This document shows, piece by piece, positions 1 through 64,000 of a stretch of DNA of 64,000 bases (position 1 is its first letter; every line of letters starts with the position of its first letter). Position numbers and translations under genes: made by a program. The DNA is from an uncultured Porphyromonadaceae bacterium (GTDB lineage: Bacteria; Bacteroidota; Bacteroidia; Bacteroidales; Muribaculaceae), in NCBI GenBank assembly GCA_947175645.1, contig CAMWNP010000009.1, positions 1-64,000 on the forward strand. Direction: 5' to 3'. The notes beneath the pieces are model-generated. The model was not told the DNA's origin and did not search any database. It saw only the letters and a program-made list of their open reading frames with translations.

Positions 1-2
1 AG

Positions 3-989
3 GCAACCGAGCCTATCCTTGCCATTATTGACAGTGGCAACTATCAGGAAGATGAACAGGTTAATGTTGAAGGATTTGACTACTTCATGGATGCCGCAAT
101 CAGTTATGTAGCAAATGCCGACGGAGTAAATGGCTCAGATGATGATGGTCCCATAGATAAAATAATGGAATGGTATAGCGATACGTTAGTCCTTACCAAT
201 CCTGCGAAACCTTGGAAAGTGGAAGTTTGCTGGGGTCAATATTGGCCTGAAAACATATATTGCCCCAATAAAATTGCCGGTTGTTCTCCGGTTGCAATTG
301 CACAGGTCCTCTCATACTTTAAGCCGGAAATGTCATTTGACCTGACCTTTGATGGCAGACCTTATGACCACTTAACCATTAACTGGGATGAAATTCTCAA
401 ACATAATATTTCGACTCAGTCCACCAATAAATCACTTTCTCACTTATTTTCATGTGATGCCTCCAGTGCAACGCATGAAGAACTCGCTGCTTTGGTAAGA
501 CAGATAGGAGTGTGGGCAAACTCAGAATATAAATCAAATACAACTTCTACACCAATCTCTCAGAAATTCTATGTAGTAGAGCGTTTCTTAACTGACTATA
601 GTAAAATATATGTTCGAAGCGGAGAAATTTATGATAAGTTGCAGGATGGTGGCATTGCCCTGGTAAGTGGGTGGGGAAAAGAAGTATCACATGCCTGGGT
701 TATTGATGGAACCGCATCCATAATTTACCGCATAACCCATTATACATATTATATTCCCAAGACAGGAGAATATGCCACAAAAGAATTTAAACAGGAAACA
801 GCAAAATATCTTCACTGTAACTGGGGCTGGTGTGGTTCGTCAAACGGATATTTCCTTGAAGGAGTTTTTGACACGAAAACCGGACGGGATTTCCCGATTC
901 TTCAGCCTGCTGATCCGGGTGATTTAGGCACACTCTCCGTTTCTTCAAGAAATGAATATGACTGTGTTGATGGCTATATATATAAATAA
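3..989 (+). CDS. C10 family (streptopain-like) cysteine protease, 5' truncated by window edge
   Basis: Secreted papain-fold protease of the SpeB/interpain family. The frame is already open from base 3 and encodes a propeptide-like segment (EPILAIIDSG...) before the first in-window ATG at 87, so the true start lies outside the window. The mature domain shows the nucleophile in AGCSPVAIAQVLSYF (Cys codon 282-284), the catalytic His in VSHAWVIDG (His codon 690-692), and the downstream CNWGWCG..NGYF motif of the family. No Por-type or Ig-like C-terminal sorting domain is visible; the protein ends shortly after the catalytic domain. A serpin lipoprotein starts 31 bp downstream on the same strand, which suggests a protease-inhibitor pair. 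The stretch is more AT-rich than its neighbours. Confidence 0.85.
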   Translation, partial: ATEPILAIIDSGNYQEDEQVNVEGFDYFMDAAISYVANADGVNGSDDDGPIDKIMEWYSDTLVLTNPAKPWKVEVCWGQYWPENIYCPNKIAGCSPVAIAQVLSYFKPEMSFDLTFDGRPYDHLTINWDEILKHNISTQSTNKSLSHLFSCDASSATHEELAALVRQIGVWANSEYKSNTTSTPISQKFYVVERFLTDYSKIYVRSGEIYDKLQDGGIALVSGWGKEVSHAWVIDGTASIIYRITHYTYYIPKTGEYATKEFKQETAKYLHCNWGWCGSSNGYFLEGVFDTKTGRDFPILQPADPGDLGTLSVSSRNEYDCVDGYIYK

Positions 990-1020
990 ATTTTTTAGAA
1001 TAATTTAAACGTGAACTGAT

Positions 1021-2310
1021 ATGAAAAAGAATCTTATATTTCTGCCCCTTATAGTGGCCATGATGACGGCATGCTCGTCAAATGACCCTGTGATTGATGA
1101 ACAGCCTGAGAATCCTGTAACTCCGGAGATACCTGTCACACCTGATGATGATGATGACCCGGCATGGGAACTCACTCAACGTCTGGATCTGACCGAGAAT
1201 GAAAAGGCTGCGGTTTCAGAACTCAATCTGTTCAGTTATGAACTGATGAGGGAGTTCAGTAAAACGGGTGAAGGGGTATATTGCTGCTCCCCCGCAAGTA
1301 TCTCAATATATATGGGGATGCTTGCCAACGCCACCGGTGGCGAGTCTCGCCAACAGATTCTGTCAGCCATGCATCTGAGCGATATGGAAACTGTCAACAC
1401 TCTCAACGCCAAACTGATGCATTATCTTCCCTGTGAGGAAAACGGCGCCGCACTCAGCATCAACAACCGCTTCTGGGTGGCTGACCGCTTTAACGTCGCT
1501 CCTGAGTTCACCACCACCTTGCAGGATGTTTTCAATGGAAAGGTGAAATCAGTTGACTTCTCCAATCCCATGACCGTCCCTACCATCAACAAATGGATTT
1601 CTGACAAGACAAACGGCCTGATCCCCTCTCTTCTTGACGGAGATTGGAAGGATTTCGTAAATCTTGATATGGCAAGTGCCAACACCGTTTACTTCAAAGG
1701 CAACTGGTCTAATGTGTTTAAAAAATCTAACACAGTCAAGGAAACTTTCTACGGCAGCCGAGGGAACAAAGAAGTGGAGATGATGCATCAGGAAACGGTA
1801 ACCGGTTATGCATCAAACGACAAATTCACTATGGTGACCAAGAGTTTTGAAGGCTATTCAGTCGACGCCGAGTTTTATCTCCCTGCTGACGGAATCAATG
1901 TTAAAGATTTCACCTTACTGCTCACCCCTGAGATGCAGCAATCACTCAACAATTCAGTTAAGGCTTATGAGGTTACTCTGTCTCTCCCGAAATTCGAAAT
2001 AAATTGCAATGACGAGGATGGCAAACTGAATAGAATTATTACAGATATGGGTGTGAACCTGTCGTCAATGGATTTCTCATCAATGGGACTTCTGCCCGGA
2101 AGAATGGAACTTATTCATAAAACAGCACTCAAAATGTATGAGGAGGGAGCGGAACTCGCAGCCGTGACCGGGGGATATGATCTATCGCTACCTTTTGAAC
2201 AAAAATATCCGGAGGTAAACGTCAACTTCAACCGTCCCTTCTGTTATATCATCCGCCACAGCCAGACCGGAATCATACTCATGGCCGGCGTGGTATCGGA
2301 CATTGAATGA
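1021..2310 (+). CDS. Serpin-family protease inhibitor, lipoprotein
   Basis: Serpin of 429 residues, close to the usual serpin core plus a lipoprotein leader. Residues 1-18 form a signal peptide with a lipobox ending MTAC, so Cys18 is probably lipidated and the protein sits on the outer membrane or cell surface. Serpin hallmarks are NTVYFKGNW in the breach/shutter region, a hinge EEGAELAAVTGG at about 374-385, and the C-terminal FNRPFCYIIRHSQTGIILMAG. The small residues of the hinge suggest an inhibitory rather than non-inhibitory serpin; the reactive loop lies within about residues 378-395. It follows the C10 protease by 31 bp and is probably co-transcribed. Miropin of Tannerella is a known Bacteroidales serpin; the target of this one is unknown. 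Confidence 0.9.
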   Translation: MKKNLIFLPLIVAMMTACSSNDPVIDEQPENPVTPEIPVTPDDDDDPAWELTQRLDLTENEKAAVSELNLFSYELMREFSKTGEGVYCCSPASISIYMGMLANATGGESRQQILSAMHLSDMETVNTLNAKLMHYLPCEENGAALSINNRFWVADRFNVAPEFTTTLQDVFNGKVKSVDFSNPMTVPTINKWISDKTNGLIPSLLDGDWKDFVNLDMASANTVYFKGNWSNVFKKSNTVKETFYGSRGNKEVEMMHQETVTGYASNDKFTMVTKSFEGYSVDAEFYLPADGINVKDFTLLLTPEMQQSLNNSVKAYEVTLSLPKFEINCNDEDGKLNRIITDMGVNLSSMDFSSMGLLPGRMELIHKTALKMYEEGAELAAVTGGYDLSLPFEQKYPEVNVNFNRPFCYIIRHSQTGIILMAGVVSDIE

Positions 2311-2400
2311 TGAAATCAGTCAGGCAGGTTGTAAAAACAGCAGAAACAGACTCTGCCTGTTCACTTGATAATTAAAAATATTAATAAATGAATTGTCCGG

Positions 2401-2500
2401 GAGGGTGTGTCGAAATGAAAAATTTTGACACACCCTCTTAAGGTTTGTCAGAATTGGTCAGTTGCAAATCGCTGAGGATGAGGCTGATGGGAGCATACCT
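2401..2500 (+). repeat. Hairpin repeat element, copy A
   Basis: An 11-bp stem GAGGGTGTGTC / GACACACCCTC (2401-2411 with 2427-2437) is followed by a flank at about 2441-2500 that is also found, diverged and reverse-complemented, at 3456-3516. The hairpin lies 90 bp after the serpin stop and could act as its terminator. The continuing sequence to about 2548 contains GTGACCGAAGCC, a core also seen inside the MITE-like element at 40.2-40.6 kb. Confidence 0.7.
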
Positions 2501-2582
2501 AAGTATGTGACCGAAGCCGTTTTCCGAAAGCCACTACACAGTTGACTCATTATGACACCTGTCTTGAATTTTCAGCACAGAC

Positions 2583-2617
2583 AAAAGAAAAAGAGGGGCT
2601 CTCACGAGTGCCTCTCT
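2583..2617 (-). terminator. Intrinsic terminator of sodB
   Basis: On the minus strand a GAGAGGC / GCCCCTC stem (one G-T pair, 2593-2599 with 2610-2616) is followed by a TTTTTCTTTT tract. It sits about 95 bp past the superoxide dismutase stop codon, the expected place for its terminator. Confidence 0.65.
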
Positions 2618-2711
2618 CTCCATTCATCACATTATGCTTACAATTAAGTGCTATTTCATGTCTGCAAAAATTTCTTTATATAGTATGATTTTGCTGTAAT
2701 TCTTTTAATCA

Positions 2712-3287
2712 TCAATAACGGCTGCCTACGATATCCCAGTCCACGATATCCCAGAGTTTGTTGAGTGCATCTGCACGGCGGTTCTGGTAGTCAAGGTAGT
2801 AGGCATGTTCCCAAACGTCGAACACCAGGATAGGGGTCAGACCGTCAGTAAGTGGATTTCCGGCATTTGTCTTTGGTACGATGAAAAGTTCACCCTTCTC
2901 GTCACGGGCAAGCCAAACCCACCCTGAACCGAAAATGCCGACTCCGGCGTCAACGAAATCCTTTTTGAATCGTTCAAACGAACCGAATTTCTCCTTGATA
3001 GCCTCCGCAAGTTCTCCGTCGGGTTCACCACCTCCATAGGGTGAGAATGAGAAGAAGTAGAAGATATGGTTCCACGCCTGCGAGGCGTTGTTGAAAAGAG
3101 CGCCTTCGGAACTGCAGATGATTTCTTCAAGTTCCTTGTTTTCATATTCAGTGCCCTGGATCAATCTGTTGAGATTGTCGATATAGGCCTTTTCGTGTTT
3201 ACCATAATGGTAATCGATGGTCATTTCACTGATAGCGGGTGCCAGAGCATCATTGGCGTACGGAAGTTTAGGTTGTGTATATGTCAT
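2712..3287 (-). CDS. sodB: Superoxide dismutase (Fe/Mn family, Fe-type signature)
   Basis: Cytoplasmic enzyme that dismutates superoxide to hydrogen peroxide and oxygen. Its 191 residues are typical of the family. Metal ligands are recognisable as His27 (YHYGKH), His74 (QAWNH), Asp157 and His161 (DVWEHAYYLDY). Gln70, four residues before His74, is the position that marks Fe-type enzymes; the Bacteroides enzyme is known to accept Fe or Mn, so cambialism is possible. The gene stands alone between two inverted hairpin repeat elements and has its own terminator. The start is the only good ATG, giving the usual N-terminus TQPKLPYANDALAP. Confidence 0.95.
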   Translation of the reverse strand: MTYTQPKLPYANDALAPAISEMTIDYHYGKHEKAYIDNLNRLIQGTEYENKELEEIICSSEGALFNNASQAWNHIFYFFSFSPYGGGEPDGELAEAIKEKFGSFERFKKDFVDAGVGIFGSGWVWLARDEKGELFIVPKTNAGNPLTDGLTPILVFDVWEHAYYLDYQNRRADALNKLWDIVDWDIVGSRY

Positions 3288-3455
3288 AGTTGTTAAATTT
3301 TTCGTTTTTCTACAAGTAAAACACTCTCCGCAGAAATTAGTTCAGCCTTCCTTATCTTTTAACTGTTTTTTGACGGAAGCCCCAAATTTTAACACATTTT
3401 CCAGCATTTCCACCCCATTTCCGCCCATATTTCAAACTCCGCCCCCCCAGTTGAC

Positions 3456-3554
3456 GGCATACTCCCTTCAGCCTCATCCTCAGCGCCTTGCATCTGACCT
3501 ATTCTGACAAAACTTTAGAGGGTGTGTCAAAACTTTTCGTTTGACACACCCTCT
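3456..3554 (-). repeat. Hairpin repeat element, copy B (inverted relative to copy A)
   Basis: A perfect 15-bp stem AGAGGGTGTGTCAAA / TTTGACACACCCTCT (3517-3531 with 3540-3554) is joined to a flank (3456-3516) whose reverse complement closely matches 2441-2500: the shared blocks include GTCAGAATNGGTCAG and GCTGAGGATGAGGCTGA. Copies A and B therefore form an inverted pair around sodB. The hairpin is just downstream of the minus-strand DUF3127 gene and could terminate it. The rest of the 3288-3584 gap holds no gene I can support. Confidence 0.7.
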
Positions 3555-3583
3555 TGCTATTAATGGGTTTCAGATCTGTATTA

Positions 3584-3964
3584 TCAGAATGGCAGATCGT
3601 CCGTTTCGTCAGAACCGAAATCAGGAGCAGCCGGTGGAGCGGGCTTGTTGAATCCTTGATTTGCCGGTTGCTGAGTCGCGCCCGGTGCGGAAGTACCGTC
3701 GATTTTCTCAGCCTTCCAGGCGCTGATGCTCGTGAACCAACGACCGTTATATTCACGGCTGTCGATATCGAAACTCAAACGAATCACATCTCCAACCTCC
3801 AGAGGGTACTGGTCAGCACGTTCTCCGAAGAAGTCGAAATGTACCTTTTTGGGATAAGAGTCCTGGGTTTCAAGCACATACTCACGTTTTTTCCAGGCAC
3901 GGCCTGCTTTTGAAGTGCCGGATGTCTCGCCTAAATTATAAATGATTTTTCCTTCTATTTCCAT
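3584..3964 (-). CDS. DUF3127 protein with SSB-like C-terminal tip
   Basis: Small (126 aa) Bacteroidetes protein of the DUF3127 family, with an OB-fold-like N-terminal part (residues 1 to about 90: MEIEGKIIYNLGE..., VGDVIRLSFDIDSREYNGRWFTSISAW) and a disordered Pro/Ala/Gln-rich linker. It ends in DFGSDETDDLPF, which resembles the acidic DDDIPF tip by which single-stranded DNA-binding proteins recruit repair and replication partners. A role in single-stranded DNA metabolism is an inference from this layout. It is preceded by a good promoter (3988-4018) and followed by hairpin repeat B. Confidence 0.8.
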   Translation of the reverse strand: MEIEGKIIYNLGETSGTSKAGRAWKKREYVLETQDSYPKKVHFDFFGERADQYPLEVGDVIRLSFDIDSREYNGRWFTSISAWKAEKIDGTSAPGATQQPANQGFNKPAPPAAPDFGSDETDDLPF

Positions 3965-3987
3965 TATTTTTCAGTATATTATTTCCA

Positions 3988-4018
3988 CAAAGTTAAGCAA
4001 CCATTTTGATAATCACAA
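3988..4018 (-). promoter_or_regulatory. Promoter of the DUF3127 gene
   Basis: The minus strand reads TTG (4016-4018), 20 nt, then TAACTTTG (3988-3995), matching the Bacteroidetes primary-sigma consensus TTG-N19-21-TAnnTTTG. The start codon is 24 nt downstream. Confidence 0.65.
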
Positions 4019-4053
4019 ACTTTGGGATAAAAACTTATCAACATTTCATTCAA

Positions 4054-4716
4054 TCAGAAGTTATAACCGATGCCGACGGAGAATTCCGAGCGTTTGAGAC
4101 TTCCGTCATAGCCAATGTCGATTGTCCGCACCGAGGTGAAGTCAACCAGCCCTATATTATACTCAGCCTGCAGATGCCAGTGACGGTTGAAGTCAACTGC
4201 CGCACCTATGCCCCAGGTCACATCCATGCCGTTTGAATTCACTGTTTTGGCCACATGCTCAAGATCGCCCGCACGCTCACGGTCAAACTTGGAGCGCATG
4301 CTGAAATTGTAATATAACTGCGGACCGGTCATCACACTGATCCTCACATTCCGGGTCTGATAAAATTTGACACCGATCTGAAGAGGAAGTTTCAGTCCGA
4401 GCATACTTAGCGAACCGTTGATGCGGGCCAGAGTTGCATCCTCTCCGGTTTCACCGTCATATTCAAACGTATCGTAGAAAAACATCAGCCCGGTGTTGAA
4501 ATAGGCTATCCTGCCTATAGGTGCGTAGTATGAGGCACCGGCTGAGAAACCAGACCCTCCATGGACAATGTGGTTATAGGATGTGGTGTTATTATAATCG
4601 TATGTAACGCGGACGCCGAAATGAGGATTATCAACATCTCCGGAGTTCCGGGCGGAGAGTGTCAGGGCTGCCGTAAAGGCGAGCATTGCAAAGAGTTTAC
4701 GAAGCGGTTTTAACAT
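4054..4716 (-). CDS. Outer-membrane beta-barrel protein (porin/PorT-like)
   Basis: A 220-residue protein with an N-terminal signal peptide (KLFAMLAFTAALTLSARN) followed by alternating amphipathic strands and a C-terminal aromatic residue (VGIGYNF), as in small Bacteroidetes outer-membrane barrels of the PorT/OmpA-like type. GVRVTYDYNN, AGASYYAPIGR and YYNFSMRSKF are strand-like segments. It starts 8 bp after the dehydrogenase gene ends, so the two are probably one operon. The specific function cannot be read from the sequence. Confidence 0.75.
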   Translation of the reverse strand: MLKPLRKLFAMLAFTAALTLSARNSGDVDNPHFGVRVTYDYNNTTSYNHIVHGGSGFSAGASYYAPIGRIAYFNTGLMFFYDTFEYDGETGEDATLARINGSLSMLGLKLPLQIGVKFYQTRNVRISVMTGPQLYYNFSMRSKFDRERAGDLEHVAKTVNSNGMDVTWGIGAAVDFNRHWHLQAEYNIGLVDFTSVRTIDIGYDGSLKRSEFSVGIGYNF

Positions 4717-4724
4717 GATACGGA

Positions 4725-5687
4725 TTATTTTATTACATTATTTACTGTTTGACCGTTAATGAATGACCTGAGATTATCCGCGGCGATTTCCAGCAGACGG
4801 GTGCGTGCCTCAGCGGTGGCCCACCCTATATGAGGTGTCATGAAACAGTTGAGGGCCGTCAGCAGTGGATTGTCTTCCCGTGGAGGTTCCGTGGAAAGCA
4901 CATCCAGTCCTGCGGCATGAATTTTTCCATTATTGAGGGCATCGGCAAGGTCATGTTCATTGACAAGCGGACCGCGTGCCGTATTTATCAGAATGGCGGT
5001 AGTTTTCATCAGGGCAAGTCTTCCGGCATTTACAAGATTACGGGTAGCGGGTGTCAGGGGAACATGAAGTGAGACAACGTCGCTTGACCGGAACAGGTCA
5101 TCCATGCTCACTTTGCGGACATAGTCAGGAAGTTCCTCAGCGGGCTTGGAGGAGGAGGTGATGACATCCATTCCGAAAGCACGGGCGATTCGGGCCACTG
5201 CGCCGCCTATGTTGCCGAACCCTACGATTCCCATGACTTTCCCGGCGAGTTCAATATGCGGGAATCTCATGAAACAGAAGTCGGCACACCGGCTCCACTC
5301 TCCGGCCCGAATCTCATCCGTGTACATGTCCACTCGCTGAACAATGTTAAGGAGAAGGGCAAACACCATCTGTGCGACAGAATCAGTGCTGTAAGCGGGA
5401 ATGTTTGTGACGACCATTCCGAGTTCCTTTGCCACATCGAGGTCAATGATATTATAACCGGTGGCGAGCACACCCACATATTTCAGTGACGGAAGCCTAC
5501 GGAGAGTATCGCCGGACAGAGGCACCTTGTTGGTAATGACTATGGGAGCATCGCCCACACGGCTGACGATTTCGTCAACGGGCGTACGGTCATAGATAAC
5601 CAGGTCGCCCAACTTTTCAAAATCTTTCCATGACATGTCGCCGGGATTGACACTGTAGCCATCAAGAATTACAATTTTTTCTCTCAT
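4725..5687 (-). CDS. D-2-hydroxyacid dehydrogenase (NAD-dependent)
   Basis: Cytoplasmic NAD(P)H-dependent oxidoreductase acting on D-2-hydroxyacids or 2-ketoacids; the exact substrate (glycerate, lactate or other) is not evident. The dinucleotide-binding motif is GKVMGIVGFGNIGGAVA. The catalytic Arg, Glu and His lie in INTARGPLVNE, DVLSTEPP and TPHIGWAT. I place the start at ATG 5687 (MREKIVILDG); an upstream in-frame TTG at 5705 falls inside the promoter -7 box. The gene leads the operon with the outer-membrane barrel and is divergent from the DUF695 gene. Confidence 0.9.
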   Translation of the reverse strand: MREKIVILDGYSVNPGDMSWKDFEKLGDLVIYDRTPVDEIVSRVGDAPIVITNKVPLSGDTLRRLPSLKYVGVLATGYNIIDLDVAKELGMVVTNIPAYSTDSVAQMVFALLLNIVQRVDMYTDEIRAGEWSRCADFCFMRFPHIELAGKVMGIVGFGNIGGAVARIARAFGMDVITSSSKPAEELPDYVRKVSMDDLFRSSDVVSLHVPLTPATRNLVNAGRLALMKTTAILINTARGPLVNEHDLADALNNGKIHAAGLDVLSTEPPREDNPLLTALNCFMTPHIGWATAEARTRLLEIAADNLRSFINGQTVNNVIK

Positions 5688-5699
5688 TTCTGACAATTT

Positions 5700-5729
5700 T
5701 TGCAAAGTTAAAAAAAATATCTAAATTTG
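5700..5729 (+). promoter_or_regulatory. Promoter of the DUF695 gene, leaderless
   Basis: TTG (5700-5702), 19 nt, then TAAATTTG (5722-5729). Only five bases separate the -7 box from the ATG at 5735, so the transcript should begin at or next to the start codon. Confidence 0.7.
5703..5710 (-). promoter_or_regulatory. -7 box of the hydroxyacid dehydrogenase promoter
   Basis: The minus strand reads TAACTTTG, 15 nt before the ATG at 5687. It overlaps the -33 region of the divergent DUF695 promoter, so the two promoters share DNA. I see no clear -33 TTG for this one. Confidence 0.5.
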
Positions 5730-5734
5730 CAGAC

Positions 5735-6175
5735 ATGATTGAAAAAGAAGATTGGTGGACATCACCCGCAGAAAGTGAGGATGGTAACCTCATAATGGTT
5801 ACCGGTCGCCGCGATATTGACAAATTCCGGAACAATCCGCGCTTCAATATACGCATAGAAGTAACATGGAGTTACGGGCCGACACCCGGAGGTATGCCTG
5901 ACAAGGAAACCTCAGAGTTGATGGAACAGGTGCAGGAGGCCCTTCAGGACTGCTTCAGGAAAGATCCCGTTGCTGTTCTGACCGGCATATACACAGGCGA
6001 CAATAAGCGTAACTGGGTGTTCTACTCGCTGAGTACGCACATTTTCGGACGCAAACTCAATGAGGCTCTTGGAGAGTTCCCTACCCTGCCGCTTACGATC
6101 TACTGTGAAAACGACCCGGATTGGGCTGAATATGCAGAGATGAAGGATCTTTCGGAGATTCTGCCGGAAGAATAG
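5735..6175 (+). CDS. DUF695 domain protein
   Basis: A 146-residue cytoplasmic protein that fits DUF695 along its length: an N-terminal WWTSPAESEDGNLIMVTGRRD, then EVTWSYGPTPGGMPD and a C-terminal VFYSLSTHIFGRKLNEAL..PLTIYCENDPDW segment. The function of the domain is unknown. The gene stands alone, divergent from the dehydrogenase and convergent with dnaJ, with a shared hairpin terminator downstream. The likely transcript has no 5' leader. Confidence 0.85.
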   Translation: MIEKEDWWTSPAESEDGNLIMVTGRRDIDKFRNNPRFNIRIEVTWSYGPTPGGMPDKETSELMEQVQEALQDCFRKDPVAVLTGIYTGDNKRNWVFYSLSTHIFGRKLNEALGEFPTLPLTIYCENDPDWAEYAEMKDLSEILPEE

Positions 6176-6194
6176 AAAATAATCCATTAACAAA

Positions 6195-6228
6195 TAATGC
6201 AGCCCCCGGATTTCCAAGGGCTGCATTA
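6195..6228. terminator. Bidirectional hairpin terminator
   Basis: A perfect 11-bp stem TAATGCAGCCC / GGGCTGCATTA (6195-6205 with 6218-6228) lies between the convergent DUF695 gene and dnaJ. T-richness after the stem is modest on both strands. Confidence 0.7.
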
Positions 6229-6249
6229 ATTATCTTCTTATATTCCGAA

Positions 6250-7425
6250 TTATTCGAAAATGTGACGCAACTTGCTGAAAAGTCGTTTTTTAGTTGATTC
6301 GTCCGGTGTGATATCAGGTTGTCCCTTAAGTGACTCAAACGCCTGTTTTTCAACATCATTAAGATTTTCAGGAATGAATACCATGATGTTTACAAGTTCA
6401 TCACCCGTTGCACCTCCCTGAGTGGAAGGGAGACCTTTGCCACGCAGACGCAGAACCTTTCCGGGTTGTGTTCCCGGTGTTATCTTCAGTCGGGCTCTGC
6501 CTGTGATGGTGGGCACTTCAACTGATCCGCCAAGAGCGGCAGTGGGGAGGTCCAGCATAAGGTTGTAGATGACATCGTTACCGTCACGGATGAGTTCCGG
6601 ATCCTTGATTTCATCAATTACCACAAGGAGGTTTCCGGGGACACCGTCGGCACCCGGGCGGCGCGGATAGTTACCTTTGCCGCGAACGGTGAGGACGTCA
6701 CCGTCAGCCACTCCGGCGGGAATCTTTATTGTCACTACGCTGTCCTTGCGTTCAACACCTTCGCCGTGGCAATAAGAGCAGGGAGTTGAAATGATTTTCC
6801 CCTCACCCTGGCAGGTGGGACAAACCTCTTCGGAAACCATCTGACCGAACATGGTGTTCGCAACCTGCTCGATGGTTCCTGATCCGTGACATGTAGGACA
6901 GGTGGTGAATGCCGTTCCGTCCTTCGCCCCGGTTCCGTTACAATGTGTACATTTCTCGTAAACGGGAATTTTCAGTGTTTTTGTGACACCGCTTGCAATA
7001 TCTGCAAGCGAAAGTTTCACCTTGATTCGCAGGTCGCTCCCTTTCTTTGCCTGACGGCGACGGGAGCGTCCGCCTGTGGCACTGCTCCACTGACCTCCGA
7101 AACGGCCACCGAAAATGTCGCCGAACTGGCTGAAAATGTCGTCCATTGACATTCCGCCGGTAGAATAGTAGCCACCACCTGTGCCTCCGCCGAATCCTTG
7201 AGGACCCATGTTGTGACCGAACTGGTCGTACTTAGCCCGCTTTTCATCATCCGAAAGAACATCGTAGGCTTCAGCAGCCTCCTTGAATTTCTCTTCGGCA
7301 GCCTTATCGCCCGGATTTTTGTCAGGATGATACTTGATGGCCATTTTACGGTAGGCCTTCCTTATTTCATCCTTGGTAGCCTTTTTATCGACCCCAAGCA
7401 CTTCGTAATAATCACGCTTGCTCAT
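6250..7425 (-). CDS. dnaJ: Chaperone protein DnaJ
   Basis: Hsp40 co-chaperone that delivers unfolded proteins to DnaK and stimulates its ATPase. At 391 aa it has the full type I layout: a J domain (residues 5-70, with the HPD motif in [10 protein letters not shown]), a Gly/Phe-rich stretch (about 75-125), and a four-repeat zinc-finger region with [24 protein letters not shown] and CSYCHGEG. The C-terminal substrate domains follow. It lies 13 bp downstream of grpE and is surely co-transcribed with it. dnaK is not in the window. Confidence 0.98.
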
Positions 7426-7438
7426 ACCTTAAACTTTT

Positions 7439-8020
7439 TTATTGACCCACGGCAACTTTTGCGTGGCGTAAAACCTTGTCGTTCAGAGTGTAGCCTTTTG
7501 CCACGGTGTCGATGATCTTCCCTTTCTTGGACTCATCATCAACGGGTACAAGCGCTATCGCCTCATGATATTCAGTGTCGAACTGCGCGTCAGCGGTGGG
7601 AATCTCCTTGACACCGTTCTGTTCAAGATATTTTACGAATTTGTTGTATATCAACTGCATGCCTTCCTTCACAGCATCGGCATCCGAACTGTCCTTGATG
7701 GCCTCAAGACCACGTTCGAAATCATCCACAATGGGAAGAAGTCCTTTCAGGGCTGACTCAGCCGCATTCTTCAGAAGATCGGCACGCTCGCGCACGTTGC
7801 GCTTCCGGAAGTTATCGAACTCAGCCATAAGGAAGAGGTATTCCTTCTTCTGGTTCTCCAGTTGGGTCTGCGATTCTACCAGAGCATTTTTCAGAGTTTC
7901 AAGTTCGCCGCTCTCTTCTTCATCCTCAACGGCAACATCATCTACTTCAGGAGCATCCACAGGCTGTTCATGAATCTGCGGTTCCTGTTCTTCCTTGTTA
8001 TATTTTTTATCTTTGCCCAT
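7439..8020 (-). CDS. grpE: Nucleotide exchange factor GrpE
   Basis: Nucleotide exchange factor for DnaK. Of its 193 residues, the first ~40 are acidic and disordered, followed by a long coiled coil (ETLKNALVESQTQLENQKKEYLFLMAEFDNFRKRN) and the C-terminal beta domain with GVKEIPTADAQFDTEYHEAI and VAKGYTLNDKVLRHAKVAVG, all standard for GrpE. It is the first gene of the grpE-dnaJ operon; a probable -7 box lies 65 bp upstream. Confidence 0.97.
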   Translation of the reverse strand: MGKDKKYNKEEQEPQIHEQPVDAPEVDDVAVEDEEESGELETLKNALVESQTQLENQKKEYLFLMAEFDNFRKRNVRERADLLKNAAESALKGLLPIVDDFERGLEAIKDSSDADAVKEGMQLIYNKFVKYLEQNGVKEIPTADAQFDTEYHEAIALVPVDDESKKGKIIDTVAKGYTLNDKVLRHAKVAVGQ

Positions 8021-8085
8021 ATTATTGTTATTTTTTTTGTTTCTAAATGATGATCCGGCATATAAATACCTACACTGAAGTTTAG

Positions 8086-8093
8086 CAAAAATA
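8086..8093 (-). promoter_or_regulatory. Candidate -7 box upstream of grpE
   Basis: The minus strand reads TATTTTTG, 65 nt before the grpE ATG. No clear TTG stands at the expected -33 distance, so this is a tentative call. Confidence 0.35.
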
Positions 8094-8156
8094 TTGCCAA
8101 ACTGATCGATTTCAGAAGTAAATCTGTTTTAATAACAAAAAAAATGGTTCTTCCGT

Positions 8157-8978
8157 TCAGAGTTTCCCTATGAAAGAGTGATTTTTTTCAAATTTTTCTT
8201 TTATGACGGATGCATCGGTCTCGCTTCGGAACAAGCCGAACACTGCCGATCCTGAGCCTGACATGGCGCTGTAAACCGCACCACACTCTATCATGCAACG
8301 CTTGATTTCCTCAACCTGCGGGTGGAGTGAAAAGATGCCGGGCTCAAAATCATTCTTCACTTTTGACTGCCAGGTTGCAACGGGTGCGGCAAGTGACACT
8401 TCCAGGTTAAATTCCGGACTACGTGGAGTAACACCTGCATACGCTTCCTTTGTGGGAACGCTCACATCAGGTTTTACCACCGCAATCCAGAGTCCGCCGA
8501 GATCAAGATCAACATCGGAAAACTCGGTGCCGATACCTGTTGCCATGCGTGGACGGTTATGTATGAAAAATGGGCAATCGGCCCCGATAGTAGCGGCTAT
8601 CTCACACATTTCATCATCGGTCATGTCCAACGAAAAGATCTGATTAAGTCCCATTATCATGTGGGCAGCATCGGAAGACCCTCCCCCCAACCCGGCCCCG
8701 TCAGGGATAATCTTGTGGAGAAAGATATCGACAGCAGGAATTTCGTAGCGTCCGGCCACGGCAAGGTACGCCTTGACTACAAGATTCTTTTCCATGGGAC
8801 AGTCCACACGGTTGCCTGTTGTAGTCAATGTAACTTCGCCTGTGGCTGACGGCACGATCTCCAGGATGTCACACCATGGCACCGGCACCATCACGGTTTC
8901 AATGTCGTGATACCCGTCAGGACGCTTTGCAACGATGTTCAGCCCCAGGTTAATCTTGCAATTCGGGAACAGAATCAT
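8157..8978 (-). CDS. ispE: 4-diphosphocytidyl-2-C-methyl-D-erythritol kinase
   Basis: GHMP-family kinase of the non-mevalonate isoprenoid pathway; it phosphorylates CDP-methylerythritol at the 2-hydroxyl. The 273 residues show NLGLNIVAKRPDGYHDIE near the N-terminus, the Gly/Ser-rich ATP loop IPDGAGLGGGSSDAA, and the C-terminal MSGSGSAVFGLF. The start overlaps the stop of the upstream lipoprotein gene by four bases (ATGA). It appears to be the last gene of the long minus-strand run that includes the suf genes, which is notable because IspG and IspH of the same pathway are Fe-S enzymes. Confidence 0.97.
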   Translation of the reverse strand: MILFPNCKINLGLNIVAKRPDGYHDIETVMVPVPWCDILEIVPSATGEVTLTTTGNRVDCPMEKNLVVKAYLAVAGRYEIPAVDIFLHKIIPDGAGLGGGSSDAAHMIMGLNQIFSLDMTDDEMCEIAATIGADCPFFIHNRPRMATGIGTEFSDVDLDLGGLWIAVVKPDVSVPTKEAYAGVTPRSPEFNLEVSLAAPVATWQSKVKNDFEPGIFSLHPQVEEIKRCMIECGAVYSAMSGSGSAVFGLFRSETDASVIKEKFEKNHSFIGKL

Positions 8979-9382
8979 CGTGTGCCCGGACGTTTGCCGT
9001 TATACGTTCCGCCGTTGCTATTACCGTTAGCACCCGGACGCTGACCACCGCTGTTACTGTTGTTGTTTCCGGGGTTACCCATCAGTCCTCCGTTGTTGTT
9101 CTGCGGAGGATTAGGAGCCTGTGACGGACGGTTAGGCTGCGACGGCGCAGGTTTGAATCCGGGATTGAAGCCGGGGTTATATGATGGTGGTGGAGGCGTA
9201 GGCGCGTAATTATAGTTAGGATAATACACCGGTACATTCCCGATAGGATAAACTGGCGGAGGTGGAGGCGCCATTGGGTCGACATAGTAGTCATAGGAGG
9301 TTGTGGCATCCCACCATGCGCCGCATGAGCAGAAAATCAGGGCGGAGAGCACCGTAATGCAGGTGAGGGTAAGTTGTTTCAT
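8975..9382 (-). CDS. Pro/Asn/Gly-rich lipoprotein, function unknown
   Basis: A 135-residue predicted lipoprotein: signal peptide with lipobox LIFCSCG, then a short ATTSYDYYVDP segment and a low-complexity tail rich in Pro, Asn, Gly and Gln. The tail looks disordered and no catalytic domain is visible. It overlaps the upstream sufS stop and the downstream ispE start by four bases each, so it is translationally coupled within the operon. Confidence 0.75.
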   Translation of the reverse strand: MKQLTLTCITVLSALIFCSCGAWWDATTSYDYYVDPMAPPPPPVYPIGNVPVYYPNYNYAPTPPPPSYNPGFNPGFKPAPSQPNRPSQAPNPPQNNNGGLMGNPGNNNSNSGGQRPGANGNSNGGTYNGKRPGTR

Positions 9383-10617
9383 ATTCTGTTCAGTATTGAA
9401 TTTACTTTTTTCAGTGCTTCGATGAATTTGTCGGCTTCCTCACGTGTATTGTAAACGGCAAAGGAAGCACGAACCGTACCTTCCACCCCTAAGGCCTGCA
9501 TCAATGGCTGTGCACAGTGGTGACCCGTACGAACCGCAACTCCGAGTTTGTCAAGCAGCATACCGGTGTCATAGTGATGGGCATCGCCGAGAAGGAAACT
9601 TATAACGGCACTTTTATGGGGGGCGGTACCGAAGATTCTCACGCCCGGAATCTCCGAGATCATTCTTGCTGTGGTATAATCAAGAAGTTCCTGTTCATGA
9701 GCGGCGATATTATCCATTCCAATCTCGTTGATGAAATCGAGTGCACGAGGGAAAGCGGCGATATCCACGAAATCAGGAGTACCGGCCTCAAACTTGAACG
9801 GAAGTTCAGCGAAAGTCGTACCGTTAAAACTTACATGTGAAATCATCTCACCACCTCCCTGATAAGGAGGCATAGCCTCAAGCAAATCCTTCTTTCCATA
9901 AAGGATGCCGACTCCGGTGGGGCCATACATTTTGTGGGATGAAAACGCATAGAAATCCACATCCAAGTCCCTGACGTCAACCTTCATATGTGGCACTGCC
10001 TGTGCTCCGTCAACCATAACTACAGCGCCTTGACGGTGGGCATAAGCGGTCATTTCCTTAACCGGATTGACAGTGCCGAGCACATTGGATACATGGGTGA
10101 AAGATACCAGTCGCGTACGTTCCGTGAACATATTTCGGTATGCTTCAATGTCAAGTTCTCCCTTTTCATTGATGGGAACAACCTTGATCGTGAATTTCAC
10201 GCGGTTACGGAGCAGTTGCCACGGAACGATATTGGCATGATGCTCCATGACAGTCAGAATGATTTCGTCACCGTCATGCAGAAACGTGCCGCCCCATGAT
10301 GCCGCAACCAGATTTATAGCCTCCGTTGTTCCACGTGTGAAAATTACCTCCTGCTCCGAAGATGCATTGATGTAATCCCTCACCCTGCATCGTGTCTGCT
10401 CCATCAGGTCAGTGGCTTCCTGAGAGATGGAGAATACTCCGCGGTGAACATTGGCCTTTGTGTGGAAATAAGATGCATCAATTGCGTCAACCACCCTTTT
10501 CGGAGTCTGTGAAGTGGCTGTGTTATCCAGATAGACCAAAGGCTTATTGTAGACAGTCCGGTCAAGAATCGGAAACTGAGAGCGTATGTTCTGTAACTGA
10601 GCGTTATCCATTTGCAA
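9379..10617 (-). CDS. sufS: Cysteine desulfurase SufS
   Basis: PLP-dependent group II cysteine desulfurase supplying sulfur for Fe-S cluster assembly. At 412 aa it has the family layout: the PLP lysine in SSHKMYGPTGVGILYGKK, a PLP-ring His in VMEHHANIVPWQ, and the sulfur-accepting Cys368 in TGHHCAQP. It follows sufD by 3 bp. No sufE or sufU gene, the usual sulfur-transfer partner, is next to it. Confidence 0.97.
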   Translation of the reverse strand: MQMDNAQLQNIRSQFPILDRTVYNKPLVYLDNTATSQTPKRVVDAIDASYFHTKANVHRGVFSISQEATDLMEQTRCRVRDYINASSEQEVIFTRGTTEAINLVAASWGGTFLHDGDEIILTVMEHHANIVPWQLLRNRVKFTIKVVPINEKGELDIEAYRNMFTERTRLVSFTHVSNVLGTVNPVKEMTAYAHRQGAVVMVDGAQAVPHMKVDVRDLDVDFYAFSSHKMYGPTGVGILYGKKDLLEAMPPYQGGGEMISHVSFNGTTFAELPFKFEAGTPDFVDIAAFPRALDFINEIGMDNIAAHEQELLDYTTARMISEIPGVRIFGTAPHKSAVISFLLGDAHHYDTGMLLDKLGVAVRTGHHCAQPLMQALGVEGTVRASFAVYNTREEADKFIEALKKVNSILNRI

Positions 10618-10620
10618 TGG

Positions 10621-11979
10621 TTATTTATGACAATCTGATCCACATTCGGCACAAAGGAGATCCTCGCCGGTAAGACGTCGTTCAAGCAGATGACGCAGCC
10701 TGTCACGGATAGCATCCACGCGGATAGTATCGACAGCATCTGACATAAAGGCCTGCATCAGCAGTCGCCGTGCCTGGTCTACGGGGATGCCTCGGGTCTG
10801 CATGTAGAAAAGAGCATCCGGGTCAAGTTGTCCGGTGGTGGCCCCATGAGAACATTTCACTTCATCATTAAAAATGAGTAACTGCGGACGTGTGTGCATA
10901 CGGGCCTTATCAGAAGCAAGTATGTTATGGTTGCTCTGATACCCTTCAGTAAACGGTGCTTCCGGGCGCACCACTATGCTGCCCTCAAACGCGCCTGACG
11001 ATTCACCGTCAAGCAAGTATTTGAAGAGTTGATTACTGCGACAGTGAGGGGCATTGTGAATTACGTTGGAATTATTGTCAATGTGACTCTTACCGTCGGC
11101 AATCACAATTCCTGCCAGTTCAGCAGAACAGTTCTCACCATTAAGCGATACATTGTAATCATTGCGTGTCACACCGTTAAGAAGGGTGGAAGATGCGGCG
11201 GAAAAAGAAGAGTCATGCTCCTGACGAACAAACATCTGGGAGTATCGCGCTGTATTGGCCGAAGATTCTTCTATCCCGTATAGTCCCACAGATGCGCCTT
11301 TTTCAAGCATCACCTCCATTACCTCGGAAGACAGATAGGCTCCATCCCGGTTGCGAGTGTGGTCACACACAAGTATATTTGCAAACGAATTTTCCTCTGC
11401 AACAATAAGAACACGACGGAAAGCAGCCATAGGTGCAGGTCCGTCAAAGATATTCACCAACTGCAACGGTTTCTCAAGAACCACATTTTTGCTCAGATGG
11501 ATGAATACGCCATCCTGCACCAGCATGTTGTTTAGCGCTACGTTGACATTATCGCCGGGTGCTATCCTGCCATAATATTTTTTTACGAGTTCAGGGTGGA
11601 GTCGCGCTGCCGCAGCAAGCGAAGTGACCGTTACACCTTCCGGCAGATTGTTAAGCAGCGGACGTGTTGCAACGAATCTGTCATTTACCACCACGGCAAG
11701 CAGTGTGCTTACATTAGGGATGTCACACCGGAAACTCTCGGCTACATCCACCGGAATATTGTATCTGTTGATGTTCACACCGAAGTCCGGGGCAAACATA
11801 TCATTGATTGATGTTTTGTGAAACCCCTCATCTTTCTTAGTAGGGAAACGGCTGGATTTGAGCAGGTCACATGCAGTCTGACGCAACTCATTCAATACCG
11901 GTGCGGAATGGGAGTCTATGACCTCGGCATTGTCGGTGTAAAGATCTATATATTGCTTTAAGGCATCCATAGGCATCAT
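10621..11979 (-). CDS. sufD: Fe-S cluster assembly protein SufD
   Basis: Scaffold subunit of the SufBC2D complex. The 452 residues carry the SufB/SufD core beta-helix (about 170-400: VVNDRFVATRP, ANILVCDHTRNRDGAYL, HIDNNSNVIHNAPHCRSNQLFKY) and the conserved C-terminal FYMQTRGIPVDQARRLLMQAF. A His-Gly segment (NDEVKCSHGATTGQLD) matches the conserved SufD/SufB Cys-His motif. The start overlaps the sufC stop by four bases. Confidence 0.95.
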   Translation of the reverse strand: MMPMDALKQYIDLYTDNAEVIDSHSAPVLNELRQTACDLLKSSRFPTKKDEGFHKTSINDMFAPDFGVNINRYNIPVDVAESFRCDIPNVSTLLAVVVNDRFVATRPLLNNLPEGVTVTSLAAAARLHPELVKKYYGRIAPGDNVNVALNNMLVQDGVFIHLSKNVVLEKPLQLVNIFDGPAPMAAFRRVLIVAEENSFANILVCDHTRNRDGAYLSSEVMEVMLEKGASVGLYGIEESSANTARYSQMFVRQEHDSSFSAASSTLLNGVTRNDYNVSLNGENCSAELAGIVIADGKSHIDNNSNVIHNAPHCRSNQLFKYLLDGESSGAFEGSIVVRPEAPFTEGYQSNHNILASDKARMHTRPQLLIFNDEVKCSHGATTGQLDPDALFYMQTRGIPVDQARRLLMQAFMSDAVDTIRVDAIRDRLRHLLERRLTGEDLLCAECGSDCHK

Positions 11980-12752
11980 TCAAACTTTTCATCTATTTCC
12001 TGCTTGATCCAATCATAACCACGCTGCTCAAGTTCAAGCGCGAGTTCCGGACCGGCAGAGCGAACTATTCTGCCTTTATAAAGCACGTGCACGAAATCAG
12101 GCTTGATATAATCAAGCAACCGCTGGTAGTGGGTTATCACTATAGTGGCGTTCTCACTGCTTTTCAGTTTGTTGACACCTTCGGAAACAATCCGTAACGC
12201 GTCAATGTCAAGTCCGCTGTCAGTTTCGTCAAGGATTGACAGCCGTGGCTCGAGCATTGCCATCTGGAAAATTTCGTTACGTTTCTTCTCTCCTCCTGAA
12301 AACCCTTCGTTGACTGAACGTGACGCCAGTTTGTTGTCAAGTTCCACCACTGCACGCTTCTGACGCATTAATTTCAGGAAATCGCCGGCCGACAAGGGTT
12401 CCTGATGAAAATACTTACGCTTGGCGTTAATGGCCGCACGCATGAAGTTCACCATTGAAACGCCCGGGATCTCCACCGGATACTGGAACGAGAGGAACAA
12501 TCCCTCATGGCTGCGGTCCTCGGGTGAGAGTGAAAGCAGATCCATGCCATGGAAAGTTGCCGAACCCTCTGTTACCGTGAATACGGGATTGCCGGCAAGC
12601 ACTGAGGAGAGTGTGCTTTTACCGGATCCGTTCGGCCCCATTATTACGTGTACCTCACCGGGACGTATGGTGAGATTTATTCCTTTGAGAATTTCCTTGC
12701 CTTCTATTCCGGCATGAAGATTATTTACGTCAAGCAGTATATCGTTGTTCAT
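11976..12752 (-). CDS. sufC: Fe-S cluster assembly ATPase SufC
   Basis: ABC-type ATPase of the SufBCD scaffold. Walker A is GPNGSGKSTL, the ABC signature FSGGEKKRNEI, and Walker B LSILDETDSGLD, the degenerate ETDSGLD form typical of SufC. The start is placed at ATG 12752 (MNNDILLDVNNLHAG) by homology; an in-frame ATG at 12764 and a TTG at 12770 would add a few residues. It lies directly after sufB. Confidence 0.95.
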   Translation of the reverse strand: MNNDILLDVNNLHAGIEGKEILKGINLTIRPGEVHVIMGPNGSGKSTLSSVLAGNPVFTVTEGSATFHGMDLLSLSPEDRSHEGLFLSFQYPVEIPGVSMVNFMRAAINAKRKYFHQEPLSAGDFLKLMRQKRAVVELDNKLASRSVNEGFSGGEKKRNEIFQMAMLEPRLSILDETDSGLDIDALRIVSEGVNKLKSSENATIVITHYQRLLDYIKPDFVHVLYKGRIVRSAGPELALELEQRGYDWIKQEIDEKFE

Positions 12753-12772
12753 AATTCTTAGCATTGTCAAAT

Positions 12773-14221
12773 TTAACCTACTGAGCCCTCCAGTGTAATC
12801 TGAAGCAAGCGTTGCGCCTCTACGGCAAATTCCATGGGAAGTTTGTTCATCACCTCCTTGGCATAGCCGTTGACAATCAGTCCCACAGCCTCTTCCGTGG
12901 GTATGCCCCGCTGATTACAGTAGAAGAGTTGTTCTTCGCTGATTTTTGAGGTGGTAGCCTCATGCTCAACAATAGCGGTGGGATTGAGCACATCAACGTA
13001 AGGGAAAGTGTGCGCACCGCAGTTCGAACCTAAAAGCAGGGAGTCGCACTGAGTGTGGTTACGTGCGCCGGTGGCATCGGCGGCAACTTTCACCAGCCCT
13101 CGATAGGAATTCTGGCTGTGACCTGCCGAAATTCCTTTCGAAACTATGGTTGAACGTGTATTGCGCCCCAGATGTATCATTTTGGTTCCCGTGTCGGCCT
13201 GCTGCCTGTTCTTGGTAACAGCCACAGAATAAAACTCTCCCACGGAATTGTCACCTTTCAGCACACACCCCGGATATTTCCATGTGATTGCAGACCCGGT
13301 TTCAACCTGGGTCCACGAGAGTTTGGAATTGTCGCCACGGCATAAACCTCTCTTTGTCACGAAGTTATAGACACCTCCCCTTCCCTCGCTGTCACCGGAG
13401 TACCAGTTCTGGACCGTTGAATATTTCACTTCGGCTCTTTCCTCACAGATAATCTCCACGATGGCAGCATGCAACTGATTTTCATCGCGTTGTGGAGCGG
13501 TGCATCCTTCAAGATAACTGACATAAGCGTCATCGTCGGCAACAATCAGTGTTCGCTCGAACTGTCCCGTACCGGCTGCATTAATTCGGAAATAGGTTGA
13601 CAGTTCCATGGGGCATCTGACACCCTTGGGAATATAAACGAATGATCCGTCAGAGAAAACGGCGGAGTTAAGAGCGGCGAAAAAATTGTCTGTGTAAGGC
13701 ACTACCTTACCGAGATATTTCCTTACCAGTTCGGGATAATCCTTCACGGCTTCCGAAAAAGAGCAGAAGATTATGCCGAGTTCGGCAAGTTTCTCACGAT
13801 GTGTGGTTTTAACGGATACAGAATCCATAACGGCATCAACTGCCATCCCTGACAACATTTTCTGCTCATGCAGCGGAATGCCCAGTCGGTCAAAGGTCCT
13901 AAGAAGTTCGGGGTCGACCTCATCGAGTGATTCCGGAGCCTTACTCTTTTTGGGGGCCGCATAATAACTTATCGCCTGGTAATCAATCGGAGGTATATCA
14001 AGTTGCGCCCAGTCCGGCTGCCTGAGGGTAAGCCAGTGGCGATATGCCTTCAGACGGAAGTCAAGAAGCCATTCCGGTTCACCTTTTTTCCGTGAAATAA
14101 GACGCACCACATCCTCACTGATACCTTTGGGTATGATATCCGTGTCAATGTCACTGACAAAGCCGTACTTATATTCGCCGTCAGTGGCTCTGTTAATTAT
14201 CTGATCGTCAGATTCCTGCAT
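12773..14221 (-). CDS. sufB: Fe-S cluster assembly protein SufB
   Basis: Core scaffold subunit of the Suf system, 482 residues. The conserved SufB segments are present: [31 protein letters not shown], the Cys-containing [16 protein letters not shown] and [15 protein letters not shown], and the C-terminal [19 protein letters not shown] with the interface Cys. It starts the sufB-C-D-S order, 97 bp downstream of cvpA on the same strand. No IscR- or SufR-like regulator is nearby. Confidence 0.96.
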
Positions 14222-14317
14222 CTAATTACAATTTACGTTCATTAAAGGACCTCCGTCAGCATGTGCCATCCGGGCGGTCACAATTTTGTAGATTAACAAA
14301 TAAAACAGGCGTGTTGT

Positions 14318-14812
14318 TTAGTTGCTGAAGCCGAACACCAGAGGTGCGAGGTCGCCCACGGCACGCCCTACGGCACCATGAGCCAGAACGGCGTATTTCA
14401 GCACGTTGAAGTTGAATATTGCCAGAGAAATATTTATCAATATGCTCAAAACCAACATCCACTGGAAGATAGAGAAAAGTGCGCCGAGAATACGGTCAAT
14501 CACGGTCAGGTTGAGTGATTTTGCAACGGTCTGCACCAATCGGGCAAGCATGCGTGTGATGGCGTAACCAACCACAAAGAGTGTAACATAGGCCACCACA
14601 AGAGATATGTAGTGGACAGTGTTGGCATCACCCATGCCACTGAACAGATGTACTTGAACAAAGTCTGTGAGCCATACTCCGAACATGCGGCAAGCGAGTA
14701 TCCCCACCACAACTCCGGCCAGTGCTCCCAACTGAACCACAATTCCTTTCCAGCACCCGTAGCCACCGGAAATTATCAATGTCAGCAGTATGATAATATC
14801 AAGTATTCCCAT
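14318..14812 (-). CDS. CvpA family inner-membrane protein
   Basis: A 164-residue protein with about four hydrophobic segments (IIILLTLIISGGYGCWKG, VVVGILACRMFG, VVAYVTLFVVGYAITRM, WMLVLSILINISLAIFNF) in the CvpA arrangement, including the early GxxxG-like turn. CvpA proteins are linked to colicin V production in E. coli and to envelope stress; the biochemical role is unclear. It lies between ssb and sufB in the long minus-strand run. Confidence 0.8.
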   Translation of the reverse strand: MGILDIIILLTLIISGGYGCWKGIVVQLGALAGVVVGILACRMFGVWLTDFVQVHLFSGMGDANTVHYISLVVAYVTLFVVGYAITRMLARLVQTVAKSLNLTVIDRILGALFSIFQWMLVLSILINISLAIFNFNVLKYAVLAHGAVGRAVGDLAPLVFGFSN

Positions 14813-14841
14813 AATAAAATAATTAAAACGTGTGTCAGGAG

Positions 14842-15183
14842 TCAGACAGAGGCACCTCGCTGAAGTATGTCAACCTTGTCAACGGCAACCTCTGCGACAG
14901 TTCGCTTTATGGCATTGTGATCCTGCCATGTGCGGTAGCGCAGACGCCCCTCCACATAGAGTTTTGTTCCTTTGCGTATGTATCGTTCGGCGAGTTCGGC
15001 CTTGTCGCCCCACATCACCAGATTATGCCATTCCGTGCGCTCGGGTATCATAGTGCCGTTAGGCCCTTGATGCGCAGGGTCAGTTGTAGCGAGAGAAAAT
15101 TCCGCCACAGGAATCTTGTCGACATGCCTCATTCGTGGATCGGCACCGACATTCCCTACGAGTATGACTCTATTGACCGACAC
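14842..15183 (-). CDS. ssb: Single-stranded DNA-binding protein, short form without acidic tail
   Basis: OB-fold SSB, 113 residues from the GTG at 15183 (MSVNRVILVGNVGADP, the standard SSB N-terminus), which overlaps the argD stop by 14 bp. Longer starts would add an unrelated extension inside argD. The conserved TEWHNLVMWGDKAELAERYIRKGTKLYVEGRLRYRTWQD is intact. The protein stops right after the fold (VDILQRGASV), so the flexible linker and DDDIPF tip are missing; such short SSBs are common as secondary copies in Bacteroidetes. Confidence 0.9.
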   Translation of the reverse strand: MSVNRVILVGNVGADPRMRHVDKIPVAEFSLATTDPAHQGPNGTMIPERTEWHNLVMWGDKAELAERYIRKGTKLYVEGRLRYRTWQDHNAIKRTVAEVAVDKVDILQRGASV

Positions 15184-16303
15184 CGAGCAATCTGCGGAAA
15201 CTGCTGATGAAGATATCGGCTTCATCACGGGTTAGACAAAGCGGAGGCAACAGACGAATCACATGAGTGCCTGATGCACCGGTGAAAATGTGCTCCTTAT
15301 GTATCAGATCTGACCGGAGTTGCTTCATTGGTTCCTCCATCTCAATACCTATCATGAGACCACGGCCGCGAACTTCCTTTACTCCGCGCAGTCCCTTCAG
15401 TTGCTCCATGATATAGTTGCCGGTAGCGGTGACATTGGATAGTATATCCTCATCTTTCATTACTTCAAGTACGGCTATGGCGGCTGCACATGCAAGATGA
15501 TTGCCACCGAAAGTCGTTCCCAGCATGCCGTAGACCGGTTCGATGCCGGGGGATATCAGGAGTCCGCCCATCGGGAATCCGTTTGCTATTCCTTTTGCCA
15601 TTGTTATGATATCAGGACGAATTCCGGCGAACTGATGTGCGAAAAAGCGTCCGCTGCGTCCGTAACCACACTGGATTTCATCGGCAATAAGAAGTGCGCC
15701 GTGACGTGATGTGAGTTCACGCAGTGATTTGAGGAAGTCATCGCCGGCAACCTGTATTCCACCCACACCCTGTATAGGTTCTATTATCACTGCAGCGACA
15801 TCGTTCTTCTCAAGTTCACGTTCTACAGCCTCGATATCGTTCCATGGAAGTACAGTGACGACATCGTTACGATTGACAGGAGCCTGTATCCTGGGATTAT
15901 CCGTTGCCTCAACAGCAAGTGATGTTCTTCCGTGGAAAGCCTTGGAGAAGGCAATGATCCGACGGCGTCCGGTAACGAACGATGCCAGTTTCATGGCATT
16001 TTCGTTAGCCTCGGCTCCTGAGTTGACAAGGAACAACTGATAGTCAGGATAGCCCGATGCCTCACCGAGCAAGTCGGCAAGTTGCTGTTGAAGCGGGTTT
16101 ATTACTGAATTGGAATAAAATACAAGTTTTGAAGCCTGGCGATTAATGGCGTCAAGATAACGGGGATGACTGTGACCTATTGAAATCACGGCATGTCCAC
16201 CATAAAGGTCGAGATATTCCGTACCTTTGGTATCGGTTACATGACATCCTTTACCATGATCGATGGCTATGTCAAAAAGAGGGTAAACATCAAACAGTTT
16301 CAT
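15170..16303 (-). CDS. argD: Acetylornithine/ornithine-type aminotransferase
   Basis: PLP-dependent class III aminotransferase of 377 residues, fitting acetylornithine aminotransferase of arginine synthesis. The PLP lysine is in ITMAKGIANGFPMGG, the catalytic Asp in LLIADEIQCGYGRSGRFFA, with FVNSGAEANENAMKLA and SKAFHGRTSLAVEATDNP near the phosphate-binding region. Other arginine genes are absent from the window, so an ornithine or succinylornithine role cannot be excluded. It sits 16 bp after the M18 peptidase and overlaps ssb. Confidence 0.88.
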   Translation of the reverse strand: MKLFDVYPLFDIAIDHGKGCHVTDTKGTEYLDLYGGHAVISIGHSHPRYLDAINRQASKLVFYSNSVINPLQQQLADLLGEASGYPDYQLFLVNSGAEANENAMKLASFVTGRRRIIAFSKAFHGRTSLAVEATDNPRIQAPVNRNDVVTVLPWNDIEAVERELEKNDVAAVIIEPIQGVGGIQVAGDDFLKSLRELTSRHGALLIADEIQCGYGRSGRFFAHQFAGIRPDIITMAKGIANGFPMGGLLISPGIEPVYGMLGTTFGGNHLACAAAIAVLEVMKDEDILSNVTATGNYIMEQLKGLRGVKEVRGRGLMIGIEMEEPMKQLRSDLIHKEHIFTGASGTHVIRLLPPLCLTRDEADIFISSFRRLLGVGQ

Positions 16304-16319
16304 TGCTGAGCAGTTGGTT

Positions 16320-17615
16320 TCAGATGTTAAAGAAATGAGTGAAAACCTTTACCGTGTAGAGATAATCAACCGTTGAGGCTGTCTCACGGCAGGAGTGCAT
16401 TGCCCACTGGGCTGCGCCCATGTCAACTCCGCGTATGTCAAGTTGACCGGTCAGAATGTTACCAAGCGTTGAGCCGCCGGCTACATCTGAATGGTTGACG
16501 AATATCTGGCACGGTACGCCCGCATCCGCACATAGCGAACGGAAAATGGCGGCGGAGTGTGCGTCCGACATATATTTGCAGTTGGCATTGACCTTGACCA
16601 CCGGACCTCCGCCAAGAACGGGATGATTGGTGGGATCTTGTTTCTCAACGTAGTTCGGATGGAGTCCGTGGGCATTATCAGCGGATATCATGAATGATCC
16701 GGCAGTTGCACGGAACATTGTCTCGGAGTCACCACCAAGTTGGTCGTTGATTCTCTGCAGAAGATTTTTCAGCACAGGGGAATGTGCGCCCTGTCGGGTT
16801 CCGCTACCGGTTTCTTCGTTGTCAAAGATTGCCATCACTCGCGTGTAAGCCGTGTTTTCGGAATCAAGCAGTGCGGTTAGTGCTGCGTATGCCATTTCCA
16901 GATCATCGATACGTCCTGACTGGATGAACTCACCGGAAGGTCCGAGAGTCATTGCAGGCGTTGTATCGAACAGGGTAAGATCGGCATCGATTATATCCTC
17001 GGGGGCAACCTCAAGTGTATCGGCTACAGTCTTGATCACGTAGTTCTTTGACTGAATCTCTTCATCAAGTCTGGCAATCACCGGAAGCATATCTTTTTGC
17101 TTGGACAGCGGGTTACCCTCGTTGACGGCACGGTTGTAATGGATAGCAAGATGGGGTATGGTGAGCAGAGGACGGTCAATCTTTACAAGGAGTGTCCGCG
17201 GGCGCATCGGGTCCTGGGTTCTGCATATAACTCGTCCGGAAATTGAAAGCGGACGGTCAAACCAGGTGTAGAGTATCGGTCCTCCATAAACCTCAGTGTT
17301 TAGTTTTAGTATCCTTCCCTCCGAAAGGATTTCAGGCGCGGGTTTGATACGGAATCCGGGAGAGTCGGAATGTGCGGAAATAATCTTATATGGAGCAGCC
17401 GGACCGCTCTCTCCAACCACAAATGCGAAGATAGCGGAATCATTCTGCGTAATATAATATTTACCACCGGGAACAAGTGACCACGCCTCGCGCTGATCAA
17501 GGCGGGTGAAACCGTGGGCATCGAGCGTACGGGATATGTTTTCAACTGCCCAGAAATTACATGTACTTGAGGTAAGGAAAGAGAGAAGTGATTCTATTTT
17601 GCTTTTGTCTTGCAT
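16320..17615 (-). CDS. M18 family aminopeptidase
   Basis: Dinuclear zinc aminopeptidase of the aspartyl aminopeptidase family, 431 aa, cytoplasmic (no signal peptide). Metal and catalytic motifs: SAHSDSPGFRIKP, GRIDDLEMAYAAL, FDNEETGSGTRQGAHS, SADNAHGLHPNY and the C-terminal AQWAMHSCRETAS. It probably releases N-terminal acidic residues from peptides, as known for the family. It lies between the OstA-like gene and argD with gaps of 13 and 16 bp, so it belongs to the same operon. Confidence 0.93.
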   Translation of the reverse strand: MQDKSKIESLLSFLTSSTCNFWAVENISRTLDAHGFTRLDQREAWSLVPGGKYYITQNDSAIFAFVVGESGPAAPYKIISAHSDSPGFRIKPAPEILSEGRILKLNTEVYGGPILYTWFDRPLSISGRVICRTQDPMRPRTLLVKIDRPLLTIPHLAIHYNRAVNEGNPLSKQKDMLPVIARLDEEIQSKNYVIKTVADTLEVAPEDIIDADLTLFDTTPAMTLGPSGEFIQSGRIDDLEMAYAALTALLDSENTAYTRVMAIFDNEETGSGTRQGAHSPVLKNLLQRINDQLGGDSETMFRATAGSFMISADNAHGLHPNYVEKQDPTNHPVLGGGPVVKVNANCKYMSDAHSAAIFRSLCADAGVPCQIFVNHSDVAGGSTLGNILTGQLDIRGVDMGAAQWAMHSCRETASTVDYLYTVKVFTHFFNI

Positions 17616-17628
17616 TGTGTTTATGGTG

Positions 17629-19350
17629 TTAGAGGTTTGGGGAACGTGAAATGTTTTTTCGGTCGGAGCGTGATTTAGGAGCCGGATCCGGTTCTTTCAT
17701 AAGTTCGAGGAACTCTTCTGATATGATGAAAACATCTTCCGGACCGGTGGGTCGCAGAGGTGCATACCACTTGAACTGCGGTAGATAGAGTTGGGCTCGC
17801 TTGGCCAGATACAGGGGCACGATGGTGGATGTGGTCTCAGGCCATGTTTTAATCCTCTCCAGGGCGTTACCGGCAAAGTGAGCCACCATGAAACTGGTCT
17901 CTAAAGTGGCCATTTTATTATATGTGGAGTCATTCTCCATTGGAAGGGATATCGCTTCCACATTTCCGCTTACATCAAGTTGGGTGAGGTGCCCGTCAGT
18001 AAAATGGGCGAGCATCTCCTTTCCTGTAAGTTGCTGATAGAACCCCTCCTCTATCTCCTCGGCCATGAATCCGAATTCAGGAAGAAGAGCATAGTCAACG
18101 GTGGAATCATTAAGATGCACCTGAATGATATTTCCGAAAATCTGTCGGTTATCGCTCCACACTATTGGATGGCGGTCCATGTAAAGCATTGAATCACGCT
18201 GAATGAATGTCATGGAATCACATATTCCCTGCAGATCTGTGCGGTAGAATTTCACCCTGTGAGCGGCAACCATGTGGTGTGTGGTATCGGCAGGGATAAT
18301 GCGTGTGATACTGTCCACGATCTCCTCTGTAGAAGGGATTATCACGGTAAACAGCCTGATGGTATCTGCATGCAGGTGAAGGGTATCGCCCTGCGAGTAC
18401 TCTTTAGCCAACGCTCTTCCAGTCACGAACGCACTGTCAGTCAATTCGTTATAGAATCCGTAGTCGCCAAGAAGCATCACCTTCTTTACGCTGTCGGTCA
18501 TTATTACGTTGCCAAAAGCCTCACCATAACCGATCTGACGGTCATAAATCAGCGTGTCACCAACGAGAGTATTGTTATTTCTTGTCACGACTATTGACCT
18601 GCGGTATAAGTCGGCGTATGAAGTTTCTGTGTTATAAGCCGCTGAATCGGTGAATATTTTCCCGTCCTTGTTTACGATAACGGAGGGAACATTCATCAGG
18701 GCAACATGAGACTGGGTATTATAATATAAATCTTCCGTGTATATATTTAAGGTGTCCGACTCCCCTATTGATTCCAGATGCACGTCAGTACGGAAGTTGG
18801 CTTCATTTGTGGGCGGCGCATACTCTCCGTACAATGATGTCAGACGGTTTTTGGCATCGGTCAGAGTTCCGCCTACCTCATAATATCCCAGATCTATCCC
18901 AAGATCATAGTTGAATATGGTGGTGGTGAGTGTTACATCACGGTTGATCAGACGCACGTTTTTCCCGTTGTCTGCATATAGCACTGCAAGTTGAAGTGAG
19001 TCGGTATATACGAGTTCATCAGCATATACAAAAAGTGTATCACCCTGCTCCATCCTTACGTTCCCGAAGGCTTCCAGAGAGTTGGTGATATCATAGAAAT
19101 GTGCTGAATCGCAGTACATGAACATGTCATTTTTGCGGAAAACCACATCTCCCGTCAGTATCTGGTAATCTGTCCCGGGACGTGTACTGAGCCTGTCAGC
19201 CCGCTCAAGGAATATCTTACCCTGCTGATAGCGGTCGGCCCCGGGCACCATGGGAGTTATGACGTCGCGGTCGTCACGCTGCGGCACCACACCGGCTATC
19301 ACCATTAAGGTGACTACCGCACCGGCAATTATCAACAGAATCCTTCTCAT
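17629..19350 (-). CDS. OstA-like (LptA/LptD N-domain) envelope protein
   Basis: A 573-residue protein with an N-terminal signal or anchor segment (residues 1-22) followed by repeated OstA-like beta-jellyroll units (GDVVFRKNDMFMYCDSAHFYD, LEAFGNVRMEQGDTLFVYADEL, GEAFGNVIMTDSVKKVMLLGD). This fold is the LPS-transport bridge fold of LptA/LptC and the LptD N-terminus. The C-terminal third is less conserved and no outer-membrane barrel is visible. A periplasmic role in LPS or lipid transport is inferred. It is 21 bp downstream of the PpiC gene. Confidence 0.8.
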   Translation of the reverse strand: MRRILLIIAGAVVTLMVIAGVVPQRDDRDVITPMVPGADRYQQGKIFLERADRLSTRPGTDYQILTGDVVFRKNDMFMYCDSAHFYDITNSLEAFGNVRMEQGDTLFVYADELVYTDSLQLAVLYADNGKNVRLINRDVTLTTTIFNYDLGIDLGYYEVGGTLTDAKNRLTSLYGEYAPPTNEANFRTDVHLESIGESDTLNIYTEDLYYNTQSHVALMNVPSVIVNKDGKIFTDSAAYNTETSYADLYRRSIVVTRNNNTLVGDTLIYDRQIGYGEAFGNVIMTDSVKKVMLLGDYGFYNELTDSAFVTGRALAKEYSQGDTLHLHADTIRLFTVIIPSTEEIVDSITRIIPADTTHHMVAAHRVKFYRTDLQGICDSMTFIQRDSMLYMDRHPIVWSDNRQIFGNIIQVHLNDSTVDYALLPEFGFMAEEIEEGFYQQLTGKEMLAHFTDGHLTQLDVSGNVEAISLPMENDSTYNKMATLETSFMVAHFAGNALERIKTWPETTSTIVPLYLAKRAQLYLPQFKWYAPLRPTGPEDVFIISEEFLELMKEPDPAPKSRSDRKNISRSPNL

Positions 19351-19371
19351 ATCACGTATTTAAAGGATCGG

Positions 19372-20721
19372 TCAACGTTTCCAGCCTTCGTTCTCGAATG
19401 TGCAGTCTGACCAGTTTTCCTCTATCCTGACGTATGTATCCTTGATTTTCTTGCTCAACCAGTTCTTGATAACCTTTTCGCGTGCTGTATTCTCACACAT
19501 ATCCTTTATTGTCTGGAAGTCATCAGCCAGGTTTGCCTTGTGAGCCGGAATACGTCCTGTTAATTTCACTATGGCCACAACTTCGCGGTTACGTTTCGGA
19601 TCCATCATCACGAATGCATCCGAAATCTCACCCGGTTCCATTTTATTCACCACCCTTGCTATTTCCTGTGGCAACTGCGACATCTCGAAGCGGGTGGTAC
19701 CGGTCTGTTCGTTGGTCATTACACCGCGGCTGAAACGGGTGTCTTTATCCTGGGAGATTATTGACGTAGCATCCTCGAAAGAGAATTTTCCCTCACGCAT
19801 CTGAGTGGCAACGGAGTCAAGGCGAACCTGTGCTTTACGAAGATCCTCCTGAGCGACTTTCGGACGAAGCAGAATGTGGCGGGTGTTGATTCGGTCACCA
19901 CGTTTTTCTATCAACTGGATTATGTGATAACCATACTGGGTCTCTACAATCTTGGACACCTTCTTCGGATCGTTAAGATTGAAAGCCACGGCCGCATATT
20001 CGGGTTCAAGATGACCACGTCCCATGAAGCCGATTTCACCTCCGTGCGATGCCGATCCGGGGTCCTCGCTATAAAGTGTGGCCAATGTTGAGAATGATGT
20101 CTCGCCATTTACGACACGCTCAGAGTACTCACGCAGACGTGCCTTCACATCATCTATCTCCTCGCGGGGTATGACGGGATTGATAGTGATAATCTGAACC
20201 TCTACCTGAAGCGGAATGAACGGGATGCTGTCTTCCGGCAGTTGCTTGTAGAACTTCTGCACATCTGAAGGTGTGATCTTTATATCCTTCACCATGTTTC
20301 GTTTAACCTGGTCCATGCGTGACTGGTTACGCAATTGGTCGGCACGCCACTCGCGCAAGTCCGGAATCGACTTACGGAAATATTCCTCTACTTTCTCCTT
20401 GGTACCTATGTTTGTGACAAGATAGTTGATCCATCCGTCCACCTGCTGACTGATCATTGACTCCTGAACTTCCACCGTGTCAATATCAGCCTGATGCAGA
20501 AACAGTTTCTCTATGGCCAGACGCTCGGGAATCACGCAATAAGGATCACCGTTTACGGGTGTACGCTCATAAAGCAACTGCTGGTAAAGTTCTTCTATTT
20601 CCGACTTATAAATGGGTTGGTCGCCGATGGTCCATGCCACCTCTTCTACGATGTTATTCTGGGCCGAAACGGCAGTGGCAACGAATGCGACAAGTGCGAT
20701 GAATATCTTCTGAAATTTCAC
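19372..20721 (-). CDS. Periplasmic peptidyl-prolyl isomerase, SurA/PpiC type
   Basis: Secreted parvulin-type chaperone for outer-membrane proteins. The signal peptide KFQKIFIALVAFVATAVSA follows a GTG at 20721, which I take as the start (449 aa); a second GTG at 20748 would put nine charged residues before it. A SurA-like N-domain is followed by two parvulin domains, the first with SEDPGSASHGGEIGFMGRGHLEPEYAAVAF and the second, more degenerate, with ISQDKDTRFSRGVMTNEQTG. It heads the long minus-strand run and is followed by the OstA-like gene, consistent with outer-membrane assembly. Confidence 0.9.
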   Translation of the reverse strand: MKFQKIFIALVAFVATAVSAQNNIVEEVAWTIGDQPIYKSEIEELYQQLLYERTPVNGDPYCVIPERLAIEKLFLHQADIDTVEVQESMISQQVDGWINYLVTNIGTKEKVEEYFRKSIPDLREWRADQLRNQSRMDQVKRNMVKDIKITPSDVQKFYKQLPEDSIPFIPLQVEVQIITINPVIPREEIDDVKARLREYSERVVNGETSFSTLATLYSEDPGSASHGGEIGFMGRGHLEPEYAAVAFNLNDPKKVSKIVETQYGYHIIQLIEKRGDRINTRHILLRPKVAQEDLRKAQVRLDSVATQMREGKFSFEDATSIISQDKDTRFSRGVMTNEQTGTTRFEMSQLPQEIARVVNKMEPGEISDAFVMMDPKRNREVVAIVKLTGRIPAHKANLADDFQTIKDMCENTAREKVIKNWLSKKIKDTYVRIEENWSDCTFENEGWKR

Positions 20722-20868
20722 TGTGATATGATGTTTTCGTTTTATCACGCAAAATTACATTTTCTTTTTGACTTTTGCACAACTCTATTATTAAAATAAA
20801 TGTGTCCTCTCAAAAAAAATGTTAAGAATCCATCCTGACGGATTCCTGGCGAACCGGCACTGACACTT

Positions 20869-20879
20869 AGACCCGGTCT
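20869..20879. repeat. Palindrome AGACCCGGTCT, like the two fused ends of the 40-kb element
   Basis: The bases AGACCCGGTCT, extended to TTAGACCCGGTCTTAG, look like the left and right tips of the 34-bp terminal inverted repeats at 40214-40624 joined together. It lies at the 3' end of the outer-membrane barrel gene and contributes to its stop codon, as the element does for the efflux gene at 40.2 kb. Confidence 0.4.
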
Positions 20880-21406
20880 TAGAATCTATACCCTATTCCC
20901 AAGGCTAACGTGGTAGTATCATAGTGTTTGACCAGCGAATACCGTGCCTCGAAGGTCAAGCGCAAGGCTCCTGTCACGTTATACCCAACACCGGCTCCGG
21001 CATTCAGCCCGAAACGGTTTTTACGTTTACTGACATCATTGCTCTGCGCTTTCTCCTCATCACTGTAATATCTGGTCCAGCAGGAATAGTTGATACCAGC
21101 GATTGGATACACTTCAACCTTTTCACCTGATTCAATCTTCAACGGAATATGGCAGTCGAAATTAATCAGAAGTCCGTCGCGGTTGTTGTTCCGAAACGCA
21201 TATTGCAGGTTCGGCGCGAAACGGAAGTGAGACGAGAAGGTGTAACTGAATCCTATGCCGGCAACGGCTGATTCATTATATGAGGTATATCCTAACTGAA
21301 TCCCGACAGATTTCTCTCCCTTCACAGCAGCGGAGGAATTTAGTAATACGGATGAAAAAGTCACAAGGATTATTGATGCGAGAATAATACGTTTAAGTCG
21401 TGTCAT
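20879..21406 (-). CDS. Small outer-membrane beta-barrel protein
   Basis: With the start at ATG 21406 (MTRLKRIILASIILVTFSSVLL, a good signal peptide) the protein has 175 residues. Strand-like segments GIQLGYTSYNES, GIGFSYTFSSHFRFAPNLQYAFR, LNAGAGVGYNVTGALRLTFEARYS and the terminal LALGIGYRF are typical of an eight-stranded Bacteroidetes barrel. Longer starts (to 21487) would run through the -7 promoter box at 21455-21462. It is monocistronic and divergent from tamB. Function unknown. Confidence 0.75.
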   Translation of the reverse strand: MTRLKRIILASIILVTFSSVLLNSSAAVKGEKSVGIQLGYTSYNESAVAGIGFSYTFSSHFRFAPNLQYAFRNNNRDGLLINFDCHIPLKIESGEKVEVYPIAGINYSCWTRYYSDEEKAQSNDVSKRKNRFGLNAGAGVGYNVTGALRLTFEARYSLVKHYDTTTLALGIGYRF

Positions 21407-21454
21407 TATTTGAGGAATTTTCAGCCTTGGAGGGCGATGATTTATTATTATGTG

Positions 21455-21462
21455 CAAACTTA
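21455..21462 (-). promoter_or_regulatory. -7 box of the barrel-protein promoter
   Basis: The minus strand reads TAAGTTTG with a TTG about 22 nt upstream; the ATG at 21406 follows after 48 nt. It decides the start of the gene against the longer open frame. Confidence 0.55.
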
Positions 21463-21552
21463 CACATAAAGTTCGGATTTTTGACAATGAAACGAAAAAA
21501 AATGATTAATTTCGCACAAAATTAATATCATTGTCACCGAGGCATACTTGAT

Positions 21553-24500
21553 ATGAAGTGGACATACCGCGTGTTCCGCACGCTCTGCCTTACAGTTCTT
21601 GCCATAGCCATTCTTGTGCCTATGCTCCTCTATGTGCTCCTGACCCTGCCGGGAGTACAGAATGCATTGTGCGACAGAGCCTCCGGTGAACTCAGCAAGT
21701 TGCTTCAGACTCCGGTTAACATTAACTCCCTCTCTATAGTCCCCTTTAACCGTTTGGTTCTGCGCGGAGTCACCATAACCAACAACAGTGGCGACACACT
21801 TATGACGGTTCACCGTTTGAGTGCGGGAGTCAACCTCCAGCGTATGATTCTCACAAGCGAGATAGGCGTTGACTATGCCGAAATAACCGGACTTGACGCA
21901 CGTCTGTGGAAAACTGACCCGCAAGCCCCCCTGAACATCGACCATATTATCAAGGCTCTGAAAGGTGATAATCCCGACAAACCGAAGTCCGACATTGATC
22001 TGAAGTTCTCGACTTTAGTCATCCGCCGTACATCCGTCAGTTACGATCTGCTCTCCGCACCTGCAGTTTCTGACAGATTCGACAAGAATCATGTCAGGAT
22101 TACCGACCTGCGCGCCGACATCGGAGTGCCAAAAATCACACGCGACAGTTTCGTGGTTGATGTCAAGCGCATTGCCTTCAACGAGAAGTCGGGATTCAGC
22201 ATGACTGACTTCAACGGATTATTCAGCATATCCAAATCACATGCTCTGGTCAACTCGCTCACACTCAGTCTGCCTAACTCTCTGCTTGAACTCGGACCTG
22301 TGGAACTATCCTATGACAACTGGCAACCTAAAGACCCTCTCGACCTGCTCAGCAACGACACTCTCAACATTGACATACTGCGCGGAAGCCATCTGACACC
22401 ATCTGACTTCGCCCCGTTCATTCCATCTCTTTCTTCCATCAGAACGCCCCTGAATATTTCCACCTCCATAGTTGCTGACAAACGCAGGCTTGACATAAAA
22501 TATATCGACATAACCGCTGCGGATAACTCCATTTCTCTTTTGATGAACGGACGGATTACTGACTACGGCAACCGTGACTCCATCGCGCTCAATATCCCTG
22601 TAATCTCATTAAACACATCTGCAGATCAGATTATAACTTCTCTTGCAAAACCCCTAAACCTTCCACCGGCTGTCATCACTGCATTCAACGGCTTGCACAC
22701 ACTTAATCTCAACGGCTCTCTGGATGCCGATATACTGCACGGTTCGTTCAACGGGGCGTTGATTTCTTCACTCGGCGATATTGAGGTTAATGCCACGTAC
22801 AAACGTAAAGAGCCTGCTCATCCGGTCACTTTGCATGGAACTGTAACCACACAAGGTTTCGAGATAGCGCCCGCCCTGCCATCTTCCGGACTTGGGGATC
22901 TGAGTCTTACTGCGCACTTTGACGCTACCATGGGGAAAAAGATCAGGAAGATTGACGCAGAGGCAGAGATTGACCGTGTTGAATTCAAGGGATATACCTA
23001 CAGTAATCTTACGGCAAAGGCAATAATAGATGGCCACGATTCAAGGATTATAGCCGATATCAACGATCCGCAGGCAAAAGCCATGATTGACCTCGCCTTG
23101 TCAACCACTCCCGGCGAGCAGGTAACCGCATCGTTAAACACCCGTATCGATGCCATTAATCTGAATGCGCTGAACCTCATAGGTAAATATCCCGGTTACA
23201 CGCTGTCTGCGGTAATTTCAGGCGAATATGCGGGTCACAACCCAAATGAAGCCGACGGATTCCTCAACATACATGGCTTGCAGTTCCATTCCGTTGTTCC
23301 CGGAGATCCCCCTCTTGATATGACCGACCTCATGCTTCGTTTCAACGGAAGCAGTTTACCCGGTACCATACATCTGGAATCTGACTTTATCGAAGCCGAA
23401 CTTGTTGGGAACTACAACTTCACCACCTTGCTTCCGGCAGTAAAATCCATTGTGGAGAGCCGCTTCCCCGTACTTTTCAAGGAGAAAAACCACTACGCCG
23501 GCAATAGTCACCCGCAAGGACGGACCAATGACTTCACTCTCTCCGCCACGGTGAACTACAGTGAACAGTTGAGCCGGTTCCTCAATTTACCCCTCAGTAT
23601 AATATATCCCGCCACCATAAACGCTGACATCGACTCCGACGAGGGTACGATGGCACTTGACATAAGCGCTCCATTCCTGCAACAGAAAGATAAACTGATC
23701 GAAAACTCGTCCATTTCAATCAGCACTGCACCGGATAATGGGGAACTTCTCATCTCTGCCACTACCACAGTACCGACAAAAAATGGTCCCATGACACTCA
23801 ACCTGCAATGTGACGGCGCCGAAAACAATCTTCACTCCAATATCAGATGGCACATTGACCGTCAACGGGTTTATGAAGGTGAAATTGATCTCAGCACCCT
23901 GTTCAGACAGGATTCCAATGACGACGGGATTACCGCAGCAATAGACCTTCACCGCAGCAACCTGACATTCAATGACTCAACCTGGACGGTCTATCCCGCC
24001 AAAATATTCGCAGCACGTAATCGGGTGGTTGTCAGCGACTTTGACGTTCGCCGAAGCAATCAGTTCGTGAAAATAAAAGGAGTGGCGTCAGAAAACCCCG
24101 ATGATAACATTGTCCTTGATCTTCTTAACGTAAACCTTGACTATATATTTGAATCATTAGGTATTGACAAGGCGTTGCTCGGTGGTGACGCCACCGGTAG
24201 GTTCTATGCCTCGGACCTGTTCTCAAAAGAACCTCGGCTCATAACCGAGGGATTGAGTGTCAAAGGGTTGAGTTACAATAAAACCGTTTTCGGAGATGCC
24301 GTTATTAAAAGTCACTGGGACAATGACAAGCGTGCCGTCACCCTTGATGCCGTCATAGACCAGCCTGATGATATCCGCTCCGTGATCACCGGGGCTATCT
24401 TCCCCCTTAATGACTCACTTGACATAACATTCAGGGCCAGACGGATTCCGGTGCAGTTCCTGAAGCCTTACATGTCGGCATTCACGTCTGATGTCTCGGG

Positions 24501-26133
24501 CTACGCCTCCGGGTGGGCACGTCTGTTCGGAACATTCAAGTTCATTGATCTTGAGGGAGATATTCTCGCCGAGGATCTCAAACTGAAAATAGATTTCACA
24601 AACACGGTATATTCCACAACTGACTCCGTTCACATCACACCCGGGTTAATCAAGGTGAGTGATATTACACTAACTGATCCTTACGGCAATCATGCCACTC
24701 TCAACGGATGGGTGCGTCACAAGTTCTTCAAGGATCCGAGTTTTGACTTCGCAATAACTCACGCCAGGGAATTTCTCAGTTACGATGTTCCTGCATCAGC
24801 GAATCCCGACTGGTACGGACGTATTTTCGGCAACGGATCAGCACACATTGACGGTGAGCCGGGAGTCGTCAACATTGGTGTGGACATGTCAACCGCACCG
24901 AAATCGGTTTTCACCTTCGTCCTTTCTGACCGTGAGGATGCCAGTGAATATAACTTCATAACCTTCCGCGACCGCAATGCTATCGCAGTTGCCGATTCCA
25001 TCAGGAACACACTGACACCATCTCAGAAAATTATAAACGAACTGCGCGAAAGAATGGCGCAGACCGAACAGACTGATCCATCGGTCTATAACATGAACAT
25101 CAAGGTTGACATCACTCCCGTAGCGACTATCATCCTCAAGATGGACCCTGTTGGAGGCGACAGTATACGTGCCAACGGTAAAGGAAACCTCCAGTTGGAC
25201 TACGGATCCGCAAACGAGGATCTCCGTATTTTCGGAAACTATGCACTTGAACAGGGAAAATACAACTTCACTCTTCAGGATATAATAATCAAGGAATTCG
25301 CAATCCGCGAGGGAAGTACAATCTCATTCCACGGCGACCCTTACGCCGCCAAACTCAATCTTCAGGCCTCTTACGCCCTCAACGCTAATCTCAGCGACCT
25401 TGATGAATCATTCCTTCAGGACAAGGAACTCAACAGAACTAACGTTCCGGTGCACGCTTTACTCAATGTCACAGGCGACATAAGGCAACCGGATCTCGCT
25501 TTTGACCTCGAGTTCCCCACCCTCTCACAGGATGTCTACCGAAAAGTGCGCAGCATCATTAGCACGGAAGATATGATGAACCGGCAGATAATCTATCTGC
25601 TTGCGCTAAACAGATTCTATACTCCTGACTATATGGGCTCCACCACCAAGGGCAATGAACTTGTGTCTGTGGCTTCATCAACCATATCCTCGCAACTCAG
25701 CAGCATGCTCGGCCAGTTAAGCGAAAACTGGAGTATCGCACCTAATTTCCGCAGCGACAGAGGTGACTTCTCCGACGTGGAAGTCGACCTTGCCCTGTCG
25801 AGCCGCCTGCTGAACAACAGGCTCCTTTTTAACGGAAACTTCGGATACCGCGACGACGCACTCAATGCTTCGCAGTTCATAGGTGACTTCGATCTGGAAT
25901 ATCTCCTCAACAAATCGGGAAACATACGTCTCAAAGCCTACAACCGCTACAATGACCGAAATTTCTATGTCAAGACCGCAACAACCACACAAGGGATAGG
26001 CATTCTCTTCAAACGTGATTTTGATTCACTCACTTCATTCCTCAAACCCTGGAAAATCAAGAGAAACCGCAAAAAAGAGACCACTCCCGCTGACTCTATC
26101 CATGCCTTACCTGACACTATAACTGTCCCCTGA
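21553..26133 (+). CDS. tamB: Translocation/assembly module protein TamB
   Basis: A giant AsmA/TamB-family protein (1526 aa) with one N-terminal membrane anchor (LCLTVLAIAILVPMLLYVLLTLPGVQ) and a long periplasmic beta-taco of repeated short strands. The C-terminal DUF490 domain is recognisable (GKGNLQLDYGSANEDLRIFGNYALEQGKYNFTLQDIIIKEF, GDIRQPDLAFDLEFPTL, LLALNRFYTP, NRLLFNGNFGYRDD). TamB proteins bridge inner and outer membranes, and are linked to phospholipid transport and outer-membrane protein assembly. No TamA-like BamA paralogue is adjacent. The gene is alone on the plus strand. Confidence 0.93.
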   Translation: MKWTYRVFRTLCLTVLAIAILVPMLLYVLLTLPGVQNALCDRASGELSKLLQTPVNINSLSIVPFNRLVLRGVTITNNSGDTLMTVHRLSAGVNLQRMILTSEIGVDYAEITGLDARLWKTDPQAPLNIDHIIKALKGDNPDKPKSDIDLKFSTLVIRRTSVSYDLLSAPAVSDRFDKNHVRITDLRADIGVPKITRDSFVVDVKRIAFNEKSGFSMTDFNGLFSISKSHALVNSLTLSLPNSLLELGPVELSYDNWQPKDPLDLLSNDTLNIDILRGSHLTPSDFAPFIPSLSSIRTPLNISTSIVADKRRLDIKYIDITAADNSISLLMNGRITDYGNRDSIALNIPVISLNTSADQIITSLAKPLNLPPAVITAFNGLHTLNLNGSLDADILHGSFNGALISSLGDIEVNATYKRKEPAHPVTLHGTVTTQGFEIAPALPSSGLGDLSLTAHFDATMGKKIRKIDAEAEIDRVEFKGYTYSNLTAKAIIDGHDSRIIADINDPQAKAMIDLALSTTPGEQVTASLNTRIDAINLNALNLIGKYPGYTLSAVISGEYAGHNPNEADGFLNIHGLQFHSVVPGDPPLDMTDLMLRFNGSSLPGTIHLESDFIEAELVGNYNFTTLLPAVKSIVESRFPVLFKEKNHYAGNSHPQGRTNDFTLSATVNYSEQLSRFLNLPLSIIYPATINADIDSDEGTMALDISAPFLQQKDKLIENSSISISTAPDNGELLISATTTVPTKNGPMTLNLQCDGAENNLHSNIRWHIDRQRVYEGEIDLSTLFRQDSNDDGITAAIDLHRSNLTFNDSTWTVYPAKIFAARNRVVVSDFDVRRSNQFVKIKGVASENPDDNIVLDLLNVNLDYIFESLGIDKALLGGDATGRFYASDLFSKEPRLITEGLSVKGLSYNKTVFGDAVIKSHWDNDKRAVTLDAVIDQPDDIRSVITGAIFPLNDSLDITFRARRIPVQFLKPYMSAFTSDVSGYASGWARLFGTFKFIDLEGDILAEDLKLKIDFTNTVYSTTDSVHITPGLIKVSDITLTDPYGNHATLNGWVRHKFFKDPSFDFAITHAREFLSYDVPASANPDWYGRIFGNGSAHIDGEPGVVNIGVDMSTAPKSVFTFVLSDREDASEYNFITFRDRNAIAVADSIRNTLTPSQKIINELRERMAQTEQTDPSVYNMNIKVDITPVATIILKMDPVGGDSIRANGKGNLQLDYGSANEDLRIFGNYALEQGKYNFTLQDIIIKEFAIREGSTISFHGDPYAAKLNLQASYALNANLSDLDESFLQDKELNRTNVPVHALLNVTGDIRQPDLAFDLEFPTLSQDVYRKVRSIISTEDMMNRQIIYLLALNRFYTPDYMGSTTKGNELVSVASSTISSQLSSMLGQLSENWSIAPNFRSDRGDFSDVEVDLALSSRLLNNRLLFNGNFGYRDDALNASQFIGDFDLEYLLNKSGNIRLKAYNRYNDRNFYVKTATTTQGIGILFKRDFDSLTSFLKPWKIKRNRKKETTPADSIHALPDTITVP

Positions 26134-26167
26134 TAAAGCAATGCCACCTGTGGGTTATGACTCAAGC

Positions 26168-27388
26168 CTACTTTTTGATCATCTCAGCCAGCGGTTTAAG
26201 TCTTATTGCCGGAATCACCAGAATTAATGCTATGACTGCCACCGCAACGAAACATACGGCTGAAGAATGAAGCATATTCCCTATCCCTACAAGAGGAGCG
26301 ACAGCAGCCGCAAACACATACTTCACAACATTCAGTATCGCACCGGCTGTTCCGGCGTCAGACTTACCTTCCTCCATACCAAGACTGTTTGCCGATGAGA
26401 ACAACATTCCGCTTCCAACCAGCATGGGAATAACAAGAATCTCATACCACACGAACGGGAGTGCCAGATACATAACCACAGCCTCGCCAATGGCAAATAC
26501 GCTCATGATCACCGTACCCGTGACCAACCCCTGTTTAAGGACCTTGAACTTCATTACGAGGGTTGAGCCCACCGCTATCGCAAGCGCATTAGCACCGAAA
26601 ATCATACCGAACTGCATTGAACTGAACCCGTAATGCTCCTGGTATATGAATGTGGCTGAGGAAATGTATGCGTAAAGCAATCCTATTCCTATGGCCTTCA
26701 ACAACACGTAAGTCATGAACCGGCGGTCAGCAAACAAAGAAAAATAGGCATTGACATATTCTTTTATCCCTTTACCGGTCATTCGTTTAGACGGATCCAA
26801 CGACTCAGGCCGGCGAAGTGACCAAAGCAACATGACCACGCCTATAACAAGAAGGACCACGAATATCCCTCTCCATCCCACGGAATCTGCCATGAATCCA
26901 CCAATAAGAGGAGAGCCTGCCGGCGCTATTCCGTTAATTGCCCCCACAAGAGCCATCACGGTTGCAAGTTGACGCCCCTGGTAACGGTCAGCAGGAATCG
27001 AGTACGACAGTACCATACCACCCCCGGCTCCTATACCCTGCACCAGACGGCAAAGTATGAAAAAGATTATTGAATTCGAGAACAACGACACTGCCGTGCC
27101 TATCACAAACAATATCAGGGAAATGACAAGAATAGGCTTACGCCCGTAGTGATCGCTCAACGATCCCCATATAACTGATCCTATACCCAGTCCTATCATT
27201 GCCATCGACAGACCCAACTGGGTCATCGAGGGCGTAGTATGAAATTCCTTCACCATCGAAGGAATCGTTGGCAGATACATATCGTTGACCAGAGAACTGA
27301 AAGCCCCCAGGATAGCGATGAAAATCAAAAAGGCAATATAACTTCTGCCCGTTGAGGGCGCACTCTGTGATGAGGTGTTGTTTTCCAT
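26168..27388 (-). CDS. Bcr/CflA family drug-resistance MFS transporter
   Basis: Inner-membrane 12-segment major facilitator. The start is placed at ATG 27388 (MENNTSSQSAPSTGRSYIAFLIF, 406 aa), because the frame upstream has no membrane-protein character. DHA1/Bcr motifs are present: YLPTIPSMVKEF, the motif A loop GSLSDHYGRKPIL, and RLVQGIGAGGGMVLSYSIPADRYQGRQ. It probably exports drugs such as bicyclomycin-type compounds or phenicols by proton antiport; the substrate is not determined by sequence. It is convergent with tamB. Confidence 0.88.
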   Translation of the reverse strand: MENNTSSQSAPSTGRSYIAFLIFIAILGAFSSLVNDMYLPTIPSMVKEFHTTPSMTQLGLSMAMIGLGIGSVIWGSLSDHYGRKPILVISLILFVIGTAVSLFSNSIIFFILCRLVQGIGAGGGMVLSYSIPADRYQGRQLATVMALVGAINGIAPAGSPLIGGFMADSVGWRGIFVVLLVIGVVMLLWSLRRPESLDPSKRMTGKGIKEYVNAYFSLFADRRFMTYVLLKAIGIGLLYAYISSATFIYQEHYGFSSMQFGMIFGANALAIAVGSTLVMKFKVLKQGLVTGTVIMSVFAIGEAVVMYLALPFVWYEILVIPMLVGSGMLFSSANSLGMEEGKSDAGTAGAILNVVKYVFAAAVAPLVGIGNMLHSSAVCFVAVAVIALILVIPAIRLKPLAEMIKK

Positions 27389-27636
27389 AATCAAATTTTT
27401 TAAAAAGAAAACAACAATCCCCCCCAAATAGTTCGCCCCAAAATGTAAGGCCATGGCGTGCCATGTCACTAAATGTTGTCTTTCCCAATCAGCCGATTTC
27501 AGAGTTCTCAGATTCCTCACCTCGCGCATGGCGTCCGGCCAAGGACGCCGATTAAATCACCCCCGCCATCCCCACCCGGGATGCCCCAGCCACCAAAGTC
27601 CCGTCAATCACCCCACCACTCCAACACTCTGAAAAC

Positions 27637-27667
27637 TTGCAATATTGGAATAAATTCCCTATCTTTG
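27637..27667 (+). promoter_or_regulatory. Orphan plus-strand promoter
   Basis: TTG (27637-27639), 20 nt, then TATCTTTG (27660-27667) is a near-perfect Bacteroidetes promoter. The nearest plus-strand gene starts only at 28054, leaving a leader or separate RNA of about 380 nt. Confidence 0.55.
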
Positions 27668-27673
27668 TACTGC

Positions 27674-28053
27674 AATTGACTCAAGCAGTGACGGGAGCGC
27701 GGAACGCTGATTCCGAGCATTGAGCGGGTCCATTTTTTACATTTTGGAAAAGCGTATACCCAACGCTCATTCTTGACATTCTAAAACCTGGAAAATTACA
27801 ACTGAAATCAAGGATGATGCTGATTGTAGACGCCTTATTGATATGCTATATAACGGCTGCGGCTCTGACGCAAAAGCGTCGGCTGCGGCTCTATATTTCC
27901 AGATTCTGCGTGAGGCTTCTGCGTTGCTCGTTCTATTTCAGTGGGCAATTCCAGGGTCTGGAGTATGGAACGGGCAAACGGTACTGCTCTCACGCTTTTT
28001 GTTTGCCGTAAACTACTCGGGAGCAGGTAGTTAACTTCAACGCCATAAGGTTA
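27674..28053 (+). other. Structured gap before the HNH-like gene, no assured gene
   Basis: After the orphan promoter come nested inverted repeats (CTCAA..TTGAG around CGGAA..TTCCG, about 27681-27725) followed by a T-run at 27733. Further on, GGCTGCGGCTCT occurs twice around a GACGC-AAAA-GCGTC hairpin (about 27857-27892). One frame stays open for about 85 codons (27777-28035), but its only start is internal and I do not recognise the peptide; it may be a gene remnant. The stretch 27389-27636 holds nothing I can support. Confidence 0.35.
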
Positions 28054-28914
28054 ATGATACCTGAATTAACATTTTCTAAAACACTGAACGAATTCTGCAA
28101 TCAAGCATCCTTGCAGAATTATCTCACCAAGGGTAGTGTAAGCAGTTATAAAAGTTACATTACCTCTCTTGATAGAGCAAACAACAATCAGACAATTGAC
28201 TGGATAAAGGAAGCGATCTCGCAGAGTCCTGACATCCAAACGTTTCTTAATCTGATCAAACACTCGTTTGACTCGTTCTGCGCTAAGAGTCCTACCGCTA
28301 TCCCGGTTCAAAACAGAAATAAAATCAAATCGGCATTTGTCAGTTTCGCCACATTTATCTATGGTTACTTCAATGCAGAAGCCACCTTTGTGTGGGGTGG
28401 CATCATCAATGAGATGCAACTGGCGCAACTCGTGGCGCAGACAGCCATTTTCGCGACCCCCGACACTGTTCAGAAAGTCAAAAATGGTAAACTTGGCAGA
28501 AAAGAAAACAAAGGTAAAGGAAATCCTTTCGCTTCGTGGGATTGCATGACAAGTATTCGCGATATAAACAATCGTGGAAAAACCATTAACAACATATATC
28601 ACGACGATAACACCCGAGCAAATCAGGCAATTAAGTATGCAATCAGAGATGGCTTGAAATGGGGAAAAAACTTTAAGTTATCCTATTTCAAAGACTTTGA
28701 GGCCTGCCATATTTATGATGATGTGAAAAATCCGAAGTTCTACACCTCCATCATGAACATCGTTTTGGTTCCGCGAGCCTTAGCCGCACTAACCGACCAT
28801 AACGAGTATGTGAAAAACGTACTCAAATATAGAGCCTGGGAACTCTTTGGCTTTACCGGAAATCAATCAGTGGTGCAAATGCCAAAAAACTACTCCAACA
28901 TCAAATGGAGATAA
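28054..28914 (+). CDS. Hypothetical protein with possible C-terminal HNH-like nuclease motif
   Basis: A 286-residue protein without signal or membrane segments. The N-terminal half is helical (LNEFCNQASLQNYLTKGSVSSYKSYITSLDRA resembles a SAM-like helical domain). The C-terminal part has the spacing of an HNH/His-Me finger: FEACHIYDD, then IMNIVLVPRALAALTDH, matching the H..N..H order of restriction-type HNH domains, followed by LKYRAWELFGF. A restriction-like or other defence nuclease is therefore possible, but this rests on motif resemblance only. The gene is AT-rich and isolated in an accessory patch. Confidence 0.6.
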   Translation: MIPELTFSKTLNEFCNQASLQNYLTKGSVSSYKSYITSLDRANNNQTIDWIKEAISQSPDIQTFLNLIKHSFDSFCAKSPTAIPVQNRNKIKSAFVSFATFIYGYFNAEATFVWGGIINEMQLAQLVAQTAIFATPDTVQKVKNGKLGRKENKGKGNPFASWDCMTSIRDINNRGKTINNIYHDDNTRANQAIKYAIRDGLKWGKNFKLSYFKDFEACHIYDDVKNPKFYTSIMNIVLVPRALAALTDHNEYVKNVLKYRAWELFGFTGNQSVVQMPKNYSNIKWR

Positions 28915-28962
28915 ATCAGAAAATTATTTTACACTATCTTATAAACCATTTTTGAAAAAGAT

Positions 28963-29250
28963 ATGAGAAAAACACTTTTCTTGCTCCTAACCCTTATTTT
29001 GCCCACAATCATTCATGCCGCACAGGTAAGAGTAGACGTAGGGCCACTCCGCTACACCGTCGACACTGACTCCCGCACCGCCGAAGTATTTGGCCCTGCG
29101 GTTAACACCACAATCAACAATCTTGTAATCCCAGACTATATTGAATATGAAGGAAATAAGATTCCGGTGACCTCAATTATGGTTTTCGCATTTTATGATT
29201 GGTATAAAGAAGGAGGCCAATTGACAGTTTTTTTTGACCATAGGAAATAA
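28963..29250 (+). CDS. BspA-like surface protein fragment
   Basis: Ninety-five residues with a clear signal peptide (MRKTLFLLLTLILPTIIHAA). The following part has the opening pattern of BspA-type leucine-rich repeat proteins (LRYTVDTDSRTAEVFGPA, NNLVIPDYIEYEGNKIPVTSIMVFAFYDW). Complete members have many further repeats; this one stops after about one, so it is probably a truncated remnant. It lies 49 bp after the HNH-like gene. Confidence 0.6.
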   Translation: MRKTLFLLLTLILPTIIHAAQVRVDVGPLRYTVDTDSRTAEVFGPAVNTTINNLVIPDYIEYEGNKIPVTSIMVFAFYDWYKEGGQLTVFFDHRK

Positions 29251-29338
29251 TATTACTAAAGGTGAGTTTATACGACATTACCCTTGCCGTTAAGGATGTT
29301 TAAATTTTTGATATTACTAATGTTGTATATAAAAAAAC

Positions 29339-29372
29339 GAGGGTGCGCCTATTTTGACACACCCTCATTTTT
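29339..29372. terminator. Hairpin repeat copy C / terminator
   Basis: An imperfect stem GAGGGTG / CACACCCTC (29339-29345 with about 29358-29366) with a following ATTTTTG. It belongs to the GAGGGTGTGTC hairpin family seen at 2401, 3517 and 35903 and lies between the BspA fragment and the convergent U32 gene. Confidence 0.6.
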
Positions 29373-29395
29373 GTAACTTCCGGATTCAATACATT

Positions 29396-30637
29396 TTACT
29401 TCGTCTTTTCCCAAACGTAGAGACGGTCGGCAGGACGTATTTTTTCCGGCACCTTTATGGAGAAACTTTCCCCTTTTATGGTTTTTTCCACCGGCTTGAG
29501 ATCAACACGTATCTCCTTGACAGTGAGAATCAGGGCTCCGGTAGTTTTACCGGTTATAACTATTTCATCGCCCACATGGAGTTCGCCACTCTCCATCTTA
29601 AATTCCGCCACACCAAGGTTGCTGAAATAGCGCACACCTTTAGCCACGTATCGTTTGGTACGGGTGGCTGATGAACCATATTTGTGGGACCATTCGCCCA
29701 AACGTTGACCAAGATAATATCCGTTCCAGAATCCCCTGTTGAAAATCTTGTCAAGACGGTTGTCCCAGTCGGCAATCTTTTCCTTGCCGTAGGTGCCGTC
29801 GCATATCGCCTCCAGAGCCTCACTGTAGCACTGAACTGCGGTTGCCACGTACTCCGGACCGCGCGCACGCCCTTCTATCTTGAATACGGTCACTCCGGCA
29901 TCAATCATCTTGTTGAGAAAATGAATGGTTTTCAAATCCTTGGGCGACATTATGTATTTGTTCTCTATCTCAAGTTGGTCACCGGTTTCAAGATCTTCCA
30001 CCCGATATCCGCGACGGCATATCTGGGTGCATGCACCACGATTGGCACTTGAGTTCATCTCATGCAGGCTGAGGTAGCATTTCCCTGACACTGCCATGCA
30101 GAGGGCACCGTGGCAGAACATCTCTATGCGGACAAGGTTGCCGTGAGGTCCGCGAATGTCGCGTCGGCGAATCTCCGATGCGATGTAACCTACCTGCTCC
30201 ATTGACAGTTCACGGGCCAAGACCACAACGTCGGCCCACTGAGAATAGTATTCTACCGCCTCGATGTTGGTGATGTTGCACTGCGTTGAGATGTGCACTT
30301 CCACCCCTACTTTGCGGGCGTAGAGAATGGCGGCTATATCACTTGCAATGATGGCCGAAACTCCGCTTTCCTTGACTGCATCAATTACTTCGTGAAGTTT
30401 CTCCATCTCCCCGTCATAGATGATGGTATTCACCGTAAGATAAGATTTCACTCCGTTGCTTTGACAGATTGAGGCTATTTCCCTAAGATCGTCAAGAGTG
30501 AAATTCACGCTTGAGCGGGCTCGCATGTTCAACCCTTCAACACCGAAATATACAGCATTCGCCCCCGCCTTGATGGCTGCCGAAAGACTCTCGAAACTCC
30601 CCACGGGAGCCATGATTTCAAAATCAGAACGTTTCAT
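29396..30637 (-). CDS. Peptidase U32 family protein (tRNA hydroxylation type)
   Basis: A 413-residue TIM-barrel protein of the U32 family, with the signature RIEMFCHGALCMAVSGKCYLS and the Cys-rich NRGACTQICRRGY that follows it. The N-terminus MKRSDFEIMAPVGSFESLSAAIKAGANAVYFG is typical. Related proteins (TrhP/RlhA) act with prephenate in RNA hydroxylation and the four cysteines may hold an Fe-S cluster; proteolytic activity is doubtful for this branch. The -7 box ends five bases before the ATG, so the message is probably leaderless. Confidence 0.88.
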   Translation of the reverse strand: MKRSDFEIMAPVGSFESLSAAIKAGANAVYFGVEGLNMRARSSVNFTLDDLREIASICQSNGVKSYLTVNTIIYDGEMEKLHEVIDAVKESGVSAIIASDIAAILYARKVGVEVHISTQCNITNIEAVEYYSQWADVVVLARELSMEQVGYIASEIRRRDIRGPHGNLVRIEMFCHGALCMAVSGKCYLSLHEMNSSANRGACTQICRRGYRVEDLETGDQLEIENKYIMSPKDLKTIHFLNKMIDAGVTVFKIEGRARGPEYVATAVQCYSEALEAICDGTYGKEKIADWDNRLDKIFNRGFWNGYYLGQRLGEWSHKYGSSATRTKRYVAKGVRYFSNLGVAEFKMESGELHVGDEIVITGKTTGALILTVKEIRVDLKPVEKTIKGESFSIKVPEKIRPADRLYVWEKTK

Positions 30638-30642
30638 AACTG

Positions 30643-30650
30643 CAAAATTA
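30643..30650 (-). promoter_or_regulatory. -7 box of the U32 gene, leaderless
   Basis: The minus strand reads TAATTTTG and then five bases before the ATG at 30637. Transcription should start at or near the A of the start codon. Confidence 0.55.
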
Positions 30651-30681
30651 ATGAATTTTTACCGTATAAAATCCCCAAAAA

Positions 30682-30712
30682 TTGTTATCAATGAAGATTT
30701 TTTATAATTTTG
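30682..30712 (+). promoter_or_regulatory. Promoter of the pseudokinase operon
   Basis: TTG (30682-30684), 20 nt, then TAATTTTG (30705-30712). The first start codon is 97 nt downstream, leaving a moderate leader. Confidence 0.6.
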
Positions 30713-30809
30713 TAAATCTAAGTGGATGTAGGAATACTTTTCAGACATCCTACTGATGAAATACTGAGAAAATATATAATCAACTGCTAAAGTTTCAACA
30801 CTACTTACA

Positions 30810-31607
30810 ATGCCCCACAAAGAACAGCCCAAATGGACGGAAATAGAACACCTCCCGGAGTGGGACGAGGAGTTCTATGAGGTGTACACAGCACGTAAGC
30901 ATGGCAAATGGCTGATGCTGAAGACTCTCCGCCCCGAACTGCGCGACAATGAGGAGTATGTGGCAATGATCGAAAAGGAATTTGATGTCCGATACAATCT
31001 TGCCCATCCTAACATTGTCATGATTAATGACTTTGAGGAGGTGCCGGGACTGGGGATGTGCATCATAACAGATGATGTCTACGGAGATTCTCTCCGGAAG
31101 ATTATTAATGATGGCAAGGCAGACGAGGATATTCTCAAAAAAGTGACAACACAACTGGTGGAAGCAATGGAGTATATTCAGACCAATCACATCGTCCACC
31201 ATACAATGACCGCTGACCGCATTATTTTCACAGACAAAATACATAATCTCAAGGTGATTGACGTGGGCTTTGATCAGCACAATCATCTCACTGACACATC
31301 AACTTCAGAAGATATCTACAACTTCGGTGTCATACTCAGCGACTTGCTTGACCATCTGCCCGAAGGCACCGGTGGATCTCACCTGAGGAAAGTGGCGCAA
31401 CGCTGTATGGACCCTGACCCCAAGCGTCGCTACCGCGACATTCAGGACCTGAAAATGGCAATATCCAACCGCTCGAACAACAGACTCTACATTATCATTA
31501 TTGTGTTCCTTTCACTCATGATCATCATCCTTGCGTGGCTCAACTCATCCAAGGCCCCGGAGTCAGAAACCGAGAAAATTGTAGAGGCAAAGGAACTAAT
31601 AAAGTAA
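30810..31607 (+). CDS. Membrane-anchored protein kinase-like protein, probable pseudokinase
   Basis: A 265-residue protein with a kinase fold followed by one transmembrane segment (about 226-244, LYIIIIVFLSLMIIILAWL) and a short acidic tail. The beta3 lysine is kept (WLMLKTLRPE) and the Mg-binding motif reads VIDVGFD in place of DFG. The catalytic loop is HHTMTADRIIF where active kinases have HRDLKPENIL, so the catalytic Asp, Lys and Asn are all lost. It is therefore likely a pseudokinase with a scaffolding or sensing role, oriented with the kinase domain in the cytoplasm. It is followed after 12 bp by a GNAT-like gene. Confidence 0.8.
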   Translation: MPHKEQPKWTEIEHLPEWDEEFYEVYTARKHGKWLMLKTLRPELRDNEEYVAMIEKEFDVRYNLAHPNIVMINDFEEVPGLGMCIITDDVYGDSLRKIINDGKADEDILKKVTTQLVEAMEYIQTNHIVHHTMTADRIIFTDKIHNLKVIDVGFDQHNHLTDTSTSEDIYNFGVILSDLLDHLPEGTGGSHLRKVAQRCMDPDPKRRYRDIQDLKMAISNRSNNRLYIIIIVFLSLMIIILAWLNSSKAPESETEKIVEAKELIK

Positions 31608-31619
31608 TTCAATCACACT

Positions 31620-32750
31620 ATGGCCGTTGAAATTATCCCTATAAAACCAACCAGAAAGGAACTGAGCAAATTCGTCAGTTTCGGAATAGATCACTACAAG
31701 GGCAATCCATGTTATGTTCCACCTCTCAGACAAGACGACATTGAAACACTTCTTCCTGAGAAGAATCCTGCATTCGACTTCTGCGAGGCGCAGTCTTTCA
31801 TGGCCTACCGCGATGGAAAACCGGTAGGACGCATAACCGGTATCATCAACAGCCTCGTCAACGAACGCACCGGAGAGCCCACCGTCCGTTTCGGATTCAT
31901 CGAATTTATTGATGATGCGGAAGTGGTTGACGCGCTGATGGACGCCGTTGAGAACTGGGGAAAGGAAAAAGGTATGAAACATATTGTTGGTCCTATGGGA
32001 TTCACTGACATGGACCACGAAGGGATGCTCACATACGGTTATGACGAGATGGGCACCATGGCTACCATCTACAACTACCCCTACTACCCCGCCCACATGG
32101 AGCGCCGCGGCATGACGCCCGATGCAAAGTGGGTGGAATACAGAATTGAAGTACCTGAGGAAGTGCCGGAGAAGATTGCTAAAATAGCCGATCTGGTTGC
32201 ACGTCGTTTCAAACTTTCCGTGCCTGTTCTCAAAAGCCGTAAGCAACTTAAGGAGCGTTACGGGATTCCCCTTTTCCGCCTGATAAATGAAGCCTACGAT
32301 AAACTCTACGGCTACTCACCTCTCACTGAACGTCAGATGAGACATTATATTGACCAATATCTGGGAATCCTTAACCTCAACGACATCTGTGTGATCGTTG
32401 ATGAGAAGGACGAACTGGTGGGAGTAGGCATTTCAGTAGCCAACTTTTCCAAAGCACTCCGGAAGAGCAGTGGAAAATTATTTCCCTTCGGGTGGTGGCA
32501 TCTTCTGAAGGCAATGAAAGGAAAGAACGATACGGTTGACCTGCTTCTCGTGGCAATCAAGGCCGAATATCAGGGTAAAGGAGTAAACGCACTCTTATTC
32601 TCCCACCTTATCCCTGCCTACAACCGGAGCGGTTACAAATTTGCCGAAAGCAACCCCGAACTGGAGGATAACAGCAATGTCCAGAACCAGTGGCAATATT
32701 TCCCGCACCGGCAACACAGACGCCGTCAGGTCTACAAAAAAGCATTATAA
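31620..32750 (+). CDS. GNAT-like N-acetyltransferase family protein
   Basis: A 376-residue cytoplasmic protein with an N-terminal GNAT-like region (FMAYRDGKPVGRITGIIN) and a C-terminal one (VAIKAEYQGKGVNALLFSHLIPAYNRSGYKFAESNPELEDN), the latter showing the acetyl-CoA-binding Q/R-x-x-G-x-G/A pattern as YQGKGVNA. The substrate is unknown; proteins of this length are common and uncharacterised in Bacteroidetes. It lies 12 bp after the pseudokinase and 31 bp before pyrH. Confidence 0.75.
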   Translation: MAVEIIPIKPTRKELSKFVSFGIDHYKGNPCYVPPLRQDDIETLLPEKNPAFDFCEAQSFMAYRDGKPVGRITGIINSLVNERTGEPTVRFGFIEFIDDAEVVDALMDAVENWGKEKGMKHIVGPMGFTDMDHEGMLTYGYDEMGTMATIYNYPYYPAHMERRGMTPDAKWVEYRIEVPEEVPEKIAKIADLVARRFKLSVPVLKSRKQLKERYGIPLFRLINEAYDKLYGYSPLTERQMRHYIDQYLGILNLNDICVIVDEKDELVGVGISVANFSKALRKSSGKLFPFGWWHLLKAMKGKNDTVDLLLVAIKAEYQGKGVNALLFSHLIPAYNRSGYKFAESNPELEDNSNVQNQWQYFPHRQHRRRQVYKKAL

Positions 32751-32781
32751 CCATTTTCATAATTGATAATTTCTCTGATTT

Positions 32782-33492
32782 ATGACTCCGAAATATAAAC
32801 GTATATTACTCAAACTCAGCGGTGAATCGCTGATGGGAAGCCAAGGCTACGGCATAGACACCGTTCGCCTCAACCAGTATGCCGAACAGATCAAGGAGAT
32901 TGTTTCCCTTGGTGTTGAAGTGGCTATTGTAATAGGTGGCGGAAACATTTTCCGCGGACTCCAGGGCGCAGCCAAAGGGTTTGACAGAGTGAAAGGCGAC
33001 CAGATGGGGATGTTGGCCACCGTCATCAACTCCCTCGCCCTGAGTTCCGCTCTTGAGGCAGTTGGTCAGCCCGCTCAGGTGTTCACAGCCATAAACATGT
33101 TCCCCATAGGCAAGCACTATAGCAAATGGCTCGCCATCGATGCCATGAAGGAAGGAACTGTTGCCATCATTGCCGGTGGCACAGGTAATCCGTTCTTCAC
33201 AACTGACACCGGATCCGCACTAAGAGGTATTGAAGTGGAAGCCGATGTCATGCTGAAAGGTACACGCGTAGACGGCATCTACACCGCGGACCCCGAAAAG
33301 GACCCCACCGCCACCAAATTTGATGAAATCACCTATGACGAGGTTTACAACCGTGGACTTAAAGTGATGGATCTGACCGCCACTGCACTCTGTAAGGAAA
33401 ACCGCCTCCCCATAGTGGTGTTCGACATGGACACCCCCGGTAACCTTGGCAAACTCATGGCAGGAGAACCCATAGGAACTCTCGTCTACTGA
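32782..33492 (+). CDS. pyrH: UMP kinase
   Basis: Hexameric bacterial UMP kinase of the amino-acid-kinase fold; it phosphorylates UMP to UDP in pyrimidine synthesis. The 236 residues include YKRILLKLSGESLMG, VAIVIGGGNIFRG, GGTGNPFFTTDTGSALR, and VDGIYTADPEKDPTA. The pyrH-frr order is widely conserved. Confidence 0.98.
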   Translation: MTPKYKRILLKLSGESLMGSQGYGIDTVRLNQYAEQIKEIVSLGVEVAIVIGGGNIFRGLQGAAKGFDRVKGDQMGMLATVINSLALSSALEAVGQPAQVFTAINMFPIGKHYSKWLAIDAMKEGTVAIIAGGTGNPFFTTDTGSALRGIEVEADVMLKGTRVDGIYTADPEKDPTATKFDEITYDEVYNRGLKVMDLTATALCKENRLPIVVFDMDTPGNLGKLMAGEPIGTLVY

Positions 33493-33530
33493 TTATTTTA
33501 AAGATTGAACAATTCTAAAACTATTACAAT

Positions 33531-34091
33531 ATGACTGACCCCAAAACCTATCTTTCCGCCGCCGAGGAAAAAATGGAACTCGCTGTGGCTTACCTTGACG
33601 AATCTCTCGCCCACATCCGCGCTGGAAAAGCAAATCCTAAGATTCTTGACGGAATACGTGTTGACTACTACGGAAGCATGTCTCCCATCTCTAACGTGGC
33701 GAATATTTCTGTTCCCGATGCACGAACCATAACCATCACACCATGGGAAAAATCAATGTTCCGCGAAATTGAGAAGGCCATCATCAACTCAGAACTCGGA
33801 ATCACTCCCGAAAACAATGGAGAAGTTATTCGCCTGTCAATACCGCCGTTGACCGAAGACCGGCGCAAACAACTCGTGAAACAGTCAAAAGCAGAGGCTG
33901 AACAGGCAAAAGTTTCTGTACGAAACGCCCGACGAGATGCAATTGACGGACTCAAAAAAGCCATCAAACTGGGCATGAGTGAGGACATTGAAAAAGATGC
34001 TGAAGGACAAGCACAGAAAATTCATGACAAGTATCTGAAGAAAATCGACGAACTCTTCGCCGCCAAAGAAAAAGAAATCCTCACAGTATAA
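33531..34091 (+). CDS. frr: Ribosome recycling factor
   Basis: Splits post-termination ribosomes together with EF-G. The 186 residues are the standard length, with [58 protein letters not shown] and a C-terminal helix [15 protein letters not shown]. It follows pyrH by 38 bp and ends just before a strong intrinsic terminator. Confidence 0.98.
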
Positions 34092-34101
34092 AAAGCCTTT
34101 T

Positions 34102-34149
34102 CAGGAGATCGTACAGGCTGCTTTTGCATGGCGGTCTCCTGTTTTCTTT
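34102..34149 (+). terminator. Intrinsic terminator of frr
   Basis: A 10-bp stem CAGGAGATCG / CGGTCTCCTG (34102-34111 with 34132-34141, one G-T pair) is followed by TTTTCTTT. Because it precedes the GTG at 34163, it also argues that the radical SAM gene starts there and not at the ATG at 34124 inside the hairpin. Confidence 0.85.
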
Positions 34150-34162
34150 AACCGCTACTGAC

Positions 34163-34939
34163 GTGCAAACAGTTCTGTTTACATCAACCATTTTCGGGCC
34201 TATCCACAGCCGCCGGTTAGGTACCTCTCTGGGAATAAATCTAATGCCTGACGACGGCAAGGTGTGTTCTTTTGACTGCCTTTATTGCGAGGCCGGCTTC
34301 AATGCCCAGGGTAGAGGAACAACCGGACTCCCACCGCGCGATAAGGTTCGGCTTATGCTCCAGGAGAAACTCGCCGACATGAAACAAAAGGGAGAAAATC
34401 TGGACGTGATAACTTTCTCCGGAAACGGAGAGCCAACCCTTCACCCTGAGTTTGATGGAATTGTCACTGACACCATAGAACTGCGTGACAAATTCTTCCC
34501 GAATGTAAAAATCAGCGTTCTGAGCAACTCAACCCGTCTGGGTAATCCATCGGTTGTCGAGGCATTGAAAAAGGTTGACAACAACATCCTCAAACTTGAT
34601 TCCGCTCTTGACAGAACCGTGAGGATCATTGACCGACCGACGTCGCCATCTTACAGCGTTGCCAAAGTTGTCAACAACATGAAGAAATTTAACGGTGACT
34701 GCATCATACAGACCATGTTTCTTCGTGGAGAACATGAAGGTAAAATCATTGACAACACAACCGATGAAGAGGTTGACGCGCTGATTGAACTCTACAAGGA
34801 GATAAAGCCCCGCGAAGTGATGATTTACTCCATTGACCGCAAGACCCCGGCGGAACATCTACGGAAAATCAGTCGGGAGGATCTTGAACGGATAGCCGAT
34901 AAAATACGTGAACATGACATTAAAGTACAAGTAGCATAA
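34163..34939 (+). CDS. Radical SAM protein
   Basis: A 258-residue radical SAM enzyme from the GTG at 34163 (QTVLFTSTIFGPIHSRRLGTSLGINLMP). The cluster motif is CSFDCLYCEAG (CxxxCxxC) and ITFSGNGEPTLHPEF is the SAM-binding GxGEPT-type loop. The family is widespread and of unknown substrate (related to the MoaA-like YgcF/YtqA-type group). It follows the frr terminator and is 15 bp before the S66 peptidase. Confidence 0.85.
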   Translation: MQTVLFTSTIFGPIHSRRLGTSLGINLMPDDGKVCSFDCLYCEAGFNAQGRGTTGLPPRDKVRLMLQEKLADMKQKGENLDVITFSGNGEPTLHPEFDGIVTDTIELRDKFFPNVKISVLSNSTRLGNPSVVEALKKVDNNILKLDSALDRTVRIIDRPTSPSYSVAKVVNNMKKFNGDCIIQTMFLRGEHEGKIIDNTTDEEVDALIELYKEIKPREVMIYSIDRKTPAEHLRKISREDLERIADKIREHDIKVQVA

Positions 34940-34954
34940 TCCTTAGTTAACCTT

Positions 34955-35860
34955 ATGTCTGCCCGATTTCCAGCCCCATTACGCAAAGGGGATAAAATAG
35001 TATTCGCATCCCCAGCCGGCATACCCGTTCCCGAAGAGGTTCATGCCGCTGTCAAAGTCCTTCAGAATGAAGGTTTTGACGTTGTAATTTCCCAGCACGC
35101 TCTTGGCAAGAGCGGTTCATACAGCGGTACTGCCGAACAACGCTACAGTGACCTTGCCGATGCGTTCACGGATCCTGACGTACGCGCAATAATCTGTACA
35201 AGAGGAGGATACGGCGTGGTTCATCTGATGGACCGCCTGAACCGGCTCCCTATTGAAGATGATCCCAAGTGGGTTGTAGGATTCAGCGATATCTCTGCAC
35301 TGCACGCCTTGATGTCATCTAAGAATATTGCCTCCGTACACGCGTCAATGGCCAAACACATTGCTCTCGGACCGGAGGACCCTGACAATGCCGCCCTGCT
35401 CAGTATCCTGCGTGGCGGACGTCCAAACTTCACTTTTCCCTCCAATCCGTTTGACCATCCGGGAACATCTGACGGAGTCCTTTATGGCGGTAATCTGGCA
35501 GTGCTCGCCCAACTCATCGGAACTCCCTACGATATTCTCAAAAAAGACACAATCCTGTTCATTGAGGATATAGGCGAACCAATCTACAAAATTGAGCGCA
35601 TGCTCTACCAACTGAAACTAAACAACGTACTCCCCAATCTGAAAGGACTGATCGTAGGACAGTTCACTGACTATAAACCTGATAGCAACTATCCTTCTAT
35701 GGAACGGATGATTGCAGATATGGTGAACGGCTACAACTATCCTATAGCCTTCGGTGCGCCCATCGGTCATGTTGAACACAACATTCCGGTTATAGAAGGT
35801 GCCAGAGTAACTCTAAAAGTAACGACCACTGAGAACAACCATCTCATTTACTGGCAGTAA
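34955..35860 (+). CDS. LD-carboxypeptidase (peptidase S66)
   Basis: Murein-recycling enzyme that removes the terminal D-Ala from cytoplasmic L,D-linked tetrapeptide. The 301 residues hold the catalytic Ser in VVGFSDISALH, Glu in LFIEDIGEPIYKIERML and His in FGAPIGHVEHN, the S66 Ser-Glu-His triad. The N-terminal LRKGDKIVFASPAG and TRGGYGVVHLMDRL are typical. A hairpin of the GAGGGTGTGTC family follows the stop. Confidence 0.94.
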   Translation: MSARFPAPLRKGDKIVFASPAGIPVPEEVHAAVKVLQNEGFDVVISQHALGKSGSYSGTAEQRYSDLADAFTDPDVRAIICTRGGYGVVHLMDRLNRLPIEDDPKWVVGFSDISALHALMSSKNIASVHASMAKHIALGPEDPDNAALLSILRGGRPNFTFPSNPFDHPGTSDGVLYGGNLAVLAQLIGTPYDILKKDTILFIEDIGEPIYKIERMLYQLKLNNVLPNLKGLIVGQFTDYKPDSNYPSMERMIADMVNGYNYPIAFGAPIGHVEHNIPVIEGARVTLKVTTTENNHLIYWQ

Positions 35861-35901
35861 TCAGCCGGTCCATACTCACCAAAACAGCATAATCATTGAA
35901 G

Positions 35902-35941
35902 AGAGGGTGTGTCAAAATGAAAAATTTTGACACATCGTCTT
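35902..35941 (+). repeat. Hairpin repeat copy D, terminator-like
   Basis: The arms AGAGGGTGTGTCAAAAT (35902-35918) and ATTTTGACACATCGTCT (35924-35940) pair with two mismatches and are followed by TTTT. This is the fourth copy of the hairpin family, placed 40 bp after the S66 stop. The rest of 35942-36053 shows nothing else. Confidence 0.65.
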
Positions 35942-36053
35942 TTCAGTTTATCAGACTGGCCGATGGCACTATATTAACATTCGTAAATAACATAGTCTGA
36001 CTGCAAAACATATTTTCCTCCCTTCGCCGATTCGCTTATAATGATTTTTTTTG

Positions 36054-36061
36054 TAATTTTG
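36054..36061 (+). promoter_or_regulatory. -7 box of the efflux operon, long leader
   Basis: TAATTTTG, without a clear -33 TTG. It would give a leader of about 195 nt before the TolC-like gene. The leader contains a CTGATC-N13-GATCAG inverted repeat (about 36183-36207). Confidence 0.5.
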
Positions 36062-36261
36062 CAGAGTGATTCATAAAGAGTCACCCCACTATGTTTACAA
36101 TACATCATCACATCTCTATCAATTCACCCGCAGTGAGAAACTGGGGGGTTCTTGAAAACTGGAAAAGCACCGCTTCCATTTGCTGATCTTAACTTTTAAT
36201 TGATCAGAGTCATCTTTGATGACGACTTCTATTTTCACAATTCATTTACAATAATTCCACA

Positions 36262-37575
36262 ATGAACAATCCACGATTGCTCGCCATGCTGCTCTGTGCC
36301 GCATTGGCGGTAAGCGGTGCAACATCTGCGGGTCAGACTGTAATGACTCTTGAAGATATTTTCCTCAGCGCGGAAACAAACAGCAGTTCTCTAAAGATAC
36401 TTTACACCGGTCAGATTGAGGCGGAAAAAGAAATAAGCATCGCAAAAAACGGACGTCTGCCTGACATCTCCACATCCCTCTCCGTAGGCTACATCGGCGA
36501 CGGATTCACAACAAAACGTAATTTCTCTGACTATCAGATTGCAGAAATTCCTCATCTGTCAACCGGAGTCTCAATCAACCTGACTCAACCTGTCTATACC
36601 GGTGGTGCAGTATCCTCAGCCATTGAGATGGCATCACTAAAGTCAACCGCCGCCAGACTCTCCACAGATCTCAGGCGTAACTCCCTTCGCTTTGAACTTA
36701 CAGGATATTATCTTGATATTTTCAAATGCCGGAACCTGCGGAACGTTCTGAACGCAAACATCCAGTCGGCAAAACTTATTCTTGATGAGATGCGTGCGCG
36801 TCACCAACAGGGGACTGTGTTACTCAACGACATAACACGATATGAACTGCTTCTGGCAAATCTTGAGTTGCAACTGACCAAACTGAATAACACACTGAAA
36901 ATACTGAACGACAACCTTGTCACCATAGCAGGATTGCCTGAGCACACCATTGTCATTCCTGACACCATGCTCCTTGAAAAGTCACTTCCCGTTAATGGTG
37001 AAGATTGGTGGCAGGCGGAAGCAATGGTTCATTCTCCATCATTACAACTTGCAAGAAACGGTATAGAAATCAGCCGGAAAGCGGAATCGCTCGTACGATC
37101 CGAACGCCTTCCGAAAATCGGTATCCAGGCCGGGTGGACCATGGATGGCCCAATCCTGGTTGAGATACCTCCAATCAACCGAAATCTCAGTTACTGGTGG
37201 GTTGGAGTTGGAGTGACATATAATCTGTCATCTCTTTACAAGTCAAACAAATCACTCTCGAAAAGCAGGATAGCCACACTCAAGGCAACTGAGCAGGCAG
37301 CGGATATCAGAGAGCATATTGAACTTGGAGTGCGTGCTGACCACGTGAAATATCTTGAGGCTTACGAAGAACTTCTGACGCTTGAAAAAAGCGTTGTGTT
37401 AGCCGAGCAGAACTATAATGTCACTGCAACACGCTATAACGCCGACATGGCCCTGATAACTGACATACTCGATGCCGCAAATGCCCGCCTTGACGCTGAA
37501 CAGCAACTTGTCAACGCACGCATAAACATCATCTATTACTACCATAAACTTCTTTTCACTTCAGGCAAGATTTAA
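36262..37575 (+). CDS. TolC family outer-membrane efflux protein
   Basis: A 437-residue protein with signal peptide (LLAMLLCAALAVSGATSAGQ) and the two-fold repeated helical layout of TolC-type channels (ELRRNSLRFELTGYYLDIFKCRN, RARHQQGTVLLNDITRYELLLANLELQL, DHVKYLEAYEELLTLEKSVVLAEQNY). It forms the outer-membrane channel of a tripartite pump with the two genes that follow directly (2 bp and 1 bp gaps). Confidence 0.9.
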   Translation: MNNPRLLAMLLCAALAVSGATSAGQTVMTLEDIFLSAETNSSSLKILYTGQIEAEKEISIAKNGRLPDISTSLSVGYIGDGFTTKRNFSDYQIAEIPHLSTGVSINLTQPVYTGGAVSSAIEMASLKSTAARLSTDLRRNSLRFELTGYYLDIFKCRNLRNVLNANIQSAKLILDEMRARHQQGTVLLNDITRYELLLANLELQLTKLNNTLKILNDNLVTIAGLPEHTIVIPDTMLLEKSLPVNGEDWWQAEAMVHSPSLQLARNGIEISRKAESLVRSERLPKIGIQAGWTMDGPILVEIPPINRNLSYWWVGVGVTYNLSSLYKSNKSLSKSRIATLKATEQAADIREHIELGVRADHVKYLEAYEELLTLEKSVVLAEQNYNVTATRYNADMALITDILDAANARLDAEQQLVNARINIIYYYHKLLFTSGKI

Positions 37576-37577
37576 TC

Positions 37578-38609
37578 ATGAAGCATAATATAAAAATCAC
37601 TCTCTCCTACATCATAACAATAATTGTGGTCATAGTCGCCCTAATATGGATTGTACCCAAGTTTTATCAATTCGGAAACGTTGAATTCACTGACAACGCT
37701 CAGGTGAAACAACAGATTGTTCCCGTAAACAGCCGTGTTCAGGGCTACATAAAGGAGATACGTTTCACTGACTTCCAGCCGGTGAAGAAAGGCGACACAC
37801 TCGTTATTATTGATGATGCAGATATGCATCTGAACGTGGCACGCGCACGTGCTGACTACGCCAACGCCTTGGCCGGACGAAGTGTCGCAAACAGTTCCGT
37901 GAAGTCTGCCTCAGCAAATGTTGCAGTCAGCGAAGCCTCCATAGCAGAGGCCGGAGTCCTTATGAACAATGCTGAAAAAGAACTTGAACGTTATGCTCAA
38001 CTCCTTGACAAAAACGCTGTTACTAAACAGCAGTACGACAATATCAAAACTGACTATGAAGCAAAGAAGGCCCGGTATGAAATGCTTGCCCGTCAGCGTA
38101 ATGCCTCAACATCAGTAGTAGACGTAAACATGCAGCGCATCAGTCAGTCCGAGGCTGGTATTGAACTTTCAAAGGCTCTGCTTGAAACTGCCGAACTTAA
38201 TTTAAGTTACACTGTCATCACCGCTCCAACTGACGGAGTCACATCTCGCAAGGAAATCCAGTTAGGCCAACTTGTTCAGCCCGGACAGACCCTGCTTGAT
38301 CTGGTTGACAACACTGATGTCTGGGTCACTGCAAACTATAAGGAAACCCAACTCAAACATATCAGCCCCGGATCTGAGGTGGAGATAGAAGTGGATGCAA
38401 TTCCTGACGTTACTTTCAAGGGTGTGGTGGAATCTATTTCTACCGCTACGGGTGCCGCACTTTCAGTTCTTCCTCAGGACAATTCTGCCGGAAACTTTGT
38501 CAAGGTACGTCAGCGTGTACCCGTCAGGATCAGATTCACCGATAATTCCGCGGAGAATATGGCTCTTCTTCGTGCCGGCATGAATGTGGAATGTAAAATA
38601 AAATACTGA
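37578..38609 (+). CDS. HlyD/EmrA-type membrane fusion protein
   Basis: Periplasmic adaptor of 343 residues with one N-terminal membrane helix (ITLSYIITIIVVIVALIWIV), a biotinyl-lipoyl-like half (VNSRVQGYIKEIRFTDFQPVKKGDTL), a long alpha-hairpin (about 85-200), the second lipoyl half (YTVITAPTDGVTSRKEIQLGQLVQPGQTLLDLV) and a beta-barrel. EmrA-like adaptors pair with 14-segment MFS pumps, which is what follows. Confidence 0.92.
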   Translation: MKHNIKITLSYIITIIVVIVALIWIVPKFYQFGNVEFTDNAQVKQQIVPVNSRVQGYIKEIRFTDFQPVKKGDTLVIIDDADMHLNVARARADYANALAGRSVANSSVKSASANVAVSEASIAEAGVLMNNAEKELERYAQLLDKNAVTKQQYDNIKTDYEAKKARYEMLARQRNASTSVVDVNMQRISQSEAGIELSKALLETAELNLSYTVITAPTDGVTSRKEIQLGQLVQPGQTLLDLVDNTDVWVTANYKETQLKHISPGSEVEIEVDAIPDVTFKGVVESISTATGAALSVLPQDNSAGNFVKVRQRVPVRIRFTDNSAENMALLRAGMNVECKIKY

Positions 38610-38610
38610 A

Positions 38611-40215
38611 ATGTCTGACTGGAATAAACCACAGGGACCTTTCGACATCCCGGATGTGCCTGACTTCATACCCCGCAGACTGAAGCCGTGGCTGTTCATC
38701 TTTTTCGTCCTGGTCATCCAGTTCAGCGGTGGTCTGTATCTTGCCGCGGTAACGGACATGGTGGGCACCAAGGCTCTGATGCAGGAGGATATACTCATGG
38801 CGGGATACGCGTCACTGATAGGAATGAGCATCAACTTCGCTGTGATGTTCCGGTTCAAGTTCAGGTTCTCCAACCGTATCCAACTTCTTGCCACCGGACT
38901 GGTTCTGCTGACCGCAACAATAATCTGCTCATTCACGGAAAGCGTACCCGTACTGGTGGTGACATGCTTCATTGCCGGATGGTTCAGGATGCAGGGGACT
39001 CTGGCATGTAATTCCACCATTCAGTTATGGCTAACCCCCGTCCGTGACATGGCGGTATTCTTCTGCTACGTCTACCTGTTGGTCGACGGCGTGATCCAGT
39101 TATCCGGACTTACATCAATTTACATCGCGTTCTATTCCCGGTGGGAGTACATGCACTTACTGATGGGAAGTCTGCTATGCCTTATGATGGTTATGGTTCT
39201 TTTTCTGGTCAGACCGGTCAGAGGGCCAATGTATATTCCACTCAAAGGTATCGACTGGACTGGTGCTTTCCTATGGTCAATATTCTTTATATGCTTCACA
39301 TTCGTGTGTGTCTACGGAAACTTCTATGACTGGTGGGATGCTGTTGAAATCCGTGTGGCAACGGCTATTGGAACGGTCACTCTGCTGATAAACCTGTGGC
39401 GGGCATCCTTCCTGGAGAATCCTTACATCAGTTTCCAGGCCATGACAAACCGTAATGTGGTGAGGGCAATTATTATATATGTGATATTCTTTACCCTCAT
39501 GGCAACCGAGCATCTGTTTGAGCACACCTATGCCGGTACTGTTCTCGGATTTGATGAAACCAACCTGATTGATCTAAACTGGTATGTACTGTGGGGGGTG
39601 ATTGCAGGAGCAGGATTTACCTACGTCACATTCGCCCGGTGCAAGTGGCGCTACAAGACCATGACAGCGATCGGGTTTGCTCTCGCAGTCATCTATCTTG
39701 CTTGGTTCTATTTCTTTATTGACTATGGAATTGAGAAAGAGCAACTGTTTTTACCGCTTTTCATCCGTGGGGCAGCATCGGTAATCATTTCCATAGTATA
39801 CCTCACCTCCATAGTTCAAAGCGGTCTGCACTTCACCGTATTTCCCCAGGCATTGACAATCAACGGTTTTGCAGGGGCTGTTATGGGCGCTGCTTTCTGT
39901 CCGGCCCTACTTGGAGAATGGTTCAGACACACTGTGGCACGGAATTCAGCATTGCTTGGATCATCAATAACTGACCTTACTCCTGCTGCAGGGAATCTCC
40001 ACCTGCCACAACTCTACGGCATGGTTCAGGTGCAGTCACTGATAGTGTCAATGAAAGAAATCTACGGGTGGCTTCTTATTATCGGTATTATTTCATTGAC
40101 CGTCATTCTGCTTAGTTACGGACCGGTAAGACCGGGTGCATTTTTCCCTTCATGGAAAACCATACGCCATCTCATTGCCGCCGGTATACCGCGGCAACTG
40201 AAAGTCAGATCTTAG
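38611..40215 (+). CDS. EmrB-like MFS efflux transporter (14 TM)
   Basis: A 534-residue inner-membrane protein with about 14 hydrophobic segments, the DHA2/EmrB size. Motifs are less canonical than in EmrB itself, but the position directly after a TolC and an EmrA-like gene fits the drug-export pump. Substrate unknown. Its stop codon TAG (40213-40215) lies at the very start of the MITE-like element, so the element may have supplied or altered the last codons. Confidence 0.85.
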   Translation: MSDWNKPQGPFDIPDVPDFIPRRLKPWLFIFFVLVIQFSGGLYLAAVTDMVGTKALMQEDILMAGYASLIGMSINFAVMFRFKFRFSNRIQLLATGLVLLTATIICSFTESVPVLVVTCFIAGWFRMQGTLACNSTIQLWLTPVRDMAVFFCYVYLLVDGVIQLSGLTSIYIAFYSRWEYMHLLMGSLLCLMMVMVLFLVRPVRGPMYIPLKGIDWTGAFLWSIFFICFTFVCVYGNFYDWWDAVEIRVATAIGTVTLLINLWRASFLENPYISFQAMTNRNVVRAIIIYVIFFTLMATEHLFEHTYAGTVLGFDETNLIDLNWYVLWGVIAGAGFTYVTFARCKWRYKTMTAIGFALAVIYLAWFYFFIDYGIEKEQLFLPLFIRGAASVIISIVYLTSIVQSGLHFTVFPQALTINGFAGAVMGAAFCPALLGEWFRHTVARNSALLGSSITDLTPAAGNLHLPQLYGMVQVQSLIVSMKEIYGWLLIIGIISLTVILLSYGPVRPGAFFPSWKTIRHLIAAGIPRQLKVRS

Positions 40216-40624
40216 ACCCGTTTCCCCAATATTTGTAAATACTGAGGCGGTCAAGCGTTATGCAGATGTGTTCGCGCAGTGAGAGAGCAATGCGGTTGTA
40301 TTGTGACCGAAACAAGCGAACGCAGATGCATGACGATTGTCCGTGCCAATGGTAACTCATGCCACGGATAAGTAAGAATAATAATATGTAAGGATTTATA
40401 TCCCAATTTATCCTGACATGTTATAAATGATTAAAATCATATAACCGAATTTTGGCACTTGTAATTGTGTACTGTGGCAAAAAGTTACCTTACCACCGCA
40501 TCTCACCGGCGCTTTTTGCCTTGTTCTTCAGTCACGTAACTACGGCTACGCTCCTTCATCACAAACCAAAAATCTCTCGGCGAAATGCGTCCTCAGCATT
40601 AACAAATATTGGGGAACCGGGTCT
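40214..40624. repeat. 411-bp MITE-like element with 34-bp terminal inverted repeats
   Basis: The arms 40214-40247 and 40591-40624 are inverted copies with 31 of 34 matches; both begin AGACCCG and end CTGAGG. No coding frame is present between them. The interior holds a diverged inverted pair of a unit with the core GTGACCGAA (about 40297) and, on the other strand, GTGACTGAAGAACAAGG (about 40525-40541). The same core occurs at 2508. This looks like a non-autonomous mobile or structured repeat. I see no convincing target duplication. Confidence 0.65.
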
Positions 40625-40666
40625 TAATTATAGATTCCTGACTTGCAATTCTTGATTCATATATCG

Positions 40667-40706
40667 AAAAAAAGAGTGCTGTTCACTATGAACGCACTCT
40701 TTTTTA
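40667..40706. terminator. Terminator of pnp
   Basis: An AGAGTGC / GCACTCT stem (40673-40679 with 40694-40700) is bracketed by A-tracts and T-tracts, so it can end transcription on both strands; the minus-strand pnp gene stops 19 bp away. Confidence 0.8.
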
Positions 40707-40724
40707 TATTTGTGAGTTTACTTA

Positions 40725-42995
40725 TCAGGCCTGTTCACCTTTGTCCTGACGTGGCTGACGGTCACCGCGTGGTTCACGGTTCTCGCGGCTGCCACCCTCA
40801 CGGCGAGGTCCGCGGTCGTTACGGCGGGGTCCGCGGTCACCGCGGTTTTCACGTGGCTGACGCTCACGCTCCACATAGCCTTCAGGTTTGGGCTGAAGGG
40901 CACGCATTGACAGGCGATATTTACCGGTTTTCTTATCAATTTCAATCAGTTTTACCTGCAGGGTGTCACCTTCCTTGATGCCTGATGCCTCCATGTCGGG
41001 GATGCGGTCCCAAGAGATTTCAGAGATGTGGAGCAGCCCGTCACGATGAGGCATGAATTCCACAAATGCACCGAAGTCAAGGATTGAACGTACGGTTCCG
41101 GTGTAGGTTTTTCCTTCTTCCGGAAGTTCAACGATAGCATTGATCATTGCAACAGCCTTGTCCATTGACTCTTTTGATGTTGCGGCTATTTCAATGTAAC
41201 CACCCTCATCGACTTCATCAATAGAAACAGTGGCACCGCTCTCTTCCTGAATACCCTGGATGATTTTTCCGCCCGGACCGATTACAGCACCGATCAGATC
41301 CTTGGGAATGGTCATGGTGACGATACGGGGAACATGGGGCTTGTAGTCTTCACGGGGAGCAGGAATAGTCTGTTCGATGATATCAAGGATGTGCAGACGT
41401 CCGTCACGTGCCTGGTTCAATGCACGCTCAAGGATTTCGTATGACAGACCGTCACACTTGATATCCATCTGGGTAGCGGTAATACCCTCACGTGTACCGG
41501 TCACCTTGAAGTCCATGTCGCCCAGATGGTCCTCGTCACCGAGGATATCTGAAAGAACTGCATATTTGGGGCTGTCAGTGTCGGTGATCAATCCCATGGC
41601 GATACCGCTCACCGGACGCTTCATTTTCACACCTGCATCCAGAAGTGCGAGAGAACCGGCACATACGGTTGCCATGGAAGATGAACCGTTTGATTCCAGA
41701 ATGTCGCTGACAACGCGGCATACGTATGGGAAGTCATCGGGGAACATACGCTTGAGGGCGCGGTGTGCGAGGTTACCATGACCGATTTCACGACGGCCTA
41801 CGCCACGAACCGGTTTAGCCTCACCTGTTGAGAAGGGGGGGAAGTTGTAGTGGAGGAGGAAACGTTCCCTACCCTGATTCAGAACGTCATCGAGAATCTT
41901 CTCGTCAAGTTTGGTTCCGAGGGTAACCGTAGAGAGTGACTGAGTCTCACCACGGGTGAAGATTGATGATCCGTGAGGTCCGGGAAGATAATCCACCTCG
42001 CACCAGATGGGACGGATTTCAGTGGTCTTACGACCGTCCAGACGGATACCTTCATCAAGTATGCAGCGGCGTACAGCCTCTTTCTCAACATCGTGGTAGT
42101 AACGTTTCACCAGCGGTGTTTTTTCATCACGTTCCTCTTCGGGAAGAGATTCAATATATTCCTTGCAGATGGCATCGAATGATTCCTGACGCCAGTGTTT
42201 GTCGGCAGAACCTGCTTTGGCAACTGCATACGCTTTGTCGTAGCACTTGTCATGCACATCTTTACGGAGATCTTCATCGTTGGTCTCGTGGCAGTACTCG
42301 CGCTTAACGGTGGCACCTACAGCCTCGGCAAGTTCCATCTGAGCCTTGCACTGCTCGCGGATCGCTTCGTGAGCAGCCTTCAGGGCAGCCAGGAGTTCTG
42401 CTTCTGAAACTTCGTTCATCTCACCTTCCACCATCATGATGTTGTCGTAGGTAGCACCAACCATAAGTTCCATGTCGGCCTTTTCGAGTTGCTCAAATGT
42501 GGGATTGATGACGAATTTACCATCGACACGTGCCACGCGCACCTCTGAAATAGGACCGTTGAAAGGTATGTCGCTCACCGCGAGAGCCGCTGAGGCAGCA
42601 AGTCCGGCAAGAGCATCGGGCATATCCACGCCGTCGCTTGAGTAAAGAGTGATATTTACAAATGTGTCAGCATGGTAGTTGTCCGGAAACAGAGGACGGA
42701 GTACTCGGTCAACGAGACGTGCTGTAAGGATTTCATAGTCGGAAGCACGTCCTTCACGTTTGAGGAAACCTCCGGGGAAGCGACCTGCTGATGAGAATTT
42801 TTCTTTGTATTCCACCTGTAAAGGCATGAAGTCGACACCTTCGCCGGCTTCTTTGGCGGAAACCACGGTTGCAAGAAGCATTGTTCCACCCATTCTGAGT
42901 TCTACTGCTCCATCAGCCTGCTTGGCCAGTTTGCCGGTTTCCAGGGTGATTTCACGCCCGTCAGCAAGAGTGATGGTTTTCTTAATTGGGTTCAT
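40725..42995 (-). CDS. pnp: Polyribonucleotide nucleotidyltransferase
   Basis: Phosphorolytic 3'-to-5' exoribonuclease, 756 residues. The order is two RNase PH domains ([26 protein letters not shown]...; [39 protein letters not shown], with the catalytic [14 protein letters not shown]), a KH domain ([24 protein letters not shown]), and an S1 domain ([25 protein letters not shown]). A tail of about 45 residues rich in Arg, Gly, Asn and Asp follows, longer than in E. coli PNPase. A -7 box lies upstream. Confidence 0.98.
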
Positions 42996-43032
42996 AAATA
43001 TTCTTTATTGTTTATTTCTTCATAAATTGTGG

Positions 43033-43040
43033 CAAAGATA
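43033..43040 (-). promoter_or_regulatory. -7 box of pnp
   Basis: The minus strand reads TATCTTTG, 37 nt before the pnp ATG. No good TTG at -33. Confidence 0.45.
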
Positions 43041-43134
43041 AGAAAAAAATATGGATTACACACCACCTGAATTGCTTAAATTAATTAAAAAACTGAGCAA
43101 TCTACCGCAATTTCCGCAATTTCCGTACCTCTGC

Positions 43135-43638
43135 TCAATAATACAAATTGTAGTAGACAGAATCGGAGCCATTGACAAGGAGAATGTCAGTGGAATTTTC
43201 GAACTTGCTCACGGTGTAACCCTTGTTAATCTTATCCACAAACTCCTTACGGAGGCTCTCATCTTCCAGATCAATCTGATACGTGGTGTAATGACCATCA
43301 TAAAGTTTCAACATAATCCCTCCGGGCATCTTATGCTCTATCCGTGCCGCGGCCCTCACCGGGGTAATGTGTTCATTCTTTATCTTAAGGAGAGTCTCCC
43401 TCTCCATTTCAATATTACCCTGAAATGCTACAAAAGCAAGAATTAGGACAAACCAAATTAAGAATCTTTTGGAACGTAAAAACATATCATTCATCTTGGA
43501 AAAATCATCTTTTATTTCAGATAACTTATCCTCATCTTCAAAGAAATCGGTGTATTTGCCAATGACAAATATCAATGTTATTATCGGCACGAATATCACT
43601 AAAACGTATGTGAGTATTTCTATTTCAAATGTCCTCAT
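43135..43638 (-). CDS. Small membrane protein, possible RHS immunity (paralogue 2)
   Basis: A 167-residue protein with two membrane segments (about 7-25, YVLVIFVPIITLIFVIG, and about 59-74, FLIWFVLILAFVAFQG) and a C-terminal soluble domain. The latter aligns with that of the preceding gene: HITPVRAAARI..PGGIMLKLYDG..GYTVSKFENSTDILLVNGSDS against HIPPTKATAEV..PWGITIKLENG..GAQISKRANSSDFFLFTENDT. It overlaps the upstream gene by 14 bp. Position behind an RHS gene suggests an immunity protein; this is inference. Confidence 0.65.
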   Translation of the reverse strand: MRTFEIEILTYVLVIFVPIITLIFVIGKYTDFFEDEDKLSEIKDDFSKMNDMFLRSKRFLIWFVLILAFVAFQGNIEMERETLLKIKNEHITPVRAAARIEHKMPGGIMLKLYDGHYTTYQIDLEDESLRKEFVDKINKGYTVSKFENSTDILLVNGSDSVYYNLYY

Positions 43639-44104
43639 AGTTTCTGACTCCTATATGTGATGTTTTGATAGGTATACAAGTGGTATCATTTTCAGTGAAT
43701 AAGAAGAAGTCGGAAGAATTCGCCCGTTTACTTATTTGAGCACCCTCATCAAGTAACTGTGTCATAAGCACTTGGTCTTCAACGCGTGTTTTGTATTTCC
43801 GGCCATTTTCAAGTTTAATAGTTATCCCCCATGGATAAAATTTATTCACTTCTGCAGTTGCTTTGGTGGGAGGAATATGAACAGGTTTCAGATTGTCAAG
43901 AGATTTGGAAGAAATAGACATGACAATGAAAACAACATAAGGGGTAACCATCAACACAGTGATTGCTGATAGCAATAATTCAATGAAACGCTTAGCATTC
44001 ATTTTCCCTTTTAATAGAGACACCCCTATGCCAATAAAAATTATCAAAAAAGGCAAAGCTAAGAAAAGTTCACCTAAAAGACTCAAATGTAATTCAATAT
44101 GCAT
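43625..44104 (-). CDS. Small membrane protein, possible RHS immunity (paralogue 1)
   Basis: A 159-residue protein with two membrane segments (about 9-30, LLGELFLALPFLIIFIGIGVS, and 45-66) and a C-terminal domain homologous to the next gene. It starts 35 bp after the RHS stop codon on the same strand, the usual place of an immunity gene for a polymorphic toxin. I do not recognise the family. Confidence 0.65.
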   Translation of the reverse strand: MHIELHLSLLGELFLALPFLIIFIGIGVSLLKGKMNAKRFIELLLSAITVLMVTPYVVFIVMSISSKSLDNLKPVHIPPTKATAEVNKFYPWGITIKLENGRKYKTRVEDQVLMTQLLDEGAQISKRANSSDFFLFTENDTTCIPIKTSHIGVRNYEDI

Positions 44105-44139
44105 ATATCTAATTAAAAAAAAATAATTTCAAAAAAATA

Positions 44140-47100
44140 TTAAGGAACCCGTTTGGCAGAGATACTGACTGGTATTCCTTTTGCTAAACCTACAGTTTCT
44201 GTTTTCATCGTTCCGTTGAAATCATTACAAATATCAACTCCCATGCTCCCACATCCTAAACCTCCACTATAACCATATTGTGGTAAGGGGTGTTTTCCAT
44301 ATCCTAATTGCTCCCATCTGATATCCCCTACATCTCCGATAAAATTTGATTCTGATTTAAAAATCTGAGCACCAAATTCTAGACCAATTTTCTGATTTAT
44401 TTTAGTATAATTCAATTTCCACTCCGGCGATAAGGATGCGTGCGGACCCCTAAGAATCCATGAAATTTGTACCCCTCCAGATAATCCTAGTCCACTAATA
44501 TATGCAGATACATCTATTCCATAAGTAATTGCGTCAGGAATAAACAACCTTGTTAATGGTTGATCAAACATACGTCGCAAATAACTTCGATTATCACGTA
44601 CACAATATGCGCCTGAGAATACTCCACCCGGAGTTTCTGAATCAAAATTTTCATATCTTGCGTAGAATATCTTCTTGGTTCTTTGAATCACGATCCATAA
44701 TCCCTCCTCAAACCTAATTGTATAGTCGCCAGCAATATGTTCATCCGCCCATTCCATTGCTTCAAATGGAGAACAGAACAAGCCAAAATGGTCAGTATAT
44801 CTTATTGGATTCCCAAAGCAGAAATTATATGGAGAATGCCATGGGATAGATTCACACAACGGGTCTATTTTATCAAATCGCAGGATAGTTGAAATAAGAC
44901 GACGCGCATGAAAGTCATACTGATTCTGACCGTAAGCATGCAGTCGTTCGTTATCTGAATATGTGAAAGGATGAGATGATTCACTCCAAGGCTCACCGTT
45001 GGGGTAGTAGTCGATCTGCTCTATCAATTTTCCATCGTCATCCACTACTGCTATATTGTTCCCCAGATGGTCTGTTATATAATGGTAGAACTTTTTATCT
45101 GAGTAATTGAAATAGCCCCCCGGAACACGCTCTATCTGAAGATAGCCATTGGCATAGATATGTCCGGCACCGGTGTAACATCGCCTGTAAATGGTATCTT
45201 CATTGTGGATTGTAGCAAGAAGATTTCCCATACCATCATATTCATCATTGACTGTATTGCCATCATAGAACTCAGTAGTTATCGGAAATCCATTATTGTC
45301 ATAATCTATATTACGTATCCTACGGCTTTGATCCTTAGTCAGACGACCCGCTGAATCGTATTCAAGTTTGAAATTTCCGTTTTGACCCACGCCGGTCTGT
45401 CCCTCAAAGTCAAGTGCGTTTGACCTGGCATAAATAGATGTCATGCGGTTACCGGAGTAACTTAGTGTCAGATCATCAAGGTCTCCACAATACACCTTTC
45501 CAGCCGATGGTGGATCAATTTGCCCTTGACGAATTATTTTCAGAGGATTGCTTCGCTGGTCATAAGTGTACTTTGTTGAGTAATCTCCGGGATAGGCTGA
45601 GGTATTGAACTCTGCATCAGTTAGACGGTTGGAACTGTCATAACGATAGTCATACCTTCCGTTGTTCCACTCCTTGGCTGAAATATTTCCATTAAAGGAG
45701 GGATATTTGCCGGATTCGTAATGCAGTGTCTCAGAAAGCGTTTTACCGAAAATTTCTGTACTGGTATTTTTCAGCCAACCTTGAGGATTGTAAGTATATG
45801 AACGGGAAGCACCACCTCCATGGGCGGAGGATTCTAACTGTCCTAAAGAATTGTAAGTGGCGGTAAATGAAGTCGAGTATTCTTTACGGAGAAGTTCCTC
45901 CTTCGGTGGTGGAAGAATGAGACCCTTTTGAAGTAAACCGGGATCAACCACTCGGAGCCTACTAAAACTTTTGGTAATTGCCGTTTTAACAGTGCGACCA
46001 AGGTTATCGTAAGTATAACGCACTATAGTTACTCCGGCGTCTTCATCCTGCGGCTCATGAATGGATGTCGCCAATAGACCGGAGTAATTATAGGTGTTAG
46101 TGGTGCGTCCGCTATTATAACCCGTGGCATAACGTTGAATAATTCGCGCATTAGTGTCATAATAGTAAACCTCATAGCCTTTACCTGTAAATACTCCTGA
46201 GAGAAGCCCATGCGCACTACCATTAATAATCAACGGGGCTGAGATAAAAGAAGGAGGCTGTTTAAGATTAAAGTTTTCAGAGAGCTCACATGAGTTTACA
46301 AAATCATAGTTATCATAATAAGAAGCATTCACGATCTCCGGATTTTTATCAGGCAGTCCGGACAGAGTATAACCAGCCAACGGTCCACCGTCAAGTGATG
46401 CATGATTCATTTGAGATGCAAACTGCTCTACTTGCTCACGGGTAACGGAGCAGTCAAGGGTCAACACGATACGTCCAAGATGATCATATCCAAAAATACG
46501 CCACTGACCCTCAGCAAGGTCAGCACTCTGGACAGCGACTATACGGTCGGCATCATCATAAATATAATATTCTTCCCTCACTCCTGGAAGTTTCTTTGCT
46601 ACCATGCGTCCTCGTTTGTCGTAGTCATACCAATAAGCCAACTGTTGCATTTCTTCATCTCTGCGGTTATGCGTGCCGGAGAGTCCGGGAGGAAGGATGT
46701 AAGAAATTTGTCCAAATTCATTGTACACATAGTAAGTGGAGGCAGGATTTTGAAAACATAAAGTCAGTCCGCGTAAGTCAGTGTAAGTTACTGCCGAGTG
46801 TCCATCTTCATCCGTTTTTGTCTGAGTGAGTAAAGCACCGGCAGGATAATTGCCGGTTTGTGTTACTCCGTTAGAAGTGGCTACGTAACGTCGGATAGTA
46901 TTACTTGAAGTATTGATATTGGAAGAAAAATCTTGACTATAGGAGTTATCCAATGTAGCGAAACGAAAAATGCTTGCTTTTCCGGTTTGCCATTCCTCAC
47001 TCGGTCTGATTATTTTTTCCAGGACATTTCGTTGCGATCCCTCATATAGCAAAGTTTGAAATGGGTATTGATCACCATATTGCTCCAATGCAGCCGAGGG

Positions 47101-48432
47101 TATATCAAATTTTGTCATACTCTGAGGACCGGAAACTGGCAACCATATTTTCCCGGGACGTCCCATTTGATCGTATTCCGTGTAATAACTAATAAATTTA
47201 CCATCGGGTTGTTCTAATTGAGTCAGATAATTCTCTCCTCGTCCGTCATAGTAAGCGTAATTTCTGCTGAACGAATTCCCATTATAGTATCTTTTAGTCA
47301 ATATGAAATTCCCAGTGTCTCCCATAGCATATTCATACTGCTCCATAAGTTTTCCGTTGAGAGAAAATGAAGAAAGACGGCTCTTGCTATCGTAGGTAAA
47401 ACTTTTCTTTGTAAAATTGGGAGTTGTAACAGATGTCATACCAACTAACGGTTTCCAAGTGACAGTGGAAACGAGAGCATTATCTCCTAAGCATTCACTT
47501 ACTGGATTACCTACCTCATCCCGTTCCCATATTATCTTCAGCCCTGATGGATCTGTCATCTGAGTTATAAAACCCTTATTGTCATATTTGAATTCGCCCT
47601 TGTTCCATCTATATCCGTCACGTTGTAACCAAACCCTACACGGTCGCACTGATGTGCCATTCCGACTCATCTCCTGAATGTATGACCTTGTTTTGTTTTT
47701 ATATGTTTCGCTTGCAGAGATTACCACACCGGTAATATTGCATCCTTTCATAAATTGTCGTATTGCCTCCGACGATGAGTCTACATAACAATAATCAGTT
47801 CGGATGGAATCAATTCCGTCTGTGAGAATAGCGTACTGTATCAATGATGTTCCGGGAACATACCTACGTCGTTCAGTTATGGTTTTTACACCATCCTTAT
47901 AATATTGAATTTTGGTAACGGATTGCAATTGCTCGGTTTTGAGATGGAGCAAATAATCCTGAGGGTCATAACGGAGTGCGGATTCATATTCATCGCTTGA
48001 CTTATATGAGCCGGATGATTGTACTATGAAGTTTCGGTAAACTTTAAAATATGGTACAACGCTATCGGTTGCAGACTGAATATTCTTGTATTCGTAATTC
48101 TCTTCTTCCACTTTTTCATAAGTACCCAATTCAGTTGATTTGTAGACAGTTTTAGATGTTAACTGTGGTCCTTTTGAGAATGGAGTATTGAGATGGTAGA
48201 GGTTATCAAAAGTGCGTTTTCCATACTGTTCATATATGATATTGTCCTGAAAATATTTTTTAAATGTATATTCTGTTTTACCTTCATCACATACTTCCTC
48301 AACTTTATCATACCATATAGGCAATAACCCGGGATTTTCATCAAGATTTTTGGAGTGATGATTGACAATCAAATGCTTTGAATATGAAAAATCATATGTT
48401 TTATTATTAGAATTCTCAGAGTTTTTATCAAC
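44140..48432 (-). CDS. RHS/YD-repeat protein, 5' end cut off by prophage
   Basis: Large Bacteroidetes-type RHS protein with many YD repeats (for example YTYDNLGRTVKT, YDYDKRGRMVAKKL, DYDNNGFPITTEFYDG) and the RHS core near residue 1160-1200 (YDFHARRLISTILRFDKIDPLCESIPWHSPYNF). About 210 residues of variable C-terminus follow, with no toxin family I recognise. The frame is open without any ATG up to 48432 (SYSKHLIVNHHSKN is coding-like) and then stops at TAA 48433-48435; a TTG at 48372 is the only start-like codon. Signal peptide and N-terminal shell are missing, so the gene is interrupted, most simply by the prophage whose end follows. Two small membrane proteins lie downstream. Confidence 0.85.
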   Translation of the reverse strand, partial: VDKNSENSNNKTYDFSYSKHLIVNHHSKNLDENPGLLPIWYDKVEEVCDEGKTEYTFKKYFQDNIIYEQYGKRTFDNLYHLNTPFSKGPQLTSKTVYKSTELGTYEKVEEENYEYKNIQSATDSVVPYFKVYRNFIVQSSGSYKSSDEYESALRYDPQDYLLHLKTEQLQSVTKIQYYKDGVKTITERRRYVPGTSLIQYAILTDGIDSIRTDYCYVDSSSEAIRQFMKGCNITGVVISASETYKNKTRSYIQEMSRNGTSVRPCRVWLQRDGYRWNKGEFKYDNKGFITQMTDPSGLKIIWERDEVGNPVSECLGDNALVSTVTWKPLVGMTSVTTPNFTKKSFTYDSKSRLSSFSLNGKLMEQYEYAMGDTGNFILTKRYYNGNSFSRNYAYYDGRGENYLTQLEQPDGKFISYYTEYDQMGRPGKIWLPVSGPQSMTKFDIPSAALEQYGDQYPFQTLLYEGSQRNVLEKIIRPSEEWQTGKASIFRFATLDNSYSQDFSSNINTSSNTIRRYVATSNGVTQTGNYPAGALLTQTKTDEDGHSAVTYTDLRGLTLCFQNPASTYYVYNEFGQISYILPPGLSGTHNRRDEEMQQLAYWYDYDKRGRMVAKKLPGVREEYYIYDDADRIVAVQSADLAEGQWRIFGYDHLGRIVLTLDCSVTREQVEQFASQMNHASLDGGPLAGYTLSGLPDKNPEIVNASYYDNYDFVNSCELSENFNLKQPPSFISAPLIINGSAHGLLSGVFTGKGYEVYYYDTNARIIQRYATGYNSGRTTNTYNYSGLLATSIHEPQDEDAGVTIVRYTYDNLGRTVKTAITKSFSRLRVVDPGLLQKGLILPPPKEELLRKEYSTSFTATYNSLGQLESSAHGGGASRSYTYNPQGWLKNTSTEIFGKTLSETLHYESGKYPSFNGNISAKEWNNGRYDYRYDSSNRLTDAEFNTSAYPGDYSTKYTYDQRSNPLKIIRQGQIDPPSAGKVYCGDLDDLTLSYSGNRMTSIYARSNALDFEGQTGVGQNGNFKLEYDSAGRLTKDQSRRIRNIDYDNNGFPITTEFYDGNTVNDEYDGMGNLLATIHNEDTIYRRCYTGAGHIYANGYLQIERVPGGYFNYSDKKFYHYITDHLGNNIAVVDDDGKLIEQIDYYPNGEPWSESSHPFTYSDNERLHAYGQNQYDFHARRLISTILRFDKIDPLCESIPWHSPYNFCFGNPIRYTDHFGLFCSPFEAMEWADEHIAGDYTIRFEEGLWIVIQRTKKIFYARYENFDSETPGGVFSGAYCVRDNRSYLRRMFDQPLTRLFIPDAITYGIDVSAYISGLGLSGGVQISWILRGPHASLSPEWKLNYTKINQKIGLEFGAQIFKSESNFIGDVGDIRWEQLGYGKHPLPQYGYSGGLGCGSMGVDICNDFNGTMKTETVGLAKGIPVSISAKRVP

Positions 48433-48443
48433 TTATGGGGCAC

Positions 48444-48620
48444 AAAACGAAGCGTTCAATGTTGAGGTCGGCGGTTTTTGATGAAAGGCTTTGAAAATGC
48501 GCGAGTTAGAGAGTGCTGGTCAAATTGGGCGAAAAAAACGAAGCGTTTACATTGGTTGAATTTTGGTTTACATTTCCGGGGTCGTAGGTTGACATGAGGT
48601 TGACATTGGCCTTACGTTTG
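48444..48620. repeat. Left-end repeats, candidate transposase-binding sites
   Basis: AAAACGAAGCGTT occurs at 48444 and 48535, followed by CAATGTTGAGG and TACATTGGTTG. Related units are GGTTTACATTTCCGG (about 48565), GGTTGACATGAGG (48587) and GGTTGACATTGGC (48598). Several spaced, variably conserved copies next to a phage end fit MuA-type end-binding sites (L1-L3). Confidence 0.55.
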
Positions 48621-48725
48621 GAGACACCGGCTTTACATCACCGGTTCCAGAGGTGGATTGGTAGATTTCATCGGCTTCACGCCGATTTCTTAATGCCTTC
48701 AATCAAAAATATTTTATTCAAAAGG

Positions 48726-48755
48726 TTGCAAATAGCGGTTATATGTGTATATTTG
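48726..48755 (+). promoter_or_regulatory. Promoter at the prophage left end
   Basis: TTG (48726-48728), 19 nt, then TATATTTG (48748-48755): a full match to the Bacteroidetes consensus. The ATG at 48772 follows after 16 nt. Confidence 0.7.
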
Positions 48756-48771
48756 CGGAAAATTTGAGAAT

Positions 48772-49017
48772 ATGAGGAAGACCAAATGCATTATCGTTCA
48801 TCTGACCGGGAAGCGTAAAACGCTTGCTTTCGGCTCGATTGCGGCCATATTTCATCACCTTACCCCGGAAGATGTGGGTTGTGGGTATGATTATCTACGT
48901 CGAGCCGGACTCAGCGGCGGTGGCACTGTGGTCACTAAACGTGCAATAATACAGCAAACTACGCTACTTACAGCCCCACGTGGCGAAACTGATAAAGAAG
49001 ATGGTATAATGAGCTAA
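48772..49017 (+). CDS. Small hypothetical protein at prophage left end
   Basis: An 81-residue basic protein (MRKTKCIIVHLTGKRKTLAFGSIAAIFHHLTPEDVG...) with its own strong promoter and a strong terminator 45 bp after its stop, so a dedicated single-gene transcript. An in-frame ATG at 48745 lies inside the promoter and is not used. SIAAIFHHLTPEDVGCGYDYLRRAG may be a small helix-turn-helix, but I do not recognise the family. Confidence 0.6.
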   Translation: MRKTKCIIVHLTGKRKTLAFGSIAAIFHHLTPEDVGCGYDYLRRAGLSGGGTVVTKRAIIQQTTLLTAPRGETDKEDGIMS

Positions 49018-49062
49018 AATGGTATTAGAACGGCCACCGAACGGCTTTATAACGATCTGCAT

Positions 49063-49092
49063 AATGGAGAGTCTCACGGCTCTCCATTTTTT
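49063..49092 (+). terminator. Intrinsic terminator of the left-end gene
   Basis: A perfect 9-bp stem AATGGAGAG / CTCTCCATT (49063-49071 with 49080-49088) is followed by a T-run. Confidence 0.85.
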
Positions 49093-49119
49093 GTGCTCAA
49101 ATGATACATTTTTGGAAGT

Positions 49120-49200
49120 GGGGTTACACGAGGGGTTACAGTTAGGGGTTACACTTTGCCGGATTAGGGGTTACACATTTAGGGTATTCAAGGGGTACAA
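49120..49200. repeat. GGGGTTACA repeat array, candidate operators
   Basis: GGGGTTACA starts at 49120, 49132, 49145 and 49167, with a variant GGGGTACAA at 49192. Related GGGGTAACACCCC (about 49345) and GGGGTACATTGGGG (about 49374) follow. Spacings of 12, 13, 22 and 25 bp are near one and two helical turns. They may be operator or phage-end binding sites; the protein that binds is not known. Confidence 0.55.
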
Positions 49201-49266
49201 TAGAGGGGGGCAAAATACCGATTTTTTGAGATAGACCCCTTATTTTCGCATTTCACTATGAAGCAA

Positions 49267-49320
49267 AAACCACTACTTTGCAAATTCGCACCTTAATAAA
49301 TAAGGAAAAATCAGTGGTTT
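49267..49320 (-). terminator. Terminator of the repressor gene
   Basis: AAACCACT / AGTGGTTT (49267-49274 with 49313-49320) encloses a CCTTA / TAAGG hairpin; on the minus strand it ends in TTTTTGC. It lies about 135 bp past the repressor stop. Confidence 0.55.
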
Positions 49321-49455
49321 ACCTTATCGTTTATCCTGCTTTGAGGGGGTAACACCCCGAAAAGGGGCGATTCAGGGGTACATTGGGGTATCGGTTCGTG
49401 TGCTCTTGATTTCAGTTGGGACAATAACCGAGAGCCATCCACATTTCCAATAACT

Positions 49456-49860
49456 TTAAAGGGATCCTACTGTCTCTTTCCGGGATACGGACTGATAGGA
49501 GCTTCCGGATTCGTTTTTTTCTCGCTCAAGCTGCGCGATGCGCTCTTTGAGCCTCCCGATTTCCTCAGCTTGTGCCACCATTCGATCTATATAAGGATTC
49601 TCTTCATTGACTTCCCTTTCCTTCGATGAACCAACCAATGGAGTTATTAGACTTGGATTTCCCCTGCCCGTAATCAACCAATCAATATTGACATGTTCAC
49701 AAAACGAAAACACAAGAGGAAAGTCAACGGAATTCCGATTTCGCCAATTAGACAACGTGGCCTTCTTTATTCCGAGAAGGTCTGCTAACTCTTTATCAGT
49801 CCCTACCGACAAGGCTTCCTTGAGCCTATTCAGGACCTCACCTGAAGAAAAAGTTTTCAT
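49456..49860 (-). CDS. Phage repressor, HTH plus coiled coil
   Basis: A 134-residue regulator with an N-terminal CI/Xre-type helix-turn-helix (VGTDKELADLLGIKKATLSNWRNRNSVDFPLVFSFCE). A C-terminal leucine-rich coiled coil (about 100-122, AEEIGRLKERIAQLEREKN) probably mediates dimerisation. There is no LexA-like self-cleavage domain. It is transcribed leftwards, away from the early genes, and its start lies 24 bp from a perfect palindrome over the early promoter, the expected operator. It likely maintains lysogeny. Confidence 0.85.
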   Translation of the reverse strand: MKTFSSGEVLNRLKEALSVGTDKELADLLGIKKATLSNWRNRNSVDFPLVFSFCEHVNIDWLITGRGNPSLITPLVGSSKEREVNEENPYIDRMVAQAEEIGRLKERIAQLEREKNESGSSYQSVSRKETVGSL

Positions 49861-49883
49861 TTTGTGAATTATTTCATCGAATT

Positions 49884-49916
49884 ATTTTGTAGTTTACAAA
49901 ATGTGTACTAAATTTG
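49884..49916 (+). promoter_or_regulatory. Early promoter overlapped by palindromic operator
   Basis: TTG (49887-49889), 19 nt, TAAATTTG (49909-49916) reads rightwards. The perfect palindrome ATTTTGTA-GTT-TACAAAAT (49884-49902) covers the -33 element. A half site ATTTTGTGAA lies at the repressor start codon (about 49859). Repressor binding here would block early transcription. Confidence 0.75.
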
Positions 49917-49984
49917 CAGCGTGTTCCAAATGGAACGAGCGGCCAAAGATACGAAAAAGCTGCGATTTTAACAAATTTAAGATT

Positions 49985-50236
49985 ATGACAAATACCGAAA
50001 AGAAGGAACAGAAGAAGCGACTGATGGCACGGGTCATCTCGATGGCGACAAGTTTACATTTCGCAATCGAGGAACTGATGAGCCTGATGATTGCAGAGGA
50101 CGATGAGGAGGATTTCTCGCTGATCGATAAGAATGACGAAGACCTTTATCTCGCCCTTGGATTAAAAGCCGACGAAATAGATGACATGGCTAACATGATT
50201 TCATTACGGTATAAAGCAATAAAGAACGAAAAATAA
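49985..50236 (+). CDS. Early phage protein, unknown
   Basis: An 83-residue acidic helical protein (MTNTEKKEQKKRLMARVISMATSLHFAIEELMSLMIAEDDEEDF...). As the first gene after the early promoter it occupies the place of Mu ner, but no HTH is obvious. The start is ATG 49985; codons upstream run through the promoter. Confidence 0.65.
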   Translation: MTNTEKKEQKKRLMARVISMATSLHFAIEELMSLMIAEDDEEDFSLIDKNDEDLYLALGLKADEIDDMANMISLRYKAIKNEK

Positions 50237-50243
50237 AGAGAGA

Positions 50244-50339
50244 ATGAGTGAGACAAAGAAAATGACTGAAGAGGAGATTCTTGAAATCTTCAAAGGTGAA
50301 TACAAAAGCGTCCTCCGGCAGTATGAACGCAGGGTTTAA
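50244..50339 (+). CDS. Very small early phage ORF
   Basis: A 31-residue ORF (MSETKKMTEEEILEIFKGEY...) 7 bp after the previous gene, preceded by AAAGAGAG. Composition is charged and helical. It may be real or a degraded gene. Confidence 0.4.
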   Translation: MSETKKMTEEEILEIFKGEYKSVLRQYERRV

Positions 50340-50354
50340 AGATATACCCTTAAG

Positions 50355-50654
50355 ATGAATGAAGACTTCGAGTACTTCTTCCGATGGTATGGCCAAGACA
50401 TGTATATCGCCCAAGTAAACCTCAATGCTGTCCGGGAACTTCGCCCCATGACATCTTGGGATGATCTTGAGAAGATTAAAACTTGGCTTGGTAACCATAT
50501 CGAGAACATTGAGCGGACGCTTGTAGAAGGAAGTCAATATCCCACAAGTTCAAGCATAATGGCTAACGTAGCGGAGACTCTTAAAAGAGTAGCTCAACAG
50601 GAACTTAGGGGCGAATTGCAAAGGTTATTATGGTCTATAACATGTAATAAATAA
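50355..50654 (+). CDS. Early phage protein, unknown
   Basis: A 99-residue protein (MNEDFEYFFRWYGQDMYIAQVNL...) with predicted helices and no recognised domain. It lies within the tightly packed early operon, four bases before the next gene. Confidence 0.6.
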   Translation: MNEDFEYFFRWYGQDMYIAQVNLNAVRELRPMTSWDDLEKIKTWLGNHIENIERTLVEGSQYPTSSSIMANVAETLKRVAQQELRGELQRLLWSITCNK

Positions 50655-50658
50655 GACA

Positions 50659-50988
50659 ATGAGAACAATATCAGAAATCGAGGAGGCTATAAGCGTAGCC
50701 AAGCGAAAAGTTGACAAGGCGCACACGTCATCAGAGCTTACAACAGCCATCAACGAACTCAGTCATCTGAATTTCGAGCTTAGTCAAGCCGAGAAGTTCA
50801 AGGCAAGCGGCAAGGAGAATGCAGAACACTTGGCACTTGAGGAGATCCGCAAATGGGCAAATGGAAGCCACGCCCATCTTTCACAGTCATCCGGCTACGC
50901 ACGAGGATATAAAGAAGGAATCGGACAAGCCAAAGAGATAATTTGCTCCATACTCGCGAGGTATGTAGTAGAGAACGAACAGGGTTAG
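50659..50988 (+). CDS. Early phage protein, coiled coil
   Basis: A 109-residue protein with a long N-terminal coiled coil (ISEIEEAISVAKRKVDKAHTSS, then INELSHLNFELSQAEKFKA) and a C-terminal GYARGYKEGIGQAKEIICSIL. No family recognised. A stretch of structured RNA and the tRNA-like gene follow. Confidence 0.6.
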   Translation: MRTISEIEEAISVAKRKVDKAHTSSELTTAINELSHLNFELSQAEKFKASGKENAEHLALEEIRKWANGSHAHLSQSSGYARGYKEGIGQAKEIICSILARYVVENEQG

Positions 50989-51053
50989 ACCCAAGAGAGG
51001 GCGATCCTCCGGCAAGAGAGCCGGTTAAAGCCGAAAGGCACAACATTTGAACC

Positions 51054-51079
51054 GTCGCCGGAATTGCAAGCCCGGCGAC
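51054..51079 (+). other. GC-rich hairpin upstream of the tRNA-like gene
   Basis: A perfect 8-bp stem GTCGCCGG / CCGGCGAC (51054-51061 with 51072-51079) lies just before the tRNA-like sequence, and a smaller CCGGC / GCCGG hairpin lies at 51009-51024. Without a T-run, processing signal or leader structure are more likely than termination. Confidence 0.5.
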
Positions 51080-51084
51080 ATTTC

Positions 51085-51165
51085 GGGAGGGTAGTTCAGT
51101 TGGCAGAACACCCGGTGGTACCCAATCCCACTGGTTCGACCTCGGTTCGAGTCCGAGTCCTCTCA
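51085..51165 (+). tRNA. tRNA-like gene with enlarged anticodon arm
   Basis: The cloverleaf can be drawn completely: acceptor GGGAGGG (51085-51091) with TCCTCTC (51158-51164), discriminator A; D arm GTTC-AGTTGGCA-GAAC; T arm CTCGG-TTCGAGT-CCGAG (51141-51157). The anticodon arm is unusual: CCGGTGG pairs with CCACTGG (7 bp) around a 9-nt loop TACCCAATC, instead of 5 bp and 7 nt, so the anticodon cannot be assigned safely (CCC or CCA by position). No CCA is encoded. It may be a defective or specialised tRNA, or a tRNA mimic. Confidence 0.65.
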
Positions 51166-51180
51166 CTAAATATCAAACAG

Positions 51181-51402
51181 ATGAAGCAACATTCAGAGAA
51201 AAGAACGGAGATGGCGGTCGAGCTACTGCTAAAGAGTTTGACCAGAAATTTCGCAGATACCGGAAGTATCCTCGATGAGTTCGAGGCAACCCACACAGAC
51301 TACGAGTGCGATCAATCAAAACAGTATGCCGCACTTGTTGCCGGGCACTTTGCTTTGGAGGAGGCTATCGAAAGAATTAATTATCAACTCAATAAAAAGT
51401 GA
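51181..51402 (+). CDS. Early phage protein, unknown
   Basis: A 73-residue helical protein (MKQHSEKRTEMAVELLLKSL...). The ATG at 51181 is chosen because the longer frame runs through the tRNA-like gene. No family recognised. Confidence 0.6.
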   Translation: MKQHSEKRTEMAVELLLKSLTRNFADTGSILDEFEATHTDYECDQSKQYAALVAGHFALEEAIERINYQLNKK

Positions 51403-51406
51403 GACT

Positions 51407-51742
51407 ATGGATCGCAGAAAAATATATGAGCTTCTTTGTGAAGTAATAAAAGAAGCCGAACTTGGAAAAAAAGAATGCCTTCGCGATGATTTCGAAGAGT
51501 GGCGTCTATGCAATCACGCTTGGGAAAATATTGAATCTTTAGTCGATAAAATCAGTGAAACGATCACGAGGGAGCACCGAACAATGGTTGAGCTCCGCAG
51601 AGTAAAGTCCCTGTCCAAAATTATTAATTCGAAAGATAGTTCTGTCAAGAATCTCTCGGAAAGCAATAATATCGCTTGGATAAGCGGTGAAATTGATAGT
51701 GATGTATCTCTGGAGGACAGGCCCTTTCCTGGCATCCTTTGA
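51407..51742 (+). CDS. Early phage protein, unknown, with antisense overlap
   Basis: A 111-residue protein from ATG 51407 (MDRRKIYELLCEVIKEAELGKKECLRDDFEEW...). The first ~60 residues look like a natural helical protein; the last third is Ser/Asn-rich and runs opposite to a credible minus-strand gene, so the 3' part may be an artefact of an insertion that truncated the original gene. Confidence 0.5.
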   Translation: MDRRKIYELLCEVIKEAELGKKECLRDDFEEWRLCNHAWENIESLVDKISETITREHRTMVELRRVKSLSKIINSKDSSVKNLSESNNIAWISGEIDSDVSLEDRPFPGIL

Positions 51743-51892
51743 CTCTTGAATGTGAATGTCTCCCCAGTCAATCGCCTTAACAAGAAATTTGAAGCGATTA
51801 TAGGTATTAATACAGGCATCATGACTTACACCTGTAACGGATATTGAAAATGAGGCATCATATTCGCGAGCCGCTTTAATCTGCATATTCAT
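51539..51892 (-). CDS. Antisense-oriented small protein in the early region, unknown
   Basis: From ATG 51892 the frame gives 117 residues of natural composition (MNMQIKAAREYDASFSISVTG.., then FTAYPSDIIAFREILDRTIFRINN). A good -7 box (51909-51916) stands 16 nt before that ATG, supporting expression and ruling out the longer start at 51931. It overlaps the 3' part of the plus-strand gene. It could be a cargo gene expressed from the prophage. Confidence 0.5.
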   Translation of the reverse strand: MNMQIKAAREYDASFSISVTGVSHDACINTYNRFKFLVKAIDWGDIHIQESKDARKGPVLQRYITINFTAYPSDIIAFREILDRTIFRINNFGQGLYSAELNHCSVLPRDRFTDFID

Positions 51893-51908
51893 AACATAAA
51901 AAATTTCA

Positions 51909-51916
51909 CAAAGATA
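51909..51916 (-). promoter_or_regulatory. -7 box of the antisense gene
   Basis: The minus strand reads TATCTTTG, 16 nt before the ATG at 51892. The -33 TTG is not evident. Confidence 0.45.
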
Positions 51917-51943
51917 ACAAATAAACTTCAATAAGTGAGAACG

Positions 51944-52324
51944 ATGAACAAGTACATTTCAGTCAACAAAGAGGGCATCAAGGCTCTGCAGCGTACTTTC
52001 AGGGTGAACGGAAAGGCAATCTGTGAGCGTTGCGTCAAGAATGCCCTTGCCTTCCGCACCGACAACGAGCTCGCCCGGAAGATACGCTTCGCAGCCATCA
52101 AACATCATGACGGGTGCACCTATTACGTCTGCAAAGAGGGCGAATTCTTCTTTGACTCAGACAGCTGCTGGCATGGAATATATCCCAACCGGGCCGAAAT
52201 CTATCTTGACAAGCAGACAGGTGAAGGCACAGTCTACGGGCCCAAGGGAAATGTGGTGGCAAAATACGCCAACGTCATGCTAAGCCAGATCAATGAAATA
52301 AAAAGTATGGCGGCAGCACTGTAA
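51944..52324 (+). CDS. Phage protein upstream of transposase, unknown
   Basis: A 126-residue protein (MNKYISVNKEGIKALQRTFRVNGKAICERCVKNALAF...) with two cysteine pairs spaced unlike a classical zinc finger and an EIYLDKQTGEGTVYGPKGNVVAKY beta segment. It ends 15 bp before the transposase gene. Confidence 0.65.
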   Translation: MNKYISVNKEGIKALQRTFRVNGKAICERCVKNALAFRTDNELARKIRFAAIKHHDGCTYYVCKEGEFFFDSDSCWHGIYPNRAEIYLDKQTGEGTVYGPKGNVVAKYANVMLSQINEIKSMAAAL

Positions 52325-52339
52325 GGGAAGGGCTAAGAT

Positions 52340-54340
52340 ATGGAATATTACGGTAACAGACTTTGCATCTCAATGCGCGACCTTGTAGATGGCGGGATTA
52401 TGTCCGAGCCTAACTACAAGCAGCTTGCCTCACGTGGCCGCTTTGATGTGGTCCGGAAGGGGCGCGGTCAGGGGTGCTATGCCTTGGTTGCTGTTGACAG
52501 TCTCCCCGATCGCTACAAAGAGAAGGTTGAAGAGGTATATCCCGGAGGATCACAGGCACGTCTTGAGGGATGGATTATCAGCAACTACGAGGTTGATCAG
52601 AAAGCTACCGCCTTCTTCTTCTCAAAAGAACAATGTGGTGTTGCACTACCGGCAGATAAAGCCAAAGAGTACATCACAAACGCCTCGGTACTGAACACCT
52701 GTATCAAGCTACATGACAGAGCCGCCACAGCTCAGAAACTCTTCGGAGGTAAATATGACTGGACTATGATGGCCGCTACCATTGAGACGCTCCGCAAGCG
52801 GTTCGGCCACACTCTCCCGGCTTCAACCCTTCGCTTCCGGAAGAAGGTGAATGACTACAAGACCAACGGGTACGCATGTCTGATCAGCGGGAAGTACGGC
52901 AATCAGTCGGCACGGAAGGTGGACTACAAGACCGAGCGACTTATCCTTGGTATCGCAGTACAACCTAACAAGCCTTGGAACACCAACGTCCTCGAATTAT
53001 ATAACTCCTTCGTAACCGGAGAGTATGATGTATTTGATCCGGATACCGGCGAACTATTCAATCCGGATGACTTCACTGACAAAAACGGAGAACCTATGGT
53101 TCTGAGCGAAGCTACTATATGCAACTACCTCAACAAGCCTAAAAACAGGGCACTCATTGACCATCGCCTAATGACTCCGACAACCTTTATACACGAGGTA
53201 ATGCCACACATGCACCGGCATCATGGAGAATTCTCCCTCTCGAAGGTGTCGTTTGATGACCGTGACCTTCCGCGCAAACTCAAGGACACAAGAATACGTC
53301 CGAAGGCATATTATGCTTACGATGTGACGAGCGGATGCTGTATAGGAGCAGCCTACAACCGAGCAAAGAACATCGATCTTGTGGTGGATATGTTCCGGGA
53401 TATGTTCCGGCTGCTTGACAGAAACGGTTGGGGATGCCCTGCCGAGGTCGAGGTTGAAAACCACCTGATGAGTCAATGGAAAGACTCCTTCCTCCGAGCC
53501 GGAGTTATGTTCCCCTTCGTGCGGTTCTGCGCTCCTATGAATTCACAGGAGAAACATGCAGAGCAGTTCAACGGAGCCAAAAAGCGTAGCATCGAACACC
53601 GAAACCACGTCGGTATCGGCAGGTTCTACGCCAAAAGCAGACAATACCGGACGGAAAGCAACAAGGTATTCGATGAGTTCAACAATACCTATGAGGATAA
53701 GGAATATTACACATGGGACGAACTGATCGCCGACGACCGCCGGGACATCTACGAATACAACCACGCATTGCATCCCAATCAGAAAAAGTATAAGGGTATG
53801 ACCAGATGGGACGTGCTTGTAGCCAATATCAACCCGACCCTTCAGCCTCTTGATAAGGCTACCATCGCACGATATGTCGGTGAGAAGGTCAGCACAACCA
53901 TCCGGCGCAATTCTTACTGCCGGGTCCTTCACAAGGATTGGTGGCTGAGCAAAACAGAGGTCATCGAGCTTCTCGCACCGAACGACTACAAGGTCGATGC
54001 CTACTATCTCACCGATGAAGAGGGTAACGTGACCGACATGTTCATCTACCAAGGAGATATGTATATCGACCGCCTTGAGGATATAGGAACCTACAACACG
54101 GCACGGGCCGAGCAGACAGAGGAAGATGAAAAGATCTTCGTGGAGCAGCAGAAAAAGATCAGTCATTTCAAAAAATATGTCGAAGACCGTGCAATCGGGC
54201 GCGTCGGTGTAATAGAACGCGACTCACGGCCTTCTGCAGTCGAGGTGGAAGAAGTGGCCGTCCCGGAGCCGGAAACGCGAGAAACGGAAGATTTCAGCTA
54301 TGGAACCGACTATGCCGCACAGGGTCTTGAGGCAGTTTAG
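52340..54340 (+). CDS. MuA-like DDE transposase
   Basis: Transposase of 666 residues, the size of MuA (663). The N-terminal part is a MuA-type DNA-binding domain (SMRDLVDGGIMSEPNYKQLASRGRFDVVRKGRGQGCY). The catalytic core shows Asp328 (YAYDVTSGCCIGAAYNR) and Glu404 (MNSQEKHAEQFNG). At the usual second Asp position the sequence reads VEVENHLM, that is Glu373. A MuA-like beta-barrel and a charged C-terminal tail that would contact MuB follow. It integrates and replicates the phage by transposition. Confidence 0.93.
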   Translation: MEYYGNRLCISMRDLVDGGIMSEPNYKQLASRGRFDVVRKGRGQGCYALVAVDSLPDRYKEKVEEVYPGGSQARLEGWIISNYEVDQKATAFFFSKEQCGVALPADKAKEYITNASVLNTCIKLHDRAATAQKLFGGKYDWTMMAATIETLRKRFGHTLPASTLRFRKKVNDYKTNGYACLISGKYGNQSARKVDYKTERLILGIAVQPNKPWNTNVLELYNSFVTGEYDVFDPDTGELFNPDDFTDKNGEPMVLSEATICNYLNKPKNRALIDHRLMTPTTFIHEVMPHMHRHHGEFSLSKVSFDDRDLPRKLKDTRIRPKAYYAYDVTSGCCIGAAYNRAKNIDLVVDMFRDMFRLLDRNGWGCPAEVEVENHLMSQWKDSFLRAGVMFPFVRFCAPMNSQEKHAEQFNGAKKRSIEHRNHVGIGRFYAKSRQYRTESNKVFDEFNNTYEDKEYYTWDELIADDRRDIYEYNHALHPNQKKYKGMTRWDVLVANINPTLQPLDKATIARYVGEKVSTTIRRNSYCRVLHKDWWLSKTEVIELLAPNDYKVDAYYLTDEEGNVTDMFIYQGDMYIDRLEDIGTYNTARAEQTEEDEKIFVEQQKKISHFKKYVEDRAIGRVGVIERDSRPSAVEVEEVAVPEPETRETEDFSYGTDYAAQGLEAV

Positions 54341-54365
54341 AACGAAATTAAAACACTGTTAGAAT

Positions 54366-55238
54366 ATGATTACAACAGACATCAAAAACAAAATTCTCGC
54401 CGCTATAAAGGCGAACCGCGCCAACTATCCGAGTGACGCGAAGCATGCCGCCTCTCTGGGCATCACGACTTCGGTCTACAGTGCGGTCAAAAACGGTCAG
54501 ACCGACCGTGTTCTGAGCGATGCCAACTGGATAAGCATTGCCCGGAAACTCGGAGTCAGTCTCCGGGGAGAAATTGAATGGAAAGTAGCGAAGACTCCGA
54601 CCTTCCAGTTTATCACGGCACAGTTGGAGGCTTGCCAAGGGAGCGGCATTAGTGCTATCATGTGCGACCTCCCCAATATCGGGAAGACCTTTACAGCCCG
54701 GCACTATGTCAAGACCCATCCAAACGCCATCTACATCGATTGCTCACAGGTCAAGACAAAACTCAAGCTCGTCCGGAAGATAGCCGGTGAGTTCGGAGTA
54801 GACAGTAAGGGCCGCTATGCAGACGTGTACGAAGATCTCGTCTATTACTTACGCTCCATCGAGAACCCTCTTATCATTCTTGATGAAGCCGGCGACCTCC
54901 AATACGAAGCCTTCCTTGAGCTGAAAGCATTGTGGAACGCCACCGAGAGATGCTGCGCCTGGTATATGATGGGAGCAGACGGTCTCAAGGAGAAAATCAA
55001 CCGTTCAATCGAGTGCAAGAAGGTTGGCTACACCGAAATGCTCAGCCGATATGGTGACCGATACAGCAAGGTTACGCCGGACGATGGCAAGGAGCGTCAG
55101 AAATTCCTTCTCTCTCAAGCGCAGATTGTGGCTAAGCTCAATGCTCCGGAGGGAGCAGACCCCGGAGAGATTGCCCGGAAGAGTGGCGGTGGTCTCCGGC
55201 GAGTATATACAGAAATCGAAAAACTGAAAAGACTATGA
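54366..55238 (+). CDS. MuB-like AAA+ ATPase (target selection)
   Basis: A 290-residue ATPase directly downstream of the transposase. An N-terminal HTH-like region (YPSDAKHAASLGITTSVYSAVKNGQ) precedes the AAA domain with a Walker A of unusual form, CDLPNIGKTFTA (the first Gly is replaced), and Walker B PLIILDEAGDL. MuB binds target DNA and activates MuA. The stop overlaps the next start (ATGA). Confidence 0.9.
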   Translation: MITTDIKNKILAAIKANRANYPSDAKHAASLGITTSVYSAVKNGQTDRVLSDANWISIARKLGVSLRGEIEWKVAKTPTFQFITAQLEACQGSGISAIMCDLPNIGKTFTARHYVKTHPNAIYIDCSQVKTKLKLVRKIAGEFGVDSKGRYADVYEDLVYYLRSIENPLIILDEAGDLQYEAFLELKALWNATERCCAWYMMGADGLKEKINRSIECKKVGYTEMLSRYGDRYSKVTPDDGKERQKFLLSQAQIVAKLNAPEGADPGEIARKSGGGLRRVYTEIEKLKRL

Positions 55239-55501
55239 GTGCCTGTAAGATCAAAGCCACTTTTGCCGATGGTAGCCGTAGAGTGCTGAAAGATGTGTCT
55301 GAACTGGCAAAAGCCAACAAGCGACGTGAGATTCGGGTGGTATTTAAGGACGGCAGATACACTGACCTCCATTTAGGTCGAGTATGTCCCAAATTAGGGA
55401 TAGTAAAGGTCAATAACTTTGGCCTACTTCCAGTAGGAATTAAGTTAGAAAAAATCATGGGATGGTGCTACAAGTTCCCCCATAAAACATCAAAACGATA
55501 A
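55235..55501 (+). CDS. Phage protein, unknown
   Basis: An 88-residue basic protein (MSACKIKATFADGSRRVLKDVSELAKANKRREIRVV...), translationally coupled to the MuB-like gene by ATGA. The pattern suggests a small beta-rich domain; no family recognised. Confidence 0.65.
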   Translation: MSACKIKATFADGSRRVLKDVSELAKANKRREIRVVFKDGRYTDLHLGRVCPKLGIVKVNNFGLLPVGIKLEKIMGWCYKFPHKTSKR

Positions 55502-55505
55502 AGAT

Positions 55506-55736
55506 ATGACAGTGATTGAGAAACAATACATGGATTCGGTGATCAACATCAACCGAATGATGCGTAAGGCACAAGATGCCGAACCCGATTGGGAACAGCG
55601 TAGATATGAGATAGCTTTGGCTGTCTATATGGAACGGCGTAGGCTTATTTCATCACGAGAAGATGATGCCAAAGGAGCTGTTGAAGAGGCCGACTTACTT
55701 ATAGCAGAACTGAAAAAGACTCAAGAGAAAAAGTAA
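55506..55736 (+). CDS. Phage protein, unknown
   Basis: A 76-residue helical, charged protein (MTVIEKQYMDSVININRMMRKAQDAEPDWEQ...). It lies in the operon, 2 bp before the ATPase gene. Confidence 0.6.
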   Translation: MTVIEKQYMDSVININRMMRKAQDAEPDWEQRRYEIALAVYMERRRLISSREDDAKGAVEEADLLIAELKKTQEKK

Positions 55737-55738
55737 CG

Positions 55739-56365
55739 ATGGCCAAGCGAGCATATAGTCCTAAAGAGGTTCTTGCTAAGACCTACAAAACCTTGCCTTG
55801 GAGTGAGAAATGGAGCGGCCCATTCGGAGAAGTTCCAACTAACGAGACATGGTTTATCAGTGGTATATCAGCACAAGGCAAGAGCAGCTTCGTGATGCAG
55901 CTCGCCAAGGAACTTGCAAACTACGGTATGGTTCTTTACTGCTCATACGAAGAAGGCATAAGCCAATCATTTAAAAAGCGAATGGAGCTATTTAAGATGA
56001 ACGAGATACAAGGTCGGTTCAGAGTAATAACGGATGACTCTTTTGAAGAACTGATGAGCCGCCTTGCCAAACCCAAGAGTCCTCATTTCGTCATTATCGA
56101 TAGTTTTCAGGAAGCGGAAATGTCGTATGAGCAGTTCAAACAGATGAGAGCACGGTTTCCTGCAAAAAGTTTCATCTTTATCTCGCAAGAGCATAAGGGA
56201 CAGCCAATGGGAAAACCGGCAGCACGACTTAAGTATAAAGCCGGGATAAAGATAAGAGTTGTTGGATACAAGGCTTTTTGTCAAGGCCGCTTTACCGGAG
56301 ATCCCGGCAGCTATTATACAGTGTGGGAAGAAGGCATTTTAAGAACCTCAAACAACATCGGATAA
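55739..56365 (+). CDS. RecA/DnaB-like P-loop ATPase
   Basis: A 208-residue ATPase with Walker A GISAQGKSSF, Walker B HFVIIDSFQEAE and a KSFIFISQEHKG sensor-like strand, the layout of the RecA/RadA/DnaB-helicase core. The role in a phage that replicates by transposition is unclear; helicase loading or recombination is possible. It is directly followed by a zinc-ribbon gene. Confidence 0.8.
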   Translation: MAKRAYSPKEVLAKTYKTLPWSEKWSGPFGEVPTNETWFISGISAQGKSSFVMQLAKELANYGMVLYCSYEEGISQSFKKRMELFKMNEIQGRFRVITDDSFEELMSRLAKPKSPHFVIIDSFQEAEMSYEQFKQMRARFPAKSFIFISQEHKGQPMGKPAARLKYKAGIKIRVVGYKAFCQGRFTGDPGSYYTVWEEGILRTSNNIG

Positions 56366-56584
56366 ATGAGTACCAAAAAAGAAATGATAATAATTGAGCC
56401 GGATGGCCGAATACACAAAGAAGGCTTCTGTTCCAGACCAATGACCTGTCCATATTGCGGAGGCAAAGGATGGTTCCACAGCGGTCAGCTTGAACCGGAA
56501 ACAATAACGTGTCCTGATTGCGAGGGAACCGGCGAGGTCATCGCCTTCGTGACGGTAGATTGGAAACCTAATAATAAAAAGTAA
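56366..56584 (+). CDS. Small zinc-ribbon protein, DnaJ-like CxxCxGxG
   Basis: A 72-residue protein with two CxxC motifs CPYCGGKG and CPDCEGTG, the same repeat as the DnaJ zinc finger but without J domain. A second phage protein of this sort is encoded at 57820-58014. They may act in protein or nucleic-acid binding; the role is unknown. Confidence 0.7.
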   Translation: MSTKKEMIIIEPDGRIHKEGFCSRPMTCPYCGGKGWFHSGQLEPETITCPDCEGTGEVIAFVTVDWKPNNKK

Positions 56585-56585
56585 T

Positions 56586-57074
56586 ATGAAACAGCAGGTA
56601 ACAAACTTCGGACGGTTCTACTCCGCTTTCCACAAACTCACCATTCACGGAGAGCCGGACGAGGCAAAGAGACAGTTCGTACTTCAGTACACAGCCGGAC
56701 GCACGGACTCCATCAAGGAGATGACCAGAAAGGAATACACCGACCTATGTATCGCCATCGAGGGAATGAACGGCACAAGGGATGAACTGAAGCGTCGCCG
56801 GAGTATCGCTCTCAAGCTGATGCAGGAACTTGAGGTGGATACTACCGATTGGGCCCAGATCAATGATTTCTGCCGACACCCCCGAATCTCCGGCAAAGCC
56901 TTCGGACAGCTCTCTATCGATGAACTGATGGATCTTGCCACCAAACTCCGCTCCATCAAGCGCAAGGGGTGGCAGAGGAAGAAGGCCATCGGAATCCATA
57001 ACCCGGAGTCACCCAAGCAGCACATCACCTACCTAATAAACCTTGCCGGTTATACCGGACCAACAATGAACTAA
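56586..57074 (+). CDS. GemA/gp16-like phage protein (tentative)
   Basis: A 162-residue protein with a C-terminal helical region (about 90-145, WAQINDFCRHPRISGKAFGQLSIDELMDLATKLRSIKRKGWQRKK) resembling the gp16/GemA family of Mu-like phages in position and length. The match is partial and I would accept it only as tentative. Confidence 0.55.
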   Translation: MKQQVTNFGRFYSAFHKLTIHGEPDEAKRQFVLQYTAGRTDSIKEMTRKEYTDLCIAIEGMNGTRDELKRRRSIALKLMQELEVDTTDWAQINDFCRHPRISGKAFGQLSIDELMDLATKLRSIKRKGWQRKKAIGIHNPESPKQHITYLINLAGYTGPTMN

Positions 57075-57075
57075 C

Positions 57076-57240
57076 ATGAGTCTTACCGTTACAGTCAAAA
57101 ATTATCTCACTTCTTATACCTCCGACATGGAGAATGATGATTATATCGACTTCATGCGAGAACTTGCAGAGTGGGCAACAAGTCAAGCTGACATCGCCGA
57201 ATACCGTGCGGAAAACCTCGATGAATTCAACGAAGAATAA
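57076..57240 (+). CDS. Small acidic phage protein
   Basis: A 54-residue acidic ORF (MSLTVTVKNYLTSYTSDMEND...), starting 1 bp after the previous stop and ending 25 bp before gam. Length and packing in the operon support it. No family recognised. Confidence 0.5.
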   Translation: MSLTVTVKNYLTSYTSDMENDDYIDFMRELAEWATSQADIAEYRAENLDEFNEE

Positions 57241-57265
57241 CAACCCCTATAACAACAATCCAACA

Positions 57266-57823
57266 ATGGCAAAAAGACAGAAAAAGACAGTCATCTCCGG
57301 CGTGAGCAAGGAAGCCGCCGAAGAAGCCTTTGCAACCTACGCCAAGGCAGACGCAGAACGTGCGAAAATCACAGCCGAGATTGAGCTGAAATGTGCACAG
57401 ATCCGAGAGAAACATCAAGACCGCCTGTCGCAACTCCAAGCAACACAGGACGAGGCTTTCGATACCCTTCAGGCATTCGCCACCGAGAATCAGCCGGAGC
57501 TCTTCAGTAAAAAGAAGAGTCTTGAGATGGTTCACGGCACCATCGGTTTCCGCACAGGCACCCCAAAACTCAAAACCCTCAAGGGTTTCACATGGGCCAG
57601 TGCACTACAACTTGTGAAAGAGTTTCTTCCCGGCTTTATCCGCTCCACCGAAGAGATCGCAAAGGACAGGCTCTTGTCGGAGCGAGACACAGAAGTCATC
57701 AAGCCCGGCGACCCACTCGGGCCAGGAGTCCCTCTCCGTGAGGTGATGTTCAAATGTGGCATTTCAGTCGTTCAGGACGAAACCTTCTTTGTTGAACCCA
57801 AAAAAGAGGAAGGAGCCGCATGA
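57266..57823 (+). CDS. Host-nuclease inhibitor Gam-like protein
   Basis: A 185-residue protein of the Mu Gam family, which binds linear DNA ends and protects them from host exonuclease; the ancestor is related to Ku. The coiled-coil (residues 20-65) and C-terminal TIGFRTGTPKLKTLKGFTWASALQLVKEF are typical. The start is ATG 57266, because upstream codons belong to the overlapping small ORF. Confidence 0.9.
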   Translation: MAKRQKKTVISGVSKEAAEEAFATYAKADAERAKITAEIELKCAQIREKHQDRLSQLQATQDEAFDTLQAFATENQPELFSKKKSLEMVHGTIGFRTGTPKLKTLKGFTWASALQLVKEFLPGFIRSTEEIAKDRLLSERDTEVIKPGDPLGPGVPLREVMFKCGISVVQDETFFVEPKKEEGAA

Positions 57824-58014
57824 AGAGAGAAATAGAACGACCTCCCAAGGTTGCCCTCTGCCGGATCTGCAAAGGAACCGGCAGAGTTTCCGGAGACGAA
57901 GACGGCGAGTCTCACACTTGTCTTCAGTGCGAAGGGAGCGGCAGAGTGACCGTGAGCTGCCAGATGACACTCGATATCAGACCATATAAACCAAAACCTC
58001 AAAAACAACGCTGA
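57820..58014 (+). CDS. Small zinc-ribbon protein, DnaJ-like CxxCxGxG (second copy)
   Basis: A 64-residue protein with CRICKGTG and CLQCEGSG. It is coupled to gam by a four-base overlap and resembles the 56366-56584 protein in motif and size, so both are likely paralogues. Confidence 0.7.
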   Translation: MKREIERPPKVALCRICKGTGRVSGDEDGESHTCLQCEGSGRVTVSCQMTLDIRPYKPKPQKQR

Positions 58015-58020
58015 TGAAAG

Positions 58021-58254
58021 ATGGGTAAGAGACCCGGACAGAGTTATCAGAAGCGAGTCGCAGAGATCAACAGGATATATGACCTGCATGCCAAACAAGG
58101 GATTCCCAACAGGGAAATATGGCGCAGGTACATATATCCTGCTTATGGTATCTGTGAGCGAACGTTCTATAACTTATTGAAAGCACCGACAAAGCCGGGT
58201 TTCACAACACCCAATCAGATGCCTAATCTTTTCGAAGACATCGATGGCGAATAA
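58021..58254 (+). CDS. Small HTH-like phage protein
   Basis: A 77-residue basic protein (GQSYQKRVAEINRIYDLHAKQGIPNREIWRRYIYPAYGICERTFY) with a possible helix-turn-helix at about 35-60. It may be a late regulator in the place of Mu Mor/C, but this is only from position. It overlaps the next gene by 11 bp. Confidence 0.6.
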   Translation: MGKRPGQSYQKRVAEINRIYDLHAKQGIPNREIWRRYIYPAYGICERTFYNLLKAPTKPGFTTPNQMPNLFEDIDGE

Positions 58255-58801
58255 TTACGACCAAATAATCAAGAACATTCTCCGGGACATTCAGGTGGAA
58301 ATGGCTGACGAGTTCGACAGGAACTTCGAGCGTCAGGCATTCTTCTCGGAGGCTTGGCAGAGACGCAAGAGTCCCACACGGCCCGGCGGTCATATCCTTG
58401 TTGACACAGGCGGTCTTCGCCGGAGCATCACAAGCCGGGCGACTCCGAACAGCATAATCTTCCGTTCAGATCATCCGGCAGCAGCCATTCATAACGAGGG
58501 TGGAGAAATCAAGGTAACAGCCAAAATGAAGAAGTTCTTTTGGTATAAATACTACAGCACCACCGGTTCGTTCGGGAGGCGGAAGGACGGCACAAAGCGA
58601 AAGGATAAACGAACCATTCAGCTATCGACAGAAGCCGAATTCTGGAAGTTTATGGCTCTGATGAAGGTCGGCTCCACGATCAAGATACCGCGCCGTCAGT
58701 TCCTTGGAAATGCTCCGGAGGTAGAAAAGACCGTCAGAGAGATCATCGAAGAGAATATCACAGAATTTTTCAATACAGATTTTGACATAATAGAAAGATG
58801 A
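58244..58801 (+). CDS. Phage virion morphogenesis protein (Mu GpG-like)
   Basis: A 185-residue protein of the virion morphogenesis/tail completion family: LVDTGGLRRSITSRA, AAIHNEGGEIKVT and IPRRQFLGNAPEVEKTV are the diagnostic motifs. It is needed for head or tail completion. It is one of two structural genes on the plus strand, while the portal and head genes are on the minus strand. Confidence 0.85.
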   Translation: MANNYDQIIKNILRDIQVEMADEFDRNFERQAFFSEAWQRRKSPTRPGGHILVDTGGLRRSITSRATPNSIIFRSDHPAAAIHNEGGEIKVTAKMKKFFWYKYYSTTGSFGRRKDGTKRKDKRTIQLSTEAEFWKFMALMKVGSTIKIPRRQFLGNAPEVEKTVREIIEENITEFFNTDFDIIER

Positions 58802-59289
58802 GAAAAGAAGTTTACAACAAACTGAGAACGAGACTTCACTCCTTATGCGTAAACGCAGCCGGAGAATATGAAATTGCCCCGGCAGAGATGGATGATGACC
58901 TGAGTAACCGGGCAATCAAACATATCGATCTGTGGAACCAGAACGTTGAATTCATCGAGCAGGAAACTGCTTGGGAGCGTCCTGCAGTATTCATCGAGTT
59001 TGAGCCCGTGCGTTGGGACTCCTTAGTGCCGGGCGTTGAGTATCGTGCTGAGGTAAGAGTTCGTCTTCATATTGTCACTGACTGGGCAACTACGGTCGGA
59101 GATGAAGCCGACGGATCCGGCAAATTCTTTGAGTTGCCGGATAAGATCCATGATGTGCTTGCAGGTCTGGAAGGTGATAATTTCAAGGATTTTACCCTCG
59201 AAGAGTCTCACACCAACCACAATCACGAGGAGATAGTTGAGAGCATCGAAGTGTATAGCTTTATTGCATTCAAACACAGAAGCGAATAA
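58798..59289 (+). CDS. Phage structural protein, probable tail-completion type
   Basis: A 163-residue acidic protein directly coupled to the GpG-like gene (overlap of four bases). Position fits the tail terminator or Mu gp37-like protein; FIEFEPVRWDSLVPGVEYRAEVRVRLHIVTDW is the best conserved-looking part. It is the last plus-strand gene before a terminator. Confidence 0.65.
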   Translation: MRKEVYNKLRTRLHSLCVNAAGEYEIAPAEMDDDLSNRAIKHIDLWNQNVEFIEQETAWERPAVFIEFEPVRWDSLVPGVEYRAEVRVRLHIVTDWATTVGDEADGSGKFFELPDKIHDVLAGLEGDNFKDFTLEESHTNHNHEEIVESIEVYSFIAFKHRSE

Positions 59290-59311
59290 ACGCGCTGTGT
59301 CGCGTTAAAGT

Positions 59312-59348
59312 AAGAGAGCCGTTACCTTTATTGGGTTACGGCTCTCTT
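59312..59348. terminator. Bidirectional terminator at the strand switch
   Basis: AAGAGAGCCG / CGGCTCTCTT (59312-59321 with 59339-59348) is a perfect 10-bp stem between the convergent structural gene and methylase gene. Confidence 0.7.
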
Positions 59349-59400
59349 GCGATATATGGGCGAGTAATCGGCTTGCCGCTTGCGCAGCAAGAAAAAGGCA

Positions 59401-60255
59401 TTATGCAGCGTTGTCAGGCGGTAGTTCCGGCACTGTGAAGAGCATGATGTCCGTGTAACGGGCATTATAGTTCATTGTTGCCTTAAACTCCCTCCTCTGA
59501 CACCGGGCGAATGGGTCGCCAAGCGATGGATGGCGTCCCATCCACTCGCACAGTTCAACAATGCATGATTTCTCGGAGGTGAAATATATAAAATTATGAC
59601 CGGGCAAGACGGAAAGCACATCGAGGTAGTCAGCGAGTCGCCAATACATTTTGTAAGTTCCGACATCTGTGGACAGATATGGAGGATCAACAAGGAAGAC
59701 AACACCAGGAGTGTCTTTGAAACGTTCAAACAGCTCCCGGTAATCACAAGACTCTATCTCAAGTCCGGCGAGATAATCCGGGCATAGCTCATAATCAGCT
59801 TTACGCACATTGTTGTATAATGTCTCAGACCGCATGCCATTGATGGTGAGCTTATATTTCATCGAGAACATGAGAGAAGATGAAAGTGTGATAAAGTCGA
59901 GATATCCATTCTCGCGTTCCTCCGTCTCAAGCAGCTCGAAGATGCGGTCCCTCGCTTTGCCAGTGATAGGCTTATGCCGGGGAACTTGCTCCGAGATTTG
60001 CCGGATCTGAGATAGGAGCCTGTTCGTCCGGGGAATATTGCCGATGCGTTGTCTGTAATTGTCAAAATCATTGTATATGACCCTTGACTCCGGGTGGAAA
60101 TGCTTTGTGATATGAGAAAGCAAGCCGGAGCCTCCGAACAGGTCTACGAAGATAGTCCCGGCTGGATACTGCTTTATCACCTCGATAAAATGTTTAGCGA
60201 ACATGCGCTTTTGTCCTACGAAAGGAAGAGGTGCCGAAAGATAAAGTTTGCTCAT
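59401..60255 (-). CDS. DNA adenine N6-methyltransferase (D12 class)
   Basis: A 284-residue Dam/D12-type methyltransferase: SAM-binding FVGQKRMFAK and VDLFGGSGLLSH, catalytic VDPPYLSTD (DPPY), and NDFDNYRQRIGN. It probably methylates adenine in a short site, such as GATC, to protect phage DNA from restriction. Its start overlaps the TS-like gene by four bases, so both are expressed together on the minus strand. Confidence 0.9.
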   Translation of the reverse strand: MSKLYLSAPLPFVGQKRMFAKHFIEVIKQYPAGTIFVDLFGGSGLLSHITKHFHPESRVIYNDFDNYRQRIGNIPRTNRLLSQIRQISEQVPRHKPITGKARDRIFELLETEERENGYLDFITLSSSLMFSMKYKLTINGMRSETLYNNVRKADYELCPDYLAGLEIESCDYRELFERFKDTPGVVFLVDPPYLSTDVGTYKMYWRLADYLDVLSVLPGHNFIYFTSEKSCIVELCEWMGRHPSLGDPFARCQRREFKATMNYNARYTDIMLFTVPELPPDNAA

Positions 60256-60896
60256 ACGTTCAATTCAAATGTTACTGCATCCTCTCCGGCGAGAAGACGG
60301 TGGGTATTTTCGATATTATTATCATATATATGGACATTGCCCAGGAACAGTGTAATAGACTTGAGAGGGAAGTCAATGTGCCGGGCCATCAGGTAGAGGT
60401 GATATATATCTGCCGGCAGTCCAAGGTTAGCGTCGGAACTTCGCTGATAAGCAGATACAATCAGTTCGCCGTCTTCGATTTGGAACTGTACGAGCGACAG
60501 ACACGGAGCCTGATTGCTCTCCGCTTCGGTGGCTCCGAGAAACAGCACATAGTTCTTTGATGGGCGTCGTTCCTCATTGATCCGGGCCAGCAGAGGTGGC
60601 AGTTTCTCAAAATATGTTGGGTAAGAATTGACCAGGATAGAACCGCAATAATCCCACCAATGGATACCGGCTTCCCGGTACTTCTCCACTGACCGTTCAC
60701 CGCTCATGAAGAGCCGGAGTTCTGAACGGAGCTTCTTACGGGCCAGTCCGTGCCCCTCGAAAATTTCAAGCAGATCTGCCGGCGAAAGTGAGAGCTGCTC
60801 ATTGATCAGATATGTTATTTTGCCTTTCTTGTTGGTCTGCTGTTTTCCTTTTGCGAGAATCCGGGCAAGAATCTGGTGATATTTATTATGAGACAT
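60252..60896 (-). CDS. Thymidylate-synthase-like protein, candidate dCMP hydroxymethylase
   Basis: From ATG 60896 (214 aa) the sequence follows the thymidylate synthase fold: YHQILARILAKGKQ, RSELRLFMSGE, IHWWDYCG, catalytic Cys132 (APCLSLVQF), Arg152-Ser-Ser-Asp155 (AYQRSSDANLGLP), and HIY 189-191. Cys132, Arg152 and Asp155 keep the spacing of E. coli TS C146, R166 and D169. The residue matching N177, the pyrimidine-reading Asn, is Asp163 (LGLPADI), the change found in phage T4 dCMP hydroxymethylase. The PCH His is Leu, and the C-terminus is about 30 residues shorter than in TS. It may make a modified dCMP for phage DNA, or be an inactive relative. Confidence 0.75.
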   Translation of the reverse strand: MSHNKYHQILARILAKGKQQTNKKGKITYLINEQLSLSPADLLEIFEGHGLARKKLRSELRLFMSGERSVEKYREAGIHWWDYCGSILVNSYPTYFEKLPPLLARINEERRPSKNYVLFLGATEAESNQAPCLSLVQFQIEDGELIVSAYQRSSDANLGLPADIYHLYLMARHIDFPLKSITLFLGNVHIYDNNIENTHRLLAGEDAVTFELNV

Positions 60897-60919
60897 TTGG
60901 GTGAAAGTTGATGATGTCG

Positions 60920-60927
60920 CAAAGGTA
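60920..60927 (-). promoter_or_regulatory. -7 box of the TS-like/methylase operon
   Basis: The minus strand reads TACCTTTG, 23 nt before the ATG at 60896. It argues against the longer frame starting at 60932. No TTG is clear at -33. Confidence 0.5.
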
Positions 60928-60965
60928 GACACGTACTGTCAGTGGAGCACTACCGAAACAGGGAA

Positions 60966-61208
60966 TCACACTGCACCGGAATTGCAGTCTCTTTGAAACC
61001 GCTTTATAAGCGAATAGACCTTGCGCTCAGAGATATGATAATTGGTGGCCAGACATGCCACCGCATACGTAACCTTGTCTCCAGTAGCAACCATTCTGTT
61101 GAAGTCAGCGAAAAGGTCGATATAGTCAGTATCCTCAAGCCGGATTCCGGACTTTCTTAATCTTTCAAGCAGTTCTCGGTTGAATTGCAGAATTTCAAAT
61201 ATTGTCAT
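60966..61208 (-). CDS. Small HTH-like phage protein
   Basis: An 80-residue protein from ATG 61208 (MTIFEILQFNRELLERLRKSG...). The C-terminal KVTYAVACLATNYHISERKVYSLIKRFQRDC looks like a helix-turn-helix. It lies between the TS-like gene and the structured RNA region; a regulatory role is inferred only from that. Confidence 0.65.
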   Translation of the reverse strand: MTIFEILQFNRELLERLRKSGIRLEDTDYIDLFADFNRMVATGDKVTYAVACLATNYHISERKVYSLIKRFQRDCNSGAV

Positions 61209-61233
61209 TTCACGTTTTTTTTTTGTAATTTTG
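61202..61233 (+). promoter_or_regulatory. Plus-strand promoter of the structured RNA
   Basis: TTG (61202-61204), 21 nt, then TAATTTTG (61226-61233) reads against the flanking genes. The predicted start at about 61239-61241 lies at the base of the outer stem of the RNA. Confidence 0.6.
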
Positions 61234-61236
61234 CAT

Positions 61237-61361
61237 CGTCTCACTTATAAACACAAACACCACTGGGCGAGTAGAGGGCATTATGCCCCCGGCTCGCGCC
61301 CAGTGGTGTATCGTGTTAAAAGTAAGTGAGACGACTATTTAACAGGCCGGGGGCATTTTTC
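61237..61361 (+). ncRNA. Candidate structured RNA with nested stems and possible pseudoknot/terminator switch
   Basis: Outer stem CGTCTCACTT / AAGTGAGACG (61237-61246 with 61324-61333, perfect 10 bp). Inner stem of 13 perfect pairs, ACACCACTGGGCG / CGCCCAGTGGTGT (61257-61269 with 61297-61309). The apical part ATGCCCCCGGC (61283-61293) is the perfect complement of GCCGGGGGCAT (61346-61356), which is followed directly by TTTTT. So either a pseudoknot or a terminator that competes with the apical hairpin can form. There is no ORF inside, and the promoter lies upstream on the same strand. Function unknown. Confidence 0.6.
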
Positions 61362-61488
61362 ACGCCCTCCCCTAATTATCAAGAGGATCTACTTTGGTTA
61401 TGAAAATATACATAAGTCAAAATATAATCATCTGCTTTAGCATGAAATGTATAATATAGTTAATTTATATATATTTTTTGCTTAGAAA

Positions 61489-61519
61489 TTGCAATAAACA
61501 AAATAAAGCATTATTTTTG
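61489..61519 (+). promoter_or_regulatory. Plus-strand promoter of the short hairpin RNA
   Basis: TTG (61489-61491), 20 nt, then TATTTTTG (61512-61519). Predicted start is about 61526. The preceding 61362-61488 is AT-rich and holds no assured gene. Confidence 0.5.
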
Positions 61520-61525
61520 CATTCA

Positions 61526-61590
61526 AATAATGAGTGGTTGATTCCTAATGGGGGTGACTGAAGCCCCGCTGGACAATCGCTCATTCTTTT
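61526..61590 (+). ncRNA. Candidate short hairpin RNA or terminator
   Basis: The whole predicted 65-nt transcript folds: AATGAGTGGTTG pairs with CAATCGCTCATT (61529-61540 with 61574-61585), a GGGG / CCCC stem closes the interior, and CTTTTTTT follows. It could be a small RNA ending at its own terminator, or only a terminator; it also reaches into the 3' end of the MuF-like gene as antisense. Confidence 0.5.
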
Positions 61591-62891
61591 TTTAATACAT
61601 GATAGATAGTCTCACTACGGTTTTTATATACCTCCATTGTGATTATCCAAGAATCATCACCTTGTATAAGAGAATATTTATTATATCCTGAGACACCACG
61701 ATGCCGTTTAACATCAACATTCTTTCTGTCCTTTGGATTTGATAGGTCTTTCCCTTCTCCAAGGGGACTATGGCGCAAAAACACCATATCGTCGAGATGC
61801 ATCCTGATTGCTTCATACATCTCCGCCTGTTCAAGATCTCGGGCATGCCCTATTGCTCTGCCAAAAGTCTTCTTCGTCTGATAATAAGTGCCGGTCTGAA
61901 GCCTGGATGCTGTAACATTGTTCAGAACAGTTACTTCATTTTTCAGTTCTTTAACGTATTCCCATACTCGTTTTACGGTTTCATAACTCCTGCATGTCCT
62001 AAGGAACCTGCAAGCCTCGCACAGATGATTGTCCGGGATGAACTTGGCGAAGGATATCTTTCCCTTAGCGATATCGCAGTCGCGGCATCGGTGGATGGTA
62101 TAGGGATTATAGTCAGGCACGGTCTTCTGCTCAAGTCCGGGATTGAAACGGAATATACCCTTTGAATCCCTCTGCAGTGCTTCATCACCAAGTCGCATTG
62201 CCTCATCATGAGGAGTGACCGGATACTTTGACTTGCGTACCTGTACGACAGTACACCTGCAGTTCCACCCATTGGGAGGATAGAACTCTGCCCAAAAAGG
62301 ATCAGATGGTGATAGTGTTACTCCATCGAGAGCAGCATGTTCCGGACGCACTTTATCATCCTTCTGAGTTCTGTATTGAAGATTGTACCTGTCTCCGTCC
62401 TGCATGAATCCGTCCCATTTAGCAGCCATTTCAGCCGATGCAGACACGAAATTATATTCTGCCCGTAGGTAGTTGCTGTTATAGGTTTGATCGATACTTC
62501 GAACATCATTCAAAAAGCGTTCGAACGGTTTTCGTTCGCCATTCTCATCGATGAGTGAAGGGAAAGCCTCGTTAAGTTCATGGAAGGTCTTGATCCCGGA
62601 GAATATGAAATCAGAGCGGTGCAACCTTTTACGCATCGCATCTGACATTTCCACTTTCTCAAAAGAGGAATCAAGGACTGATGAATGACTCTCAATGAAT
62701 TCCCGGACTTGAGGCGTTGAGAGGATATCGATAGACAACTGTGCGCCTTCAGTCTTATACACAGCCTTCATCATACTGTCAAAGAGTACGGACAACTGCT
62801 TCCGGAGTTCTTCCTCTCGCTCCTTGCGACCGGCCATGAACACATCGGGTGCGTCCGAAAGCAGCCGGGCATAGCGTTCATGCAGCCCCAC
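61581..62891 (-). CDS. MuF-like phage head protein with possible C-terminal toxin-like domain
   Basis: A 436-residue minor head protein. The Mu F-type domain is marked by RPEHAALDGVTLSPSDPFW and YPPNGWNCRCTVVQV (about 185-215). A CxxC pair twice (CRDCDIAKG and CEACRFLRTC, about 265-297) suggests a zinc ribbon. The C-terminal ~105 residues (RLQTGTYYQTKKTFGRAIGHARDLEQ..., DDSWIITMEVYKNRSETIYHVLKK) resemble the phage-borne Barnase/EndoU/ColicinE5-type nuclease domains that are often fused to MuF proteins, an attribution from pattern only. It lies 14 bp downstream of the portal gene. Confidence 0.8.
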   Translation of the reverse strand: MGLHERYARLLSDAPDVFMAGRKEREEELRKQLSVLFDSMMKAVYKTEGAQLSIDILSTPQVREFIESHSSVLDSSFEKVEMSDAMRKRLHRSDFIFSGIKTFHELNEAFPSLIDENGERKPFERFLNDVRSIDQTYNSNYLRAEYNFVSASAEMAAKWDGFMQDGDRYNLQYRTQKDDKVRPEHAALDGVTLSPSDPFWAEFYPPNGWNCRCTVVQVRKSKYPVTPHDEAMRLGDEALQRDSKGIFRFNPGLEQKTVPDYNPYTIHRCRDCDIAKGKISFAKFIPDNHLCEACRFLRTCRSYETVKRVWEYVKELKNEVTVLNNVTASRLQTGTYYQTKKTFGRAIGHARDLEQAEMYEAIRMHLDDMVFLRHSPLGEGKDLSNPKDRKNVDVKRHRGVSGYNKYSLIQGDDSWIITMEVYKNRSETIYHVLKKE

Positions 62892-62905
62892 ATAGTCAGT
62901 GGGGC

Positions 62906-64000
62906 TTAGTCGAAAAAAGGTGTGCCGTTCTTTTGCTTCTTGTCAGAGTCAGAATCATCATCTCCGTCCTCGTTACCCGAAAGAGAGGAGAAATCGAGCC
63001 TGTTACCGACAGGCATATTGTATTTGTCAGCGAAATAGGACGGGTCAACATCATAACGGTCTGAGATCATAGTCTCATATTGTATCTGTTGCTCGGGAGT
63101 GTAGTCCACAGCGTCATCCCATTCAAAGCGAAGGCCTTTGAGCGGAAAGCCATGCCTGACCATGCGGGGAATCAGTTGATTGTTAACGATGTCGCGAAGC
63201 ATGTCCTTATCCGATTCCACAAGATTCTCGAATACCTTAAGATGGGTCTGTGACTGAGACAAAGATGAACCGTCCTCGATAGTCATGGTCTGACCGATGA
63301 TGAGTTTCGACAGTTCCGAATTGGCACGGTCGATGCGCTTGTCATAGACATTGAAGGCATCCCCCTTACCCGACTCCACGAACTGTACCTCAGTTTCCAT
63401 GCCGGTCACCATTCCGAGATTGTTCCCGGCTTCTTGGATCATCTGTTCAAGTCGTTTCCATTCCTTCGGGTCGCGAGTGGTTGTCTTGGCTACGCGCATA
63501 GGCATGCCGAATATCTCGGCAAACGCATCCCAAAATGCAAGGGCATTCTTTTTGGGAATGGTCTGCTGCGCTGCTTTCAGATATTTGCCAAGATCATCTG
63601 AACGTCCGGCTTCGATAAGCCAATCGGAGAAAGGTGCCTCATGGTAGTCTATACCGGACTTCCAATCGTCTCCGACATTCTGTACACACCGGTGATATTC
63701 CGGAATAACGTGCTTGCGCGGAATGAGATTTACTCCATCATAGCACAAGCAACCGTCACCATCCTGTGTCAGATCACCGAGTTCCACAAGAGAGTGACCC
63801 CACCAACGGGACTCAAGACACAGTTCCATGAGTTGCTTGAACCACGATTGATCGAAATAGTGTCTTGCATCTTCATCTTCATCGCCGGTATTATTAACGA
63901 GTTTGAATGAACGGGACATCACGAATCCTCTCCGCTGATCAATACAGCCGGTGAGGTGGAGATCAACATCCACATCCCTGTATATGTCATAGAGCCGCTG
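62906..64000 (-). CDS. Phage portal protein (DUF935, Mu gp29-like), N-terminus beyond window
   Basis: Portal of the DUF935 family, partial: the frame is open through base 64000 (RLYDIYRDVDVDLHLTG continues across the GTG at 63973), so the N-terminus lies outside the window. Conserved parts: ESRWWGHSLVELGDL, NALAFWDAFAEIFGMPMRVAKTTTRDPKEW, KLIIGQTMTIEDGSSLSQSQTHLKVFENLVESDKDM. It forms the DNA-entry pore of the capsid. Confidence 0.9.
   Translation of the reverse strand, partial: QRLYDIYRDVDVDLHLTGCIDQRRGFVMSRSFKLVNNTGDEDEDARHYFDQSWFKQLMELCLESRWWGHSLVELGDLTQDGDGCLCYDGVNLIPRKHVIPEYHRCVQNVGDDWKSGIDYHEAPFSDWLIEAGRSDDLGKYLKAAQQTIPKKNALAFWDAFAEIFGMPMRVAKTTTRDPKEWKRLEQMIQEAGNNLGMVTGMETEVQFVESGKGDAFNVYDKRIDRANSELSKLIIGQTMTIEDGSSLSQSQTHLKVFENLVESDKDMLRDIVNNQLIPRMVRHGFPLKGLRFEWDDAVDYTPEQQIQYETMISDRYDVDPSYFADKYNMPVGNRLDFSSLSGNEDGDDDSDSDKKQKNGTPFFD

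Follow-up and report, generated by a model that had tools for sequence, protein, structure and literature searches.

Two kinds of phage DNA modification provide the background to the locus described here. T4-type pathways depend on the removal of dCTP and on phosphorylation of the modified nucleotide by a kinase; the com-mom module of Mu has its place at the right end of the phage genome, with Com upstream. Enzymes of the Hia5/Hin1523 kind are non-specific adenine methylases, to which a 2012 study by Drozdz and colleagues was reportedly devoted. Prophage-borne adenine methylases such as Hia5 and M.Btr192IV hit nearly all adenines (PMC4996451), and Mom and M.EcoGII are silent in lysogens (PMC12707154).

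Modification of cytosine at the nucleotide level is associated with enzymes of the thymidylate synthase (TS) family, in which the change of Asn177 to Asp is a published dUMP/dCMP switch (PMC8670742). For the dCMP hydroxymethylase of T4, one paper defines hydroxymethylation by a signature made up of an acidic residue at the third position ahead of the Cys, a Ser, and a Tyr two residues after that Ser; it records no product for the D145N variant, and an enzyme without the C-terminal tail of TS (PMC6400193). The 5-methylcytosine of Xp12 DNA has been confirmed by LC-MS (PMC7653180), Xp12 has been placed near AXL1 and DLP4 (PMC9206674), and its dCMP methylase has been named within the TS family (PMC5175136).

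A TS-like gene beside an adenine methylase gene is carried by hankyphage p00 (BK010646), where the pair (DAC76694.1 and DAC76695.1) is annotated as 'thymidylate synthase' and 'DNA methyltransferase N6' and is accompanied by an 80-aa ORF upstream. The original prediction for the present locus, that no such arrangement was known in Bacteroidales transposable phages, is contradicted by this record. The arrangement is already known by annotation, yet undescribed as far as searched: searches of open-licence literature on hankyphage and on Mu-like and Bacteroides phages yielded nothing on what the cassette does, and the word 'thymidylate' was absent from those hankyphage papers whose passages were searched for it.

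Results

The cassette consists of three genes on the minus strand, located downstream of a Mu F-like gene in the window (the whole stretch of 64,000 nucleotides that was analysed; Table 1). The coupling of the TS-like gene to the D12 methylase gene by ATGA, as originally proposed, is borne out by the overlap of their coordinates. The ORF of the HTH-like gene has a GTG start at 61244, with the first in-frame ATG at 61208 giving an 80-aa product of the same length as the p00 homologue; its HTH and Mor-family matches were weak and below the cut-off (Mor E 0.003), and it is possibly the regulator of the cassette. Counts of promoter-like sites (8 versus 4.4 expected) and terminator-like sites (3 versus 2.2 expected) were obtained, and the search for tandem repeats returned none; these results were left out of the interpretation.

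Table 1 Genes of the modification cassette and of the surrounding phage region in the window.
Feature	Position	Strand	Characteristics
Transposase-like protein	52340-54340	+	Likeness to p00
MuB-like AAA protein	54366-55238	+	Phage context
ATPase	55739-56365	+	Phage context
Mu Gam	57134-57823	+	Phage context
Tail S	58244-58801	+	Phage context
D12-class (Dam-like) N6-adenine DNA methyltransferase	59401..60255	-	284 aa; contains the DPPY and FGGSG motifs; its start and the stop of the TS-like gene overlap in ATGA
TS-like protein	60252..60896	-	214 aa; TS fold; dCMP-type (Asp163); Gln at Cys-3; Lys114-Asn115 for the Arg-Arg phosphate pair; without C-terminal tail
HTH-like gene	60966..61208	-	80 aa; PHROG 17790 (function unknown); upstream of the TS-like gene, at a distance of 69 bp
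Mu F-like protein	61581..62891	-	PF04233, E 1.6e-15; cassette lies downstream of it

Two features of the Mu com-mom module are absent from this locus, as the cassette is located beside Mu F and not at the right end, and the upstream gene is HTH-like and not Com. Pfam and PHROGs searches recognised no dNMP kinase, dCTPase or glycosyltransferase among the scanned proteins of the window phage and p00, a set that included a subset of the small ORFs and several proteins without any match; T4, in contrast, has a glucosyltransferase, a kinase and a dCTPase. If the phage has neither kinase nor dCTPase, phosphorylation of the modified nucleotide would fall to kinases of the host, and the substitution would be partial.

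In comparison with p00, the cassette proteins are more alike than those of the phage core. The two phages share the same three genes, with identities of 61% (small protein), 79% (TS-like protein) and 63% (D12 methylase). In p00, the cassette is at the right end of the phage with a 95 bp gap between the TS and D12 genes, whereas the window copy lies on the minus strand near Mu F and has the ATGA overlap. The transposase, MuB, portal and terminase proteins are 29-35% identical between the two phages; three early proteins are about 40% and three tail proteins 50-61% identical, so the contrast between cassette and core is not total. With its similarity exceeding that of the core, and its different sites in the two phages, the cassette is mobile.

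A tblastn search of a phage collection gave 23 records that encode the TS-like protein with 60-80% identity, 21 of them listed at 76-79%, including 19 under Bacteroides names. The first match outside the 75-79% group, MT835659 (L237), was discarded: it comes from an unverified contig and is an Asn-type TS of the ordinary kind. In bacterial genomes, the TS-like gene was found in 7 of 393 from the order samples (E to 1e-40, own genome included). In the phylum sample, 34 of 395 genomes gave a match at E to 1e-10: two (again including the own genome) were below 1e-100 and 32 had E values from 1e-15 to 1e-10, the range that ordinary TS would give, and the three of these 32 that were aligned were all Asn-type TS. 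One genome from another order of the same class (G206; L272:9669-10373) carried a TS-like gene with 71% identity, without a D12 gene in the 20-kb stretch and with no other protein there similar to those of the window phage.

Linkage was assessed across 161 loci, comprising the best 80 of 141 and the best 80 of 132 relatives from two collections, together with p00. Since the two collections overlap, these loci are not all independent, and they represent 127 distinct TS-like proteins, the set used for the residue counts below. A D12 homologue (phmmer E <1e-3, with one weak case, L039, at 18 bits) was the same-strand neighbour of the TS-like gene at 139 of the 161 loci, following it in 82 and preceding it in 57; among the 82 with the TS-like gene first, 47 have the 4-base overlap seen in the window. 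This flipping of gene order while the neighbours stay together argues for a joint function. The HTH-like gene was located upstream of the TS-like gene in 142/161 loci. No D12 homologue was called in the remaining 22, some of which lay on short contigs, and in several of 12 of these loci the TS-like gene was seemingly the last phage gene, judging by ORF lists with unannotated flanks. Seven further loci of 2.6-3.6 kb contained D12 in five cases and the HTH-like gene in two. For the TS-like gene, the median NG86 dN/dS (150 sampled pairs per gene; amino acid identity 85-98%, dS <1.5) was 0.047, and the D12 gene gave a median of 0.084. Both genes are thus under strong purifying selection, which speaks for working proteins.

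The D12 protein is assigned to its class by a profile match in addition to its motifs. Outside Bacteroidota, relatives with 34-35% identity over nearly the whole protein were found in Haemophilus phage SuMu and in five Moraxella (Mcat) phages, with weaker matches in Helicobacter and Haloarcula phage records. SuMu resembles the window phage also in being Mu-like, and its D12 relative directly follows Com, the place of mom in Mu; Com stands where the window cassette has its HTH-like gene. Among the genes with an annotated function in the stretches of SuMu and the Moraxella phages that were viewed, none was annotated as TS.

Both a profile match to PF00303 and the predicted structure place the TS-like protein in the thymidylate synthase superfamily, in agreement with the TS fold originally proposed, with pLDDT below 50 at residues 80-92 and 122-131. 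Its best PDB sequence matches were bacterial TS, and when the model was compared by Foldseek with models of viral proteins, TS and dCMP hydroxymethylases came up; the protein of p00 was not among the 50 matches listed. The host genome encodes its own full ThyA. Aligned with canonical ThyA, the TS-like protein stops about 35 residues early, and in the family the wall of the active site is shorter by about a dozen residues after the Tyr94-like motif.

At the same time, the catalytic set of the superfamily is complete, with Cys132 and with Glu59, Arg152, Asp155, His189 and Tyr191 as equivalents of Glu58, Arg166, Asp169, His207 and Tyr209. These residues, along with Ser153 and Asp163, are invariant in 127/127 distinct sequences, and the claim that Cys132, Arg152, Asp155 and Tyr191 are kept therefore holds across the family. 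Lys114, Asn115, Gln129 and Leu133 are equally invariant, and the motifs around Gln129/Cys132, Asp163 and Lys114-Asn115 are present in all seven further loci. Asp163 aligns with Asn177 of E. coli TS and with Asp179 of T4 dCMP hydroxymethylase, so the original reading of an Asp in place of the Asn of TS, as in the T4 enzyme, is upheld, and conservation of this Asp, on which that reading depended, is complete. Judged from the sequence, Asp163 points to a cytosine substrate.

The likeness to T4 gp42 comprises the TS fold, the catalytic Cys and Glu, the Asp at the base-selecting place and the lack of a C-terminal tail. It does not extend to Asp145 and Arg123/Arg124, which are replaced in the TS-like protein by Gln and by Lys/Asn, respectively. 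The original reading of cytosine specificity is supported by the invariant Asp163 and the published switch; the resemblance to the T4 enzyme ends with the features just listed. In the phosphate pair, through which the partner subunit holds the 5'-phosphate, the first residue was Arg in all 22 comparators outside the family when compared by eye; the second varied, being mostly Arg and also Gln, His or Gly. Substitution by Lys114/Asn115 may weaken phosphate binding, shift the choice of sugar, or signal a substrate other than a free mononucleotide. An invariant NSYPTY motif was set against Ser94/Tyr96 (S-x-Y) of T4, in a stretch where alignment and model are uncertain.

To characterise the likely chemistry, we compared the residue three positions before the Cys (Cys-3) in 30 TS-type proteins, eight of them members of the TS-like family. 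It was an acid (Asp or Glu) in 7/7 hydroxymethylase-type proteins (T4, CC31, Aes012, a Microbacterium phage, PEi20, LuckyBarnes and SPO1), a set in which activity is documented for T4 and SPO1 and the others are assigned by annotation or likeness. Leu occupied the position in 8/8 canonical TS and in the TS-like proteins of Vibrio phage SD25 (Asp-type) and Aeromonas G2. Asn was found in all five Asp-type proteins of DLP4, AXL1, PaMx28, Achromobacter 83-24 and RDJL Phi 2, which count as one group and not as independent cases, since they were picked as DLP4 homologues after its residues had been seen. All eight family members had Gln, and Gln129 was retained in 127/127 distinct sequences. Membership in the T4-type hydroxymethylases was rejected on this absence of the Cys-3 acid, and ordinary ThyA was rejected on Asp163 for Asn177, Gln129 for Leu143 and the absent tail.

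An Asp base selector combined with a non-acidic Cys-3, which we propose here as a candidate feature of Xp12-type dCMP methylases and which has no published definition, is common to the TS-like family and the relatives of Xp12, with DLP4, AXL1 and PaMx28 standing in for Xp12 itself. These three, and the more distant proteins of Achromobacter 83-24 and RDJL Phi 2, also share with the family an amide at Cys-3 and the RSSD motif; they differ in having Asn instead of Gln, in their greater length (313 aa in DLP4) and in keeping the first Arg of the phosphate pair. Taken together with the 5-methylcytosine and dCMP methylase of Xp12 and its kinship with AXL1 and DLP4, the pattern of Asp plus amide, compared by analogy, suggests dCMP methylation for the TS-like family. 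Another member of the superfamily, the CMP hydroxymethylase MilA, resembles the family in having Lys for Arg126, and differs in having Ala for the Ser that the family keeps (PMC5175136).

Two observations concern other phages in this comparison. Genes for the Asp-type proteins with Asn at Cys-3 (L282:5767-6708, L286:201-1142, L283:207-1103, L284:66-926 and L285:186-1076) adjoin genes annotated as pyrophosphohydrolase and/or dCMP deaminase, and such proteins may define a dCMP-methylase class. Microbacterium phage Nebulous (L275, 2986-6705) encodes a T4-like protein, with an Asp selector and Asp at Cys-3, whose sole annotation is thymidylate synthase; genes for a glycosyltransferase, an AAA-ATPase and MazG follow downstream, and the cluster looks like an unlabelled hydroxymethylcytosine pathway.

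Phylogeny did not separate these relationships. In a first tree of 23 proteins, the TS-like family grouped with TS and apart from the hydroxymethylases (support 98/95), on a very long stem of 3.8 changes per column. Support was only 87/77 in a second tree of 28 rows, from which the long-branch PEi20 gp42 and LuckyBarnes TS had been removed and to which seven rows had been added. AU tests of three placements rejected none of them (with TS, p = 0.37; with the Xp12-like group, p = 0.30; with the hydroxymethylases, p = 0.40).

Discussion

Bacteroidales transposable prophages, and some others, appear to share a cassette made up of an HTH-like gene, a putative cytosine-type enzyme of the TS fold and a Dam-like adenine methylase, the cytosine-side enzyme of which looks unlike the known phage hydroxymethylases. 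The cassette probably serves to mark DNA building blocks and DNA chemically. Our preferred, though tentative, explanation is a mobile DNA-modification (anti-restriction) cassette that pairs an m6A methylase with a TS-like enzyme whose product would be 5-methyl-dCMP or a closely similar nucleotide. Cys132 would attack C6 of the cytosine nucleotide, Asp163 would serve both to recognise the base and to protonate its N3, and the one-carbon unit would come from methylene-tetrahydrofolate; the product would most likely be 5-methyl-dCMP (Xp12-type) and not 5-hydroxymethyl-dCMP (T4-type). We infer, with the original prediction, that the phage may modify cytosine as well as adenine. The modified nucleotide may enter phage DNA through the host polymerase during replicative transposition, resulting in partial substitution, the D12 enzyme would add m6A, and both marks could blunt restriction of the packaged genome, like Mom in Mu. 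Against the preferred explanation it can be held that no dNMP kinase, dCTPase or glycosyltransferase was recognised among the scanned proteins, that Lys114/Asn115 replace the phosphate pair, that Gln is not Asn and the five Asn-bearing proteins form a single group, that SD25 combines an Asp-type TS with Leu at Cys-3, that the window cassette lies away from the phage right end, that no D12 was seen at 22/161 loci (some on short contigs) or near the TS-like gene in G206, and that the HTH-like gene turned up in just two of the seven further short loci.

An enzyme of the T4 type, making 5-hydroxymethyl-dCMP and leading to 5hmC in phage DNA, seems unlikely. It would share with T4 the Asp selector and the missing tail, and a water molecule might still be held by Gln at Cys-3, a polar residue. 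However, an acid takes that place in every hydroxymethylase-type comparator and in none of the 127 family sequences, the D145N variant of T4 yielded no product (PMC6400193), and neither a glycosyltransferase nor a kinase was recognised among the proteins scanned.

Rather unlikely, too, is a product not destined for DNA, with the enzyme acting on CMP or dCMP in the manner of MilA and altering the nucleotide pool or disarming a nucleotide-based host defence, and being merely co-inherited with the methylase. Lys114 takes the place of Lys133' of MilA, a residue that contributes to its ribose preference (PMC5175136), no nucleotide-to-DNA machinery was recognised, and loci without D12 exist; Ser153, however, is the deoxyribose-type serine lost in MilA, and the linkage to a DNA methylase is tight in both gene orders.

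The replacement of the Arg pair by Lys114/Asn115, which may mean that the enzyme acts on something other than a free dNMP, is the ground for a more doubtful proposal, namely a folate-dependent, SAM-free TS-fold enzyme that modifies cytosine post-replicatively in DNA or RNA beside the adenine methylase, in a transposable phage with no polymerase or nucleotide-pool enzyme recognised among its scanned proteins. The shortened active-site wall and absent C-terminal tail are in line with it, and the partner enzyme acts on DNA, which the host polymerase presumably makes; the model, however, is least certain just there (at the two stretches of low pLDDT), and we know of no TS-fold enzyme that acts on a polymer.

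An ordinary thymidylate synthase that boosts dTMP is highly improbable despite the p00 annotation, the PF00303 match and the bacterial TS among the best PDB matches, given the changed equivalents of Asn177, His147, Leu143 and Trp83, the missing tail and the full ThyA of the host. A protein that keeps the TS fold but has lost catalysis, and serves in binding or regulation, would account for the several altered substrate and cofactor residues, and is just as hard to reconcile with the invariance of the active-site Cys, Glu, Arg, Asp, His and Tyr.

If the cassette is indeed of the DNA-modifying, cytosine-methylating kind that we prefer, its TS-like genes would represent a third active-site type among cytosine-acting TS enzymes, open to test on cultured phages, and the label 'thymidylate synthase' on such genes should be read with caution. 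To our knowledge, the phages known so far to contain modified cytosine are mainly lytic ones that bring their own replication machinery; should the cassette function as proposed, such bases could also occur in temperate phages, which replicate within the chromosome of the host.
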